Source of the DNA: Lolium rigidum
Taxonomy: Eukaryota > Streptophyta > Magnoliopsida > Poales > Poaceae
DNA length: 64,000 nucleotides
Assembly: GCF_022539505.1 (NCBI RefSeq)
Contig: NC_061513.1
Location: 354,373,696-354,437,695 of the forward strand
Direction: 5' to 3'
Shown: one piece after another, positions 1-64,000 of the stretch
How the letters are laid out: each line of letters begins with the position of its first letter
Numbering within the stretch: position 1 is the stretch's first letter
Notes under the pieces: model-generated
The model's database searches: none
The model's input: only the letters and a program-made list of their open reading frames with translations
What the model was told of the DNA's origin: nothing
Translations under genes and position numbers: made by a program

Positions 1-310
1 CGCGGCCTGCAGGTGGGAGAGCTGGAAGACGGGGACTTGCGGCGGTTCTTGGTCCCGCTGCACTTGTTCTTCTTGGTGGAGCTGCAGCAGGCGGTAGTGG
101 TGGTGGTGGTCCTCATCTGCAGCCTCCTGCTGCCCGCCAGCGCCGCCTCCTCCGCCTACGCCGTCGCCTCCGTGAGGAGCCCGGTGGTGGTGCCTCGGAT
201 CCAGATCCCCCGGCTGCAGCTTCGCCTCCGCTACTGCTGCTCCAATGCGCGCCCATCCAGCTCGCCGGATCCCATAACTAGGAGGAGAAAGAAACACAAG
301 AATCCATGAA
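1..310 (-). other. possible first exon of a minus-strand gene, truncated at left edge
   Basis: Read on the minus strand, one frame is open from a TGA near 308 to the window edge (about 100 codons). It has the composition of a plant regulatory protein: glycine runs, a four-histidine run, acidic and glutamine-rich segments, and an LLQLHQEEQVQ stretch. The frame has no ATG. At about 286-270 the minus strand reads a pyrimidine tract ending CTCCTCCTAG, which could be a 3' splice site, so this could be a second exon. A separate ATG just inside it opens only a 14-codon frame. The plus-strand frame through here (13-309) is valine-rich, has no supporting context and looks like a shadow. I do not recognise a family, and noncoding GC-rich leader is the main alternative. 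Confidence 0.3.
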
Positions 311-404
311 AAAAATCAAGAAGAAGAAGGCTGGAGGAGAGGGAGCAGCGGTGGGGAGGCAGGCAAGGGACTGACCCAGGAGAGGAGAGGAGTGGGGGAC
401 TGAA

Positions 405-840
405 CTAGAGGAGGCAATCTGATGGATTGGACATCTCACATTTTAGCAGGGGGCGAGGGTTGAGGGAGGCAAAACCTTTTGCTCCTGGCTCCTCTCTCTC
501 TCTCTCTCTTCCTTGGTGTGTGTGTGGGAGGTTTGGAGAGCAGGCAGGAGGCACAAGGGCAAAGGGAGGCAGGAAAACAGGATGATAAGAGCAGGATTTG
601 GGATTTAGTGAGGAGAGAGGGCTCGTCTGCAACCATCTGTCAGTGTCAATGTGCGTATGCGTGTAGGAGAAAAGGAAAAGCACTTTCTTTTGGAGAGAGG
701 AGAGGAGAAGGAGAGAGACTCCTTGCTTGCTTGCTTGCTTGGGGAACATCCAGCCGAGCTCAGCAAATGCTGGAGCCCAAGGAGTGTGATTGAACGCCAA
801 TTTGGGAGGGGCTGCTTGAGTTGAGTGTGCAGGTTTTCCA
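405..840 (-). promoter_or_regulatory. leader-like low-complexity region upstream of the possible minus-strand gene
   Basis: On the minus strand this stretch is rich in short CT, GA and GTGT tracts: a GA run at about 489-507, a TG run at about 516-526 and four CTTG units at about 721-740. Such tracts are common in 5' leaders of grass regulatory genes. It fits a leader for the frame that runs off the left edge, but no TATA box or start codon can be assigned. The overlapping ORFs on both strands are low in complexity. Confidence 0.25.
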
Positions 841-2540
841 TGTGTAGCTCATTACTTTTCTAATTTGGGAATATGGCATGCACACATCATGTGCTCATGT
901 GCTGGATTTTTACTAGCTTGTTATATGTACTGTCATCGTCTATATTACTTTGCGTTTAGTTAAAGTCAAACTTTATAAAGTTTAATTCAATTGCTAGGAA
1001 ATCTACGAATTATATGCATTTGATATTCTGAAAGTTGATATTTTTCTTGTATTTTTTGGTTAAACGTTACAAATTTTCATTTTGACTAAGCCTATAACGC
1101 AATTTAATCGTGGATCCATGGAGTATACGTTTTCTTGTAATTAAGCGGACACAGTTGGTCCTAAAATTCATGTCATCCACACTTCTTGGGCGTAGCCACC
1201 TATGGTCTGTTTAGTCCCATCATTCTCTCGCCAACCCTTAGGCGTTCATGGGTGGACGGTTGCGTTGGCTTGGTTAATCTTGGAGTTGGAGTCAGCCTCC
1301 TGAAGTTTCCTTCCTTCGATTGTAATGTGGCCTACAAGCTTAGTGCATCGCCTCCTAGCCATTCTTGACAGGTGACGGTGCAACGAGAGTCCTTGCCGGT
1401 TAGTTCCTGTGTGTAGTGTTGTTAATCGTATGGCGTCGTGTCCATACCATGTTGCCCTTTAGACGTTGTACCGGCCATTTTAGCCTTTTCTTCTATGAAT
1501 TGATACATCTTTCAAGGTATATTCTAGAAGAGAAAAATTAATACTCATTTTGGAGTAGCGTAGCAATTAGAAGTTCCAATTATGAAAGAGCATATATGCG
1601 CCTGTACGGTTCTGCATTTGGCTACTTTCGAAAAGTCGAGAGAGTCGAAGCGTGTTTTGAAATGCTTCTTGTTCTTAATTAGATTTATTGGTGGTCTGTC
1701 TCGCTTGTAGCCCCACCTTGCTAAAAGTGGCGTTTGCAAGATTTGGCTACCTCCTGTCCTAGATTTTGATCCGGTGACGGTTTTCTTGGCGTGGCACCAA
1801 AATCTGGTCGTTGCTTATTTTGTTCAGTTCGATGCCAAAAGACATAACCAGATATTTAAGAGCATAAAGATGATGGACGTGCATAGTAGTTGGCCTAGTC
1901 AATTCAGGTGGTGAGCAACTAAACAATTGTTATACAAAAAAAAATCAGGAAGTGAACAAGCAAGAGCCACCAGCATCCAGCTCTTTATTTAAATAACCAA
2001 TTTACTATACAAATAACCCTGGGACTGGTGTGCCCTTGTCTTGAGAAAAATTGAAGTTTGTATTTTTGAGTTTTAAAAAGGTTTTAAAAAATTGAAATAG
2101 GTATACATGGTCTGTATATCCGTGAGAAGTTTCAGTAGAAAATTCGTTATTCTTAACTATAGAAAAAAAATTATGACTATATATAGTACTCCCTTAGATC
2201 CATAATATGACTCCGACATTTATTATGGATCACGAAATGGTGTAGTGACTTACGAGTATATTTGTCAGAAATTTGTATTTTTATATGAATGTATATTTAA
2301 ACAAAATTTATGTCATACAATTTAGATGTATATATCTAGGAGAATGGATTTTGTACTTACATGCATGGGTGTGTGTGTTTTCATCGCCATCGATTTAATC
2401 CTCAAAATTTCCCGCTCACCATGGTAGATGAAAAAGTATCTCTCTCTCCTCATTTTATCCGAATATCAAAGCAAAACGGAAGGCGACGGAAACACCCATA
2501 CCCGTACATGTAAGTAAAAAAGTATTTCTGATATATCTAG
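841..2540. other. intergenic sequence with degraded MITE relics
   Basis: No gene is visible. AT-rich segments at about 940-1135 (a short inverted pair around AAACTTTATAAAGTTT) and about 2188-2345 (an ACTCCCTTAGATCC start and an inverted ATCCATAATATGA / TTATGGATC pair) resemble decayed Stowaway-type MITEs. The stretch 1186-1500 is GC-moderate and shows no family I recognise. Confidence 0.3.
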
Positions 2541-2599
2541 CTATACATTTTTTGATAGATGTTTTAGAGACCCAAAAGTGTGAATTTTAAAAATTTCAA

Positions 2600-3211
2600 A
2601 AAAAAGCTCACTGGTGCTCAAGAACACCAATGAGTTTTCGATAATAAAGTAGCTAAAAAAATTCTTTGCGAAAAATCCACTGATATATTCATAATTCTCA
2701 ACACCAGTACAAGGAATCCCTAAAGTAATAAAAGTTGCAAACAGGTTCTTGGACCACCTAGCAATGACTAAAAGCACTCGAGCGAGCCGAAGGCGTGCTC
2801 CCGTACTCGCCCTCCCTCGATAGAGCTGGGCAAAACTTGTCATAGTAGAGCTTGTTATACTAGACACCCGGGAATTCATCGTGGTAGAGCCCCAAAGGAC
2901 CAGCACAACAGAGCAGCAACTGTCGCTGATGAAGAGAAGCATAGATCAGAAACAACAACGAATAAATATAGTGAGATCCATCGAAGATACACCTCCACAC
3001 GTCCTCCGACGATGCTAATCGCACCGCTACGACAGGGCAAGATGGAAGGACTTAATTCTATTTTTAGGAAGCGGCCACCGTCACGTCTTGCTAAGTATGA
3101 CACAAACCCTAACCAAACTGAAAAAACACGTTGAAAGTAGAGCGCTCCCACCAATAAGACCCTGATCAATCCCTCCTCGGTGGCCCTAAACGCTCTACTT
3201 GTGGTGCTCAT
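2600..3211 (-). mobile_element. 3' end of a non-LTR retroposon (fragment)
   Basis: On the minus strand the sequence runs from a GC-rich body to a tail reading GGATTTTTCGCAAAGAA followed by a T run. This resembles the 3' tails of LINE-derived retroposons common in grass genomes. Similar body motifs (AGGTGGTC, TTCGGCTC) and a related tail occur at 9045-9600 (minus) and, weakly, at 12,250-12,860 (plus), which supports a dispersed family. No reverse transcriptase remains. The family assignment is by recognition only. Confidence 0.4.
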
Positions 3212-4485
3212 GGAAAAAAAAGTAGCAAATGAAAAAGACCCCTTATCATGAATTGAGATGGCCTAGAGATTGTCTGCTTAAGTAATTTGGAGTTTGATGT
3301 TCGACGGTTTGTGGTAGGGTTTCATTCTTGTAATCTAGGCTATGGTGCATGTGTTTCTCGAATTTCTTCTAGTACAAAAATATATCGAGGAGTTCCTCCC
3401 CCTCTGGTCTCATTTTTTTTTGGATGTTCGATGGTTTTAACCAATGGGTCTTCTGTTGTGAGTGCCTACCGACATACTGCGAGTATGTCAAGTCCTAACT
3501 TTACCTTTCGGTTAGCTCGGTAAGCCAACTAGATAAAATGAATTAGAAATGGGAAATTAACCGGATAAGTACGAAATGAATTAGAGATGGGAAACTCTAA
3601 AAGTATGCAATAATGTATCTCATGTACATACAAAATCTCAAGTTGAATTTCGTTTTGAAGCTAAACTATGGGTTTCCTCGCTGCATATTTTATAAATTTA
3701 AAGAAAGTAATGTACAAGCCATATGCTAGAGAATAGCATCACGAAAGAAAAGGGAGAAGGCTTTACGCCTCTAATCTAAAACTAGGCACTATACAAAATT
3801 ATTCACCCAGGCAGTGATTAAAAATATGTTGTATTTTGAGAGACACAAAAATAACAAAAAGAAGTGGTTCTAAGTACAGTGATTTCAAAAAAAAAAGAAT
3901 CAGAGTTTGTTACCTTTGTGTAGCTCAAATGAGTGTCACGGTTGTTTTGGCGCTGATTTTTCTAATCCTTGGAGCCAAGATCTGAATTTCACTCAGAGTA
4001 GCGTGTGCAGCCAAGTGCTGTGCCTGGCTGTGCACAGTGCGAGTGATGCAACTTTTGGCCTCATCCGGCCGGCTGGGGCTGCCTTTAATCGCTCGCTTTG
4101 CGGAAAGAGACGCGGCCTTTCACCGTACGCGGGCAGTAGTGTCATGCGATGCACTTGCTGTATGTATCCAGCACACATGCACGGCTCAGTTTACCGCGTG
4201 GTGAAACGCACTTGCACGAATTGAACAGGCCCTGCCCCCCTCGTCGCACTAAACAAAGCGCTTAAACAATCCATCCGCTCGTCCAAACCAAACAAGTACA
4301 TTACGATTGCTGCTTCTGCATCTCCAGCCAGACAGGGACATTCCAGCCCGGAACAAAATCTCACATTGAAAAATATAATCGCAGCACCATGCCGGCCGTC
4401 TCACATGAGATTAGGCATCTCCCTCCACCGGGACGATCCATCGGGTTCTGATCTGTCTATATTGGTCCACGTGGATAGATAGACC
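3212..4485. other. intergenic, nothing recognised
   Basis: Mixed AT-rich and GC-moderate sequence with no supported ORF, RNA gene or terminal-repeat structure. The short plus ORFs at 3287 and 3907 show no domain and no codon bias that I can see. Confidence 0.4.
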
Positions 4486-5655
4486 GGCCGTGCATGCTCC
4501 AACGAAGCGATCCAAATGGATCAACTAGTCCGTTACGATCCATAGGTCTACAAAATTTGGAGAACCAATGCTCGGCGTGGACAGAGCACGTGTCCTCCCG
4601 TATCCGGCCACGTGGAGCGAGGGCCCGCATGGCAGTGGCCCAACGGTCTTCTTCCTCTAGCCATCAATGGAAGTAGACTGACTTTAAAGCTGCATGGGCT
4701 CCTGCCATGGCTGTGCCGCTTGACGCATATGCTTCTGCTCTGTCCGCGTTGCCCGCCGACTGCCCTCATCAATGCCGGTGTTTCAGCCTACGCGTCGACA
4801 TCCAATGCCCCTTGCCTTTTTAAGCAGTCCAACAACGCCCATTTTCTTCCTCAACATCTTCTTTCATTCCCCACCACCGCCGCCAGCATCTCAGCTGAAA
4901 TGGCTGGCAGCATAGACTCGAGGGGAGGGAGTCTAGGACGGCCCCCGAGCCGTGGGCGTGGCTAAGGTCGAGGTCACCGAGGAAGGCGTGGTGGGAGAGG
5001 ACGGAGTTGGCCACCACTGTCCCCGTCACCATCATCGCTCGACCCCACCGCCATCGACATCTCCGGTTTTGAGTTGGGCGTCACCATCCACTAGGGCATG
5101 AACTAGGACAGGCTGCACCTGCCCCAGAGGTTCGCGTCGATCAACGATGAGCAAGAGCCCCACGGCGTCGTATTGCGTGTGTTCGGCGGTGCAACCTGCG
5201 TGTGGTCCCTGGAGGTGATGTTCGACGGCCAATGGCACATGTTCCTCCACAACGGCTAGAGGTGCTTAGCCCGCGCGCATGCCATCGAAGTCGTTCACAT
5301 CGTCATCTTCGAGAACGACGGCCACGACATGCTCACCATCAAGGTCTTCTACGATACCATGTGCCGCCTCCACTACCACACCGACGAGGATGACTAGGAG
5401 AGGGCAAGATGAAGACAATGTAGTCTTCTACTATGTTTTTATTACTATCTAGTTTATCGTACCAATTTGTTTCAAGGAAATTTATCTCCAAATATGTATG
5501 CAATTGCCCAACAGCGGACCAATTGGGTTATCCTCCGGGCGCACTGGCCTAGCCGGACCGTGACACGCAATCTGTCCGCGGGGCGACCCAAATGGACCAA
5601 AACGGACCTGATGGGTCGTCGTTTTGGGTCGGCCCGCTGAAAATGCCCTTACACT
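4486..5655. mobile_element. possible TIR element carrying a B3-domain pseudogene
   Basis: The left end reads GTGCATGCTCCAACGAAGCG, with CCAAATGGATC just inside. The reverse complement of the right end reads TAAGGGCATTTTCAGCGGGC, with GACCCAAAACG just inside. These resemble imperfect terminal inverted repeats of the GGGCATCTCCAACG type seen on many grass non-autonomous elements. The B3 pseudogene lies wholly between them, as in gene-carrying Pack-type elements. No clean target-site duplication could be assigned, so the ends are approximate. Confidence 0.35.
4900..5397 (+). pseudogene. B3 DNA-binding domain protein, decayed
   Basis: One frame from ATG 4900 to the terminal TAG at 5395 reads as a plant B3-type transcription factor. 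The domain starts at DRLHLPQRF (about codon 70), passes through an LRVFGGATCVWSLEV strand, then MFLHNG, ARAHAIEVVHIVIF and LTIKVFYDTMCRL, and ends in an acidic HTDEDD tail. B3 domains of this grass type bind short DNA motifs in the nucleus. Four in-frame stops break it: TAA 4963, TAG 5092, TAG 5104 and TAG 5257. The last replaces the tryptophan that normally follows the glycine in the conserved G-W of the domain. No frameshift is needed to read the whole domain. All four stops can be explained by single C-to-T or G-to-A changes. It lies between TIR-like ends, so it may be a transposon-carried copy. Confidence 0.75.
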
Positions 5656-5904
5656 GGGACTATGATCCGACGCTCTAGTAGATGTGGGTATATAGTTCTG
5701 ATCTGCAATATTTATGCATTTACTCCAACACATATTTGTGCCAAAAAAATAATAATGCAGGAGAAACATTGAACTTTAAGAGTATTTTTTCATAATTCTT
5801 CTCGCGGAAACTTTTTTTGAATCTTATCTTACGCATTTTTGTTAGGCTATGATACAAATTCTTAAAAAAGTGAGGCTAACTTCTTACGACTATTTATACA
5901 TCTT
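5656..5904. other. short AT-rich spacer
   Basis: No feature recognised between the right TIR-like end of the B3 carrier and the first readable LINE sequence. Confidence 0.3.
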
Positions 5905-7355
5905 GGAAACCGGCAGCTAGGGTTGCCATCTAGAGAGGAACTTTTACATTTACCTACCTTGGATTGCCTCTTGGAATCAGAAAGCCATCTCTGGAATATT
6001 TTCTGCCTATGGTGCAAAGAGTTCAAAAAATATTGGGCGAATTGCTGACTTCCTTAACTATGGTGGGAAATTACAATTGGTCAAGTCTGTTCTAGCTTCA
6101 TTACCAATATTCTACATGTGTTATCTGGATGTGACGGTTACTATTAAAGAACGCGCTATTAAATATATGAGCCATTGTCTGTGGAGGAGGAAATATTCCG
6201 AGGTACAAGCTAGAGGGAATGCTGGTTTCTTGGAATAAAATTTACAGACCTAAGGATCAAGGTGGACTAGGAGTCTTGAATTTGGAAGTTCAAAACAAAG
6301 CATTGCTCCTGAAAAACTTGGACAAATGCTATAACAATAAGAATATTCATTGGGTTCATTTAATCAGAGGAACACACTATAGTTGAGGGATCCTTCCGGT
6401 GGAAATGACATCTAAAGTTGGTAGACACTTATAAGTCAATGGCTAAATGTGCACTGGGAGATGGAGATGGAAAGTCAGTCTTTTTTTTTTACAGATCTTT
6501 GGGGTGGAGCTTGTTTACATCAGAAGTCACCACATCTTATTTCTTTTGCTCGAAGAACAGATTATTTAGTCAATCAAGTTGTCCATGTAGAATATCTCCA
6601 GGATTTTTTCCATCTGCCTTTATCTCAACAAGCATATTAGGAATTTCAGCAACTAGAGAAAATTTGTCATAATTCCCAAGTTACCATACAAGAGGGTTAT
6701 AAAGATTGCTCGGGGTATATCTAGGGAACAACTCATTCTTGTCAAAAATGGTTATAAAGTGATGATTGGTGTGCAACCTACACCAAAAATATTTTCAAGG
6801 ATCTAGAATTTTTCTTGCGAGACCAAATATAAATTTTTCATTGCTGCATGATAGACTTAACACCAGAAATCTGATGCGAAGAAAAAACTGCCAGTTACAA
6901 TCATATCCATGTGCAACATACCAATGCAATCACGAGGAAACCTTAATTCACTTGTTCTGGTCATGTTCTTTTGCTGAGTTATGTTGGAACTTCATTTGTC
7001 CTTAAAGAGCTAGAAATCTTTCAGTAACGAAAGCTTTCTATATGATATCAGGGACAAATTAAAACTTCCTTTTGTCGGATGTAATAATCCTAGCTGCCCG
7101 GAGTATTTGGATTCCCAGGAACAGAAAATATTTTTGAGGACCAGGAGCCTACGATTCAAAGATGGAAAGTCATTTTCAAGAATGAACTCAATCTCTTACC
7201 TTTTAGAATGAAAAAGAAGCATGCTAAACTTTCAAGGAATGGCTTCAATCTCAGATTTAGTTTTAGAATAGTTTAGTTTCTTGATGTTCTTTGTACATCT
7301 TGTACATATGTAATATACAATGTTTTTATAAATAATAAAAATTGGAGTGGGTTTT
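5905..7355 (+). mobile_element. L1-type LINE, 3' half, decayed
   Basis: The plus-strand frames read the C-terminal part of a plant LINE reverse transcriptase: TYLGLPLGIRKP near 5958, GGKLQLVKSVLASLPIFYM near 6063, then a shifted frame. At 6820-7005 lies the zinc-binding RVT domain (LLHDRLNTRNL, then C-x4-C-x3-HEETLIHLFWSC). The end near 7290-7350 is AT-rich with AATAATAAAA, as expected of a LINE 3' tail. Several frameshifts are visible, including one at the T run at 6480-6490, plus stops. The endonuclease and the reverse transcriptase palm are absent, which fits 5' truncation. No target-site duplication could be defined. Confidence 0.75.
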
Positions 7356-8506
7356 TCCCCGCTTCTTTCCCTCAAAACACAAAAGTTGACACATGACATT
7401 TGCAAACACTTTCCGTATAGTGAAGTTTCGGTTGGCGGGATCCTGTGATTTTTTTCTCGCTTTGTTGGACATATTTTCCCACGTTAAAATCTTGCGTGAT
7501 TGATTTGTTCATTTTTCATTTTACTTGTCGTGTTTATAAAGTTTTTATTTATGCCCAGTCAATTGAGGATTCCATTCGAAGTAACGTAACAGATCGACAT
7601 CAACTAATGTGGAGTTAATTGTATTGTAGGTTGTGGCAAACATCTCCGGCGCCAAAGCTAGGTCGGCGCCATGGTAGCTAGTGCCATAGGTAGGTCAGAA
7701 CAATTGCACTTGGCACTTAGCCACTAGAAAATCCCCTTGTCAGGTTTACTTGGCGCCAAGTTTTCTTAATGTCGGCATGCATAACTTTGACTCCATACTC
7801 GTGGGCACCTAACGCATGAGCCAGATTCTGAAATAGTATCATCCTTAGCTGAGAGATTTGTTCAAACCACAGGTTTGTCACTTTGGTGTCTCATATAGGT
7901 GGAATATTCTTCAGTGGGAGACGATGTTTCTGTCGACAGCGAGAAGCATGTGGTGACTTTGGTAATTTTAAAACCCGTTAGATCAAGTTTCATGGACTCG
8001 ATCTTTTTGGAGGTGATCATAGAGGTAGGATGTGTGTACATTCATATCGGTGTCTCCTTCTGTCCCGTGTTTCGCGGAAAAAAATTGGTAAAGAGTTAGA
8101 TTTACTACTCCTATATAGTAAACACTCCAATATAGTAAAAGAGGATAGTAAAAAAATAGCATAGACAACTGCACAAAACCTGAAGGTGGACACAAACTCT
8201 CATGCATGATTAGAAAATGAGGGAGGCGGTACTCCAGTTTGTTAAGGACGAGTTGCATCACATCACGCCAGTTGATGTGATTGATTGGACGGTTCGGGTC
8301 GTCGTCCGGATTCTGCAGCTAGCTGGTGTCCTTGCAGCGGTCGGTGGCGCACCCAACAGGATCCAGCCGGTACGAGCTCGCGCTGGACAGCGTACGTTCC
8401 TTCCCTTTCCGGCGCCACCTTTTTCTTCGCAGTTCTTTTTTATCGAGAAAAGTTGTTTAGGCAGCTCCTGCGTCGTACGCTGTAAGCTTCCCGGCTAATG
8501 ATTTGA
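7356..8506. other. intergenic, nothing recognised
   Basis: The stretch 7640-7770 carries repeated GGCGCC-containing units resembling sub-terminal repeats of Mutator-like or other DNA elements, but no ends could be paired. Small ORFs at 7899 and 8217 show no domain. Confidence 0.3.
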
Positions 8507-8750
8507 TTGTTTGGCTGGGATAAACCGATCATGCACATGCGTCGATGCTTGTTTAGGCTTATTTATGCCTTTTTTAGATTTTAGCTTATAATTCACAAAA
8601 ACAGTTAAATAGGTGCTCTTGCCTTTTAGCTTTTAACTGTATATTGTTGCGTGATAATATAAGCCAAAAACCATAATCAAAATACGTACATTATTAAGCT
8701 GCTTTTGTGGCTTATAAGCCAATAAACCAAAAATAAATCTAACCAAACAA
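8507..8750. mobile_element. MITE with TTGTTTGG terminal inverted repeats
   Basis: The left end reads TTGTTTGGCTGGGATAAACC and the reverse complement of the right end reads TTGTTTGGTTAGATTTATTT, an imperfect terminal inverted repeat around 244 bp of AT-rich sequence. Internal motifs GGCTTAT and ATAAGCC repeat as partial inverted units. No coding capacity. No convincing target duplication was found, so Harbinger-like versus hAT-like is undecided. Confidence 0.45.
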
Positions 8751-9044
8751 TTGGATATATATAGTGCAGGTGAATATTATTAGTGAATGGGGATGAAAGA
8801 GAATACCTGCTTATATTCTCGTTTCCAGGCCAATTCCAAATTCCTAAGTCAAGTTTTAAGAAATAAAATTCAACTTTAGAGCCATTTAACCGGGAAACCT
8901 GGGAAGTGCTTCCATCCCGAACTTTTCTCTATTGTTGTGACGTTATTTCAGTACAGGGCTAATGGGAAAACATGGCACACCGACCACCCATTAATATGAT
9001 GATTAGCACATCCCTAACATGATCTAAGAAAAATAGACAGTGGC

Positions 9045-9600
9045 ATTTTTTTGCGAAAAGAACCCTGACATTAAGAGAAACATCAAACAGTACAAAGAAC
9101 CTTAACAAAATAATGAAAATTACAGCGAAATTCTTGAGATGTCCTTCGTCTTCAATCTCTAGACCGTGTCGATGGCGTGCTGCTCCTCACTGAAATGACT
9201 TGTCATTGTTATATGTGGATGGGAAGTTGCCGAACGGGTCAAGAAGACCACATATCCATCACAGCTGCGAGGAAGACGGAATAACCACCGATGAAGCTCC
9301 ATGATGATCCGAAGATGCCCCCCATCCAGAAGTGGTCCTACAAGCTTCTTGATGTTGCCGCCGAGATAGGGCTGAAGTCGGGGAGACTTTATTGGAGAAA
9401 ACACCGCCGCCACCACTTGAGCACCTCCCACCAAACCTTGACCCGAAAACCAGAAAAACGGAGCCCTCCCGCTGAGGGGGAGCCGAAATCCACCCCTCCT
9501 ACATTTCCCGAAGGCCAAAGACTTGGGGAAGATCAGTGGCGCCAACAGGAGGCGGCTAGAACCCTGATCGGCTCTTGGTCGCGTCTCGTGGCGTACTGGT
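9045..9600 (-). mobile_element. non-LTR retroposon copy
   Basis: On the minus strand a GC-rich body ends with TTTGTACTGTTTGATG, CTCTTAATGTCAGGG and TTCTTTTCGCAAAAAAA, a retroposon-like 3' tail that resembles the tail at 2600-3211. The body has a long open frame (9159-9635, 158 codons) rich in proline, arginine and serine with no recognisable domain. I read it as chance openness in a GC-rich repeat. LINE-derived or SINE-like origin is inferred from the tail only. Confidence 0.4.
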
Positions 9601-9639
9601 TCTTGTGTGGCATTGATGTAAAACTTCATCACCACTATG

Positions 9640-12240
9640 TACTACTAATTCATCGTTGCTCCTGTCGAAGTAAACATATGCATGAGTGCATCAAACATCT
9701 ATGTTGTAGAAAAAACATCGCACTTCTTAGCTCAAAAGTGTCTCCCCTTGGGAGAGAAGCACTAGCAAATCAACACATAACGACACCGGACCTAGAGCTG
9801 TATTTTTGTCCATGCCTCTAAATTGATAATTTTCTTATGCCGTAAAAAAAATTTGATTTGCAAAATGTTCAGAAATCATACGTCTCAGTGTTATTGCACG
9901 TCGTCAAAGCTTGCGTAAGTGTACTGTGTACTCTTTGCGAATCAAGTACTGACCATATAAAATGAGCGGAGGCCGACATTCGAAAAGCCCATAATTTTTT
10001 AGTACTCTGTCCCATAAACAAAGGCAGCTTTCAATCCCATGCAAACTGGCCACATGAACAGTGCCATGCTGGCCTAGTATAGAGCGTGCTCAGAGAGTTT
10101 TATATGGAGCGTGAGATTTTAGGTTGACTAGAAACTTACTTTCTCCATATCGGTTTAACAGTACGTACGATTGTTTTAAAAATTAGTTTAACTATTATTT
10201 TTGTCAATTAAATATGAAATATATGTTTAAAAAGTTATATTATTTGAATTTTTTAATATGGATCTAATGTTATAGATTTTGTAGACATATAATTTATATT
10301 TTATTGATCAAATTAATGATCAACCTTTATCTTAAACTACATGCGTGCCTGTTAAACCGAGACGGATGGAGTGTTTCCGTTTGCAACAAATAAGGCATTT
10401 AGAATCACATACAACACTTTCACTATTGTGGCAATGGGTATCAAAATGATTTAGTGTTGGTAAATCATTGCAAAAAACATATTTCAAAAATTAACTAGTA
10501 AATAAATAACGGAAGTTGTACTTTTCTATCAGCTGAATTTTTCTAAATGATATTTTTAGAAAATTGAAAACATGGACATTTTTAAAAATAATAGAAAATG
10601 AGAAAAATATAATATCAAATGAAAATATGTACAACTCTTTGGAACACAAGAATAATCTTCTGTAAAAGCATGAGAAATAAAAACAATAGCGAACTTTGCA
10701 AGAATGTTAATGTGTTATTCGTGAATTCTCTTTAATTCTTTGTTTTTTATTATGACTTCAATATTGTCATTGAATTCTGATTATGAGAAACTAAAGGTAG
10801 CAATTGCGACATTGTTATATTTACTATTGTTTTTGGAGTTTCCTATTCTTCTGTAGCATAATTTTTCTGATCTCAAATTCTTTGGTCCAAAATTTTCATT
10901 GCTTCAATCTGAGTTCAGAGAAGAAAGAGCAACTGTGGAGATTCCAATAATTGGAAATGAACTCAATGAAAACAGAGTAAAATCGAGAGCGGCTATGATT
11001 TATGTGACGGATTGCTGGTTATTTGATGGATCCAGCCACCAGCTGGGGACTTGAGTCATCTGAAGATCAGACCTCAGAAGTCAGAACTGACGAGACATTC
11101 AGCTCTGCTACCCGCGAATTCAGCCCACGGAAAATATACTTGAGGCTGCGTTTCCGTCCCGGGTTCTTCCCTCCACCACATTTCGATGCAACAAGGATCT
11201 AGGAGTATAACACATACGCCCTTTTCCCTCTTGAAACTTGAAAGCAACGAACTGATGATTCAGCCGCAGCCAGATCTCGCTAGCTTGAGGAAGAAGACGA
11301 CCATCATCCCGATCCGTAGTCCTCCAGACTGCAAGCGAATGATGAGGTGCAGTGAAGCTAGGGTCGCATGCATGCAACTGAACGGGCCGGGCAGGCACAG
11401 GCGTAGCCCTGCATGCATGCCGAGAAAGCCCGCAGCGCAGTAACGCAGGCAGGAGGTAGCCACCCCAGCTAGCTAGAGCCTATAGAGCGAGCAGTGATCA
11501 TCGATTGTCAGGCGCTCTGAGGCGGCCGCCGGCCATGCAAGATGCAACGAAGACGACCCTTCCAATGCTCTACTCGATGGCATCGTCAACCAGCAAAGTC
11601 TATCAGACCATGCACTATGTTGTAGCAAAGCGAACCAAAATGGTCTTTGAATCGGTTCTATACATAGTAAGACATCGCATTGTAACGTCTGACAGAAAAA
11701 GCGAATCACATACTTGGTTCGGTTCATTCTACTAAACAATGCATTTCTTACTCGTTCGTGAGATGTAAAGAGCAAAGTCCATGCATGTCAGAGGTATCAA
11801 AGTGTGTTAAATAACCTTCTTTTATTGAAACTGGACCCCATTGCTACAGTGTTGATGCGGTTCACACATAGCAGACAAATGCCGATCGACTCAACTCTGA
11901 CAGCTTTTTGTGTTGAATCGGCACCACATAGCACATGGCCTCATGAACCGGTACATGCGGCTCCTCCAAGGAGAATGAGGCGATCCTAAAACTAAAACAG
12001 CAAGTGCGGCCCAAATTAAAACTATGGCAAAATCTTCATTAGTATTTTCAAATATATGGTTTAGTATTTATTTTTGGCTGACTTCGCAGAAGCACACGAT
12101 TGTATCATGAAAGAAAGAACGATTTGAAGATCTCGATGATTTGCTAATCTCTTTTATACTTTATTTTGTAATTGTTAGAGTGAGCTCATGTATCTTACCA
12201 TGTACTATTTGTTACTATAAATATATGTGATATTAATTGT
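9640..12240. other. intergenic; AT-rich, with a GC-moderate block at 11,100-11,800
   Basis: Apart from the MITE at 10,139-10,371 nothing could be assigned. The block 11,100-11,800 has balanced composition with short overlapping ORFs on both strands (11,120-11,463; 11,473-11,775) that show no domain. It could be low-copy sequence. The stretch 10,380-11,000 is AT-rich and featureless. Confidence 0.35.
10139..10371. mobile_element. Stowaway-type MITE
   Basis: The left end CTTTCTCCATATCGGTTTAA and the reverse complement of the right end CTCCATCCGTCTCGGTTTAA pair as terminal inverted repeats over 233 bp. TA precedes the left end (10,137-10,138) and TG, a likely decayed TA, follows the right end. 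Internal AT-rich sequence has no ORF. Size, TA target and CTCC start fit the Tc1/Mariner-derived Stowaway group. Confidence 0.7.
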
Positions 12241-12249
12241 CAAAATAAA

Positions 12250-12860
12250 GTTTCAACTACAGACGTCGTTGGTTGGTTCGTTCAGCTTTTAGTGGCCTTG
12301 GGGGTCTAACGCGTGCGGGTCATGGTCCCTCGCGTGCGGGAAGGTTCCTGCTCTTTGTTTAGATGTTTTAGTGTTTTTTTCTAGATAATGAGACAACGGT
12401 ACATATTTGATAGAAAAAGATTTTTTTCGTCATATACTCACTTTGGTTGTGCGTCTAGCATCGGTGTAGGACGCGTAAAATTGTGTGCCTCGTCGATCTT
12501 GTGTCATCTAGTTGGTTTTCATTTTTCCTTGGGATGGCCTCATGTCTGGCTCTTTCGATATGCGAGTCTCATCTTTGACAATGATTGCTGCTTCAGTGTG
12601 TTGGCTTCTCAGGGCATTAGTATGATGATTTCTTGCTTATCTACTACGTAGTACAACAAAGTATACGATGACAAGATTTGCGTGGCTCCGGGGATGGAGA
12701 AGGGACAAGAATGGCGACGCACCTTCGGCTCACGCCAGTGTGTAGCCGTCGCTATTTGTATTTCTTATTGTTTTTGTTCTTTGTAGTACTGCTATGAAGT
12801 TGGTTTCAATTTCCATTATCAATTAATTTATGGGTATAATTTTTTGAAAGAAAAAAACGA
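12250..12860 (+). mobile_element. non-LTR retroposon fragment
   Basis: The plus strand shows the body motif CGACGCACCTTCGGCTCACG, then TATTTCTTATTGTTTTTG, a GTAGTACTGCTATGAAG stretch and a TTTTTTGAAAGAAAAAAA tail. The body and tail resemble the minus-strand copies at 2600-3211 and 9045-9600. No coding domain remains. Confidence 0.4.
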
Positions 12861-13445
12861 TGACGACACTTCTGTGCATGCCGTGGCTCGATCTTTCCCT
12901 AGCCGGTAGCTGCTCTGACCATCTAGCTATAGCTAGTGAGTGGCGAGTGAGATGGATCGATCTACGCATGCGGCGCACGAATAGTTGATAGTTCCTCACT
13001 TCCTCCTTTTCTACTCCCTTGTGCACGCCATCTTTTTGGGTGCTTTTACAGTTGTGGCTAGGTAGGCTATACTCCCTATTGGATCGTGGTCTCGTGGATC
13101 ATCGGCTCCCGTTGGCCTAGGAGGAAATATCGGCCGGATCGGCACTCGGAGCGCACGCACGACACAGGCTCCACCGCGCGCGCGCACGACGGCACTTGTC
13201 GTTCCCATTCCATTTGGCTTCGCACGCGCGAGCGCTCGGGTCTACTTCGCTATCAAACTGGACTCTCTTGTGGCCACGCTTCACTCATGCGTGTGTAGCG
13301 GATGCTAGCTCGATCGCCCTCCGTTGATCCCGCGTGCTGATGCCAACACTAGCTCCATGGCATCAACTGCAATCTCCAATTCTTTGGCCGGTTCCAACTA
13401 GAACTAGTAATCGATGACACACGTACGCCATTCTTTTTTCGAAAC
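12861..13445. other. intergenic, nothing recognised
   Basis: CG-containing sequence with several short overlapping ORFs on both strands and no domain. It includes a short (CG) run near 13,178. Confidence 0.3.
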
Positions 13446-13769
13446 GGGTAAGACCATCTACAATCACGTCCTCCAAAACGTGTCTAGATCGAGCGGTAAT
13501 GCCAGACGTACGGACGTTTTGCTTACGGAAAGAGTTATAGGCTGACATGTACAATACCGCACTAGTAGAAAAAGAGGCTTCCGTCCACCTCCATTAGTCC
13601 CAGAAATATTTGAACCGCGACTAAAGGGAGCTTTAGTCGCGGTTCGGGAGGCGACCAGCGACTAATGCTCCATCCGAGACGAAAGGGTACCCCTTTAGTC
13701 GCGGTTGGTAACGTTGGTGTCCCCAACCGCGACTAAGGGTTTTCCCGAGTTTTTTTACTCCCACGCACC

Positions 13770-13770
<1 letters not shown>

Positions 13771-13802
<32 letters not shown>
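13771..13802. repeat. (CA)n microsatellite
   Basis: About fifteen CA units followed by a C run (13,803-13,808), inside the CACTA element. Likely length-polymorphic. Confidence 0.9.
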
Positions 13803-13805
<3 letters not shown>

Positions 13806-14212
13806 CCCCGTGGATCGCCTTTTTTTGGTTTGTAAAATACAAAAGAAAATGATAGAAAATTCAAAAAAAAATTGTTTTCAGATTCTTGTATGTTATGCAA
13901 CCTAATATTCAAAGAAATTAAGAAATTCGAATTTTCACTTTTTTTGCAAAAAAAAATTAAAAATGGTAAAACCGCAATAACTTTTGCATACGACGTCGGA
14001 AAAAAACGTATAATATATCAAAAAAATCCTGGGAAAAAGTTACATCCGAATTCACCCGGGTTTACCCGGTTAGCCAATTTTTAGATTCTCAAAATTCCAA
14101 ATGAATACGAAAGGAGGAAGATTTTAGTTTTTGCTATAAATTACGGATTTTATATTTTTTAAATTTTTTTTAAAAATAAAATTAATAATTGCATCCAGCA
14201 TAAAGATTACTA

Positions 14213-14625
14213 CTCCCTCCGTTTCTTTCTATAATGCCTATTGTTTTTTCGCAATTGTTTCAGAATAAAAGAGGAAAGCTGTGTTTTTTTTTGCAAATAA
14301 CCCCTTCCACCGATTTGTTTCTGTCCAGAAAATCTGGAACGAATCTGTTCACGTTGAGAAAATCTGGTATGCAATCACGTAGAGAAAATCTGGACGTGAG
14401 ATTAGGAAGGAGTAGATCACGCACGCGTCTGTTAAGGAAATAGCAAATAAGGATCACGTGAGATTAGGAAGGAGTAGGCCGCGTAGGGAGCAGATCACGT
14501 CTCCGATCTGTTTCCAGTTTCCTTTTTTTCTCTCAAATAGCGCTGGGGGTTTTGTGTCAATAAATTTGCTTGCGCTAATTTCCGTGCCAAAAAACAATAG
14601 GCACTATAGAAAGGAACGGAGGGAG
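14213..14625. mobile_element. Stowaway MITE nested in the CACTA element
   Basis: It starts CTCCCTCCGTTTCTTTCTAT and ends with the inverted ATAGAAAGGAACGGAGGGAG, flanked by TA on both sides (14,211-14,212; 14,626-14,627). At 413 bp it is long for the group. It holds an internal direct duplication: GTGAGATTAGGAAGGAGTAG occurs near 14,395 and again near 14,458. Confidence 0.85.
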
Positions 14626-14872
14626 TATTACTCTTACCCAATTTTTAGATTTTCAAATTTTTAGGTTTTAGGTTTGGCAAAAAAAATATTAAAAAAATTA
14701 AAAATAATAAAAATTAAAAAGTTAATGTTTATTTATTTATTCACGATTATTATTACATCATTATTTTTGTTTATGAAAAAAATTATATGAAATTCAAACA
14801 ATAAAAAATGTGACATCGACCAACATGTTAATAGGATTGATATGATACTAGTATCACATACATGCGCGCGTA

Positions 14873-14975
14873 GCACTTGGATGCGGGACGGAATGGAACT
14901 CGAAAGTTAAGCGTGCTAGAGGTGGAGTAGTGGGAGGATGGGTGACCGAGCAGGAAGTTTGACCACGAGTAAGTA
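14873..14975 (+). pseudogene. 5S rRNA-like segment inside the CACTA element
   Basis: The plus strand matches the 3' two thirds of plant 5S rRNA: AAGTTAAGCGTGCT (A-box region), GGAGTAGT (intermediate element) and GGATGGGTGACC (C-box region), in the right order and near-normal spacing, followed by a GGAAGT motif. The 5' part is diverged. All three internal control regions that bind TFIIIA and recruit RNA polymerase III in plants are recognisable, so residual transcription is conceivable. It has neither 5S spacer nor tandem arrangement, so it is not part of an rDNA array. Confidence 0.65.
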
Positions 14976-15639
14976 ATTTGACTAGAGATAAGTGTAGTTA
15001 GAGATAGAGACTAAGCTTTGCAAATAACTGAAATAATAGAAATTCTGAAAAAAAAAATAGAAAAAAAACGGAGTGAAAAACAATTAGAAACCCAAATGAA
15101 TTAAAAAAAATTAACGAAATAGCCTTTAGTCCCGGTTGTGGACACAAACCGGGACTAAAGGTCCTAGGCGCACGCTAGCCGCCCACGTGGACGGACCTTT
15201 AGTCACGGTTCGTAAGCAACCGCGACTAAAGGGGGGCTTTAGTCGCGACCCTTTAGTCCTGGTTGCACAACCGGGACTAAAGCCCGTTGTGAACCGGGAC
15301 TAAAGGCCCTTTTCCTAATAGTGCCGGTTGGTTCAGATTTGATTAGTTCCTTAAAAATCAGAAACGACCTCCCTGTATGATGCGTCATCGTGAGTCCGTA
15401 AATGTTTTCCGTAAGCAAAACGTCCGTATGTGTAGCATTACTCCTAGATCGAGCGTCTGGAAGATGCCACCGCGTGGTGCCGCTTTTGTGGCGCTTTCTG
15501 CCGCTCCCCAAACGAGGATCCAAAACATTTTATTAATAAAAAATATAAAAAATATAAAAAATTCATTTAAATTTGATTATATTTTACAAGTTCGAATGAA
15601 AACGGCTACGTGATTTCCCCTAGTATACTTGCCGTCTCT

Positions 15640-16142
15640 TGGAGCGCTTGACGGCCCCGCCCCCTCGTTGCCTACCTCTTTCACTTCTTCGCCGTCGGCC
15701 GCCGCTCCCTCCGTTGCGCGGTCGCCAAAGTGTGGTGAGCCGCCACGTCCTACAGGAGCCGCTGCTGCAGCGCCTCGTTGGCGTTATCGTCGGCCTTCTT
15801 CAGCGACTTGAAGGACGAGAGGATGGTCCTCTGCTACGCCGTCTTCTCCTCCGGGCCAAGCCTACTCCAATCATCGTCTCGTCGTTGCTCCTCCGCGTCC
15901 TTCAAGTCGACGTTGCTGCTGCTTCGCGTCAAAGGCCGCGTGAGCCGCCTCCCCCCGCAGCACGTCGGCCATGAACTACTCGTTCATCACCACGAGCTCT
16001 GGGTCCTCCTCCATGTCGTCGTCCTCATCGTCATAGTCGAACTCAAACATGGGAAGTGTAGGCGGAGGTGCAGGCGGTGGCGGAGGACCCTGGTCGCTGC
16101 TGATGCGGCTCATCATAGATTACGTGGTGCGTAGGCGGCGAG
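15640..16142 (-). pseudogene. decayed gene carried by the TIR element
   Basis: On the minus strand, downstream of a TATA box, ATGs at 16,142 and 16,115 precede a GC-rich frame. That frame encodes a proline-rich start, an acidic FEFDYDDEDDDMEEDPEL stretch and then MADVLRGEAAHAAFDAKQQ. After a frameshift the reading resumes with GPEEKTA, TILSSFKSLKKADDNANEAL and an arginine-rich end. In-frame TAG codons interrupt it at least three times. The helical, charged composition resembles accessory proteins encoded near transposon-derived genes in grasses, but I do not recognise a specific family. The plus-strand ORFs across this segment are shadows. The gene is broken. Confidence 0.45.
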
Positions 16143-16200
16143 GCATGGTGTTGTGGTGACAGAGGGATAGATTTGCCGGCAGCTGTAGTAGCGATGGTGG

Positions 16201-16210
16201 CCTTTTATAG
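16201..16210 (-). promoter_or_regulatory. TATA box of the carried minus-strand gene
   Basis: The minus strand reads CTATAAAAGG about 60 bp upstream of the first ATG of the decayed gene, in a GC-rich setting. This suggests the gene was captured, or evolved, with its own core promoter. Confidence 0.5.
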
Positions 16211-16612
16211 CCGATGGCGGCGTGGGAAGAGGTGGGGAGAAAGCATGCGAAGTTATGGAGAAGGCGCGCGAACAAATGCAGGAATGCGAACGGCGGTGAC
16301 GCGTGGAGGTGGCGCACCGCCGAAGGGACGTCTCGCCTGCACCACTCTAGAAACCGTCGTCGCCATTAAGGAAAAGCTACAGCGCTGCATGCCTCTGCGT
16401 CGCTGACGAATCAGGCCCACCACTCACGACGCGGGTTTTCATTCTGTCCGGCACCCCCGAAGCGTTCCTTCTGTAGCAGGGATGGGCTTGGGATGTCGGA
16501 CATCGTATTGGGCCACGCCAGACTGAAAAGGGCTTTAGGGGACGGCCAAACATCCGGCACACCCCAAATCCCTTCGGAAGACGGTTTAGGGGATGCGACT
16601 GAGATGCTCTAA

Positions 16613-16889
16613 ACCTCTGCCTCATCGATGCAGATAGTGATGCGATGAGCGGTCCATGCATGGACGTGGTGGCAACGGAGAAACGTATGGGGCATGTCCT
16701 CACATGGATTTTCTGTGTTTTAGGTTTTGGGGAGCTGGATTTTTTTTCGATAAAAGAAACATATTAATATCGTGAAGAGACCAATTGCACCTAGCATGTG
16801 AAACAACGCAATGAACTATTGGCAATATTAGTGTGCAATATAAAGAAAGAAAGAAGAATTATAGAAAAGAAAAGTTTAGCTAGAGTGAC
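16613..16889. other. spacer with a short retroposon-like tail
   Basis: At 16,740-16,775 the minus strand reads TTAATATGTTTCTTTTATCG followed by an A run, like a retroposon 3' tail. Otherwise featureless. Confidence 0.3.
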
Positions 16890-17248
16890 TGATACATCTC
16901 AAATGTATCTACTTTTTCAAGCACTTCACTCAATGATTTGCTCCGGAATCTCACCATACTTGGATGAAAACTGCTGAATCTGATGTTTTTTTTATAGCAA
17001 AGTCTCATTTTTTCAAGTTTTCGCAGGAGATTAAATGGGGAAAATAAAAGGGAATTTTTTCATGAAAAGGAAGGACCTGGAGCATGAATATTCCAGCTCC
17101 AAATGTGTATGTGTTGTTAGATGGCTTGCTCTTAGAAGTCAACATTATGAGAAGTTTAGAAAAAGTTGAAGTGCGTGAAGAAGTATTTGATGGTAGATAT
17201 GAAAATTTTAACTTATGTAGTAGAGAAAAGAAAATATAATAAGTTAAA

Positions 17249-17887
17249 ATGCTAAGTGAAGTAAGAGATACCCTACTTGATCTTGATAACTGTAGCTTGC
17301 ATAAACGCATTACTATTCTTGAAAAAAATTCTAAAGACCCAACTATTAATGTTCATCAAGCGGAATTTGGCTCATACATAGAAAATTATGTAATCAAAGA
17401 AAACATAGAAACATACAATACTGAGGCTATGATACCACCTAAACTTGGGGATGTTTGGATCTCCGAAATATTGATCACTATAGACAAAGAGACTTATCAT
17501 GCTATTTTAGATCTTGGATCTAGTGTCTTTGTGCTATCTAAAGAGCCATATGATCTACTAGAACTTAAAAATATGCAGAAATGCTCAATAGATATTTTAC
17601 TTGCTGATGATTAAACCAAACAAGATTTAGGAATAGTAAACGATGTTATGGTTGAACTACATATGACTTATGTGCCTGTTGATTTTATTGTCATGGACAT
17701 GGGGAGTAATACCTCTAGTGCTATAATTCTTAAGAGACCCTTTTTGAGAACTAGATGTGCAATCATTGACTCGAAGGAAGGGAATGTGAACTTTCAATTC
17801 CTAGACAAGAAGTGTATGGAACACTTTCCAAGGAAGAAGGAGGTAGCACCAAGATTCAAGCTACCACATACCTTCCATACCACTTGA
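17249..17887 (+). pseudogene. Athila-type gag-protease fragment (retropepsin)
   Basis: The single frame carries a retropepsin-like aspartic protease, which would cleave the Gag polyprotein in the virus-like particle. The active-site motif is ILDLGSSVFVLS (about codons 88-99), followed by the flap region and IILKRPFLRTRCAIID, which matches the ILGRPFLRT strand of the copy at 40,115. The residue after the catalytic Asp is Leu in both copies, as in other plant Athila-group proteases. A TAA at 17,612 interrupts the frame, and the reading continues in phase after it. The nucleocapsid part of gag is missing upstream. It ends before the Helitron insertion. Confidence 0.75.
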
Positions 17888-18408
17888 AACTGGTAAGTAA
17901 GCCTAACTATATGGATTTAAAGAAATCGCTTTACGGGAGGCAATCTGAGATGTTTTATTTTTTGTTTTTTTCTTTGGAATTCCTGTTTTCGCAAGAAAGT
18001 TTATTTTTTTGTTCTCTCTCTGGTTTTTCAAATAAAGTATCAAGTTTTACCCATTTGGATGTTTTAAGTCATGAAACAAAATGGGAGTTGCTGATTTCTG
18101 CGTGCTACTTTTTAGTGCACGATTTTTATGATTTTTTGGCAATTCCTTAAATCTTGAAAATTCACTGAAGTTGAAATTTTCCATCCTCTATATGAACAAA
18201 AATTGGAAAAAATTCCGTACATGTTTAAGTGGTCAAAAAAATTCCGTTTTGCTGCTGTTAAATTTTTTGACAGATTCTGTCCCCTAATGTTTGAACCATT
18301 ATTTTGGATTTCAAAATGTTTTTTCTTGAATCTTTTGATTTGCTAGGAATCTATAGGAAATTATGTGCTCTATTTTTTATAAAGGAATAATTTTGTCTTT
18401 GAAGAAAA

Positions 18409-20204
18409 CTAGAACAATAACCCCGCGCGTTGCAGCGGATACATCTTTAAGAAATCTAATAAAACACATAAAACTTTGTTTATAGAGTATGCAATAATTA
18501 GTTGGCTATAGGAGTTGGGACACTAAATTTAATAGCCATTAAATGGATAGGTATTTGAAAATTTAAAGATCATTATATTTCAGAGGTGTACGTGATTGAT
18601 TTAGATAAGGTAAAGAACCAAATGATATTGATGGCTTGCATGAAAAATGCATGCACATTGCCGCATGTTTTTGAAAACATCATATGTGGTTACATATAAC
18701 AGCACATAATTAAAATTGATTTTAATTCGCAAAGAGTTCTTTTCATTGTCAAACTATTTCGGTGTTCAAGTTGCACATGACTTAACTATGTAATGATATA
18801 ACAGGAGGGTGCGATATTATCAATCGAGCGGAAAACAAAAGATGACATTTCTAATTTAATGGTTAAAAATAGATAATATAAATATCTGGCATGTAGAGAT
18901 AGATAATAAATAAGAACTATTGTTGCGGTCAGAAACCCACCGGCGAGCAGCGACGGGCAACACGGTAGAGCCGGGAGGCTCCCAGGGCTGCGGCTAGCCC
19001 TGGTCCCTCCGAGCGACGGCCCGCAAAGACTCCGGCACGCACGTCCGATGCTGGTGCAAGGGCGTGCCACCCGACCTATACCTGGTCGTGAAGGTGTTGG
19101 ATGTGCCTCGCTTAGTTTCCTGCATGGCATACACGTAAATATTAAATACGAGCCTCGATCGGCTCTCGGTTGTCCCGTGAATCGGCTCAAGGAGCCGATC
19201 CACCCATGATCCGTACGAGGTGTACGATCGTATGGTGGTCCCGCTTGATCAAAATAAAGCTAAAACGACCTACTACGATTTAGGGTTTTCACCGCATAAT
19301 CGGAACATCCTACTCGTGATTGAGCCTCGGCGGCCACACACGGTGATCGTAAACCGACCCTAGACAAGGCCTAAAAACCAACACGAAGTTGATCCCCGAA
19401 CGTCCTATCTAGGGCTAGCAAACTACACCCTACGCGCCACCGGATCCTTCAACCCGTTTGTAAGGCCTAACTATGCAGATATTAAACTAATCCTTGAAGA
19501 ACAAGGAGCAATCATAACGGATCGGATCTACTAAATAATGATCAAGTGGGTGCCGCCCTTACACCCAAGATAGGTGTAAGGGCGGCTAGATGTCTAAGGG
19601 TTGCACGACGACAACATATGATACGATGAACAATGCTAACCCTAAAACATCTATGATAACTACGTTGCTCGCCATCAACAAGGCTTCAACGACGAGCAAC
19701 GCATGAACAGCGAATAAACGTGTATCGCCTAGATCGCAAGATGCGATCTAGGCAGCATGATGCTTACCCGGAAGAAACCCTCGAGACAAGGGAGTTGGCG
19801 ATGCGCCTAGATTGGTTTGTGGTGAACGTGATTGTTGTTTATTTCATAAACCCTAGATACATATTTATAGTCCGTAGACTTTCTAACGTGGGAATAATCC
19901 CAACCGTGCACGAGCCAAACTCTATCTAACCGACACGTATCCTACTATGTTACAGATACACGGGCAAACTAGCCCAAACTTTGTATACAAGGCCGATTCA
20001 TGTATTTCTTCTATGTATATTCTTCAAGCCCATCTGTAATCGCGGCCCACCTCTGATCCGGCCAAATTCTGGTGATAACAACTATTAGTGCGGTGAGGTG
20101 GACAAATGATTGGCTAAGGGAATAGGTGATGTGGATAGCTTGCATGTTGAGATAGACAAATATTAATTGCACTTAGTGGGGGTTTGTTTTATAAGAAGTA
20201 TAGA
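18409..20204 (-). mobile_element. non-autonomous Helitron, minus strand, interrupted by a solo LTR
   Basis: On the minus strand it begins TCTATACTTCTTATAAAACA (5' TC, at 20,204) and ends GTTATTGTTCTAG (CTAG at 18,412-18,409). A GC-rich terminal block, CCGCTGCAACGCGCGG, lies 11 bp before the end. The flanking host bases are A on the 5' side and T on the 3' side, the Helitron target. The ends resemble those of grass Helitrons from memory. There is no Rep/helicase coding sequence. Without the solo LTR and one copy of its target duplication the element is 631 bp. It is inserted in the internal region of the old Athila-type element. Confidence 0.75.
18921..20080. mobile_element. solo LTR nested in the Helitron
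   Basis: The unit starts TGTTGCGGTCAGAAACCCAC and ends TTCTGGTGATAACA, so it has TG...CA ends. The 5-bp target duplication ACTAT lies on both sides (18,916-18,920; 20,081-20,085). It is 1160 bp with no ORF, primer-binding site or polypurine tract. This is the expected product of LTR-LTR recombination that removed the internal domain. Family not recognised; orientation undetermined. Confidence 0.85.
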
Positions 20205-20465
20205 TGGTAGCAAGCATGATATTTTTGTACCATTAATGTCACCCCATTGAAAAGAAATGGGAAAAAAATTGTGTTGAAATTATTTCACAGGAAATAGAGG
20301 AACAACACACCAAGAGCTATCCAAGAATAGTGAAGATCGTAAGCTTAGGGTTTCCCAAGGCATCCCACTGGATCCATATTGATCTCTAGGTTTGCACACC
20401 CCTAAACTTTGGTTTTTAAGCAACATAGAGTTATCCCAAAAACTTGGAGCGTCCTTTATTGGTAT

Positions 20466-21762
20466 CACTACTAGGAAAAGGCCTAGCCGTAAGATTGCCA
20501 TTAGTGGCGCACCACTAAAGAGGTGCGCCACTGCTATATAGCAGTGGCGCACCAAAAAGTGGTGCTCCACTGATGTAAAAATAGCAGTGGCGCACTCCTA
20601 TTTTGGTGCGCCACCACTAAGAATTTGCTAGAGCCACCCCCTCCTCAAACTTACCAGTGGCGCACCTCTTCTAGGTGCTCCACTGCTATCTCACATAGCA
20701 GTAGCGCACTGCAATATTGGTGCGCCATTGTTATCTGTGGGCGCTGGTTAGCTATGGCGCACAACAACTGATGCGCCACTGTGCACTGTCGGGCCACCCA
20801 CGCACCACCACACACAAGTCTGCCACCCACGACCCCGCCACACATGCCCATCAGATTGACCCCATCACATGCCCCACCCACCGCATTTCCCACTCTATCT
20901 CCTTTGCCTTATCTTCCATCACCAACCCACCGACTGCACGTCTGCACATGACCACCGACGGAGGGGCGTCGGCAAGCCTCGTCGGCGGAGGAGGCGAGGC
21001 GCAGTACCGCGGCCTACGATGGAGCAGACAGACACTCCCCGGCGCCTAGAGGTCCTGCTTGGAGGCGGGGTGCGCGACCCCGATGGCCTCCCGCGGCGCC
21101 TGGAGGTCCTGCTTGGATGCACCCGACGGTCCTGCTTGGAGGCGCGCGACGCATCTCCTCCGAAGCAGCGGCGGCAGCTTCAGCAGCACGTCAAGCGTAC
21201 GGAGGCGCCGGCGGCGACCAGCCCCACTGTGTCGACGGCGAGGTCGAGGAGCACCGTGAGCGCCGAATCCCAGGGCGCCGTGTTTCTGCCTATCAGCGCC
21301 GCCGTCCCCGGTCTAGCACCGGCGCGGCCGTCAGCGGTCAATCGCGGTGGAGAGGTCAAGGGCAAGCCGGCGGGCCTCCTCCGCCCTGGATCCCGAGTCG
21401 CCGTCGATGGGCGCGGTCTGGCCCGAAACTAGATCTGACATTTTGTAAATAAGCCCCTGTAAAAATTCTGTTGTGATCTAGATCTGAATCTGACGTTTTT
21501 GCTCACAGACCCCTATAATATTTGAAATCAACCCGAGGTACATGGCCGTGGTGGCCAGCTTTTTTTTAATGCAAACAAACCTTAGTAGTGGCGCATGTTG
21601 ATGATGAAGAAGTGCGCCATTATTGTAGTGACAATACCAATGGCGCATGAAGTGGTGCGCCACTACTAATACTTAGTAGTGGTGTGATAGTAGTGGCGCA
21701 CTAGTGATGCGCCACTGATGGCAAAAAGTGGTGCGCCACTAATAAGCCTTTTTCTAGTAGTG
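20466..21762. mobile_element. non-autonomous CACTA element with GC-rich core
   Basis: It starts CACTACTAGGAAAAGGCC and ends GCCTTTTTCTAGTAGTG, with the 3-bp target duplication TAT on both sides (20,463-20,465; 21,763-21,765). The sub-terminal regions contain many copies of AGTGGCGCAC and its complement. The core, about 20,860-21,440, is markedly GC-rich, opens long overlapping frames on both strands and ends near a CTAGATCTGACATTTTGTAA. It could be a captured exon fragment, but no domain is recognisable. No transposase. Confidence 0.9.
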
Positions 21763-22539
21763 TATTATTTCTAGTTTTACTTTGAAATAAATGAGACCGG
21801 CATAATAAATACTTTGCATACTTATGAAAGAGCTACTGAAATGAACCATTCTTGAATACCGCATTAAAAATAAGTTGCATGCTATGGAAAGAAAAATGGG
21901 ATGAAAACGAAAGCTGAAAGTCAAGTTATGCATGGTATTACTAGCTTCAAATGCTTTATTGAGTGATAATTTGCTAGTGCCTCATTTAGTGATACTTCTT
22001 ACTAGTATACATGGGTGTTTAATATTCACTATCATTGTTTGATGATACTATGACACTATTGCATACTCTTAGATCTGTTGCTAGCAAAATGAGTTCTCAC
22101 ACATGCTAAAGACTTGTATCCAAAAATAACTCAAACCAAACACCCACCATATCTACCTATATAGCACTTGCTATTCCAAGTATAGTATGTGTGTTATGCC
22201 TCCAATTATTTCAAAATATCCTTTTTGGGTAGTTTTAAGCTCATGAAAAAGTAAGGTATGGACGTAAAAATATCACTATGTCAAGTTATGTGTTTGACAG
22301 ATTATGAGTAAGTTGTGCGATCGGAACCATGCTTAGATGGAGAAAACTTCTGATATTGCACTTATTTTGAGTGTTTTATAATGTTTAAACTTTTGGTTAG
22401 TGGATGGCCACCTCGGGCGAAATAAAGGGGGTTATCATGCAAAAGTCTGGAGTATGCTTATGTGTTAGAGAAGAGCACTAGGCCGCTAACCAAAGCCATA
22501 CCTAATCATGGTGAAAGTTTTTAGCATGGGCATCCTCAA

Positions 22540-22642
22540 TAGGAATAGAGATAAAAAAGAGAGGGAAAAGAAAAATAAAGAAGAGAGAGAGTGAAAAGAA
22601 AAAAAGAGGAAAAAAGAAAGAGACAAAAAAGAAAGAGAGAGG
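22540..22642 (+). repeat. purine tract of about 100 bp
   Basis: Almost pure A/G on the plus strand, inside the Athila-type internal region, far from the 3' LTR (which starts at 23,363). It is longer than a normal polypurine primer. Confidence 0.7.
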
Positions 22643-23362
22643 TTTGTAGTAGAGGATGCCCATTTGTCCGTTAACCTGTCTTCCCCGGTACATAGGGCCT
22701 TTACAGTTGAGGTTGTAAAATCTCCTTTGGTTCTTTGTACAGGAGGCATGGATGTACCCCTTTGCGATACTTGGTTTAAAACAATATGCATATTGAGAAG
22801 GTTATGGTAATCTAAAGTTGAGTAGTACGAGGTGTGGTTGTCAGTGCTACAGGACATGAGGCATCTTACTCATAAGAGGTCAAACACATGAACCATGAGT
22901 GTCTCTAAAATAAAGTAAGAAAGAGATGCATGGAACTCCATCCTTATTATTACCGTTACTTTATTATCTCATTCATCTTTTATATTTGTTGGAGGATTAA
23001 CACATGTATTCCCTAATTACTTTCTGTTATTTAAGAGTCAAAAGTATCCAAAGGAAAGAAAAGGGCCTTCCTCACGGACGCGCTCGAGGTACCCGCCTCC
23101 GGTGCGGACTCCATGGTTGTTGTCATTGCAATCGCCGCTCTTCTTGCGCGTGGCAGTTATCAACGCCCTCGCCAGATTGTGGATGTTTCCTACCGCCAGC
23201 TTCTCAATCTGTACAGCCACACAGAATTCTTGCGGTCATTTGTGGCAGATGGCGAGGGGCTTGCGCGACAAAGGTGTAAGTAGTGGAACGGAGGCCATGG
23301 AGGGCAACGCCTAATGCGTGAGTGATGCATGTAAAATGCATACATGAACTCTTTTAGTTTAT

Positions 23363-24964
23363 TGATACATATTCCCACATATTTGCAACACATATGATGG
23401 TATATCCATGTTTTACATTGATTTATGGGGCTTTACCAATGATTCCCTTTATTTGGGTTATAACTCGACATGACAAGAAAACACTGTTTTGTGTATGTTT
23501 TTTTTACTTTCAGGGTCCTAAACGGAGTCAAATTGAGCATGTACTGCTAGGATTTTAATATTTCACCAAAAGAAGCATCTAGAGCACTTGGATCTCACGA
23601 GATGGGCCTGGAGGCCCAAAAGGTACCACGTGGCGCGCCTAGTAAGGGTGGACGCCCCAGCCATGCTCTTTTAAGCCTCGGCCCTTCGATTGACCTGATT
23701 CTTTCGCCAATCGGCTTTATTGATAAAAAAATCTATATATACGACCCCCAGGGTTCCCTCGAGGAGAGTGCCACAGAAACACTGAGCACCAAAACAGAGG
23801 CTGAAGCAGCAAAGATTGGAGGGGGAAACTCCACCGGAGCCGCCTTAGAGGGACCTCCACCTTCTCCAACGTCTTCAATATCATCACCATGATGAAGAGG
23901 GAGTAGTCCACCTCTGGACTATGGGTTTGTGGCAGTATTTTCATCCATTTATCTCTTGTTCTTCATAGATCATAGTACCCTATGAGCTGCCCAACATGAT
24001 TATGGTCATATTTGTAATTCCTATACGGTGGATCTTTAATTCTATGATATTGATATATGAGATTGGAATCTATTATGTGTAAGATGTATTGATAGATGCA
24101 TATCATTTACCCTGTTCTTAAGTACTTGTTCCAATCCAACTTGTATGCAAGAACATGTGTGGGGATAAGTGTGTGTTAGATGGAGTAGCATGGTTGTAGT
24201 GATTGAATAGTGACAACAAATTCCTGATCTATTTTGGTTTTACATTTTCCTCTGTTGCCTCACTAGGGATAAAGTGAATGCATTTGCTATGTTTATCATG
24301 TGAAAAATGTGATACTCTTGTTGAGTGAAGGTAGCATATTTGATATTCAAATCATGTCAAAATACTTGAGGCTATGCTCTGTTAATTCTTAATACAAGAT
24401 TGCTTGGAGTTTTCCTTTTTTTGTGGAGAATAAGAGAGATGTGTTGCATCATCTCTACGTTAGGACGTGATGCCCGTATGAATGCTTATCAACCATATAT
24501 TGAAGTTCCACCAATATTATGTGAATTGTTAGTGTCCACTACAACTTAAAAATAGAGTAGACAAGTGAACTCATGAACCCATGTCCAATTTTAATCATAA
24601 GAAACATATTTCCAACACTTTTATCATACTTTACATTTGCAACAATATTTTAATCCGAAAATATAAAAATACTTTCTTTACTTAAACACCTACAAACCCC
24701 GAAAACGATTATCTCTTTCCCGCTTTTATCTAGTTTACTTAATTTATTTACCTTATTTTACTTTCATTGTCTCTTTTATCTACAATCAGTAATACGGAAC
24801 CTTCTGCTTGACAACCACACGGTAGAGTTGGAAACACAAAGCAAACTTTGCTTTGCAGGATTGTTGGAAGAAGAGAAAGAGGAGATAACTCTAAGCCAAT
24901 TCCCCGAGAGTTCGGTATAAACCCTCGAGTTACCCTTGTGAGGAAAGCTACTCTTGCTACGACA
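23363..24964 (+). repeat. 3' LTR of the old Athila-type element
   Basis: The LTR starts TGATACATATTCCCACATAT and ends near CTTGCTACGACA. The block at 23,905-24,000 (CCACCTCTGGACTATGGG, then GAGCTGCCCAACATGAT) aligns with the corresponding U5 part of the LTRs at 35,929 and 42,480, which supports an LTR identity and the plus orientation. Length is about 1600 bp, equal to theirs. The exact end (24,964 or 24,966) is uncertain. Confidence 0.6.
23733..23742 (+). promoter_or_regulatory. TATA box of the LTR
   Basis: CTATATATAC about 370 bp into the LTR, followed by an ACGACCCCCAGGGTTCCC leader. This is a typical core promoter for the element's transcript. Confidence 0.55.
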
Positions 24965-26289
24965 CACTCTGCGTTTGGAGTCCCAACAAATTGACGATAT
25001 ACCGCGAGTGTTACCAGTGAGCGAGGTGGGTTTGGGCGGTGAGGGGAGAGAAGTGGGGAGTCAAGGGGAAATGACATGTCTCATGCGTAACCCGAAGCGT
25101 GCAAAACCACGGCATGTTGGGCTCGCCAACGCCTATCCACGCGAAAATGATCGAATCGAGCGTGCCTTTCGGGCCAATTTTTAGGCTGCTTTAAAACCCG
25201 TTCTATGAAAAAAATCCACACAAGAGTGGCAAGCATAATAATTTGTTTTTCCAACAAGAACGAGAAATGGGCTTGCGAGGAGAAATCAAACAGACCCATA
25301 GAAGAATGTTTCAGGTTCATTTGATTTATAGGATAGAAAAATTATAGAAATAGAAAAAATGTAGGATTAGAATGCCATGTCTAGTTGATTGGTATAGGAA
25401 GATAAGTTCTTTTTGTTTGTGCTAATTGAATTTTATCCTGAGGTAGAACTCATGTTTTTTCCTATAGGATCTGCACTATAAGATTTCTATAGAATTGTTT
25501 TCTATAGGATATATTTCTGTGAATTAAACAACTAGTGCATAAAATTTTTATAGAATTTAAATCCTATATATTTTTTTATACAAATCCAATCCTATGAATA
25601 GAAGAAAGCTGAAGCGGCTAGCTAGATTGAAAAACGGGGACAATCTCAACGTGAGCTGCCTGCCTGAAACAGTGAAACCACGACTGACACGTTTCTATAT
25701 GGCGGCTGGCCGTTAATGTGAACAGTGTGGACGTCCAAGAACAAAAGATGGAGATGCGCCTGAGGTGGCATCGATCTCTGCAGGCCCAATGATATTGGGA
25801 CGCGCCAGTGAAGGAGATGGCTACAGCTCCGCTCCTTCAAAAGATCATTGATTTGAATAGTGCAGTGCCGTACGGGGCGTCAGAGAACAGTCGCTAGCTA
25901 GCACTGGTGACTCATACTGTAGCCTTGTACGCATGCAGCCAGGTTTCCTCGTGGTGCTGCAGGATTATTACTACTTCTCCAAGGGTAATTTATGATTATG
26001 CGCTCTGATATTTCATGCATACAGAGACTGATCAAGTTTCCTGCCCATCTTATCTTAGTTCAGGCCTACGTGTAGCTTATCTGGCTCTAAAAAGCTCCAG
26101 GTCCTCTGACCGATCTGCAGCGTCAGCGAGCTGTGAGCTTGTGCTCTTGTGCTTCGTCCTTTCCATATTAGTTAATTTTCCTTTTTTCTTTTTTGCAAAG
26201 CAAGTAACATTTCGCTCCTCTGCAACAATTGATGCACCTAACTTTTCATTGCATTATTCGAGTACTAGAGTAATAAAGTTATATAGCTC
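24965..26289. other. intergenic with one MITE
   Basis: Apart from the AT-rich MITE-like block at about 25,310-25,606 nothing is recognised. The small ORFs here have no domain. Confidence 0.3.
25310..25606. mobile_element. MITE-like AT-rich element
   Basis: Starts TTCATTTGATTTATAGGATA and ends with the loosely inverted TATACAAATCCAATCCTATG. It contains scattered internal CTATAGGAT / ATCCTATAG inverted units. Resembles common grass MITEs with TTTGGATAGGATT-type ends; boundaries approximate. Confidence 0.4.
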
Positions 26290-28065
26290 ATGGATCACAT
26301 AGGATGTACATAAAAATCAACGAGCGCAACAAAAGAAAATTGTGCCCTTAAGCATCATGTAAGCGTGTAATAAGCCGCCAACCACCCTCGTTGTAGATAG
26401 CCTATGCGACCATCTCCAGACGACTACATCTAGGATACATGTGTGCCCACCTTTGATGGCATGTTAGATCATTCGTTGATCAGCAAAATAGCCATATGGG
26501 TAACCTGTAAAAAAATGAGTTGTTCCGACCTTGTTTAAAAAACCCATATCATTTCTATAGTTTCGCAACACTTACATTAAAGCACAAACGCTTATACCTA
26601 TACTGGTTTCAGTTTGCTTCTCAACTCCATTGAGCAAATTGCCGAACATATTGGTTACATTGACAGGTGAAAGAATATTAAAATAAAGTGAACAAATCTC
26701 CAAACAAGACGAGCAAAGGGACATGTAAAAGGAGATGGTTAGGAGACTCTGTTCAGTCATAGAAAATATATTTCTTGCAACCATTCCAATTTCTCTTAGC
26801 TAAATTATCTTTCGTAAGTATAACTTTCCGATGAAGGAACCATGTAAAGATCTTAATCTTTAAGGATGCTTTCATTTTTCAGATGTATTTCCTCAAGAAA
26901 ACAGGATGACCATTCATCATATCCACGTACATAGACAAATATTCCATATAAATGTATCTTCTTTACTTGTTAAATTAACTCTCATTAATCTTCTCACTAA
27001 TTGAATTGAGGTTTCCCATATATTCTCGGAAATAACTCTTCTAAGTTTAATATTTAGGTGAGATCCGATGAAAACATTGGCAACTAAAATATTTTCCGTC
27101 GCACAATATTACAAAGGGATAGGTATTGCTTGGGCAACTGCATCACCTACCCAAGTATCCTCCTAGAACCTAGTCTTAAGGACATTCCATACGCTAGAAG
27201 ACCCTCTACTAAAGAACTCATCCTTGACTCTCATAAACCTTTTGCAGAACTATGACTCAATTAGTTTTGTTGTCACTTGTGACGGTGTTTACTTTTGAGG
27301 TATTTATTATGTAGCAACTCTTGCCACACCTCTTCCTTATTTAAAAGTTTGCAGAACCACTTATTGGGAAAACATTTATTCTCTCCACCTCAAGACCACC
27401 TTGCTGCTTGGGTCGATAAATGATGTTCCATCTTTTATGTTTATACTTTTATTTATGCGGACCACTTTGCTAGAAGAAAGGAGAGTGATATAAATCTAAT
27501 CTTTTACGAACCCTTTAGGTATCTCAAGGAAATATAACATGAATATCGACAAACTTGTTAGAACATAATAAATAAGCACTAATCTTCCCCGGTATGATAG
27601 TATCTTGCTTTGCAAGCAACTTAGCTTTTTCTCAAAGCGGGTCTCTACTGGATTATATTCTTTGTTTAATAATCTTTTGTACTCCCTCTGTCCACAAAAG
27701 GATGTCTTAGATTTGTCTAAATTTGAATATATGTACGGACTAAACAATATCTGCATTCATCCAAATTTCCATAAATCTAAGACATCCTTTTACGGAAAGA
27801 GGTAGTAATAGATTGGGACACCTAAGCATCCAAAAGGAAGAGAACTAGGAGCACATCCGAAGCTTTGCTTCTATTGTTCCTCCATCTCTTTGGCCTTGCC
27901 AAAACAAAAAATTCCGCTCTTATGAAAATAAATCTTGAGACCCAAAATCTTCTCAAATACACACGAGTTTAACTCCATATTAATAGCCTTTTCTAGAACG
28001 CATTCTGTATCTAGACACATTTTGTGTGTAGATACACACGAATTTGTTATAAATGTGATAAGCAA
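26290..28065 (-). mobile_element. L1-type LINE, 3' half, decayed, split by a MITE
   Basis: Minus-strand frames read the C-terminal half of a plant LINE polyprotein. In order: LGLKIYFHKSGIFCFGKAKE (about 27,970), FGCLGVPIYY up to the MITE, KEYNPVETRFEKKLSCLQSK after it, then GRLVLIYYVLTSLSIFML (about 27,560). The connector follows with many stops, and finally a zinc-binding RVT remnant, FGNLLNGVEKQTET with GVCAL-like spacing (26,572-26,700). It is a different subfamily from the LINE at 5905-7355. Many stops and frameshifts show it is dead. Confidence 0.7.
27682..27805. mobile_element. Stowaway MITE inside the LINE reverse transcriptase
   Basis: Starts CTCCCTCTGTCCACAAAAGG and ends with the inverted CCTTTTACGGAAAGAGGTAG. 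TA flanks both sides (27,680-27,681; 27,806-27,807). 124 bp with no ORF, typical of short Thalos-like Stowaway elements. Removing it with one TA rejoins the LINE frame in phase. Confidence 0.85.
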
Positions 28066-28999
28066 TAACGAAGAACGAAGAAGGATAGCGGGAAACAGGA
28101 TTTTACGTGGAAAACTCCTTTAACACAGAGGGAAAAAAGCACGAACGCCAGCCAGCAAAACTTCACTATATCGAAAGTGTTTACAGACGCCGTGAGTTAT
28201 CTTATAATGTGATAAACACCAGCTTAGATGATGTATATTTAGACGATGATGACAATCCGTACGTAGCGTGTGTGTGTGAGGGGGTGGGGGGTGGGGGGAG
28301 GGGCTTCGCCCAAGCCTACCCGACGAGGGGCCTCGCACCGCTCGTTAGAAGTTAGCGTTTCTTTTATAACAGTTTGGATCAAAACATAACAAAATCTACA
28401 ACAACCAACATAGAGTAGAGGCAGTAGCACATGCAGAGAAACATATATGAGTATTTTGACAAGTTCACAGTCCGCATGCTGCGATCCGTGGTATCCGCTC
28501 TGTTCTAAATTAATCGACTCAACTGCATTTAGATTTTTTGTGTTCCTAAATTGATGCAAATGCGTAGATAAAGTCGAATCAAGTACAGTAATTTAAAAGA
28601 AAAGGAACACATATTAGTATAGCAAAGGATGGAGTGCGCGCATGAATGAGAATGAAGGTAAATAAACAAAGTCGGCCGTACGTGCATGCATTACAGTAGA
28701 GCAGGCGTGTTAGCTTCTCCCCAGATGCGGCAGCAAATCAGATGCTGGGGATAAGTCCCCTCTTTCCACGACACACACGGCACGGCACAGCGGGAACGTA
28801 CGTATGTGTGCGACATAATTAAACACGGTTACATGAAGACAGGGCGTGTGGCAGAGCGGCACGTCACCTTCGTAAAACACCGAAGATCGACAATGAAAAT
28901 ACGCTACTGAGTCCAAAGTAGATACGAGCGCTCGGCATGTGCTTGCAACTGCGCGCATGAGATTAAGTAAATACTATTCGTACATCACCGTCTCCTGAG
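28066..28999. other. intergenic; possible LTR scrap and degraded MITE
   Basis: The stretch 28,100-28,200 (GTGGAAAACTCCTTTAACAC, then GGGAAAAAAGCACGAACGCC) resembles a piece of a copia LTR by memory. Positions 28,496-28,612 look like a decayed Stowaway (CTCTGTTCTAAATTAATCG and inverted end). A G-rich run lies at 28,280-28,300. Confidence 0.3.
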
Positions 29000-30139
29000 G
29001 CGAGATCTTTGCCGTACACGTAGGCCGGTTTATTTACCGCGTCTAGGCTAATCCCTACGCTTCATCAGGGCTTGGGTTAATCTAAGTAACCTAGGCCGTA
29101 GGGATCAGTAGCCTATGCTGGTATAGGGGTCCCGGTCCCTAGGCCATTCTCATCACATCACAGGATCTCGCCTCCCCGCGCATGGATCCATCCGCCCCTG
29201 GTGCGTGCATGCGTGGCGCAGTGCCGCCAACGATGTATTCAGCTGACAATCGCATTGATCTCTTCGTCAAACTATTTCACCCATCTAATCCTTTTGTGTG
29301 GCGCTCCTTCTATGAACGTCGCACCTGACCAAGTGGCACCCGTGTGTGTCCAGCGCCACACTCACATCCGACGTGGCGTCCTCGACGCTGAGGTGTGCTC
29401 GAAACTGATGTGGCAGAATGTGTGCCGTCGCCCACATCGGCCACACTTTGAAAGTGTGGCGCCCGTGGCAAGGGCGCCACACATCCACTTATGTGTGGTC
29501 GCGCGAGCCCGCCCTAGCTCGACCCAGCCATTCCATTCTCCGTTTCTTCCTCCCTCAGCTCCAAGGCGGCCGGCTCTCTCTCTCCCATCCCTACTCAAAT
29601 CCGTTGAATTTCGTCAGATCTGTCCGTGGAGATCGTTCCCAACCCGTTCCTTGAGTTAATATCCTCTGTTCCCCTTCTTTTCATCCATTGATTTTGTGTA
29701 TTTGGTTGAATCTACATGTGAAACGCTAGATGTGGATTTGGTTGATTTGAGGGTGGATGTGGATTTGGTTGGATGTTAGGGTTGTTGAAGTAGGAGAAAT
29801 GGTAGTGTGCTAGTTTGTATGGGTAGATTACGATGATTATGGTAACTAATGAACACATGTGCGTATGTGTTGTTCCCATTATGCTAGGGGGATGGAAAGA
29901 ATTGTTCATATTCATCATGTGGACAAGGATGCTTTCTTGAAGGGAAACATAGAGCCAGACACGGAAGAGGTTGACTTGGTGTTTGACCTTAGCCCTAGCT
30001 TTGCGGAGGTGGTAGCACAAGTGAGGGTTGAGTTAAATTGGAATGAGCTAAATGATGGTGTTGAGCTAGAGGGAAGACATAATGTGGGGTTTGGAATGCA
30101 CACCCGTTAGAAGACAATGCGTATCAACTCCGAGCAACT
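29000..30139 (+). mobile_element. 5' part of a Mutator-like element
   Basis: Upstream of the transposase start lies a CG-rich leader with four short GTGTGGCGC / GCGCCACAC units in both orientations (about 29,296, 29,353, 29,454 and 29,474). Such units resemble MULE sub-terminal structures. The coding start follows at 29,892 after a likely 3' splice site (ATTATGCTAG). The element is cut at 30,139 by a copia LTR. The rest is not seen downstream in this window, and the left TIR is not resolved. Confidence 0.5.
29892..30139 (+). pseudogene. MULE transposase, N-terminal fragment
   Basis: The frame from ATG 29,892 begins MERIVHIHHVDKDAFLKGN and continues with an acidic DTEEVDLVFDLSPSF segment and ELEGRHNVGFGMHTR. 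It then meets TAG at 30,108 and continues KTMRINSEQ to the insertion. This resembles the N-terminal region upstream of the zinc finger and DDE core in grass Mutator-like transposases, which cut and paste elements with long TIRs. The TAG sits where related proteins have Trp (TGG to TAG). Catalytic domains are absent because the copia element interrupts the gene. Confidence 0.6.
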
Positions 30140-30669
30140 TGTAGTCCAACACTTGGGGTTCCACCTATATAATGAGGGGCATAGGGGAGGGGGCCGGCCA
30201 CCACAAGCCACCAAGCTGGCCGCACCCCTTGAGGCCGGCCACCCCCTCTCCCAAACCCTAGCCGCTCCCTCTCTCCTCCACCTCTCCCGCACGCTTAGCG
30301 AAGCTCCGCCGGAGTTCTCCATCGCCACCGCCACCACGCCGTCGTGCTGCCGGATTCAAGGAGGAGCTACTACTTCCGCTGCCCGCTGGAACGGGGAGAA
30401 GGACGTCGTCTTCATCAACACCGAACGTGTGACCGAGTACGGAGGTGCTGCCCGACTATGGCACCGTGATCAAGATCTTCTACGCGCTTTTGCAAGCGGC
30501 AAGTGAACGTCTACCGCAGCAACAAGAGCCTACTCTTGTAGGCTTTGGAAATCTTCAAGGGTGAGTCTTGATCATCTCCTCGTTGCTCCCATCTTCTAGA
30601 TTGCATCTTGGCTTGGTTTGCGTTCTCGCGGTAGGAAATTTTTTGTTTTCTATGCAACGTATCCCTACA
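30140..30669 (+). repeat. 5' LTR, probably missing most of U3
   Basis: TGTAGTCCAACACTTGGGG at the start and CGTATCCCTACA at the end give TG...CA ends. A TATA box (TATATAAT, 30,166-30,173) lies only 27 bp from the start, so the enhancer part of U3 is absent. Relatives have LTRs well over 1 kb, so this copy is probably 5' truncated. Confidence 0.6.
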
Positions 30670-30670
30670 G

Positions 30671-30682
30671 TGGTATCAGAGC
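30671..30682 (+). other. primer-binding site (initiator tRNA-Met)
   Basis: TGGTATCAGAGC one base after the LTR end, complementary to the 3' end of initiator tRNA-Met, which primes minus-strand DNA synthesis in Ty1-copia elements. Confidence 0.85.
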
Positions 30683-31871
30683 CGTGTCTATGCATAGATG
30701 GTTGCACGAGTAGAACACGATGGTTTTGTGGGCGTTGATGCTTATGTTGTCTTTAGTTTGAGTACTTTGCATCTTTGTGGCATAGTGGGATGAAGCGGCT
30801 CGGGCTAACTTTACATGACCACGTTCATGAGATTTGCTCCACGCTCGACATGCAACTTGTATTGCATAAGTGGCTTTGCGGGTGTCTGTCTCTCCTACTA
30901 TAGTGAAGATTCAGTTTACTCTTCTATTGACAACACTAGTATCACCGTTGTGGTTCATGTTCGTAGGTAGATTAGATCTTACTCGAAAACCCTAAACCAC
31001 GTAAAATATGCAAACCAAATTAGAGACGTCTAACTTGTTTTTGCAGGGTTTAGTGATGTGATATGGCCATAATGTGATGATGAATATGTATGAGATGATC
31101 ATTATTGTATTGTGGCAACCGGCAGGAGCCTTATGGTTGTCTTTAAATTTCATGTTGAGTAGTATTTCAAAGAAGTTGTAATAGTTGCTACATGGGAGAA
31201 CAATCATGAAGACGGCGCTATTGACCTTGACGCTACGCCGACGATGATGGAGATCATGCCCGTTGATGATGGAGATCATGTCCGTGCTTTGGAGATGAAA
31301 ATCAAAGGCGCAAAGACAAAGGGGCCATATCATATCACATATGAACTGCATGTGATGTTAATCCTTTTATGCATCTTATTTTGCTTAGATCACGACGGTA
31401 GCATTATAAGATGATCCCTCTCACTAAAATATCAAGATAATAAAGTGTTCATCCTTAGTAGCACCGTTGCCAAGACTTATCGTTTCGAAGCATCTCGTGA
31501 TGATCGGGTGTGATAGAATCAACAAGTGCATACAACGGGTGCAAGCCGAGTTTTGCACATGCGGATACTAAGGTGGCCTTGACGAGCCTAGCATGTACAG
31601 ACATGGTCTCGGAACACGTGATACCGAAAGGTAGAGCATGAATCATATGATTGATATGATGAACACTTTGAGTGTTCGCCATTGAAATTACATCTTGTCT
31701 CGTGATGATCGGACTTGATGTAGTGGATTTGGTTCGTGTGATCACTAAGACAATGCGAGGGATATTGTTTCGAGTGGGAGTTCACCTAGATTTTTAATTT
31801 TGTTGAATTAAAATTTGAACTCAATTTGTCATAAACATTAGTCTAAACTATTGCAAATATATGTTGTAGAT

Positions 31872-34102
31872 ATGGCGTCCTCAATCAATTTTAACCAGTT
31901 CCTAGAGAAAGAAAAGCTTAAGAGCAACGGTAGCAACTTCACCGACTGGTTCCGTCATGTGAGGATCTTCCTCGCCGGCGGAAATCTGCAATATGTGCTT
32001 GATGCACCGCTAGGTGACCCTCCTGCAGAAACTGAAACCGATGAAGTAAAGAATGTTTACGAGACTCGGAAAACTCGGTACTCTCAAGTTCAGTGTGCCA
32101 TCCTGTGCAGTCTGGAAGCCGATCTTCAAAAGCTATCTTTGAAACTCATGCGGCCGTGGAATGCTATGAAGCATCGAAACACTTCTTCAGCTGCATGATG
32201 GAAGAAGGCAGCTCCGTTAGTGAGCACATGCTCGCCATGACCGGGCATGTGAAGAAACTCAGTGACTTGGGAATAGTGATTCCTAACAGACTGGGGATTA
32301 ATCGTGTCCTTCAATCACCGCCACCTAGTTACAAGAACTTTGTGATGAACTACAATATGCGTAACATGAACAAAGAGTTACATGAACTTTTCGCCATGCT
32401 GAAATCTGCCGAGATTGAGATCAAGAAAGAGCACCAAGTGTTGATGGTCAACAAGACCACCGGTTTCAAGAAACAGGGCAAGTCTAAGGGAAAATTCAAG
32501 AAGGGTGGCAAGAAAGCTGCCACGCTTCTCGTGAAACCTAAGACCGGCCCTAAGCCCGATGCCGAGTGCTATTACCGCAAGGAGAAGGGACACCGGAAGC
32601 GTAATTGCTCCAAGTATTTGGCGGATCCGAAGAGGGGCCTTGTCAAGAAGAAGAAAGAAGGTATATCCGATATACATGTTATAGATGTTTATCTTACCGG
32701 TTTTCGTACTAGTACCCGGGTATTTGATACTCGGTTCGGTTGCTCATATTTGTAACTCGAAACAGGAACTAAAGAATAAACGAACACTACTAAAGGATGA
32801 ACTGACGATGCACGTTGGAAATGGATCCAAAGTCGATGTGATCGCTGTCGGCACACTTCCTCTACATCTACCTTCGGGATTAGTTTTAAGCCTCAATAAT
32901 TGTTATTTTGTACCCGCGTTGAGCATGAACATTATATTTGGATCTTGTTTAATGCAAGACGGTTATTCATTCAAGTCTGAGAATAATGGTTGTTCTATTT
33001 TTATGAATAATATCTTTTATGGCCGAGCACCTGAAAAGAATGGCTTATTTCTGTTAGATCTCGATAGTAGTGATACACATATACATAACATTGATGCTAA
33101 GCGAATTAAATTGAATGATAATTCTACTTATATGTGGCAAACATAAATCCGAAACTTTCGAGAAGTTTAAGGAATTCCAAAGTGAAGTAGAAAATCAACG
33201 TAACAAGAAGATTAAATTTCTACGATCTGATCGCGGAGGTGAATATCTGAGTTATGAGTTTGGCATGCATTTAAAGAAATGCGGAATACTTTCACAATTG
33301 ACACCACCGGGAACACCTCAACGAAACAAGTGTGTCCGAACGTCGTAATCGAACTCTCTTAGATATGGTTCGTTCTATGATGTCTCTTACTGATTTACCT
33401 TTATCATTTTGGAGTTATGCATTAGAGACAACTCGCATTCACTTTAAATAGAGCACCATCAAAATCCGTTGAAACGACACCGTATGAATTATGGTTTAAT
33501 AAGAAACCTAAGCTGTCGTTCCTTAAAGTTTGGGGTTGCGAAGCCTATGTAAAAAATTTACAACCGGACAAGCTAGAACCCAAAGCGGAGAAATGCATCT
33601 TCATAGGATACCCTAAGGAAACTATAGGGTACACTTTCTATCACAAATCCGAAGGCAAAATCTTTGTTGCTAAGAACGGAACCTTTCTTGAGAAAGAATT
33701 TCTCACTAAAGAAGTGACTGGAAGAAAAGTAGAACTCGGTGAGATTGATGAATCTTCACTTGTTGATCAGAGTAGCGCAGTACCGGAAGTTGTTCATGTG
33801 CCGCCTACACCGGCAACAGAGGAAGCTAATGATAATGATCATGAAACTTTGAATGAGATAGCTACTGAACCTCGCAGATTGACAAGGGAACGTACCACTC
33901 CTGATTGGTATGATCTTTGTCTAAATGTCATGATTGTGGACAACAATGATGAAGACCCTGCGACGTATGAAGAAGCGATGATGAGCCCAGATTCCAACAA
34001 ATGGCAAGAAGCCATGAAATCCGAAATGGGATCCATGTATGATAACAAAGTATGGACTTTGGTAGACTTACCTGATAGCCGCAAGGCTATCGAGAATAAA
34101 TG
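31872..34102 (+). pseudogene. copia gag-pol, multiply broken
   Basis: Gag starts at ATG 31,872 (MASSINFNQFLEKEKLKSN). A deletion near 32,130 shifts the frame. The nucleocapsid knuckle near 32,568 reads CYYRKEKGHRKRNC, with the second Cys changed to Arg. The protease motif is degraded (VFDTRFG, where DTG is expected). At about 33,136 a deletion fuses the pre-integrase region (STYMW) directly to HKSETFEKF, removing the integrase HHCC finger and the first catalytic Asp. RSDRGGEY keeps the second Asp. A frameshift near 33,330 follows, and the frame at 33,714-34,100 reads the linker and early reverse transcriptase (MTGRKVELGEIDE, DSNKWQEAMKSEMGSM). Not functional. Confidence 0.85.
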
Positions 34103-34800
34103 TGAAAGTATAGAGATGGTAAACCTAGAGGGGGGGGGTGAATAGGTTTCTACAAGTTTTAATTCTTTCTTTGCAATATTAGGCTTTGCGGAATATAAAG
34201 GTGAGCCTAATGCAAACTAGGTGAAGCAACCTATATGAGGATACAACTAACTCGAGCACGAAGGCTCTCACAGGCAGTTAAATCACAAGTAAGGATTTCG
34301 GTTAGAGATAACCGATAGCACGCGGAGACGAGGATGTATTCCCGTGTTCCCTTGCTTTGCAACAAGGTACGTCACGTTTGGAGGGGTGGAGGTCCCACGA
34401 AGGATTCCCCACGCCACGAAGGCTCACCCTATTCTCCGGAGCCTATCCCACGAAGGAATAGCTCACTCACTTGTGGTAGACTTTGAGGTAGCCTCCAAAC
34501 CTTCACAATCTTGCCCGGAGAAAATCCACAGCCCGGATGCTTCCGGACTCCTCTTGCCCACCTAGGGTTTCCAAGGAACCCTAGGAAGCAAGCTTCTCGA
34601 TGAATACAAGGGGAATGAGATTTGGCTTGGTAGAACAGTAGATCGGGTCCTCCTCTAACGATTCCCCGGAGGGATTTGAGTTTGGGTGGAGGAGGAGGTA
34701 GATCTGAGGCTTTTGGTGTTTCTAGCAATGGAGTAAGAGAGAGAGAGCTCAAGAACAGCTTGTAGTGTAGTGCCTAACTGTTCAGAGGTAGAAGAAGGCC

Positions 34801-34809
34801 TATTTATAG
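34801..34809 (-). promoter_or_regulatory. TATA box in the LTR
   Basis: The minus strand reads CTATAAATA, about 590 bp into the LTR and just downstream of the CCGG repeat block, consistent with a U3/R core promoter. Confidence 0.6.
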
Positions 34810-34849
34810 TGTTCTTCGAAATATGGCCGTTGGTCACTTGCCACCTCAG

Positions 34850-35200
34850 CTTTTCCCTCGACAAACCCGGTTGACCGGACCACAGACCGGACAGCCCGGC
34901 GATGAGGCCGGTCTGAGCGGACCACAGACCGGATTCCCTTTGCGTCGTCCTGGAGCTCCTCCGGTTGGCAGCCGGTTGGCGCCCGGTTGGCGACCGGTCG
35001 ACCGGGCCGCACGCCGGACTCGCCGGTCTGTAGGTGGGCTGACCGGTCGGCAACCGGATCTGCTGGCTCTTCGTTTGGAGCCCGGTTGGCGACCGGTTGA
35101 CCGGGCCGTGCGCCGGACTCGCCCCGGTTGGCGACCGGTTGACCGGCCAGCACGCCGGACTGGCCGGTTGCTGGCCCGGTTGGACCGGGCTGCAGACCGG
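34850..35200 (-). repeat. CCGG-rich direct repeats in U3
   Basis: At least a dozen irregular copies of units such as CCGGTTGGCGACCGGTTGAC and CCGGACTCGCCGG lie upstream of the LTR TATA box. Long frames on both strands here (34,655-35,290) are produced by the repeat and are not genes. Related repeats occur at 45,700-45,832 and 46,345-46,440. Confidence 0.75.
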
Positions 35201-35394
35201 ATTTCTGCTGTAGACCCCTTTTCGATTGTTGTTGAAGTGGGGGGTCTCCTTTAGCCTTCTTGTTCCTTTGATACACCATTTATGCCTCATTGCCTAATAC
35301 CTGAGATTATCCTTATAAACATATTAGGCCATAATACTTTAGCACGGTGTCATTGTTACCAAAATAATGGATAAGGGTAAAATACCCTTACAAT

Positions 35395-35410
35395 CTCCCC
35401 CTTTTTGGTA
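35395..35410 (-). other. polypurine tract of the SIRE-like element
   Basis: The minus strand reads CCAAAAAGGGGGAGAT immediately before the LTR. This is the plus-strand primer site for reverse transcription and fixes both orientation and the LTR boundary. Confidence 0.8.
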
Positions 35411-35887
35411 TACGATGACAAACCGAGGTAGAGTCACAAATAGATATTATGATAAGGTCTAAACCTTGATTCCATATAAGATATTACGACAGCTCCCCCA
35501 TAATGTGTGCACTTGGAGAATTTGCGTTTGAATGCAAAGTGCACCATTTGTGGAACATGAGAAGCTCCCCCAATATCTTTAGGAAACAAGCATGGTATGG
35601 AGATGTGCATATCAAGATATATAAGCATAGCACACATAATCATCCTAACATAGAGTAGCACACATAATAGTCGTCCATACACATCCATACACGAATTATT
35701 GGAAGTAGCAAATGATTCTTGAAAACTCAAAGCAAATAAGCACAAGCCATATAAAATCCAAATAAAGCAACTCCCATGGCTTGTGGCAATCAAAGAACCC
35801 CGTGGTCCTTGACTCTACTCTCTTCTCCCCCTTTGGCACCGGAACACCAAAAAGGCGAAGAAAAGAGGAGAGATGCTATCGCACCCA

Positions 35888-35928
35888 TCAATAGAACTGA
35901 TGCCCGGAGGAGTAGGAGCTCTCGCCAT
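35888..35928 (-). CDS. 3' end of the SIRE-like extra ORF, cut off by an insertion
   Basis: The minus strand reads the last residues, GESSYSSGHQFY, followed by TGA. It continues in phase from the acidic tail at 44,078 once the Athila-type element and one copy of GCCAT are ignored. The downstream sequence runs through an AAAGGGGGAGAAG stretch towards the LTR. Confidence 0.75.
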
Positions 35929-37523
35929 TGATGGCGTGTATTTCACACGTTCGTTGGGCAACCCCAAGAGGAAGGTATGATGCGCACAGCAGCAAGTTTT
36001 CCCTCAGAAAGAAACCAAGGTTTATCGAACCAGGAGGAGCCAAGAAGCACGTTGAAGGTTGATGGCGGCGGGATGTAGTGCGGCGCAACACCGGGGATTC
36101 CGGCGCCAACGTGGAACCCGCACAACACAACCAAAGTACTTTGCCCCAACGAAACAGGTGAGGTTGTCAATCTCACCGGCTTGCTGTAACAAAGGATTAA
36201 CCGAATTGTGTGGAAGATGATTGTTTGCAGAGAAAATAGCAAAACAAGTATTGCAGCAGATTTGTATTTCAGTATTAAAAGAATGGACCGGGGTCCACAG
36301 TTCACTAGAGGTGTCTCTCCCATAAGATAAAAGCATGTTGGGTGAACAAATTACAGTCGGGCAATTGACAAATAGAGAGGGCATAACAATGCACATACAT
36401 GTCATGATAAGTATAGTGAGATTTAATTGGGCATTACGACAAAGTACATAGACCGCCATCCAACCGCATCTATGCCTAAAAGTCCACCTTCGGGTTATCG
36501 TCCGAACCCCCTCCAGATATTAAGTTGCTAAGCAACGGACAATTGCATTAAGTATGGTGCGTAATGTAATCAACAACTACATCCTCGGACATAGCGCCAA
36601 TGTTTTATCCCTAGTGGCAACAAGACAACACAACCTTAGAACTTTCTCATCATCGTCCCGGTGTCAATGCGGCATGAACCCACTATCGAGCATAAATACT
36701 CCCTCTTGGAGTTAAGAGCAAAAACTTGGCCGGAGCCTCTACTAGTAACGGAGAGCATGCAAGATCATAAACAACACATATGTAATAACTTGATAATTAA
36801 CATAACATGGTATTCTCTATCCATCGGATCCCGACAAACACAACATAGAGTATTACGGATAGATGATCTTGATCATGTTAGGCAGCTCACAAGATCCAAC
36901 AATGAAGCACAATGAGGAGAAGACAACCATCTAGCTACTGCTATGGACCCATAGTCCAGGGGTGAACTACTCACTCATCACTCCGGAGGCGACCATGGCG
37001 GTGTAGAGTCCTCCGGGAGATGAATCCCCTCTCCGGCAGGGTGCCGGAGGAGATCTCCGGAATCCCACGAGATGGGATTGGCGGCGGCGTCTCTCGGAAG
37101 GTTTTCCGTATCGTGGTTTTTCCGCATCGGGGGTTTCGCGACGGAGGCTTTAAGTAGGCGGAAGGGCGGAGTCGGGGGCCGACGAGGGGCCCACACCACA
37201 GGGCGGCGCGGCCCCCCTTGGCCGCGCCGCGGTGTGGTGTGGCGGCCTCCGTGGCCTCCCTTCGGCGGCTCTTCGGTGTTCCGGATGGTTCGTGGAAAAA
37301 TAGGAACCCGGGTCTTGATTTCGTCCAATTCCGAGAATATTTCGTTACTAGGATTTCGAAACCAAAAACAGCGAGAAAACGAGAACCGGCACTTCGGCAT
37401 CTTGTTAATAGGTTAGTTCCGGAAAATGCACAAATATGACATAAAGTGTGCATAAAACATGTAGATAACATCAATAATGTGGCATGGAACATAAGAAATT
37501 ATCGATACGTCGGAGACGTATCA
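35929..37523 (-). repeat. 3' LTR of the Athila-type element
   Basis: In minus orientation begins TGATACGTCTCCGACGTATC and ends AAATACACGCCATCA. 1595 bp. Its plus and minus ORFs (36,971-37,492; 36,022-36,459 and others) recur in the other LTR and are not genes. Confidence 0.9.
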
Positions 37524-37524
37524 A

Positions 37525-37539
37525 GCATCCCCAAGCTTA
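37525..37539 (-). other. polypurine tract of the Athila-type element
   Basis: The minus strand reads TAAGCTTGGGGATGC directly before the LTR start. Two more exact copies of the motif lie at 39,408-39,422 and 39,466-39,480. Confidence 0.6.
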
Positions 37540-40114
37540 GTTCCGCTCGTCCCGAGCAGGTAAAACGATAACAAAAGATAATTTCTGAAGTGACATGCCA
37601 TCATAACCTTGATCATACTATTTGTAAACATATGTAATGAATGCAGCGATCAAAACAATGGTAATGCCATGAGTAAACAAGTGAATCATAAAGCAAAGAC
37701 TTTTCATGAATAGTACTTCAAGACAAGCATCAATAAGTCTTGCATAAGAGTTAACTCATAAAGCAATAATTTAAAGTAAAGACATTGAAGCAACACAATG
37801 GAAGATTAAGTTTCAGCGGTTGCTTTCAACTTGTAACATGTATATCTCATGGATAATTGTCAATGCAAAGCAATATAACAAGTGCAATAAGCAAGTATGT
37901 AAGAATCAATGCACAGTTCACACAAGTGTTTGCTTCTTGAGGTGGAGAGAAATAGGTGAACTGACTCAACAATAAAAGTAAAAAGAATGGTCCTTCAAAG
38001 AGGAAAGCATCGATTGCTATATTTGTGCTAGAGCTTTTATTTTGAAAACATGAAACAATTTTGTCAACGGTAGTAATAAAGCATATGAGTTATGAAAGTT
38101 ATATCTTACAAGTTGCAAGCCTCATGCATAGTATACTAATAGTGCCCGCACCTTGTCCTAATTAGCTTGGACTACCGGATCTTTGCAATGCACATGTTTT
38201 AACCAAGTGTCACAATGGGGTACCTCCATGCCGCCTCGTACAAAGGTCTAAGGAGAAAGCTCGCATTTTGGATTTCTCGCTTTTGATTATTCTCAACTTA
38301 GACATCCATACCGGGACAACATGGACAACGAGATAATGGACTCCTCTTTAATGCATAAGCATGTGGCAACAATTATTATTCTCATATGAGATTGAGGATG
38401 TGTGTCCAAAACTGAAACTTCCACCATGAATCATGGCTTTAGTTAGCGGCCCAATGTTCTTCTCTAACAATATGCATGCTCCAACCATAAAGGTGGTAGA
38501 TCTCTCTTACTTCGGACAAGACGGACATGCATAGCAACTCACATGATATTCAACAAAGAATAGTTGATGGCGTCCCCGGAAGCATGGTTATCGCACAACA
38601 AGCAACTTAATAAGAGATAAAGTGCATAAGTACATATTCAATACCACAATAGTTTTTAAGCTATTTGTCCCATGAGCTATATATTGCAAAGGTGAATGAT
38701 GGAATTTTAAAGGTAGCACTCAAGCAATTTATTTTGGAATGGCGGAGAAATACCATGTAGTAGGTAGGTATGGTGGACACAAATGGCATAGTGGTTGGCT
38801 CAAGTATTTTGGATGCATGAGAAGTATTCCCTCTCGATACAAGGTTTAGGCTAGCAAGGTTATTTGAAACAAACACAAGGATGAACGGTGCAGCAAAACT
38901 CACATAAAAGACATATTGTAAACATTATAAGACTCTACACCGTCTTCCTTGTTGTTCAAAACTCAATACTAGATGTTATCTAGACTCTAGAGAAACCAAA
39001 TATGCAAACCAAATTAGCAAGCTCTAAGTATTTCTTCATTAATGGGTGCAAAGTATATGATGCAAGAGCTTAAACATGAGCACAACAATTGCCAAGTATC
39101 AAATTATCCAAGACATTTTAGAATTACTACATGTAGCATTTTCCAATTCCAACCATATAACAATTTAACGAAGAAGAAACTTCGCCATGAATACTATGAG
39201 TAGAGCCTAAGGACATATTTGTCCATATGCTACAGCGGAGCGTGTCTCTCTCCCATAAAGTGAATGCTAGGATCCATTTTATTCAAACAAAATAAAAACA
39301 AAAACAAACCGACGCTCCAAGCAAAGTGCATAAGATGTGACGGAATAAAAATATAGTTTCAGGGGAGGAACCTGATAATGTTGTCGATGAAGAAGGGGAT
39401 GCCTTAGGCATCCCCAAGCTTAGACGCTTGAGTCTTCTTAGACTATGCAGGGGTGAACCACCGGGGCATCCCCAAGCTTAGATCTTTCACTCTTCTTGAT
39501 CATAGTGCATCATACTCCTCTCTTGATCCTTGAAAACTTCCTCCACACCAAACTCGAAACAACTCATTAGAGGGTTAGTGCACAATAAAAATTAACATGT
39601 TCAGAGGTGACACAATCATTCTTAACACTTCTGGACATTGCATAAAGCTACTGGACATTAATGGATCAAAGAAATTCATCCAACATAGCAAAAGAAGCAA
39701 TGCGAAATAAAAGGCAGAATCTGTCAAAACAGAACAGTCCGTAAAGATGGATTTTATTAGGCCACCAGACTTGCTCAACTGAAAATGCTCAAATTGAATG
39801 AAAGTTGCGTACATATCTGAGGATCATGCACGTAAATTGGCTTAATTTTCTGAGCTACCTACAGGGAGGTAGACCCAGATTCGTGACAGCAAAGAAATCT
39901 GGAACTGCGCAGTAATCCAAATCTAGTACTTACTTTACTATCAAAGACTTTACTTGGCACAACAAAACTCAAAACTAAGATAAGGAGAGGTTGCTACAGT
40001 AGTAAACAACTTCCAAGACACAAATATAAAATAAAAATACTGTAGTAAAAACATGGGTTGTCTCCCATAAGCGCTTTTCTTTAACGCCTTTCAGCTAGGC
40101 GCAGAAAGTGTAAC

Positions 40115-41045
40115 TCAAGTAACATCGAGAGACGAAGCATCAACATCATAATTTGTTCTAATAATAGAATCATAAGGTAACTTCATTCTCTTTCTAGGGA
40201 AGTGTTCCATACCTTTCTTGAGAGGAAATTGATATTTAATATTACCTTCCTTCATATCAATAGTAGCACCAACGGTTCGAAGAAAAGGTCTTCCCAATAT
40301 AATGGGGCAAGATGCATTGCATTCAATATCCAAGACAACAAAATCAACGGGGACAAGGTTATTGTTAACCATAATATGAACATTATCAACCTTCCCCAAA
40401 GGTTTCTTTTTAGCATTATCAGCGAGATTAACATCCAAATAACAATTTTTCAATGGTGGCAAGTCAAGCATATCATAAACTTTTTTAGGCATAACGTAAA
40501 TACTTGCACCAAGATCACATAAAGCATTACAATCAAAATCTTTGACTCTCATTTTAATGATGGGCTCCCAACCATCCTCTAGCTTTCTAGGAATAGAAGT
40601 TTCAAGTTTTAGTTTCTCTTCTCTAGCTTTTATGAGAGCATTTGTAATATGTTTTGTGAAAGCCAAGTTTACAGCGCTAGCATTGGGACTTTTAGCAAGT
40701 TTTTGCAAGAACTTTATAACTTCAGAGATGTGGCAATCATCAAAATCTAAATCATTACAATCTAAAGCAATGGGATTATCATCCCCAAGGTTGGAAAAAA
40801 TTTCAGCAGCTTTATCACAAGCAGTTTCAGCAGTTTTAGCAGTTTCGTGTAATTTTGCGCGCTTTGCACTAGGAGTAGAAGCATTGCCAACACCAATTAT
40901 TTTACCATTGATAGTAGGAGGTGCAGCAACATGTGAATCATTAGCATTGCTAGTGGTGGTAATAGTCCAAACTTTAGCTACATTTTCCTCTTTAGCTAGT
41001 TTTTCATTTTCTTCTCTATCCCACCTAGCACGCAGCTTCAGCCAT
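40115..41045 (-). pseudogene. Athila-type gag C-terminus and retropepsin
   Basis: The minus strand reads a linker (EKLAKEENVAKVW, PSAKRAKLHETAKTAETA) and then a retropepsin with active-site motif CDLGASIYVMPKKVYDML, followed by NNLVPVDFVVLDIE and the IILGRPFLRTVGATID strand. It ends after KKGMEHFPRKRMKLPYDS, with its stop just before 40,115. The protease would mature Gag particles. The catalytic triplet is D-L-G, as in the older copy at 17,249. From Met 40,708 the 197 codons to the stop are open, so the protease part itself may be intact. The upstream join to gag is frameshifted near 41,045. No reverse transcriptase follows. Confidence 0.75.
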
Positions 41046-41144
41046 TAATCTTATATTCTCATTAATTCTAACTTGGATGGCATTTGCTGTAGTAACAATT
41101 TTATTTTCAATATCCTCAGGTTTAGCAGCCATTTTATTAATTAA

Positions 41145-42224
41145 AGAAGATTGTGACGTCGGACATGTATGAGATTCGGGTTTCGAGCATTTGCAAGTTT
41201 AGTTTGCAACCCGTAAATCTCCATATTCAGATTTTCAAGTTGATTTCCTATATTCTTCAACAAGGTAGATTGTTCATTCATAGTTTTAGTAAACAATTTA
41301 TTTTGCTCATACCGTGATTGCATAAAGCTCTTGGTGGATCTTTCAATTTCTAACATCTTTTCCTCATTAGGTGAAACATATCTATCCATAAGAATTACCA
41401 TTAGCAGGATATGGTCTAGAATTTTGAGCAACCAATGAAGCTAACGGAACATTATTAGGATCAACATTAGTCCTACCATTAACAAGCATAGACATAATAG
41501 CATCAATCTTATCACTCAAGGAAGAGGTTTCTTCAACAGAATTTACCTTCTTACCTTGTGGAGCTCTTTCCGTGTGCCATTCAGAGTAATTAACCATCAT
41601 ATTATCAAGAAGCTTTGTTGCTTCACCAAGAGTGATGGACATAAAGGTACCTCCAGCAGCTCGAATCCAATAAATTCCGCGAAGAAAAATTTAGTCCCGC
41701 ATAGAAGGTTTGGATGATCATCCAAGTAGTCAGTCCATGGGTTGGGCAATTTTTAACCGGAGATTTCATTCTTTCCCAAGCTTGAGCAACATGTTCATTA
41801 TCCAATTGTTTAAAATTCATTATGCTACTCCTCAAAGATATAATTTTAGCAGGGGGATAATATCTACCAATAAAAGCATCCTTGCATTTAGTCCATGAAT
41901 CAATACTATTCTTAGGCAGAGATAGCAACCAATCTTTAGCTCTTCCTCTTAATGAGAAAGGGAACAATTTTAATTTTATAATGTCACCATCTACATCTTT
42001 ATATTTTTGCATTTCACATAGTTCAACAAAATTATTGAGATGGGCAAGCAGCATCATCGGAACTAACACCGAGAAAATTGCTCTCGCATAACAAGATTTA
42101 GTAAAGCAGGTTTAATTTCAAAGAATTCCGCTGTAGTAGCAGGTGGAGCAATAGGTGTGCATAGGAAATCATTATTATTTGTGCTAGTGAAGTCACACAA
42201 CTTAGTATTTTCAGGGTTGGCCAT
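41145..42224 (-). pseudogene. Athila-type gag, frameshifted
   Basis: From ATG 42,224 (MANPENTKLCDF) the frame breaks near 42,075 and resumes as HLNNFVELCEMQKYKDVDG, then FPFSLRGRAKDWLLSLP (retrotransposon gag capsid core), WTKCKDAFIGRYYPPAKI, ERMKSPVKNCPTHGLTTW and, after another shift near 41,645, MSITLGEATKLLDNMMVNY. A region with AIMSMLVNGRTNVDP follows and a last shifted piece, NEEKMLEIERSTKSFMQSRY, with heptad character. This is the structural particle protein of the element. At least three frameshifts make it non-functional here. Confidence 0.75.
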
Positions 42225-42450
42225 TTTAGCAGTAGTAAATAAAGCAAACTAGATAAAGTAAATGCAAGTAAACTAATTTTTTTGTGTTTTTGATATAGCA
42301 AACAAGACAAGTAAATAAAGTAAAACTAGCAACTAATTTTTTTGTGTTTTGATATAATGCAGCAAACAAAGTAGTAAATAAAATAAAGCAAGACAAAAAC
42401 AAAGTAAAGAGATTGGGAAGTGGAGACTCCCTTGCAGGCGTGTCTTGATC

Positions 42451-42469
42451 TCCCCGGCAACGGCGCCGT
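42451..42469 (-). other. primer-binding site (tRNA-Asp-like)
   Basis: The minus strand reads ACGGCGCCGTTGCCGGGGA, 10 bp inside the 5' LTR. It matches the TGGCGCCGTTGCCGGGGA site of Athila-group elements except near its first base. Confidence 0.7.
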
Positions 42470-42479
42470 AAAAAGAGCT

Positions 42480-44077
42480 TGATGGCGTGTATTTCACACG
42501 TTCGTTGGGCAACCCCAAGAGGAAGGTATGATGCGCACAGCAGCAAGTTTTCCCTCGAAAGAAACCAAGGTTTATCGAACCAGGAGGAGCCAAGAAGCAC
42601 GTTGAAGGTTGATGGCGGCGGGATGTAGTGCGGCGCAACACCGGGGATTCCGGCGCCAACGTGGAACCTGCACAAGACAACCAAAGTACTTTGCCCCAAC
42701 GAAACAAGTGAGGTTGTCAATCTCACCGGCTTGCTGTAACAAAGGATTAACCGAATTGTGTGGAAGATGATTGTTTGCAGAGAAAATAGTAAAACAAGTA
42801 TTGCAAGCAGATTTGTATTTCAAGTATTAAAAGAATGGACCGGGGTCCACAGTTCACTAGAGGTGTCTCTCCCATAAGATAAAAGCATGTTGGGTGAACA
42901 AATTACGGTCGGGCAATTGACAAATAGAGAGGGCATAACAATGCACATACATGTCATGATAAGTATAGTGAGATTTAATTGGGCATTACGACAAAGTACA
43001 TAGACCGCCATCCAACCGCATCTATGCCTAAAAAGTCCACCTTCGGGTTATCGTCCGAACCCCTCCAGTATTAAGTTGCTAAGCAACAGACAATTGCATT
43101 AAGTATGGTGCGTAATGTAATCAACAACTACATCCTCGGACATAGCGCCAATGTTTTATCCCTAGTGGCAACAACGACAACACAACCTTAGAACTTTTCG
43201 TCACTCGTCCCAGGTGTCAATGCGGGCATGAACCCACTATCGAGCATAAATACTCCCTCTTGGAGTTAAGAGCAAAAACTTGGCCAGAGCCTCTACTAGT
43301 AACGGAGAGCATGCAAGATCATAAACAACACATATGTAATAACTTGATAATTAACATAACATGGTATTCTCTATCCATCGGATCCCGACAAACACAACAT
43401 AGAGTATTACAGATAGATGATCTTGATCATGTTAGGCAGCTCACAAGATCCAACAATGAAGCACAATGAGGAGAAGACAACCATCTAGCTACCGCTATGG
43501 ACCCATAGTCCAGGGGTGAACTACTCACTCATCACTCCGGAGGCGACCATGGCGGTGTAGAGTCCTCCGGGAGATGAATCCCCTCTCCGGCAGGGTGCCG
43601 GAGGAGATCTCCGGAATCCCCCGAGATGGGATTGGCGGCGGCGGCGTCTCGGAAGGTTTTCCGTATCGTGGTTTTTCCGCATCGGGGGTTTCGCGACGGA
43701 GGCTTTAAGTAGGCGGAAGGGCGAGTCGGGGGCCGACGAGGGGCCCACACCACAGGGCGGCGCGGCCCCCCTTGGCCGCGCCGCCGTGTGGTGTGGCGCC
43801 TCCGTGGCCTCCCTCGTCTGCTCTTCGGGTGTTCTGGATGGTTCGTGGAAAAATAGGAACCCGGGTCTTGATTTCGTCCAATTCCGAGAATATTTCGTTA
43901 CTAGGATTTCTGAAACCAAAAACAGCAGAAAACAGAGAACCGGCACTTCGGCATCTTGTTAATAGGTTAGTTCCAGAAAATGCACAAATATGACATAAAG
44001 TGTGCATAAAACATGTAGATAACATCAATAATGTGGCATGGAACATAAGAAATTATCGATACGTCGGAGACGTATCA
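42480..44077 (-). repeat. 5' LTR of the Athila-type element
   Basis: 1598 bp, same ends as the LTR at 35,929, with scattered single-base differences and small indels (for example CAAGACAACC against CAACACAACC, and 1- to 3-bp indels near 42,805-42,825 and 43,725-43,820). Confidence 0.9.
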
Positions 44078-45585
44078 GCCATCACCGTGTGCATCCGCAT
44101 CACCTTCATCCTCATCACCATCATCATCAAAAGGAGTAGGAGCACGAGCAGGCCGAGGAGGAAGGCCACCATGAGCATACACGGAGAAGTCGAAGTTCTG
44201 AATCATCTCATCGGTAAGGAGAGGCATCTCCCACTGAGGTGCTACCACAGGCTCCATCTCAGGTCCAGAAGGAGGAACAGGGTGGTTCCGTGAGGCCATG
44301 AACTCATTCTGGCGCCTCCGTGTCTCCTGGTTCACCGTAAGGCTCTGATGTGCAACATCATTGGTGTTCTTGCACATTTGCCACATGCAGGAGAAGAAGC
44401 GAGCGGCACCATGCTTGGAGCGCCGAGAGTAGCTGGAGCTAGCATCATGATCATGGTGTTCCTTGGAACGGCGCTCAGTGGAGGGCATCATGGAGGGAAC
44501 GTCTGGGCGAGTGGCCTCCTGAGAGGGTATCCTGAATGGGTCCATGATGACTCTTTCACCAAGGACGTTGAGAGGAGTGGGAACAATGTAGTTGATGAGC
44601 CGCTGAACATACTGAGCATAGTTGGGAGTCATGCGGTCCATAACTGCACGCTTCAGCTCACAGTGAATAAGATCACAGCCATCAATCTTCCTTACCCTGT
44701 CAGGATGACAATAGTACATCAGATTTAGGTGATAGTTCCTGACTTCACTGGTGTCGCCAGACTTGCTGATGAGGCTCTCACGGAACATCTTGGCAAGGAC
44801 AAGATATGAGTAGTACATCCGAGAGATAGTGGGAGGTCCAGGTGTAGGGTTCGCATGGTACCAGAAGGAGATGTCACCCTTAGTAAGCTTGGACCGTGAA
44901 TGAATCTTGTACCCTGGAGCACTGTCACCACCACAACCCATGGCTGCACGGAACTGAGAGTAGGAGCATGAGTACTTCTCCTTGCCAGTCATCCAGGTGA
45001 TGGTGCGGTCCGCATCATCATGGAAGAAGACGGTGCAGTGGAACTGACGGACTAGGAGAGGACAGAAGGTAGGATCCTCTTGTTGATCATCAGGCTTTAG
45101 GCACACAAGGTCATACAATCCCATACCCTTCAAGGTTTCAACCACAAAGCGGTACTTTGTGGCTTCATGCAAGGCAAGCTCGTCAGGATTGATGGCCTTG
45201 GGCATCACAACTTCACCATTCTTCATAGACTCGTGAGAATCATAGAAACCATCCCATAGGGCTGCTTGTGTCTTGGTCCAGAAGAACTTGTCCCCACGGG
45301 TGTAAGTCCGTTGCTCAAAGCGATACGGATTCACCGTCCTCATTTCCTGCCACTCAACACGGTTTGCATTGGCAATATTGAAAGTTGGCACTATTTCATC
45401 ATCCTCTTGGGCGGCATGCTTATCCTTTTTCTTGCCACCAACTGACTTGCTTCTACCCCCAGCCGAGCTGCCAATGTCCGTACTCCCGATGAGCTTGAGG
45501 GGTACGCGACCACTAGAACGGCGGGGAGGATCAGCAGTCCTTCCTCTCTTGGCAACATTGCCACGTGCCTCACCACTCCAACTAC
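44078..45585 (-). CDS. extra ORF (ORF3) of the SIRE-like element, main exon
   Basis: The minus strand is open from the splice acceptor at 45,586 to the Athila-type insertion. With the 10-nt first exon and the tail at 35,888 it encodes about 517 residues. It has a basic, serine-glycine-rich start (RSSGRVPLKLIGSTDIGSS) and a large folded-looking region containing FFWTKTQAALWDGFYDSHE, YRFVVETLKGMGLYDLVCL and LLVRQFHCTVFFHDD. Then come WMTGKEKYSCSYSQF, MYYSYLVLAKMFRE, LNLMYYCHPDRVRKIDGCD and MTPNYAQYVQRLINYIVP, followed by a disordered stretch and a very acidic tail. No signal peptide or membrane segment is seen, so an envelope role is not supported. Similar proteins are encoded downstream of pol in grass SIRE/Maximus-type elements, from memory; function unknown. 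No internal stop or frameshift is visible. Confidence 0.75.
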
Positions 45586-46065
45586 CTGTGAATGAGAAAA
45601 TAGAGCGAGGATAGCAGTGGGGTAAGTGTACATGTCATCAATAAGAGGGAAGCCAAAAAGCATAGCATATATCCAAGTGTATTGATGAGATTGTGCGAAA
45701 ACTGGGCAATCCGGCGCACAGGCCGGTCCAACCGGGCTGCAGACCGGACGAGCCGGTTGGCGACCGGTTGACCGGGCCGCACGCCGGGCCGGCCGGTTGA
45801 GCGGCCGGTTGACCGGGCTGGTGACCGGATCTGACGATTTGTGAAGTTTTGCCCAGATTTTCTACCACAAAATCATGCAAAGACTCATAAACTTGAATAT
45901 AGACTATAGCAATAGAGTGGAGTAAGTGCATTGTGTTGTGAGACACTCTAAAGGCATGAGGACTTACAAACCCTAACCCTAACCCTAAAATTTCCCAAAA
46001 TTTTGTCAAGAATTTGCAATGTGTGAGGACGACTAGAGAATAGGGAGAAAGATAGATCACATTAC
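45586..46065 (-). other. intron of the extra ORF
   Basis: On the minus strand the donor is CGG/GTAATG and the acceptor is CTCATTCACAG/GTAG. Splicing gives codons M-S-S-G-S-W-S-G-E with a split Gly codon. 480 nt, containing a CCGG-repeat block and an AACCCT triplet repeat. Inferred from sequence signals only. Confidence 0.6.
45700..45832 (-). repeat. CCGG-rich repeats inside the intron
   Basis: Units GCCGGTCCAACCGGGCTGC, CCGGTTGGCGACCGGTTGAC and GGCCGGTTGACCGGGC match the unit type of the U3 block at 34,850-35,200. Confidence 0.75.
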
Positions 46066-46075
46066 CCGAAGACAT
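46066..46075 (-). CDS. first exon of the extra ORF
   Basis: Ten coding bases, ATGTCTTCGG, followed by a GT donor. The start is chosen because splicing to 45,585 gives a continuous frame and a basic N-terminus. An alternative is translation from an internal Met without splicing. Confidence 0.55.
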
Positions 46076-46945
46076 GATCCTCCTTGATCAAGAGAGCAAG
46101 AAGAACACTAGATAGAGCTTGAAACCCAAGAACTTCAAGATTTCCCAAAATAGCTTGAGAGGGACCAAATCCTTTGGTGGAGATGTTCCAAGGGGCCCGA
46201 TCTATGGTTTGGTGAAGTTTGGGGGGATTCTTGTGGTGGGAAGGCCCTAGAGCTTGGTGGAGGTGATGGGGGCGGCGGCAATGGAGGTGTGGGAGTTGGG
46301 GAAGAATGAGGAAGAAGACCCCAAGGGGTATCCTCTTCCACACATAACAGGCCGCGCGGCCGGTCGGGCGCCCGGTCGACCGGACCTGGCGCCGGCTGAT
46401 CCGGCCCAGAGGCCGGTCCAACCGGGCCAGAGACCGGCCACCCAGTTTTGTCTCGTTTTGCCCCCTATGCTTTGTGTAAATGTGTGTGAATGCTCAGATG
46501 ATGACATGTACATATAGATAGATAGATGATGATGAGATGAGTATAGACATGGGGTTGGAAACACAAAGTTCTCTAGGCATACCCATTGGAGAGAAAATCC
46601 AAACAAGATGTAAATAGCAACAATGGGCATGATTCGAAGTATATATCAAGAATCATAAGTCATTTTTGAAATAAGTTTTGCAATAAGATCATTTGGCCTT
46701 ATATAGTCAAATCAAGTTGTAATGAAGGCTCAATGAGGGGCGGGGATTACTCCCCTATGTGAAAGCGCAAATGTCATGAGACCTCGAAGAGACATGCTTG
46801 GGTCCATATCATGACATTGGGTCTATTTATGTTGCACACATAGGTATGCATCTTACCAAGACATGGTAGGATGACTATCCCCATATGTGCTATACCTCTA
46901 AGCTACATAGCAAGATAAATGCAATAATATAGTGCAAGAAGTTAA
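46076..46945 (-). promoter_or_regulatory. spacer between pol and the extra ORF, with a CCGG block
   Basis: No coding region is supported (the frames at 46,062-46,630 are low complexity). A third CCGG-repeat block lies at about 46,345-46,440 (GCCGGTCCAACCGGGCCAG). It sits about 270 bp upstream of the extra ORF start, in the position of a promoter or leader for a subgenomic transcript. Confidence 0.35.
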
Positions 46946-47434
46946 TCAATCCAAGTTTTTAGGATCAAGAATACCAAGTTCTCCTCTCAAGTTAACAAAG
47001 CGGGCTTCATCCAAAGGCTTAGTGAAAATATCCGCCAATTGGTAGGCTGTTCCCACATGAGTGAGATCAATATCCTTATTGGCAACATGATCACGTAGGA
47101 AGTGATGGCGAATGTCAATATGTTTGGTGCGACAATGTTGAACCGGGTTATTGGCGATCTTAATTGCACTTTCATTGTCACAAAGAAGAGGCACCGTACC
47201 AAGAGACACACCATAGTCTTTCAAGGTTTGCTTCATCCATAACAATTGAGTGCAACAAGATGCCGCGGATATGTATTCGGCTTCGGCGGTGGATAAAGAG
47301 GTGGATTTTTGTTTCTTGGATGACCAACTCACCAATGACCGGCCAATAAATTGGCAAGCCCCGGAGGTAGACTTCCGGTCAACCTTATCACCGGCCCAAT
47401 CGGAATCCGAATAGCCAATGAGTTCAAAGGTTGA
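46946..47434 (-). pseudogene. RNase H domain of SIRE-like pol, detached
   Basis: The minus strand reads IGYSDSDWAGDKVDRKSTSG, then GRSLVSWSSKKQKSTSLST, AEAEYISAASCCTQLLWMK, LLCDNESAIKIANNP, HCRTKHIDIRHHFLRDHV and ADIFTKPLDEARF, ending LGILDPKNLD-stop. The acidic RNase H residues (D in SDSDWAG, E in AEAEY, D in CDNESA) are present. RNase H removes the RNA strand during reverse transcription. It is separated from the rest of pol (59,945 onward) by the 12.5 kb insertion, whose GTTGA duplication lies at its upstream end. Confidence 0.85.
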
Positions 47435-49899
47435 TGTAATGTCCCAGGTTTAGAGACGATCGAGGGGTAGATTTTTGAAAGGGATGTGCATTGCATTGTA
47501 ATTTACGGGGAAATTTCGCGCTTTTAAACAAAAACTGCATCGAAAGGGGAACAAGTTTCTCTCTCGACACCTTACAGGGTTAGGGTTTCGAGAGTGTGAC
47601 AAACTTGCTTCTTTCTAATTAAACTAGGGTTTTGAGAAGAGAGGGGAGAGTTTGCATCCTAACTTAAGTTGCATGATTGAATTCAAACTTAAGTTGAATT
47701 TGAATTTCAAATTCAAACATCAAATAAATATCTCATAAAATTCAATTGTGAGGAAATTCATTAAGTAAATTATAAATAACAAACATTATGAACAATAAAA
47801 AATAAAGTAAAGCTCATTAGAGAAAACTTTGAGCTTTATTGATTAACACACAAGATACATTGTCTTTACAATATTCATAATGGAAATAAATGAATATTAC
47901 AACAACTTACATGAATTAAAAAAAAATCTGAAAAAGAAAAAGAAGAAGAAAATTACAAGTAAATAAAATACATCCTAAACTACTATATCTTTTTCATCTT
48001 GGTCATCACTTTGTTCCTGCACACAATTACAACAAAGGAAATGTTATGCCAAGTGGCATAGCCACTTGGCAGGTTAAAAGAATGGAAAACAGAGTGGATA
48101 ATCTCTAGTCTGCCGAGCTGATCCACTCTCAGCCAAGTTACAAGCCAGATACCAAGAATGTGCACACACACACAGCTAGGCTGCTCACACAGCAGTGTGC
48201 ATGCAGCTAGCACACCACACACACACACAATCGGTGAGTCACCAACGAGCTGCCGAGCCTTGTTGTCGACCGGAGGTGGAGAGGGAGATCATATAAAAAC
48301 CTCTCCAACAGTGAACCCTAGCTCATTCATCGACAGGCAGCTTGGTAAGTCATCAGAGAGCAAGAACACTTAGAACAGGAAGAACACATAGCTAGAACCC
48401 TCATCCAGGAACAGCTCAAGCAAGGAACTGTCTCCGTTGAGAAGTAAACCATGGAGTAGATCAAGCACAAGCCACAAGGAGGAGCAGGGCAAGCTAAGAA
48501 ATCAGCACGAAGCAAAACCTCTACACCAACACACTATTTCTAGGAGCCGGAGTGAGGTATACACCTTAACATGAACAAACCAGATGGTTTTGTTCATAAA
48601 TTGCACAAGCATGATCTCCAAGACACCAACAAGGGTAGAAACCCTATATGTGAGTCATCATATGGCTACCGGCCAAAATGGTGCAAGTGAACAAGAGAGA
48701 AACAAATAGGAAAGCACCTCGGGAACATTGGCTATGCCAAACCAGATGACATAATCAAAGAAATCCAACAAGGGATAATCCTATCTAGCTAGTCGGCTTC
48801 ACTTAGCACCTATAGCCACTACACCATCGGACGGATAGACTATCAAGTGTCTATTCATGTTTATCAACATCAAAGGAAACCGGAAAAACCACAAGGATTC
48901 TTCCAAGTAAAGTATTTCCCAAATCACAAGCAAGCCAACACATGTGGGAGCTACCCTAACGACAAGGAATTGCCGTCGTGGTCACCTCAACCACTATACC
49001 AAATTCCACAGAGAAGCCATGCACTAATATCATCACCCAGATGGGTTCAAAAAGGAGCCAGGATTCCCAACAGATGTTGGCATCCTTCTAGCTCTAACCA
49101 AATCCACTTATATGATCATCACTCGCAAGGCGCTCACATCGAATATCCAAATATCAAGGCAAACTAAGCGAGATAAATGAAGCGAGCAAGCTAATGATGC
49201 ACTGGATCTTGCAGATGACCCAATGGATCATTGCAAGCATCCGCCGATGCTTAGACAAGCACCAAGCACACACAAAGCTAAGCCCGTATGAAGCACAAGC
49301 AAGACCGGTGTGCATCAGTGAGTCACAGTGGAGAGCACACATTTGCTCACAAGCAAGAAATTATAAATTGATCATCAGAGCATCACTAGCTCTTGCTACA
49401 GGTCACCACAGTCTAGCATAGCAACATCACATTGCCCATATAAATAAATTAACCATATAATTGAACAATTGCATCATAGATAAGTGAATAGAGCATTATA
49501 ATTGTATCCAGAAGCACTCCATCAAGGGATGGAGCTGCCAAGTCAAGAACAATGCTCAATTGAGCATGATCATGAATTATAGCACGAGAGATAGCACACC
49601 AGGAGCACCGGCATTTGCCAAAGGCAAGGATCATGCACCATGATCAAGCCAGGGAGTAGTAATTGCTCACACAGAGAGTCGGGAGCAAGATAGCAGCAGC
49701 AGAGTAACAAATGAATAAAGCAAAGCATCACGGCATGCTCATGAGCAAGAGTTCATGAGTTGCAACAGCAAGCTACGAGAGCACAATAGCATAGCACAGC
49801 AGCCGTAATCCATGGCAATTGCACAACGAAGAAAGATACGCATAGCAAGTAGCTAGCACAGCACTAGGGCTAGATTGGCACAAGGCACACAGGGGCGCA

Positions 49900-50460
49900 G
49901 AAGCAACAGCAGCATGGCAGTGCCAGCATCTCCATGAGGAGAGGCAGGCTTGTAACTAGAGCATGGCATAGAGGAGGAGGAAGAAAGGGAGAAGATGGAG
50001 GCGTACTAACCTGGAGCAGCGCGACGGCGTCACCATGGCGGTACGGCGGCACAGCCTGGCCACGACAGCACCAAGCCATGGCCAAGCCAGGCGGTCGCCA
50101 AAGCGCGGAGGCTCCAGCGCAGGCACAGCGAGGCACACGGCCTCGGCATCGGGAGCATCGGCGGCGGCGAACTCGCCGCAAGCACACCACGGCAGCGAGC
50201 GAGACGATGGGGATGCGTCGAGGAAGCGGCGAAACACAGATCGGCGCGGTGGATCTGAAGCGCCGTCGAACGGCGGATCAGATGCGCCGCATCTCGCCGG
50301 CGGCGATGGCCGGAGTCGGCCGAACAATTCGGCGAAGGGAGCGGCGACGCGCGCGTCGCCAGAGCGAGAAGAGAATTAGGGTTCGAGCGCGAGGGGGCGA
50401 CGAAGCGACTGGGTCGGTTGGACCGAGCCCACTGGGCTGGTCCAACCTAACCAGCTCGAC
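49900..50460 (-). promoter_or_regulatory. GC-rich block inside the long LTR
   Basis: CpG-rich sequence opening long frames on both strands (49,934-50,467 plus; 49,870-50,327 minus). On the minus strand it looks like a gene leader: pyrimidine-rich start, GC-rich body and a CTCCAG/GTTAGT donor-like site near 50,013. It could be an LTR leader or promoter island. A coding role is unsupported. Confidence 0.25.
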
Positions 50461-51940
50461 CGCCTGACTGTGGGACCGAGGGGTATTTTGGACATTTCCA
50501 AAATACCCATTTAAATGAGAATTTCCAAGAATTTTATAAAATAAAATACCGCTCTAAAAAAATAAGTAAAAATATGAAAATTAATCAGCAAAAAATTCTC
50601 TACCCAAATAAAATATCAAAGAGAATTTTTGAAGACAATTAAGAATAAGTCCTATTTTGATGATTTAAATAATCATTTAAATCACACACCTAATTTTCTT
50701 TAATGAAAATAAGTCCACTAATGCATTTGGACTTTAAAAACACCTTGACAACATTTCAAGGTTGTATTTTACTTTAAATCAAGTATTCCCAAATTATTCT
50801 TAGTACTAACCTCTTACATGAAATAATAACGACATCGGAAGGGGGGAACAAACCCTAAAAATGGAATCATGCATAATTGCTTCTTTAACCATCGCCCTTA
50901 TCGGACAATGATGCTATTTTTCAGAGACAGAGGACAAGGGTCAGTCCACACCTTCCAACTGCAAAACTTTGCAGTGTTCAGGCAAGTTCATCACTTGCTC
51001 ATGTCATTTGTGTATTTCTATCAAATTACTTGCAAAGTACTATGGTTATCACTATCTATTATATATTAAAAGTATATTACGGGTTAACCAGAAAAAAGGG
51101 AATTACCTAGAAATTACCACAATAATCAGAAACATCCAACCGTTTATTCTGTAGAGTAAAAATTTGTAGCCAATAGATCTGTTGGATAACATTGGTCCTT
51201 ACAAAAAAAAAATTACCCACCAATGCCATTACACATGCGTGCAGATTTCCGATAAAAAAAAAGATATTAGAGTTTCCCGTGTGCCTCTGAAACCCTAAAC
51301 TAATCTACATGCAGACTTACGACTTTCTTCCCTAGCTTGGATCCCATGGTCGCGGCGGCCGGCCGCAATCTCTACGTCAATCCTCCTTGCACTTTGGAGC
51401 TTTCACGTTGTGCATCCCATGTGTTTCAAGCGATGCTGGATGGGCACAGGGCTGCTAAGTACGGATTGGAACTCTCCTCCAAAGAAAACTCTAAAGTAAT
51501 TTGCATCCATACTTCAAATTCTCTCCCGTTTGGATCTCATGGTGGCGTTTCAATTCTCCACCGTTTGGATCGCATAGTTCTCTCCGGTTTGGATCGCATG
51601 GTGGCCGTAGCCGCCGGCCATCTCCACGCCATCCTCCGTGCACCAGCAACGCTCCGACGATGGGCATGCCATAAGTTCGAGTTCCAATCGCTACTGGCAT
51701 GCGGCTGCTAGGTACCCACTTGCCCATCTCTTCCCGAGCTCTACAAGCTTCAGCAACGCCATCCTAACATCTAGCTACAAGTTTTTTTGCAATTCTTGCA
51801 TGCATCTTCTTTGGGTGTAATTTGATGATTTAGTTCATTTATGTAAATGACATCTTCAAAGTTAAAAGAGAGATTTAATTGCATCTTTCCATGGATCGCG
51901 CAGGTAGAACGTGCTGAACTTTTAGGTACGTATGCTGCAT

Positions 51941-52688
51941 GTAAAAGCATATAGCCTGGTAAGTCAAAGTATTTCTCTGAATTTATTTAGTAAGCATGCA
52001 CAAATATGTCACACTCACCATCTTTGTAGAAAATTGGGTGCCTTAATTTGGTGACAGTGTTTTGCAGGCAAGCCACTCTATGGCTTTTCTCAGCCCGATC
52101 CCCATGCACTCTCTCCCTCTTCCGGTCGCATGCTTTTCTCCCTCCTGCGTAGATACTTCAGATCGTGCCAATTTTTTTCCACGACAACCACCATTGTCTA
52201 ACCGATTAAATATATTACATGCTCGCTAGCAGACAGATCAGCTCGCCATACTGCACCAGCCGTGATGCACTGCTACTGGGTATTTTGGGATCTTATTTTC
52301 TGGCTATTTTGTTGTAAAAGCATATAGCCTGGTAAGTCAAAGTATTTCTCTGAATTTATTTAGTAAGCATGCACAAATATGTCACACTCACCATCTTTGT
52401 AGAAAATTTGGTGCCTTAATTTGGTGACAGTGTTTTGCAGGCAAGCCACTCTATGGCTTTTCTCAGCCCGATCCCCATGCACTCTCTCCCTCTTCCGGTC
52501 GCATGCTTTTCTCCCTCCTGCATAGATACTTCAGATCGTGCCAATTTTTTTCCACGACAACCATCATTGTCTAACCGATTAAATATATTACATTCGCTAG
52601 CAGACAAATCAGCTTGCCATACTGCACCAGCCGTGATGCACTGCTACTGGGTATTTTGGGATCTTATTTTCTGGCTATTTTGTTGTAA
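51941..52688 (+). repeat. tandem duplication, period 373 bp
   Basis: Two nearly identical copies, 51,941-52,313 and 52,314-52,688, each starting GTAAAAGCATATAGCCTGG and ending GGCTATTTTGTTGTAA. A few substitutions and a small deletion (CATGCTCGCTAG against CATTCGCTAG) separate them. Confidence 0.9.
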
Positions 52689-54725
52689 CGATCTCAGTAT
52701 CGTGATATCCCTCTTTTTTTGAGCTGTGTAAAGCGACAGGGATGCTTTCCATGCCTTTGCATAAAGATCGCAGCTTTCATGGTACTAATATTTTGACAAG
52801 TTGACTGACTACAAATTTCATATCTAATCTAACCTTTATTGAGTTGATGCAGTCCTGCATCAAAATCCCCACTCTCTGTTTCTTATGAATCATGCTCCCC
52901 GATTTATGGGATCTCACGTTCCATTCCGTTTTGTTGATGCAAGAAAGTAAGTAAGAAAGGTAGAAGAATCCGTCAAGAAGCTGAACATATTTGGGATTTA
53001 TGAAGCTTAAGTCTGAACTTTTTTTTGGCAATAATGTTACTTTTAATCAGTATATTTTTCTATTGCATGGTAATGTTTTACAACAAATAAAATTATTTCC
53101 GCAAATAAGGTCATATTAATTTATTTCATGTACTCATTTTGCATATTTCCACAGGCAGGATGTGCAGAGATGTTGGCGTTGGTCGTTGCCCTAGAATGTC
53201 GATGATGCTAGGAAGACAGTGAATCATTGTTTACAGGAACTCAAGTACACTTACTTAATACGTCCATTATGCTTATGGATCGCTAATATATTTGCATCTT
53301 TGATAAATGTGTCAACAATGTATTATCTGTCATCCAGGTTCACCCTACAGCTATTACTGTTCCAAAGAAATTGTTGCTGGAACTTGGAACATATGCAGAG
53401 TGAGAGGCCTAGAGGGTAACCTCCTTTGTGCCCAGTTTTTTAATTTTATGTATCATTAGTTTCTGCCGTTGTTTTTTTATTTCCAACAGTCTGATTTGCT
53501 AGCATCCTTTGCAATTGCGCTATTATGATGAAATCAATAGCAGCATGCATGTCTACCGGTGGCCAGTGCCTCCATGAATCACCGCCGCCAGCAGCATAGT
53601 GCGATTGAGGTTTGTTTAACCTTGCCAGATGCCGAAATTTCATTGGGTCACCAGCTAAATTGCTGCGCGTGGTTGGCATACTATTTTTTCTTCTATATTT
53701 TTTTTGGCATTCCTTAGCTGTTGGGCAATTAATATTTTTGTACTTTGAAAAGTCCATTAGATATTTGTACTTTTGAAAATACAGACTTTGGATCTTGAGC
53801 GGTGCATGCATATGGTATTTTTGCTTTTGTGTATTCTCTGCCTTTTTAGCTGTTTGGCCATTAAATATTGTTCTACTATTTTCAAAAGGTCATTAGAAAT
53901 TGTTGCATTGTAATATATTTTGAAAGGATAATTTTGGAATCCTTCATGTAGTTCACACATCTGGAACTCGACATTAGGCATAATGATGTTGGTTAGTGCA
54001 ATGGATGATTTTTCGACTTCTTTCATTGTATTAACATGTCGGTATTTGATCTAAAAACATATCTTTATTTTGTTTCACAACTATGCTCTAGCTCTATATA
54101 CTTGCAATGGTTCACATTGGAATCTTGATTGGTCGATCTAATATCGAATTAATATAGGAGACGATGGTTCATGTGTTAATCTTTGTTGGTTAATCGCCGC
54201 TGAACTACTCGCTCGGTCTGCGAGTAAGTGTAATTTTAGATTTTTCCTAGGTAGAAAAAAGTTATGTTTGACCAAATTAACAAAAAAAAAAAATTAAATT
54301 CCGAATAACTTCAGAAAAGTAGCAATATTTATAACATTAAATTAGCATTACTAGATCCGTATTGAAATGTAATTTCATAATATATTAAATCCATGTCAAA
54401 TATATTGCTACCTATTTTATAAAGTTGGACAATTTTAAAATAGTTGACTTAGAACAAAAGTAAAAGTACATTTATTTGTGGTTGGAGGGAGAAAGTAGCC
54501 TCTACGACTAAAACTATGCATGGTTGCACATCTACATGTTCTGCAGCATATAAAGTTCAAGTGTAACTGAATAACTACTCCGATTTACCTGCACAGCAAG
54601 TAACTTCGAGTTTTTTTTTGTTATTAAATGGGTCACTTGGTCAAGGGGTGTTACTTTTGTATGTATCATGTTTTTTTCTGGAGATGATAGACAGCAGCAA
54701 CATAAAAGAAGGAGTAGGAACAAGG

Positions 54726-54903
54726 TAAAGTTACGCTAAATCAGGCATGAGCAATTTACGTGTATATAATTTCCTAGATGGCTAGATAAATATGCTTTGT
54801 GAAGTTGGTATGCATAAAGTTACGCTAAATCAGGCATGAGCAATTTACGTGTATATATACTCCTAGATGGCTAGATAAATATGCTTTGTGAAGTTGGTAT
54901 GCA
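54726..54903 (+). repeat. tandem duplication, period 89 bp
   Basis: Two adjacent copies beginning TAAAGTTACGCTAAATCAGG, differing at a few bases (TATATAATTTCC against TATATATACTCC). Confidence 0.9.
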
Positions 54904-55636
54904 TATAGTTTCTCATGTAAATTCATCTTGATTAAGTTGTAATATAGTTAGTTGCCCATAGTTTCTCTGGCGTCAAGGACCTGCAACAGCAGATCAATCA
55001 TCGATACAAAAGCGCTGAGACCAGAAATCTGCTATTTCGTCGGCTTTTCCATACTATCTAACCCAGACTTTCTCAGTTAGCACATAATACCATCGAGATT
55101 TGATTGGTTGGGGCTTAACCATGTTGTTGGAAATCTTATATTCCTTTATGTAACCAGAAATGACACGTGTTTTCTCAGTTAGCACATAATACTATGTTTT
55201 CTTATCATTCATTATGAACTACTGCTACATCTTAATTTCTGAAAGTAAATAGCCAAATAATACGAAAAATATAATACATTGTTTGTATGATTTTTAATTA
55301 ACTACACATAATTAAAAACAAAACATGTAGCCCGCAAAAAAGTTTTTGATTATATCTTATATCCCAAGGGTAAAGACATGTGCAAGGACACAAAGTATTG
55401 TTTTTATAAGAAAAAATAAATTAGTAGCATGTATACATTTAAAAATGATGTGTTGATCACTGCACTATTACAATTCTAAAAAGATTGGTTCAAGCAACAA
55501 GTTCCTTATAATCTTATTAGATAAAATAAAAAAAATATTTGCCTATTTATATGGACTGTGAAATATATAACACTACGTGATAATCTATGGAACTATGGAT
55601 TTATTTTAGAGTTCCTTTTGAGACATTATAGATGTT

Positions 55637-55656
55637 GCCCTCGCATTTGCGAGGGC
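55637..55656 (+). terminator. Helitron 3' hairpin
   Basis: GCCCTCGCA, TT, TGCGAGGGC: a perfect 9-bp stem just before the CTAG end. This is the replication-termination signal of the element, not a transcription terminator. Confidence 0.85.
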
Positions 55657-57086
55657 CACCTTGCTAGTTGCATAAAAATCAAAACCACTACTTTCATAAC
55701 TATGAATATGACTATGTGGTGGGCAATGGAACCATGGATTGTGTTGATATGGTGGAGGTTCCATTGCACGGGTTTATATCCATCTAGGATTAAACAACAA
55801 ATGTCGCCAAGTGATTCTTGTGCCGTAATACCCGTGTTAACCATAAGATCCGGAGTGGGACGGAGTAGTCAAAAGTGTTTCCACCTCTTGAACATCAACG
55901 GATTCGCTTACAGTAGACGGTTGTATCTTGCGGAGCAATTGGTGGGTGGGGAGCCCCTTCTAATTCCCCACGGTATAGCTGTTGCTTACCGTAGACGGTT
56001 GCTGCTTGCGGAACAATTGGTGGGTGGGGATCCCCTTCTAATTCCCCACGGTAATGTGGTCTATGATGGGTTGCAGCTACCGGCGAAGGAGTTTGGTTAA
56101 CGAGTCCCAAACCGTTGTCGTGGTCGGGGTCCACCCTGAAATTACGGGAATAATGGGACCGACGAGGACCCGTGGTCGGGGTATGCAACAAAGGGTGGGT
56201 GTTCGAGGTAGCGGAGGAACATGATTGGCTAGACCTTATACCGGGCCTCACACCGAAGGAAGTGTGGACGGGAAAGCTGCCCGGTTGGCACCAAGGTTAA
56301 GATCTCTTATGGGTAAAGCAACACACCTCTCGCAGAGTGTAAAGAACCGTGACTGTCACTCCCTGTTCCGGGATTGAGGAACCGCGAACGCGGCCGGAAA
56401 GGAGCTCCATGAAGTTCTAGTAAACCGGTGAAGGCCGACGGACATAGCTCTTTGAAATAAAAGCAACCTCTTGAAGAAATGTTTACCAAAACCTGCATTG
56501 GTATTAGACTTTCCGGTCTAATATCGTAGTTAGTGCATTAAACACCTCTTATCTATAATGAACTTGTTGAGTACGCTCGTACTCATACCACTCTTAAATC
56601 CCATGCTTAGATTGTCCGAATCGTCCGGAGGAGGACTACGACAACAATGAAGGAGCCGAGATCATCGGCTATGATGAACCCGACCTCTCGGAGGTGTTGA
56701 AGGAGTAGACTATCTCATAGTCTACGGATCCGGGAGGCTTCCGGAGGAGAACAAGCTTAGAGATATCCGATAGTAGTAGTAACCGAGCAGCCCGAACTCT
56801 AGTATTTAGCTGCTCGATGAAATAAATGTTTAGTTTAATGAGACTCGGTATTGTAAGTTAAGTTGGGTTCGCCTCGAACCCAGGAGTATTCCTCTTAGGA
56901 CCCAAGAGGAGCTCCAAGATGACATGTGTATGATAGTTGTAATAATAAATGAATGAGTTATGGACCCCGCTATGTTCCGTTGTACTACTCGAGGGATGTA
57001 ATATTTGCGGAATGGTACTTCGTGAATGTTATATCAACGACCGGCATACTACAACATGCAAGTGGTATGCGGTGGTCACCACAGGT

Positions 57087-57098
57087 TGGTATCAGAGC
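57087..57098 (+). other. primer-binding site (initiator tRNA-Met)
   Basis: TGGTATCAGAGC three bases after the LTR end. It fixes the plus orientation of the element and the inner end of the 5' LTR. Confidence 0.85.
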
Positions 57099-57300
57099 CA
57101 AAGCTTTGACCTTAGGTTGGAACCTAGTAAATGGGACCAAACGTTAGGAGTCAAATAGGATTAGTAAAGAATTCTCTAAAAATATGGTGTATATTCAATT
57201 GAGAATACAACAATCATATCTTTTAGTGCGATAATTCTTTATTATCTCTATTATGATGCATTATTACTAATCTCATAATCTTTCTATTTCTACAGCCAAC

Positions 57301-58167
57301 ATGGCAAGTTCACGACCGGGAAGAAACGTGAAAGTTATGGATTCCACACTGAATGAGTACCAAGGAGGACTTGCAGATATCCTACGAGCCATGTTACTGG
57401 AATTTGGGTGCGATTCCCAGATTCCAGTAAAGAAATACATGTTCTATGATGGTCCGGTGTTGGCCAAGTGCAGGGTAGGACTGCGACTCCCCGAATCTAG
57501 GGGAATGAGCGTAGTCATGCCAGCTGGAGAAGCTAGGACAACCAACACAGCTTACCATATAGCTGTTATGAGAGCCATAACCGATATTCGGGAGCATAAG
57601 ACGAAAGAGCTTATGGGTTCCGAATTTACACACATTCCTCATATGGAGGAGGACAATGATCCCATGCCGAACCATTTCAAATATGCCAAAAGCAAACCAG
57701 CCGAAGCAGCCAAATACATGGACAATAGCCGTAACTTCATATCATTACTCTTTCGATTGAATCATCATCCGATAGGAGCAATTGATACGATGCTTAAGGA
57801 ATTCATCGAACCCAAGGAGGTGAGTAGGGGGAAAGAACCTATGGAGAATGTGGTGCACACACCAGTTTATTCAGCTGGTGACTACATCAGTATTGATCCA
57901 CTTGCACGTGAACCTACACCTGTTACACCTGGGAACTATCTGGGTAGTTCCTATGGGGGATACGAGGGTGGAGAGGAATCCGGAAACCACCAGCGTTCTG
58001 AGACTCCTATCGAGAATTCCAGGGGTTGGCGTTGGGGATCGGATACTGGAACTCAAAAATTCTCTACCCAAATAAAATATCAAAGAGAATTTTTGAAGAC
58101 AATTAAGAATAAGTCCTATTTTGATGATTTAAATAATCATTTAAATCACACACCTAATTTTCTTTAA
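57301..58167 (+). CDS. retained N-terminal ORF of the long-LTR element, fused to LTR sequence
   Basis: ATG 57,301 opens 288 codons after a leader of about 200 bp. Residues 1 to about 251 are element-encoded: MASSRPGRNVKVMDSTLNEY, a GGLADILRAMLLEFGCDSQ helix, KKYMFYDGPVLAKCRVGLRL, TNTAYHIAVMRAITDIREHK, and MDNSRNFISLLFRLNHHPIG, then a proline- and glycine-rich tail (REPTPVTPGNYLGSSYGGYE). The last roughly 37 residues, starting near FSTQIKYQREF, are read from the truncated 3' LTR across the deletion junction. By position it should be the gag or first ORF, but I see no capsid motif and no CCHC knuckle, so the family is unrecognised. The true protein end is missing. Confidence 0.6.
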   Translation: MASSRPGRNVKVMDSTLNEYQGGLADILRAMLLEFGCDSQIPVKKYMFYDGPVLAKCRVGLRLPESRGMSVVMPAGEARTTNTAYHIAVMRAITDIREHKTKELMGSEFTHIPHMEEDNDPMPNHFKYAKSKPAEAAKYMDNSRNFISLLFRLNHHPIGAIDTMLKEFIEPKEVSRGKEPMENVVHTPVYSAGDYISIDPLAREPTPVTPGNYLGSSYGGYEGGEESGNHQRSETPIENSRGWRWGSDTGTQKFSTQIKYQREFLKTIKNKSYFDDLNNHLNHTPNFL

Positions 58168-59939
58168 TGAAAATAAGTCCACTAATGCATTTGGACTTTA
58201 AAAACACCTTGACAACATTTCAAGGTTGTATTTTACTTTAAATCAAGTATTCCCAAATTATTCTTAGTACTAACCTCTTACATGAAATAATAACGACATC
58301 GGAAGGGGGGAACAAACCCTAAAAATGGAATCATGCATAATTTCTTCTTTAACCATTGCCCTTATCGGACAATGATGCTATTTTTCAGAGACGAGAGGAC
58401 AAGGGTCAGTCCACACCTTCCAACTGCAAAACTTTGCAGGTGTTCGAGCAAGTTCATCACTTGCTCATGTCATTTGTGTATTTCTATCAAATTACTTGCA
58501 AAGTACTATGGTTATCACTATTGCATAAAAATCAAAACCACTACTTTCATAACTATGAATATGACTATGTGGTGGGCAATGGAACCATGGATTGTGTTGA
58601 TATGGTGGAGGTTCCATTGCACGGGTTTATATCCATCTAGGATTAAACAACAAATGTCGCCAGTGATTCTTGTGCCGTAATACCCGTGTTAACCATAAGA
58701 TCCGGAGTGGGACGGAGTAGTCAAAAGTGTTTCCACCTCTTGAACATCAACGGATTCGCTTACCGTAGACGGTTGTATCTTGCGGAGCAATTGGTGGGTG
58801 GGGAGCCCCTTCTAATTCCCCACGGTATAGCCGTTGCTTACCGTAGACGGTTGCTTGCTTGCGGAACAATTGGTGGGTGGGGATCCCCTTCTAATTCCCC
58901 ACGGTAATGTGGTCTATGATGGGTTGCAGCTACCGGCGAAGGAGTTTGGTTAACGAGTCCCAAACTGTTGTCGTGGTCGGGGTCCACCCTGAAATTACGG
59001 GAATAATGGGACCGACGAGGACCCGGGGTCGGGGTATGCAACAAAGGGTGGGTGTTCGAGGTAGCGGAGGAACATGATTGGCTAGACCTTATACCGGGCC
59101 TCACACCGAAGGAAGTGTGGACGGGAAAGCTGCCCGGTTGGCACCAAGGTTAAGATCTCTTATGGGTAAAGCAACACACCTCCGCAGAGTGTAAAGAACC
59201 GTGACCTGTCACTCCCTGTTCCGGGATTGAGGAACTGCGAACGCGGCCGGAAAGGAGCTCCATGAAGTTCTAGTAAACCGGTGAAGGTCGACGGACATAG
59301 CTCTTTGAAATAAAAGCAACCTCTTGAAGAAATGTTTACCAAAACCTCGCATTGGTATTAGACTTTCTCGGTCTAATATCGTAGTTAGTGCATTAAACAC
59401 CTCTTATCTATAATGAACTTGTTGAGTACGCTCGTACTCATACCACTCTTAAATCCCATGCTTAGATTGTCCGAATCGTCCGGAGGAGGACTACGACAAC
59501 AATGAAGGAGCCGAGATCATCGGCTATGATGAACCCGACCTCTCGGGAGGTGTTGAAGGAGTAGACTATCTCATAGTCTACGGATCCGGGGAGGCTTCTG
59601 GAGGAGAACAAGCCTAGAGATATCCGATAGTAGTAGTAACCGAGCAGCCCGAACTCTAGTATTTAGCCGCTCGATGAAATAAATGTTTAGTTTAATGAGA
59701 CTCCGGTATTGTAAGTTAAGTTGGGTTCGCTCGAACCCAGGAGTATTCCTCTTAGGACCCAAGAGGAGCTCCAAGACGACATGTGTATGATAGTTGTAAT
59801 AATAAATGAATGAGTTATGGACCCTGCTATGTTCTGTTGTACTACTCTGAGGGATGTAATATTTGCGAAATGGTACTTCGTGAATGTTATATCAACGACT
59901 GGCATACTACAACATGCAGTGGTATGCAGGGTCACCACA
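58055..59939 (+). repeat. 3' LTR, 5'-truncated
   Basis: Matches 50,587-51,054 followed directly by 55,668-57,083, so it lacks the Helitron and the first roughly 3.15 kb of the LTR. The junction with the internal domain has 10 bp of shared sequence (AAAAATTCTC). Confidence 0.85.
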
Positions 59940-59944
59940 GTTGA

Positions 59945-60573
59945 CCCCTTTGGATACCATAGCCCGAGAGTAGGAGTGAGAACAAGGTATCTTAGAATCC
60001 GTTTGACCGCCATTAAATGGCTCTCCTTGGGAGCGGATTGAAAACGAGCACACATCCCTACACTTAGCATGATATCCGGCCTAGAGGCACAAAGGTAGAG
60101 CAAGGATCCTATCATGGAGCAGTATACCTTTATGTCCACATCCTTCTCACCGCCACATGAGCCAAGTTGCCCCTTTACGGGCATGGGTGTCTTCATTGGG
60201 CTTGCATTGGTCATGTTGAATTTCTTGAGCATGTCCTTCACATACTTTTCTTGAGAGATGAAGGTGCCTTTTGCAAGTTGCCTCACTTGGAAGCCTAGGA
60301 AGAACTTCAACTCTCCCATCATGGACATCTCAAATTTCCTAGTCATCAATAGCTCAAAAGCTTTGTTATGATTGGGGTTAGTTCCACCAAAGATAATATC
60401 ATCAACATATATATGACATATAAATAGGCCACCCCTTTAACCCGTTTGGTGAAAAGGGTGGAATCGACCGTACCCATGCAAAACCCATCATGTAGTAAGA
60501 AATCCCTAAGGAACTCATACCAAGAACGTGGAGCTTGCTTGAGACCGTAGAGTGCCTTATGGAGTAAATACAC
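59945..60573 (-). pseudogene. SIRE-like pol: reverse transcriptase C-terminal part
   Basis: The minus strand reads [20 protein letters not shown], then in another frame [16 protein letters not shown] (the Y-V-D-D catalytic motif, near 60,395), MSMMGELKFFLGFQVRQL, KYVKDMLKKFNMTNASPMKT, GSLLYLCASRPDIMLSVGM and MAVKRILRYLVLTPTLG, up to WYPKGS at the insertion. It polymerises the element's DNA. Frameshifts near 60,575 and 60,420 break it. Its natural continuation is at 47,434. Confidence 0.85.
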
Positions 60574-62790
60574 GTGGTTGGGTCGGCATGGGTCTTCGAA
60601 ACCCGGGGTTGAGCCACATATGCGGTTTCTTTTAGAGGGCCATTCAAAAATGCACTTTTCACATCCATTTGATATAGTTTGAAATTGTGGAAAGATGCAA
60701 ATGCAAGCAAAAGACGAATAGCTTCAAGACGGGCTACCGGCGCAAAGGTATCCTCAAAATCCATACCTTCTATTTGGGCAAACCCTTGCGCCACTAACCT
60801 TGCTTTGTTTCGTATGACAATGCCATTCTCATCTTGCTTGTTCTTGAATACCCATTTGGTCCCAATAACATTGATGCGATGATCTTTGGGTCTCTCAACT
60901 AGAGACCACACTTCATTACGAGTGAAAGACTCCAATTCTTCTTGCATGGCAATTACCCAATCCGGATCAACCAAGGCTTCATGTACCTTGAGTGGTTCAA
61001 AACTAGACACAAAAGCATGGTGTTGACAATAAGTGATAAGTAATGCATGGTGTCTACGAGTTACCACTCCTCTTGAGATGCTACCAAGGACATGATCTAC
61101 TTTCATGTCACTTGCCCTTGTAGCGGCCTTGATCTTCCGAATGGTTCCTTCATGATCAATGAATTCATCTCTTGCTAGTGCTTGATCATGAGGGACCACT
61201 TGAGATTGAACATGAGTTGAGGATGTTTCTTGATCATCATCATGGTCTTGTTCCGTGGGATGAGGACTTTCTTCTTGTTCTTCGGAATGTGACTCATCTT
61301 GAGTGGAGGATGGTTCTTGAGTTGCACTTGATGGTTCGGCTTGAGTTGAGCTAGGCTCCACTTGAGCAGTGCTTGATACTTCTATTCCATCATCTTGATC
61401 ATCACTATGAATTTCCATGGGCCGAATGTGTCCAATGCCCATATGCTTGATGGCACTAGATGGATCATCATCATTACCTGCAACACATGGAACAAATTGC
61501 TCCACTTGGGAGCCATTATCCTCCAAGAACTCCACGTCACAAGATACTTCAATAGTCCCGGTGGACCGGTTGTAGTACCTATAGGCGTGAGAGTTCTCCG
61601 CATAACCAACAAATATGCCCTCTATGGTTCTAGTTTCAAATTTACCGAGCTTTCCTTTGTTGTTCTTAACAAGGCATTTGCATCCAAAGACACGAATGTA
61701 CATGACATTAGGCTTGTTACCGGTAAGAAGCTCGTATGGAGTTTTGTTGTGGAGGGGACGGAGGAAGAGCCGGTTGGAGTAGTGGACGGCCGTACAGATG
61801 GCTTCTCCCCAAAAGTTGTGGGGTGAGTTGAATTCACTCAACATGGTTCTTGCCATCTCAATGATAGTCCGGTTCTTCCTTTCAACAACACCATTTTGTT
61901 GAGGGGTGTATGGTGCCGAAAACTCATGCTTGATGCCCTCATCATCGACAAACTCTCGCATGGTGTAGTTCTTGAACTCGGTGCCATTGTCGGTTCTTAT
62001 CGCCTTGATCTCGGATTCATACATACGTTGAGCTTTCTTGGCAAAGATGATGAATTCCCTATGGGTCTCGTCCTTAGACTTAAGGAGAAAGACCCAAGAG
62101 TATCTTGTGTAATCATCAACAATGACGAGTCCATATTTGCTCCCACCAAGAGTATCATAATGTGATGGCCCAAAGAGATCCAAATGAAGGACCTCCAAAG
62201 GCCTAGATGTGGTGACGATACTCTTGATAGGATGTCTCTTCTTGAGTTGCTTTCCGGCTACACATGCACTGCAAACACGATCTTTCTCAAAAGAAATGCC
62301 GGTTAGTCCCACAATGTGTTCACCCTTTAGGAGTTGTTTGAGATTCCTCATGTTGACATGACAAAGGCGGCGATGCCACAACCAACCTTCGTCATGCTTG
62401 GTCGCCATTAGACATGTGGAGTGAGAGGAGCTCTCTTTCGAGAGGTCAACCACGTAAAGGTTGTTCTCCACATATCCAACGAGGACCAATTTGAGATTGT
62501 CACTCCTAAAGACTTTCACACAATAACTAGTAAAATATGAATTGTAACCGGCATCGGCAAGATGATATATAGAAAGTAAGTTATAGCCAAGGGATTCAAC
62601 AAGCATAACCGTCTCAAGGCACAAGTCCTTAGAGATTGCTACCTTGCCATACCCAAGTACCTTTCCCTTTGAGTTATCACCAAAGGTAATGCTTGACTTC
62701 TTGTTGATATCTTCAATGAATTGATCAAGCACACCTCTTCCTCCGGTCATATGATTGGTGCATCCACTATCAAACACCCATTTTGGACCA
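60402..62790 (-). pseudogene. SIRE-like pol: protease, integrase, reverse transcriptase N-terminal part
   Basis: The minus strand is open for nearly 2.4 kb. In order: protease motif [14 protein letters not shown] at the upstream end; integrase finger [18 protein letters not shown] then CSACVAGK; catalytic core [16 protein letters not shown] (first Asp), [12 protein letters not shown] (second Asp) and [13 protein letters not shown] (Glu); a variable acidic, serine- and glutamate-rich linker; and reverse transcriptase with [29 protein letters not shown] and [13 protein letters not shown] (first catalytic Asp). All integrase residues are kept. A frameshift near 60,590 ends the frame, and the real protein continues in the neighbouring frame. 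The order integrase before reverse transcriptase identifies Ty1-copia. Confidence 0.9.
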
Positions 62791-63076
62791 CCGGAGGAAT
62801 ATCCCTACAAAATCAAGTAGAGGATTTAGGAACCCATCGATTAATGGGTTCCTTTGCAATGGCAACAATATCTTTTGGTACCCAAATTGAGTACCCTCTA
62901 TAAGCATAGCCATTAGGAGGGCCAACATAGTTAGCATAGACATCACCATAATAATCAACAAATAATGCATAGTGATCGTTTGGCCCCGTGCGGTCACCAC
63001 TAGTGGCTTTGCCCTTTGAGGCTTTGCCATTATTAGTGACCTTCTTGTTCTTATCTTGAGCGGGTTTCTCCTTGTT
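62791..63076 (-). pseudogene. gag-pol linker of the SIRE-like element
   Basis: The minus strand reads NKEKPAQDKNKKVTNNGKAS, HYALFVDYYGDVYANYVGPP, YSIWVPKDIVAIAKEP and INRWVPKSST before a TGA near 62,812. The frame then changes to the protease frame. The W-V-P-K repeats are typical of the stretch just before the protease in this lineage, from memory. A TAA at 63,077 separates it from the coiled-coil ORF. Confidence 0.6.
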
Positions 63077-64000
63077 TTAGTTCTTCTTCTTGTGAGACTT
63101 GGGAACATATCCAAGTCCAAACTTTTGATTGTTTGACCTTTGCTTACTCAAGAGGTCATCCAATCCCATCTTGTTCTTGGCGGTGGTGAACTTTGCAAGT
63201 TCCTTTGTTAACCTAACATTTTCCTCAAGAATAGATGCATGCTCACAAGAGGATTCATTAGGATGATAGTCGAGACCATATTTAGTCACCAAGGATTCAA
63301 GATATGCATTGGTCTCAACATGCAAAGAGAGTTCCTCTTGTAAACGAACATGTTCCTCAACAAGCTTAGCATGCTCACTAGTAAAAGAGGTAGGGGAACT
63401 AGCATGCTTTTCAACAACAATGGGATCCTTCATTGATTCAAGTGCTTTTGTGTAGGTTTCTTGGAGTAGGTCATGGTTCTCTCCAAGTTTCTTGAGCTCA
63501 TCCTTAACAAGCTTGTTAGCTCTTTCAAGGTGGTCAAGATCCCTAGTGAGAGAAGCATGAGCAACTTCAAGTTCCTCCTTTGAGGTATGGAGCACTTGAG
63601 TCAAAGATTGAGCCCTATCAATAGTTTCTAGGTCCTTAACTTTATCAAGTTCATAAGTTTCAATTTGTTGCTTAAGACCTTGAGATATGCACCTTTCGGT
63701 TTTTAGCTCTTGTCTTAGGAGATTGAATCTCCGTTCCTTCTCATTTAAATGATATTCTAATTCCTCAATGGACTCATCCTTTTCCTTGAGTGAGTCCATC
63801 AAGAAATCAAACTTGACAAGTGCTTCACCACGAAGGGTGCATCTAACATCATAGAGTTCCTTAAGCACAATTAATTCTTCTTGATTTTCGTTTTCATCAT
63901 CAAGAACACTAGATAGGGAAGGTGGAGGTTCCATTACCTTGGTTTCCCTTGCCATAAGACAAGAGCCAACGATTGTAGAGGAGGGAGAGTCATCGGAGTC
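63077..64000 (-). CDS. SIRE-like gag, coiled-coil C-terminal region, continues past the right edge
   Basis: The minus strand is open from the window edge to TAA 63,077. It reads DSDDSPSSTIVG, CLMARETKVMEPPPSLSS and an acidic stretch. About 190 residues of heptad-rich helix follow (YDVRCTLRGEALVKFDFLMD, ELEYHLNEKERRFNLL, LERANKLVKDELKKLGENHD, EHVRLQEELSLHVETN), ending SNNQKFGLGYVPKSHKKKN. Long coiled coils in gag are characteristic of SIRE/Maximus-type copia elements. The CCHC knuckle should lie upstream, beyond the edge. The Met at 63,955 is internal because the frame is open before it. The TAA may be a mutation or the gag-pol boundary. Confidence 0.75.
   Translation of the reverse strand, partial: DSDDSPSSTIVGSCLMARETKVMEPPPSLSSVLDDENENQEELIVLKELYDVRCTLRGEALVKFDFLMDSLKEKDESIEELEYHLNEKERRFNLLRQELKTERCISQGLKQQIETYELDKVKDLETIDRAQSLTQVLHTSKEELEVAHASLTRDLDHLERANKLVKDELKKLGENHDLLQETYTKALESMKDPIVVEKHASSPTSFTSEHAKLVEEHVRLQEELSLHVETNAYLESLVTKYGLDYHPNESSCEHASILEENVRLTKELAKFTTAKNKMGLDDLLSKQRSNNQKFGLGYVPKSHKKKN

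Follow-up and report, generated by a model that had tools for sequence, protein, structure and literature searches.

The locus considered here raises two questions: whether a 4613-bp unit at 51055-55667, within the 5' LTR of a long-LTR retrotransposon of Lolium rigidum, is a Helitron, and what it and its relatives indicate about where such elements insert. Positions are those of the window, by which we mean the whole stretch of 64,000 nucleotides that was analysed. We regard the unit, with a probability of about 0.95, as a non-autonomous Helitron that inserted later than its host, at a target of the form A/TT with an A-run roughly 7 to 12 bases downstream (a slash marks the insertion point throughout), and that belongs to a grass-type family of which at least 256 5' ends can be recognised. 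In kind, it is an ordinary new member of the Helitrons. As a nested insertion, it is a clean and datable instance of a young element, and its ends can be used to search for the other members of a family with a few hundred recognisable copies; the data on targets are of greater importance than the nesting.

The Helitron, its ends and its empty site

The following features delimit the element and its site.

51055..55667, + strand: Helitron, 4613 bp, no Rep/helicase found (empty sister LTR; ends common to genome copies)
51055..51254, + strand: conserved 5' terminal region, starting TCTATTATATATTAAAAGTA (41 scored genome matches among 526 candidates, 76-100% identity)
55637..55656, + strand: subterminal 3' hairpin GCCCTCGCATTTGCGAGGGC, 7 bases before CTAG (fold z -5.3; compensated changes in 24 aligned copies)
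55664..55667, + strand: terminal CTAG (sequence)
47435..57083, + strand: host 5' LTR, 5036 bp without the Helitron (TG...CA ends, target duplication, primer-binding-like site after it)
58055..59939, + strand: host 3' LTR, 5' part missing (alignment with the 5' LTR)
58508..58545, + strand: empty site, in the sister 3' LTR, with the insertion between 58520 and 58521 and AAA starting 8 bases downstream (alignment)

The layout, TC ... GC-rich hairpin ... CTAG flanked by A and T, is that of a canonical Helitron: the 5' TC lies at 51055 and the 3' CTRR is the CTAG at 55664-55667, insertion between A and T occurred without target duplication (as seen from the empty site and the copies), the 16-20-nt palindrome expected near the 3' end is here 20 nt long and 11 bases from the end, and dispersed copies share the ends (a 29-base 5' pattern is present 256 times). 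A Rep/helicase gene, which would mark an autonomous Helitron, was not found inside the element among the internal frames scanned, 10 of the 15 that reach 60 aa. Assignment to the Helentrons, defined in the part of PMC4067079 available to us by a TT target and a variable terminal T, was rejected on the A/T target and the TC and CTAG ends.

The junctions read ...GTTATCACTA/TCTATTATATATTAAAAG ... CCCTCGCATTTGCGAGGGCCACCTTGCTAG/TTGCATAAAAATC, with exact coordinates. At the equivalent point, 58520/58521, the 3' LTR is uninterrupted and reads ...GTTATCACTATTGCATAAAAATC; the joined 20+20-base flanks of the Helitron recur at 58501. An earlier, sequence-only reading, which proposed a Helitron with its empty site preserved in the sister LTR, is thus upheld on both points by the terminal structure, the read-through of the 3' LTR and the genome copies. 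It also held that the ends were base-exact without a homologue; the coordinates are right, but the junction slides by 1 base (T), and from the empty site by itself the ends are known to within 1 bp, an ambiguity resolved by the convention of TC and CTAG ends together with the genome copies.

Copies with ends elsewhere, which that reading had named as grounds for rejection, were sought with the first 200 bp: 37 of the 41 scored matches begin at base 1 of the Helitron, and the remaining 4 have small end changes or are a second piece. The 29-base 5'-end pattern occurs 256 times in the genome, against 0 for the control. Twenty-five copies, the window's included, were read end to end, all ending in the hairpin and CTAG/T, an agreement that is partly built in because 24 of the 25 3' ends (all but that of L022, located from the host flank) come from the window's copy or were picked up by similarity to its last 60 bases. 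No 3' end was obtained for L009, L011, L023, L027 and L037, and L025 enters masked bases. An A precedes the 5' end in 37 of 40 copies, the exceptions being L027 (T), L034 (T) and L039 (G).

The hairpin at 55637-55656 has a 9-bp stem with 2 bases between; in the folded form 4 bases are unpaired. Folded as DNA, the last 50 bases give -11.6 kcal/mol, which none of 200 shuffles equalled; the first 100 bases of the element have no stable fold (z 0.39). Over both strands of the window, a 7-9-bp hairpin followed by CTRRT within 12 bases occurs three times, once here and otherwise in an AT-rich palindrome present in both LTR copies. Among the 24 aligned copies, in which hairpin changes are compensated, pairing is kept in 99.5% of cells and the covariation score was reached by none of 500 shuffles; counting against this, the pairs altered on both sides number 2, equalled in 18 of 500 shuffles. 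Searching the literature for the hairpin letters gave only two unrelated papers of primer type.

In line with established Helitron biology, a Rep/helicase encoded elsewhere would recognise the 5' terminus and the 3' hairpin with CTAG, and one strand would be copied or peeled and then joined, with no target duplication, between A and T. The interior is changing cargo, and the retained parts are the ends and the hairpin. The genome has 150 scored Helitron_like_N places among 378 candidates, none of the 150 falling in the window when checked by eye. A comparison of 100 of the 256 5' ends with the 59 scored places on C1-C3 gave a nearest distance of 21.7 kb and revealed no autonomous partner sharing these ends.

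Target preference and probable reuse of a single base

Helitrons are usually described as requiring an AT dinucleotide only. Over 21 distinct sites of the present family, the target goes beyond AT to A/TT with an A-run at about +7 to +12; T follows the insertion point at all 21 and also occupies +2 at 19. Moreover, at 16 places the family's 5' end sits on one and the same base of a gag-protease coding repeat, and the four of these copies that were read fully (L020, L022, L028 and L031) have unrelated interiors, implying independent insertions. We incline to the view that the family has real sequence-specific targeting, such that its members hit the same base of the repeat independently and the transposase reads an extended target (A/TT, the downstream A-run and probably more), not any AT.

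It is rather improbable that a single ancestral insertion was instead inherited with the repeat copies and its interior exchanged later. The same 5' junction recurs at 16 places, of which 12 were read no further and some may be duplicates, and L028 and L031 have flanks that match at 93-96%. Against this, the four fully read copies have at most a 187-column match in common, at the 5' end (E 1e-6), and their interiors recur at other sites, that of L028 in L015 and that of L022 in L024, L026, L032 and L038; these therefore moved as whole Helitrons. Estimates for coincidental shared-base hits reach 0.35 at their most permissive and, because abundance and site numbers were assumed, are not taken as proof. 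If targeting is indeed specific, repeated use of one repeat base offers a natural experiment for mapping Rep/helicase recognition.

The barley Helitrons with asymmetric targets described in PMC5738225, as far as that account was available, likewise insert between A and T with an A-run about 8 bp downstream. By comparison, the A-rich zone of the present family is broader (+7 to +12) and its T at +2 strong (19/21), and the one-base reuse is absent from the same part of the account. The accessible parts of PMC3060143 and PMC6911290 held nothing further on Helitron targets.

Order of events and age

The host supplies the order of events through the features below.

47430..47434, strand not assigned: target duplication GTTGA, left (sequence)
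59940..59944, strand not assigned: target duplication GTTGA, right (sequence)
57087..57098, + strand: primer-binding-like site TGGTATCAGAGC (sequence), presumably of initiator-Met type
57301..58054, + strand: gag-like open frame of the host, continuing into the shortened 3' LTR (37 of 340 candidates are relatives)

Among these relatives, three are named Lolium multiflorum; the gag-like frame itself has no Pfam match. The Copia frame continues on both sides, which counts towards the preferred explanation. A single 5-bp duplication, GTTGA, encloses both LTRs, and the Helitron is therefore later than the host element, as the sequence-only reading had supposed from the empty sister LTR. The LTRs differ at 19 of 1875 sites, which, on an assumed substitution rate, places the insertion at most ~0.4 My ago.

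It is very unlikely that the Helitron was present in the host before integration and that the 3' LTR then lost it, whether through precise excision or through gene conversion by an empty relative. The 3' LTR is rearranged: it lacks its 5' part, and most of the internal part of the host is also missing. However, both LTRs are copied from one template and so were alike at the start, precise excision is not the usual outcome for Helitrons, and divergence is similar to the left and right of the insertion (K 0.0087 and 0.0107), with no converted tract evident. An assembly chimera is likewise very unlikely. Between the LTRs, 15 one-base indels stand against 19 substitutions, which suggests residual read errors in this assembly, but the joins, like those of other copies, coincide exactly with TC and CTAG and lie between A and T, and the LTR is continuous on either side.

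Cargo and relation to known Helitrons

Three internal features were found.

51940..52688, + strand: 372-bp tandem duplication, missing from L010 (comparison with L010)
53865..54518, strand not assigned: 654-bp segment missing from L010, holding a weak inverted repeat (comparison with L010)
54726..54903, + strand: 89-bp tandem duplication

The two duplications were tried as clocks and set aside as not significant (P 0.07 and 0.58). The weak inverted repeat, which scores 51 against a best of 44 over 100 shuffles, may be an old MITE. Copy interiors are mostly unlike that of the window's Helitron, the same cargo being present in L010 (82%). The proposal that ends and cargo together define a family thus holds for the ends, which extend it, but the 4.6-kb cargo is confined to a small subgroup (L010, with L009 and L011 in part).

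In the ten scanned frames nothing exceeded the curated Pfam cut-off, with two weak chance matches (E 0.029 and 0.12), and a search gave no support to two seemingly RNase H-like peptides. Rfam over 47400-60000 (0 matches) and a plasmid collection gave no match. One cargo ORF has no homologue among 50 candidates; another matches one metagenome ORF (one of two candidates), at 87% over 52 aa with a weaker second block.

The non-autonomous Helitrons of Lolium perenne and Festuca pratensis (Lp-psGI), as described in the available part of PMC2702305, are alike in TC...hairpin...CTAG, the A/T target and lack of Rep/helicase. Their hairpin-to-CTAG distance is 7 to 9 bases, against 7 here, and two of their seven hairpin types are 20-21 bp, against 20 bp; the window hairpin differs from Type 1, the one type whose letters were compared, and no GIGANTEA cargo was recognised in the window Helitron. 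Maize helA and helB, in the part of PMC3288121 available, likewise have TC/CTAG ends, a GC-rich hairpin and changing interiors. Membership of either was rejected on the loose patterns published there, the 3' pattern being absent from the window and the 5' pattern from 51055; the 5' end fits helB only if one extra spacer base is allowed.

The insertion and its ends

The sequence-only reading had proposed that the 5′ LTR of a long-LTR retrotransposon holds a 4613-bp Helitron running from TC to CTAG at 51055–55667, and that the sister 3′ LTR passes uninterrupted through the same point; both proposals are borne out. In the 5′ LTR, ...TTATCACTA is followed by the 4613-bp insert, which starts with TCTATTATATATTAAAAG and finishes with CACCTTGCTAG, and then by TTGCATAAAAATC; the empty site in the 3′ LTR reads ...TTATCACTATTGCATAAAAATC with no intervening sequence, the joined Helitron flanks matching at 58501. 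The further claim that the empty site makes the ends base-exact holds in part: the junction is located, but it slides by one base, so that the empty site alone cannot tell TC...CTAG from C...CTAGT. The former was chosen through Helitron convention and other genome copies.

The genome (2.438 Gb, 1764 contigs) was searched with the first 200 bases of the Helitron, and 41 rows were scored out of 526 first-look candidates. Two of these rows are one copy, giving 40 copies with the window's included. The start at 51055 is reproduced elsewhere, 37 of the 41 rows beginning at base 1; L024, L034 and L036 have small end changes, and L032 is a second piece. An A precedes the 5′ end in 37 of the 40 copies (T in L027 and L034, G in L039). 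DNA was inspected at all 39 other copies, as 30 long stretches and nine of 101 bases. Agreement at the 3′ end is partly built in, because most ends, the CTAG of 23 of the 30 long stretches, were located by their similarity to the final 60 bases of the window's copy; in L022 the 3′ end was found from the host flank, and the hairpin and CTAG are present there too. Among the long stretches, no CTAG end was found in L009, L011, L023, L027 and L037, and L025 passes into masked bases. With the window's there are thus 25 complete copies, of 2.7 to 9.0 kb. The genome has 256 matches to a pattern for the first 29 bases, and 0 to the reversed control.

The features match those given for canonical Helitrons in PMC4067079 and for Lolium and Festuca Helitrons in PMC2702305, and this nested insertion is ordinary in kind. 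The end patterns that PMC3288121 gives for maize helA or helB do not fit, and the hairpin is not the Lolium Type 1 hairpin of PMC2702305. Copy L018 carries, upstream of its true end (oriented 3695–3716), a second hairpin-like end with no CTAG, resembling the maize pseudo-termini of PMC3288121. A literature search that covered few subscription papers showed neither these ends nor a reused Helitron target base, a weak negative.

The host retrotransposon and the age of the insertion

Features of the host element
47435–57083, 5′ LTR, TGTAATG start and CACCACA end, 5036 bp without the Helitron
57087, PBS-like TGGTATCAGAGC, after the 5′ LTR
57301, start of the gag-like open frame, whose relatives include sequences named Lolium multiflorum

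At 58055 the internal part joins LTR sequence corresponding to 50591 onward, and the element thus lacks both the far end of its internal region and the beginning of its 3′ LTR. GTTGA stands at both outer edges, and a Copia reading frame interrupted by the element resumes on either side, so both LTRs come from one insertion. The split Copia-type pol (RVT_2, rve and related domains) lies on the minus strand at 59945–62804 and 46950–47429.

When 50591–51054 plus 55668–57083 is compared with 58055–59939, 19 of 1875 sites differ (16 transitions, 3 transversions), and there are 15 one-base indels. At a rate of 1.3e-8 per site per year, this divergence puts an upper bound of about 0.39 million years on the age of the Helitron. 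So many one-base indels beside 19 substitutions exceed the expectation from mutation alone, a hint of residual assembly errors; if these are present, the true age is lower.

The hairpin, the cargo and transposition

The 3′ end forms a strong fold (z -5.3). In an alignment of 24 3′ ends (L022 left out; 21 distinct rows), pairing is kept in 99.5% of cells, with compensated changes from U-A to G-C in seven rows and from G-C to U-A in one. No shuffle of 500 matched the covariation score (0.145, vs at most 0.020 for slid structures), and 18 of 500 matched the count of pairs altered on both sides. From these aligned ends, the hairpin looks to be maintained as a structure.

Among the 23 other complete copies compared, L010 alone matches across most of the window's Helitron (77% covered; 2765 of 3360 aligned columns alike). 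Two parts are absent from L010, the tandem duplication of 372 bp and the 654-bp segment at 53865–54518. L012, L013, L014 and L019 have 170–330 internal bases in common with the window's copy, and the incomplete L009 and L011, whose 5′ flank is that of L010, also share interior. No domain match over cut-off was obtained for the 10 scanned out of 15 internal open frames that are 60 aa or longer. A metagenome ORF, P0038, matches adjacent cargo stretches within 53364–53628, minus strand (one at 87% over 52 aa, the other at 61% over 38 aa), so a portion of the cargo occurs elsewhere.

Helitrons move through the Rep/helicase of an autonomous element acting on both ends. The ends, hairpin, target and timing are observed here; the mechanism itself is most likely that of established biology. 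The Rep/helicase would recognise both ends, and one strand would be copied or peeled and then joined at the target. Genome-wide, 150 of 378 candidates for Helitron_like_N were scored, each over the curated cut-off and many in open frames of more than 1000 aa; visual inspection of these 150 placed none inside the window. As to an autonomous partner, the nearest of 100 listed 5′ ends is 21.7 kb from the 59 scored Helitron_like_N places on contigs C1–C3.

Target preference and repeated use of one base

Target sequences were compared at 21 distinct sites from 24 complete copies, with L028, L031 and L038 dropped as repeated sites and L022 outside the set. An A precedes the insertion at 20 sites, T stands at +1 in 21 and at +2 in 19, and an A-rich zone extends from +7 to +12. 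AA starting at +7 to +9, offsets picked after inspection, occurs at 17 of 21 sites, compared with 0.22 across every A|T step in the window (P about 1e-8) and 0.25 across the steps whose AT content is similar (P about 1e-7). The barley rule that AAA begins 8 bp downstream of A-T (PMC5738225), set beforehand, holds at 4 of 21 sites (background 0.036, P 0.006); leaving out the site in the window gives 3 of 20 (P 0.03).

Four Helitrons, L020, L022, L028 and L031 (4687, 2959, 5328 and 2711 bp), two of them on the large contig C1 and one each on the large contigs C6 and C7, are inserted at the identical base, CAACATNATAA|TTTGTTCTAATAAT, of one repeat, whose opposite strand codes for Retrotrans_gag and aspartic-protease domains. 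The mutual matches of the four Helitrons are confined to near the 5′ end, at most 187 columns (E 1e-6). The interior of L028 is also found in L015, and that of L022 in L024, L026, L032 and L038, all at other sites. Genome-wide there are 16 occurrences of the filled 5′ junction, against 0 of the control, and four of these copies were compared in full. Of the 100 listed 5′ ends, 6 sit at the shared base. In an empty copy of the repeat at L037 the frame, by eye, crosses the site.

Another empty copy of the repeat site lies within the window at 40046–40297 (A40151|T40152). In a second repeat, L021 and L038, with unrelated interiors, both sit at one and the same base. None of the nine 101-base stretches has its insertion at either of these sites. 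Judged by alignment of its 5′ flank, L023 is inserted in the gag-protease repeat, some 214 bp away from the base that L020, L022, L028 and L031 have in common.
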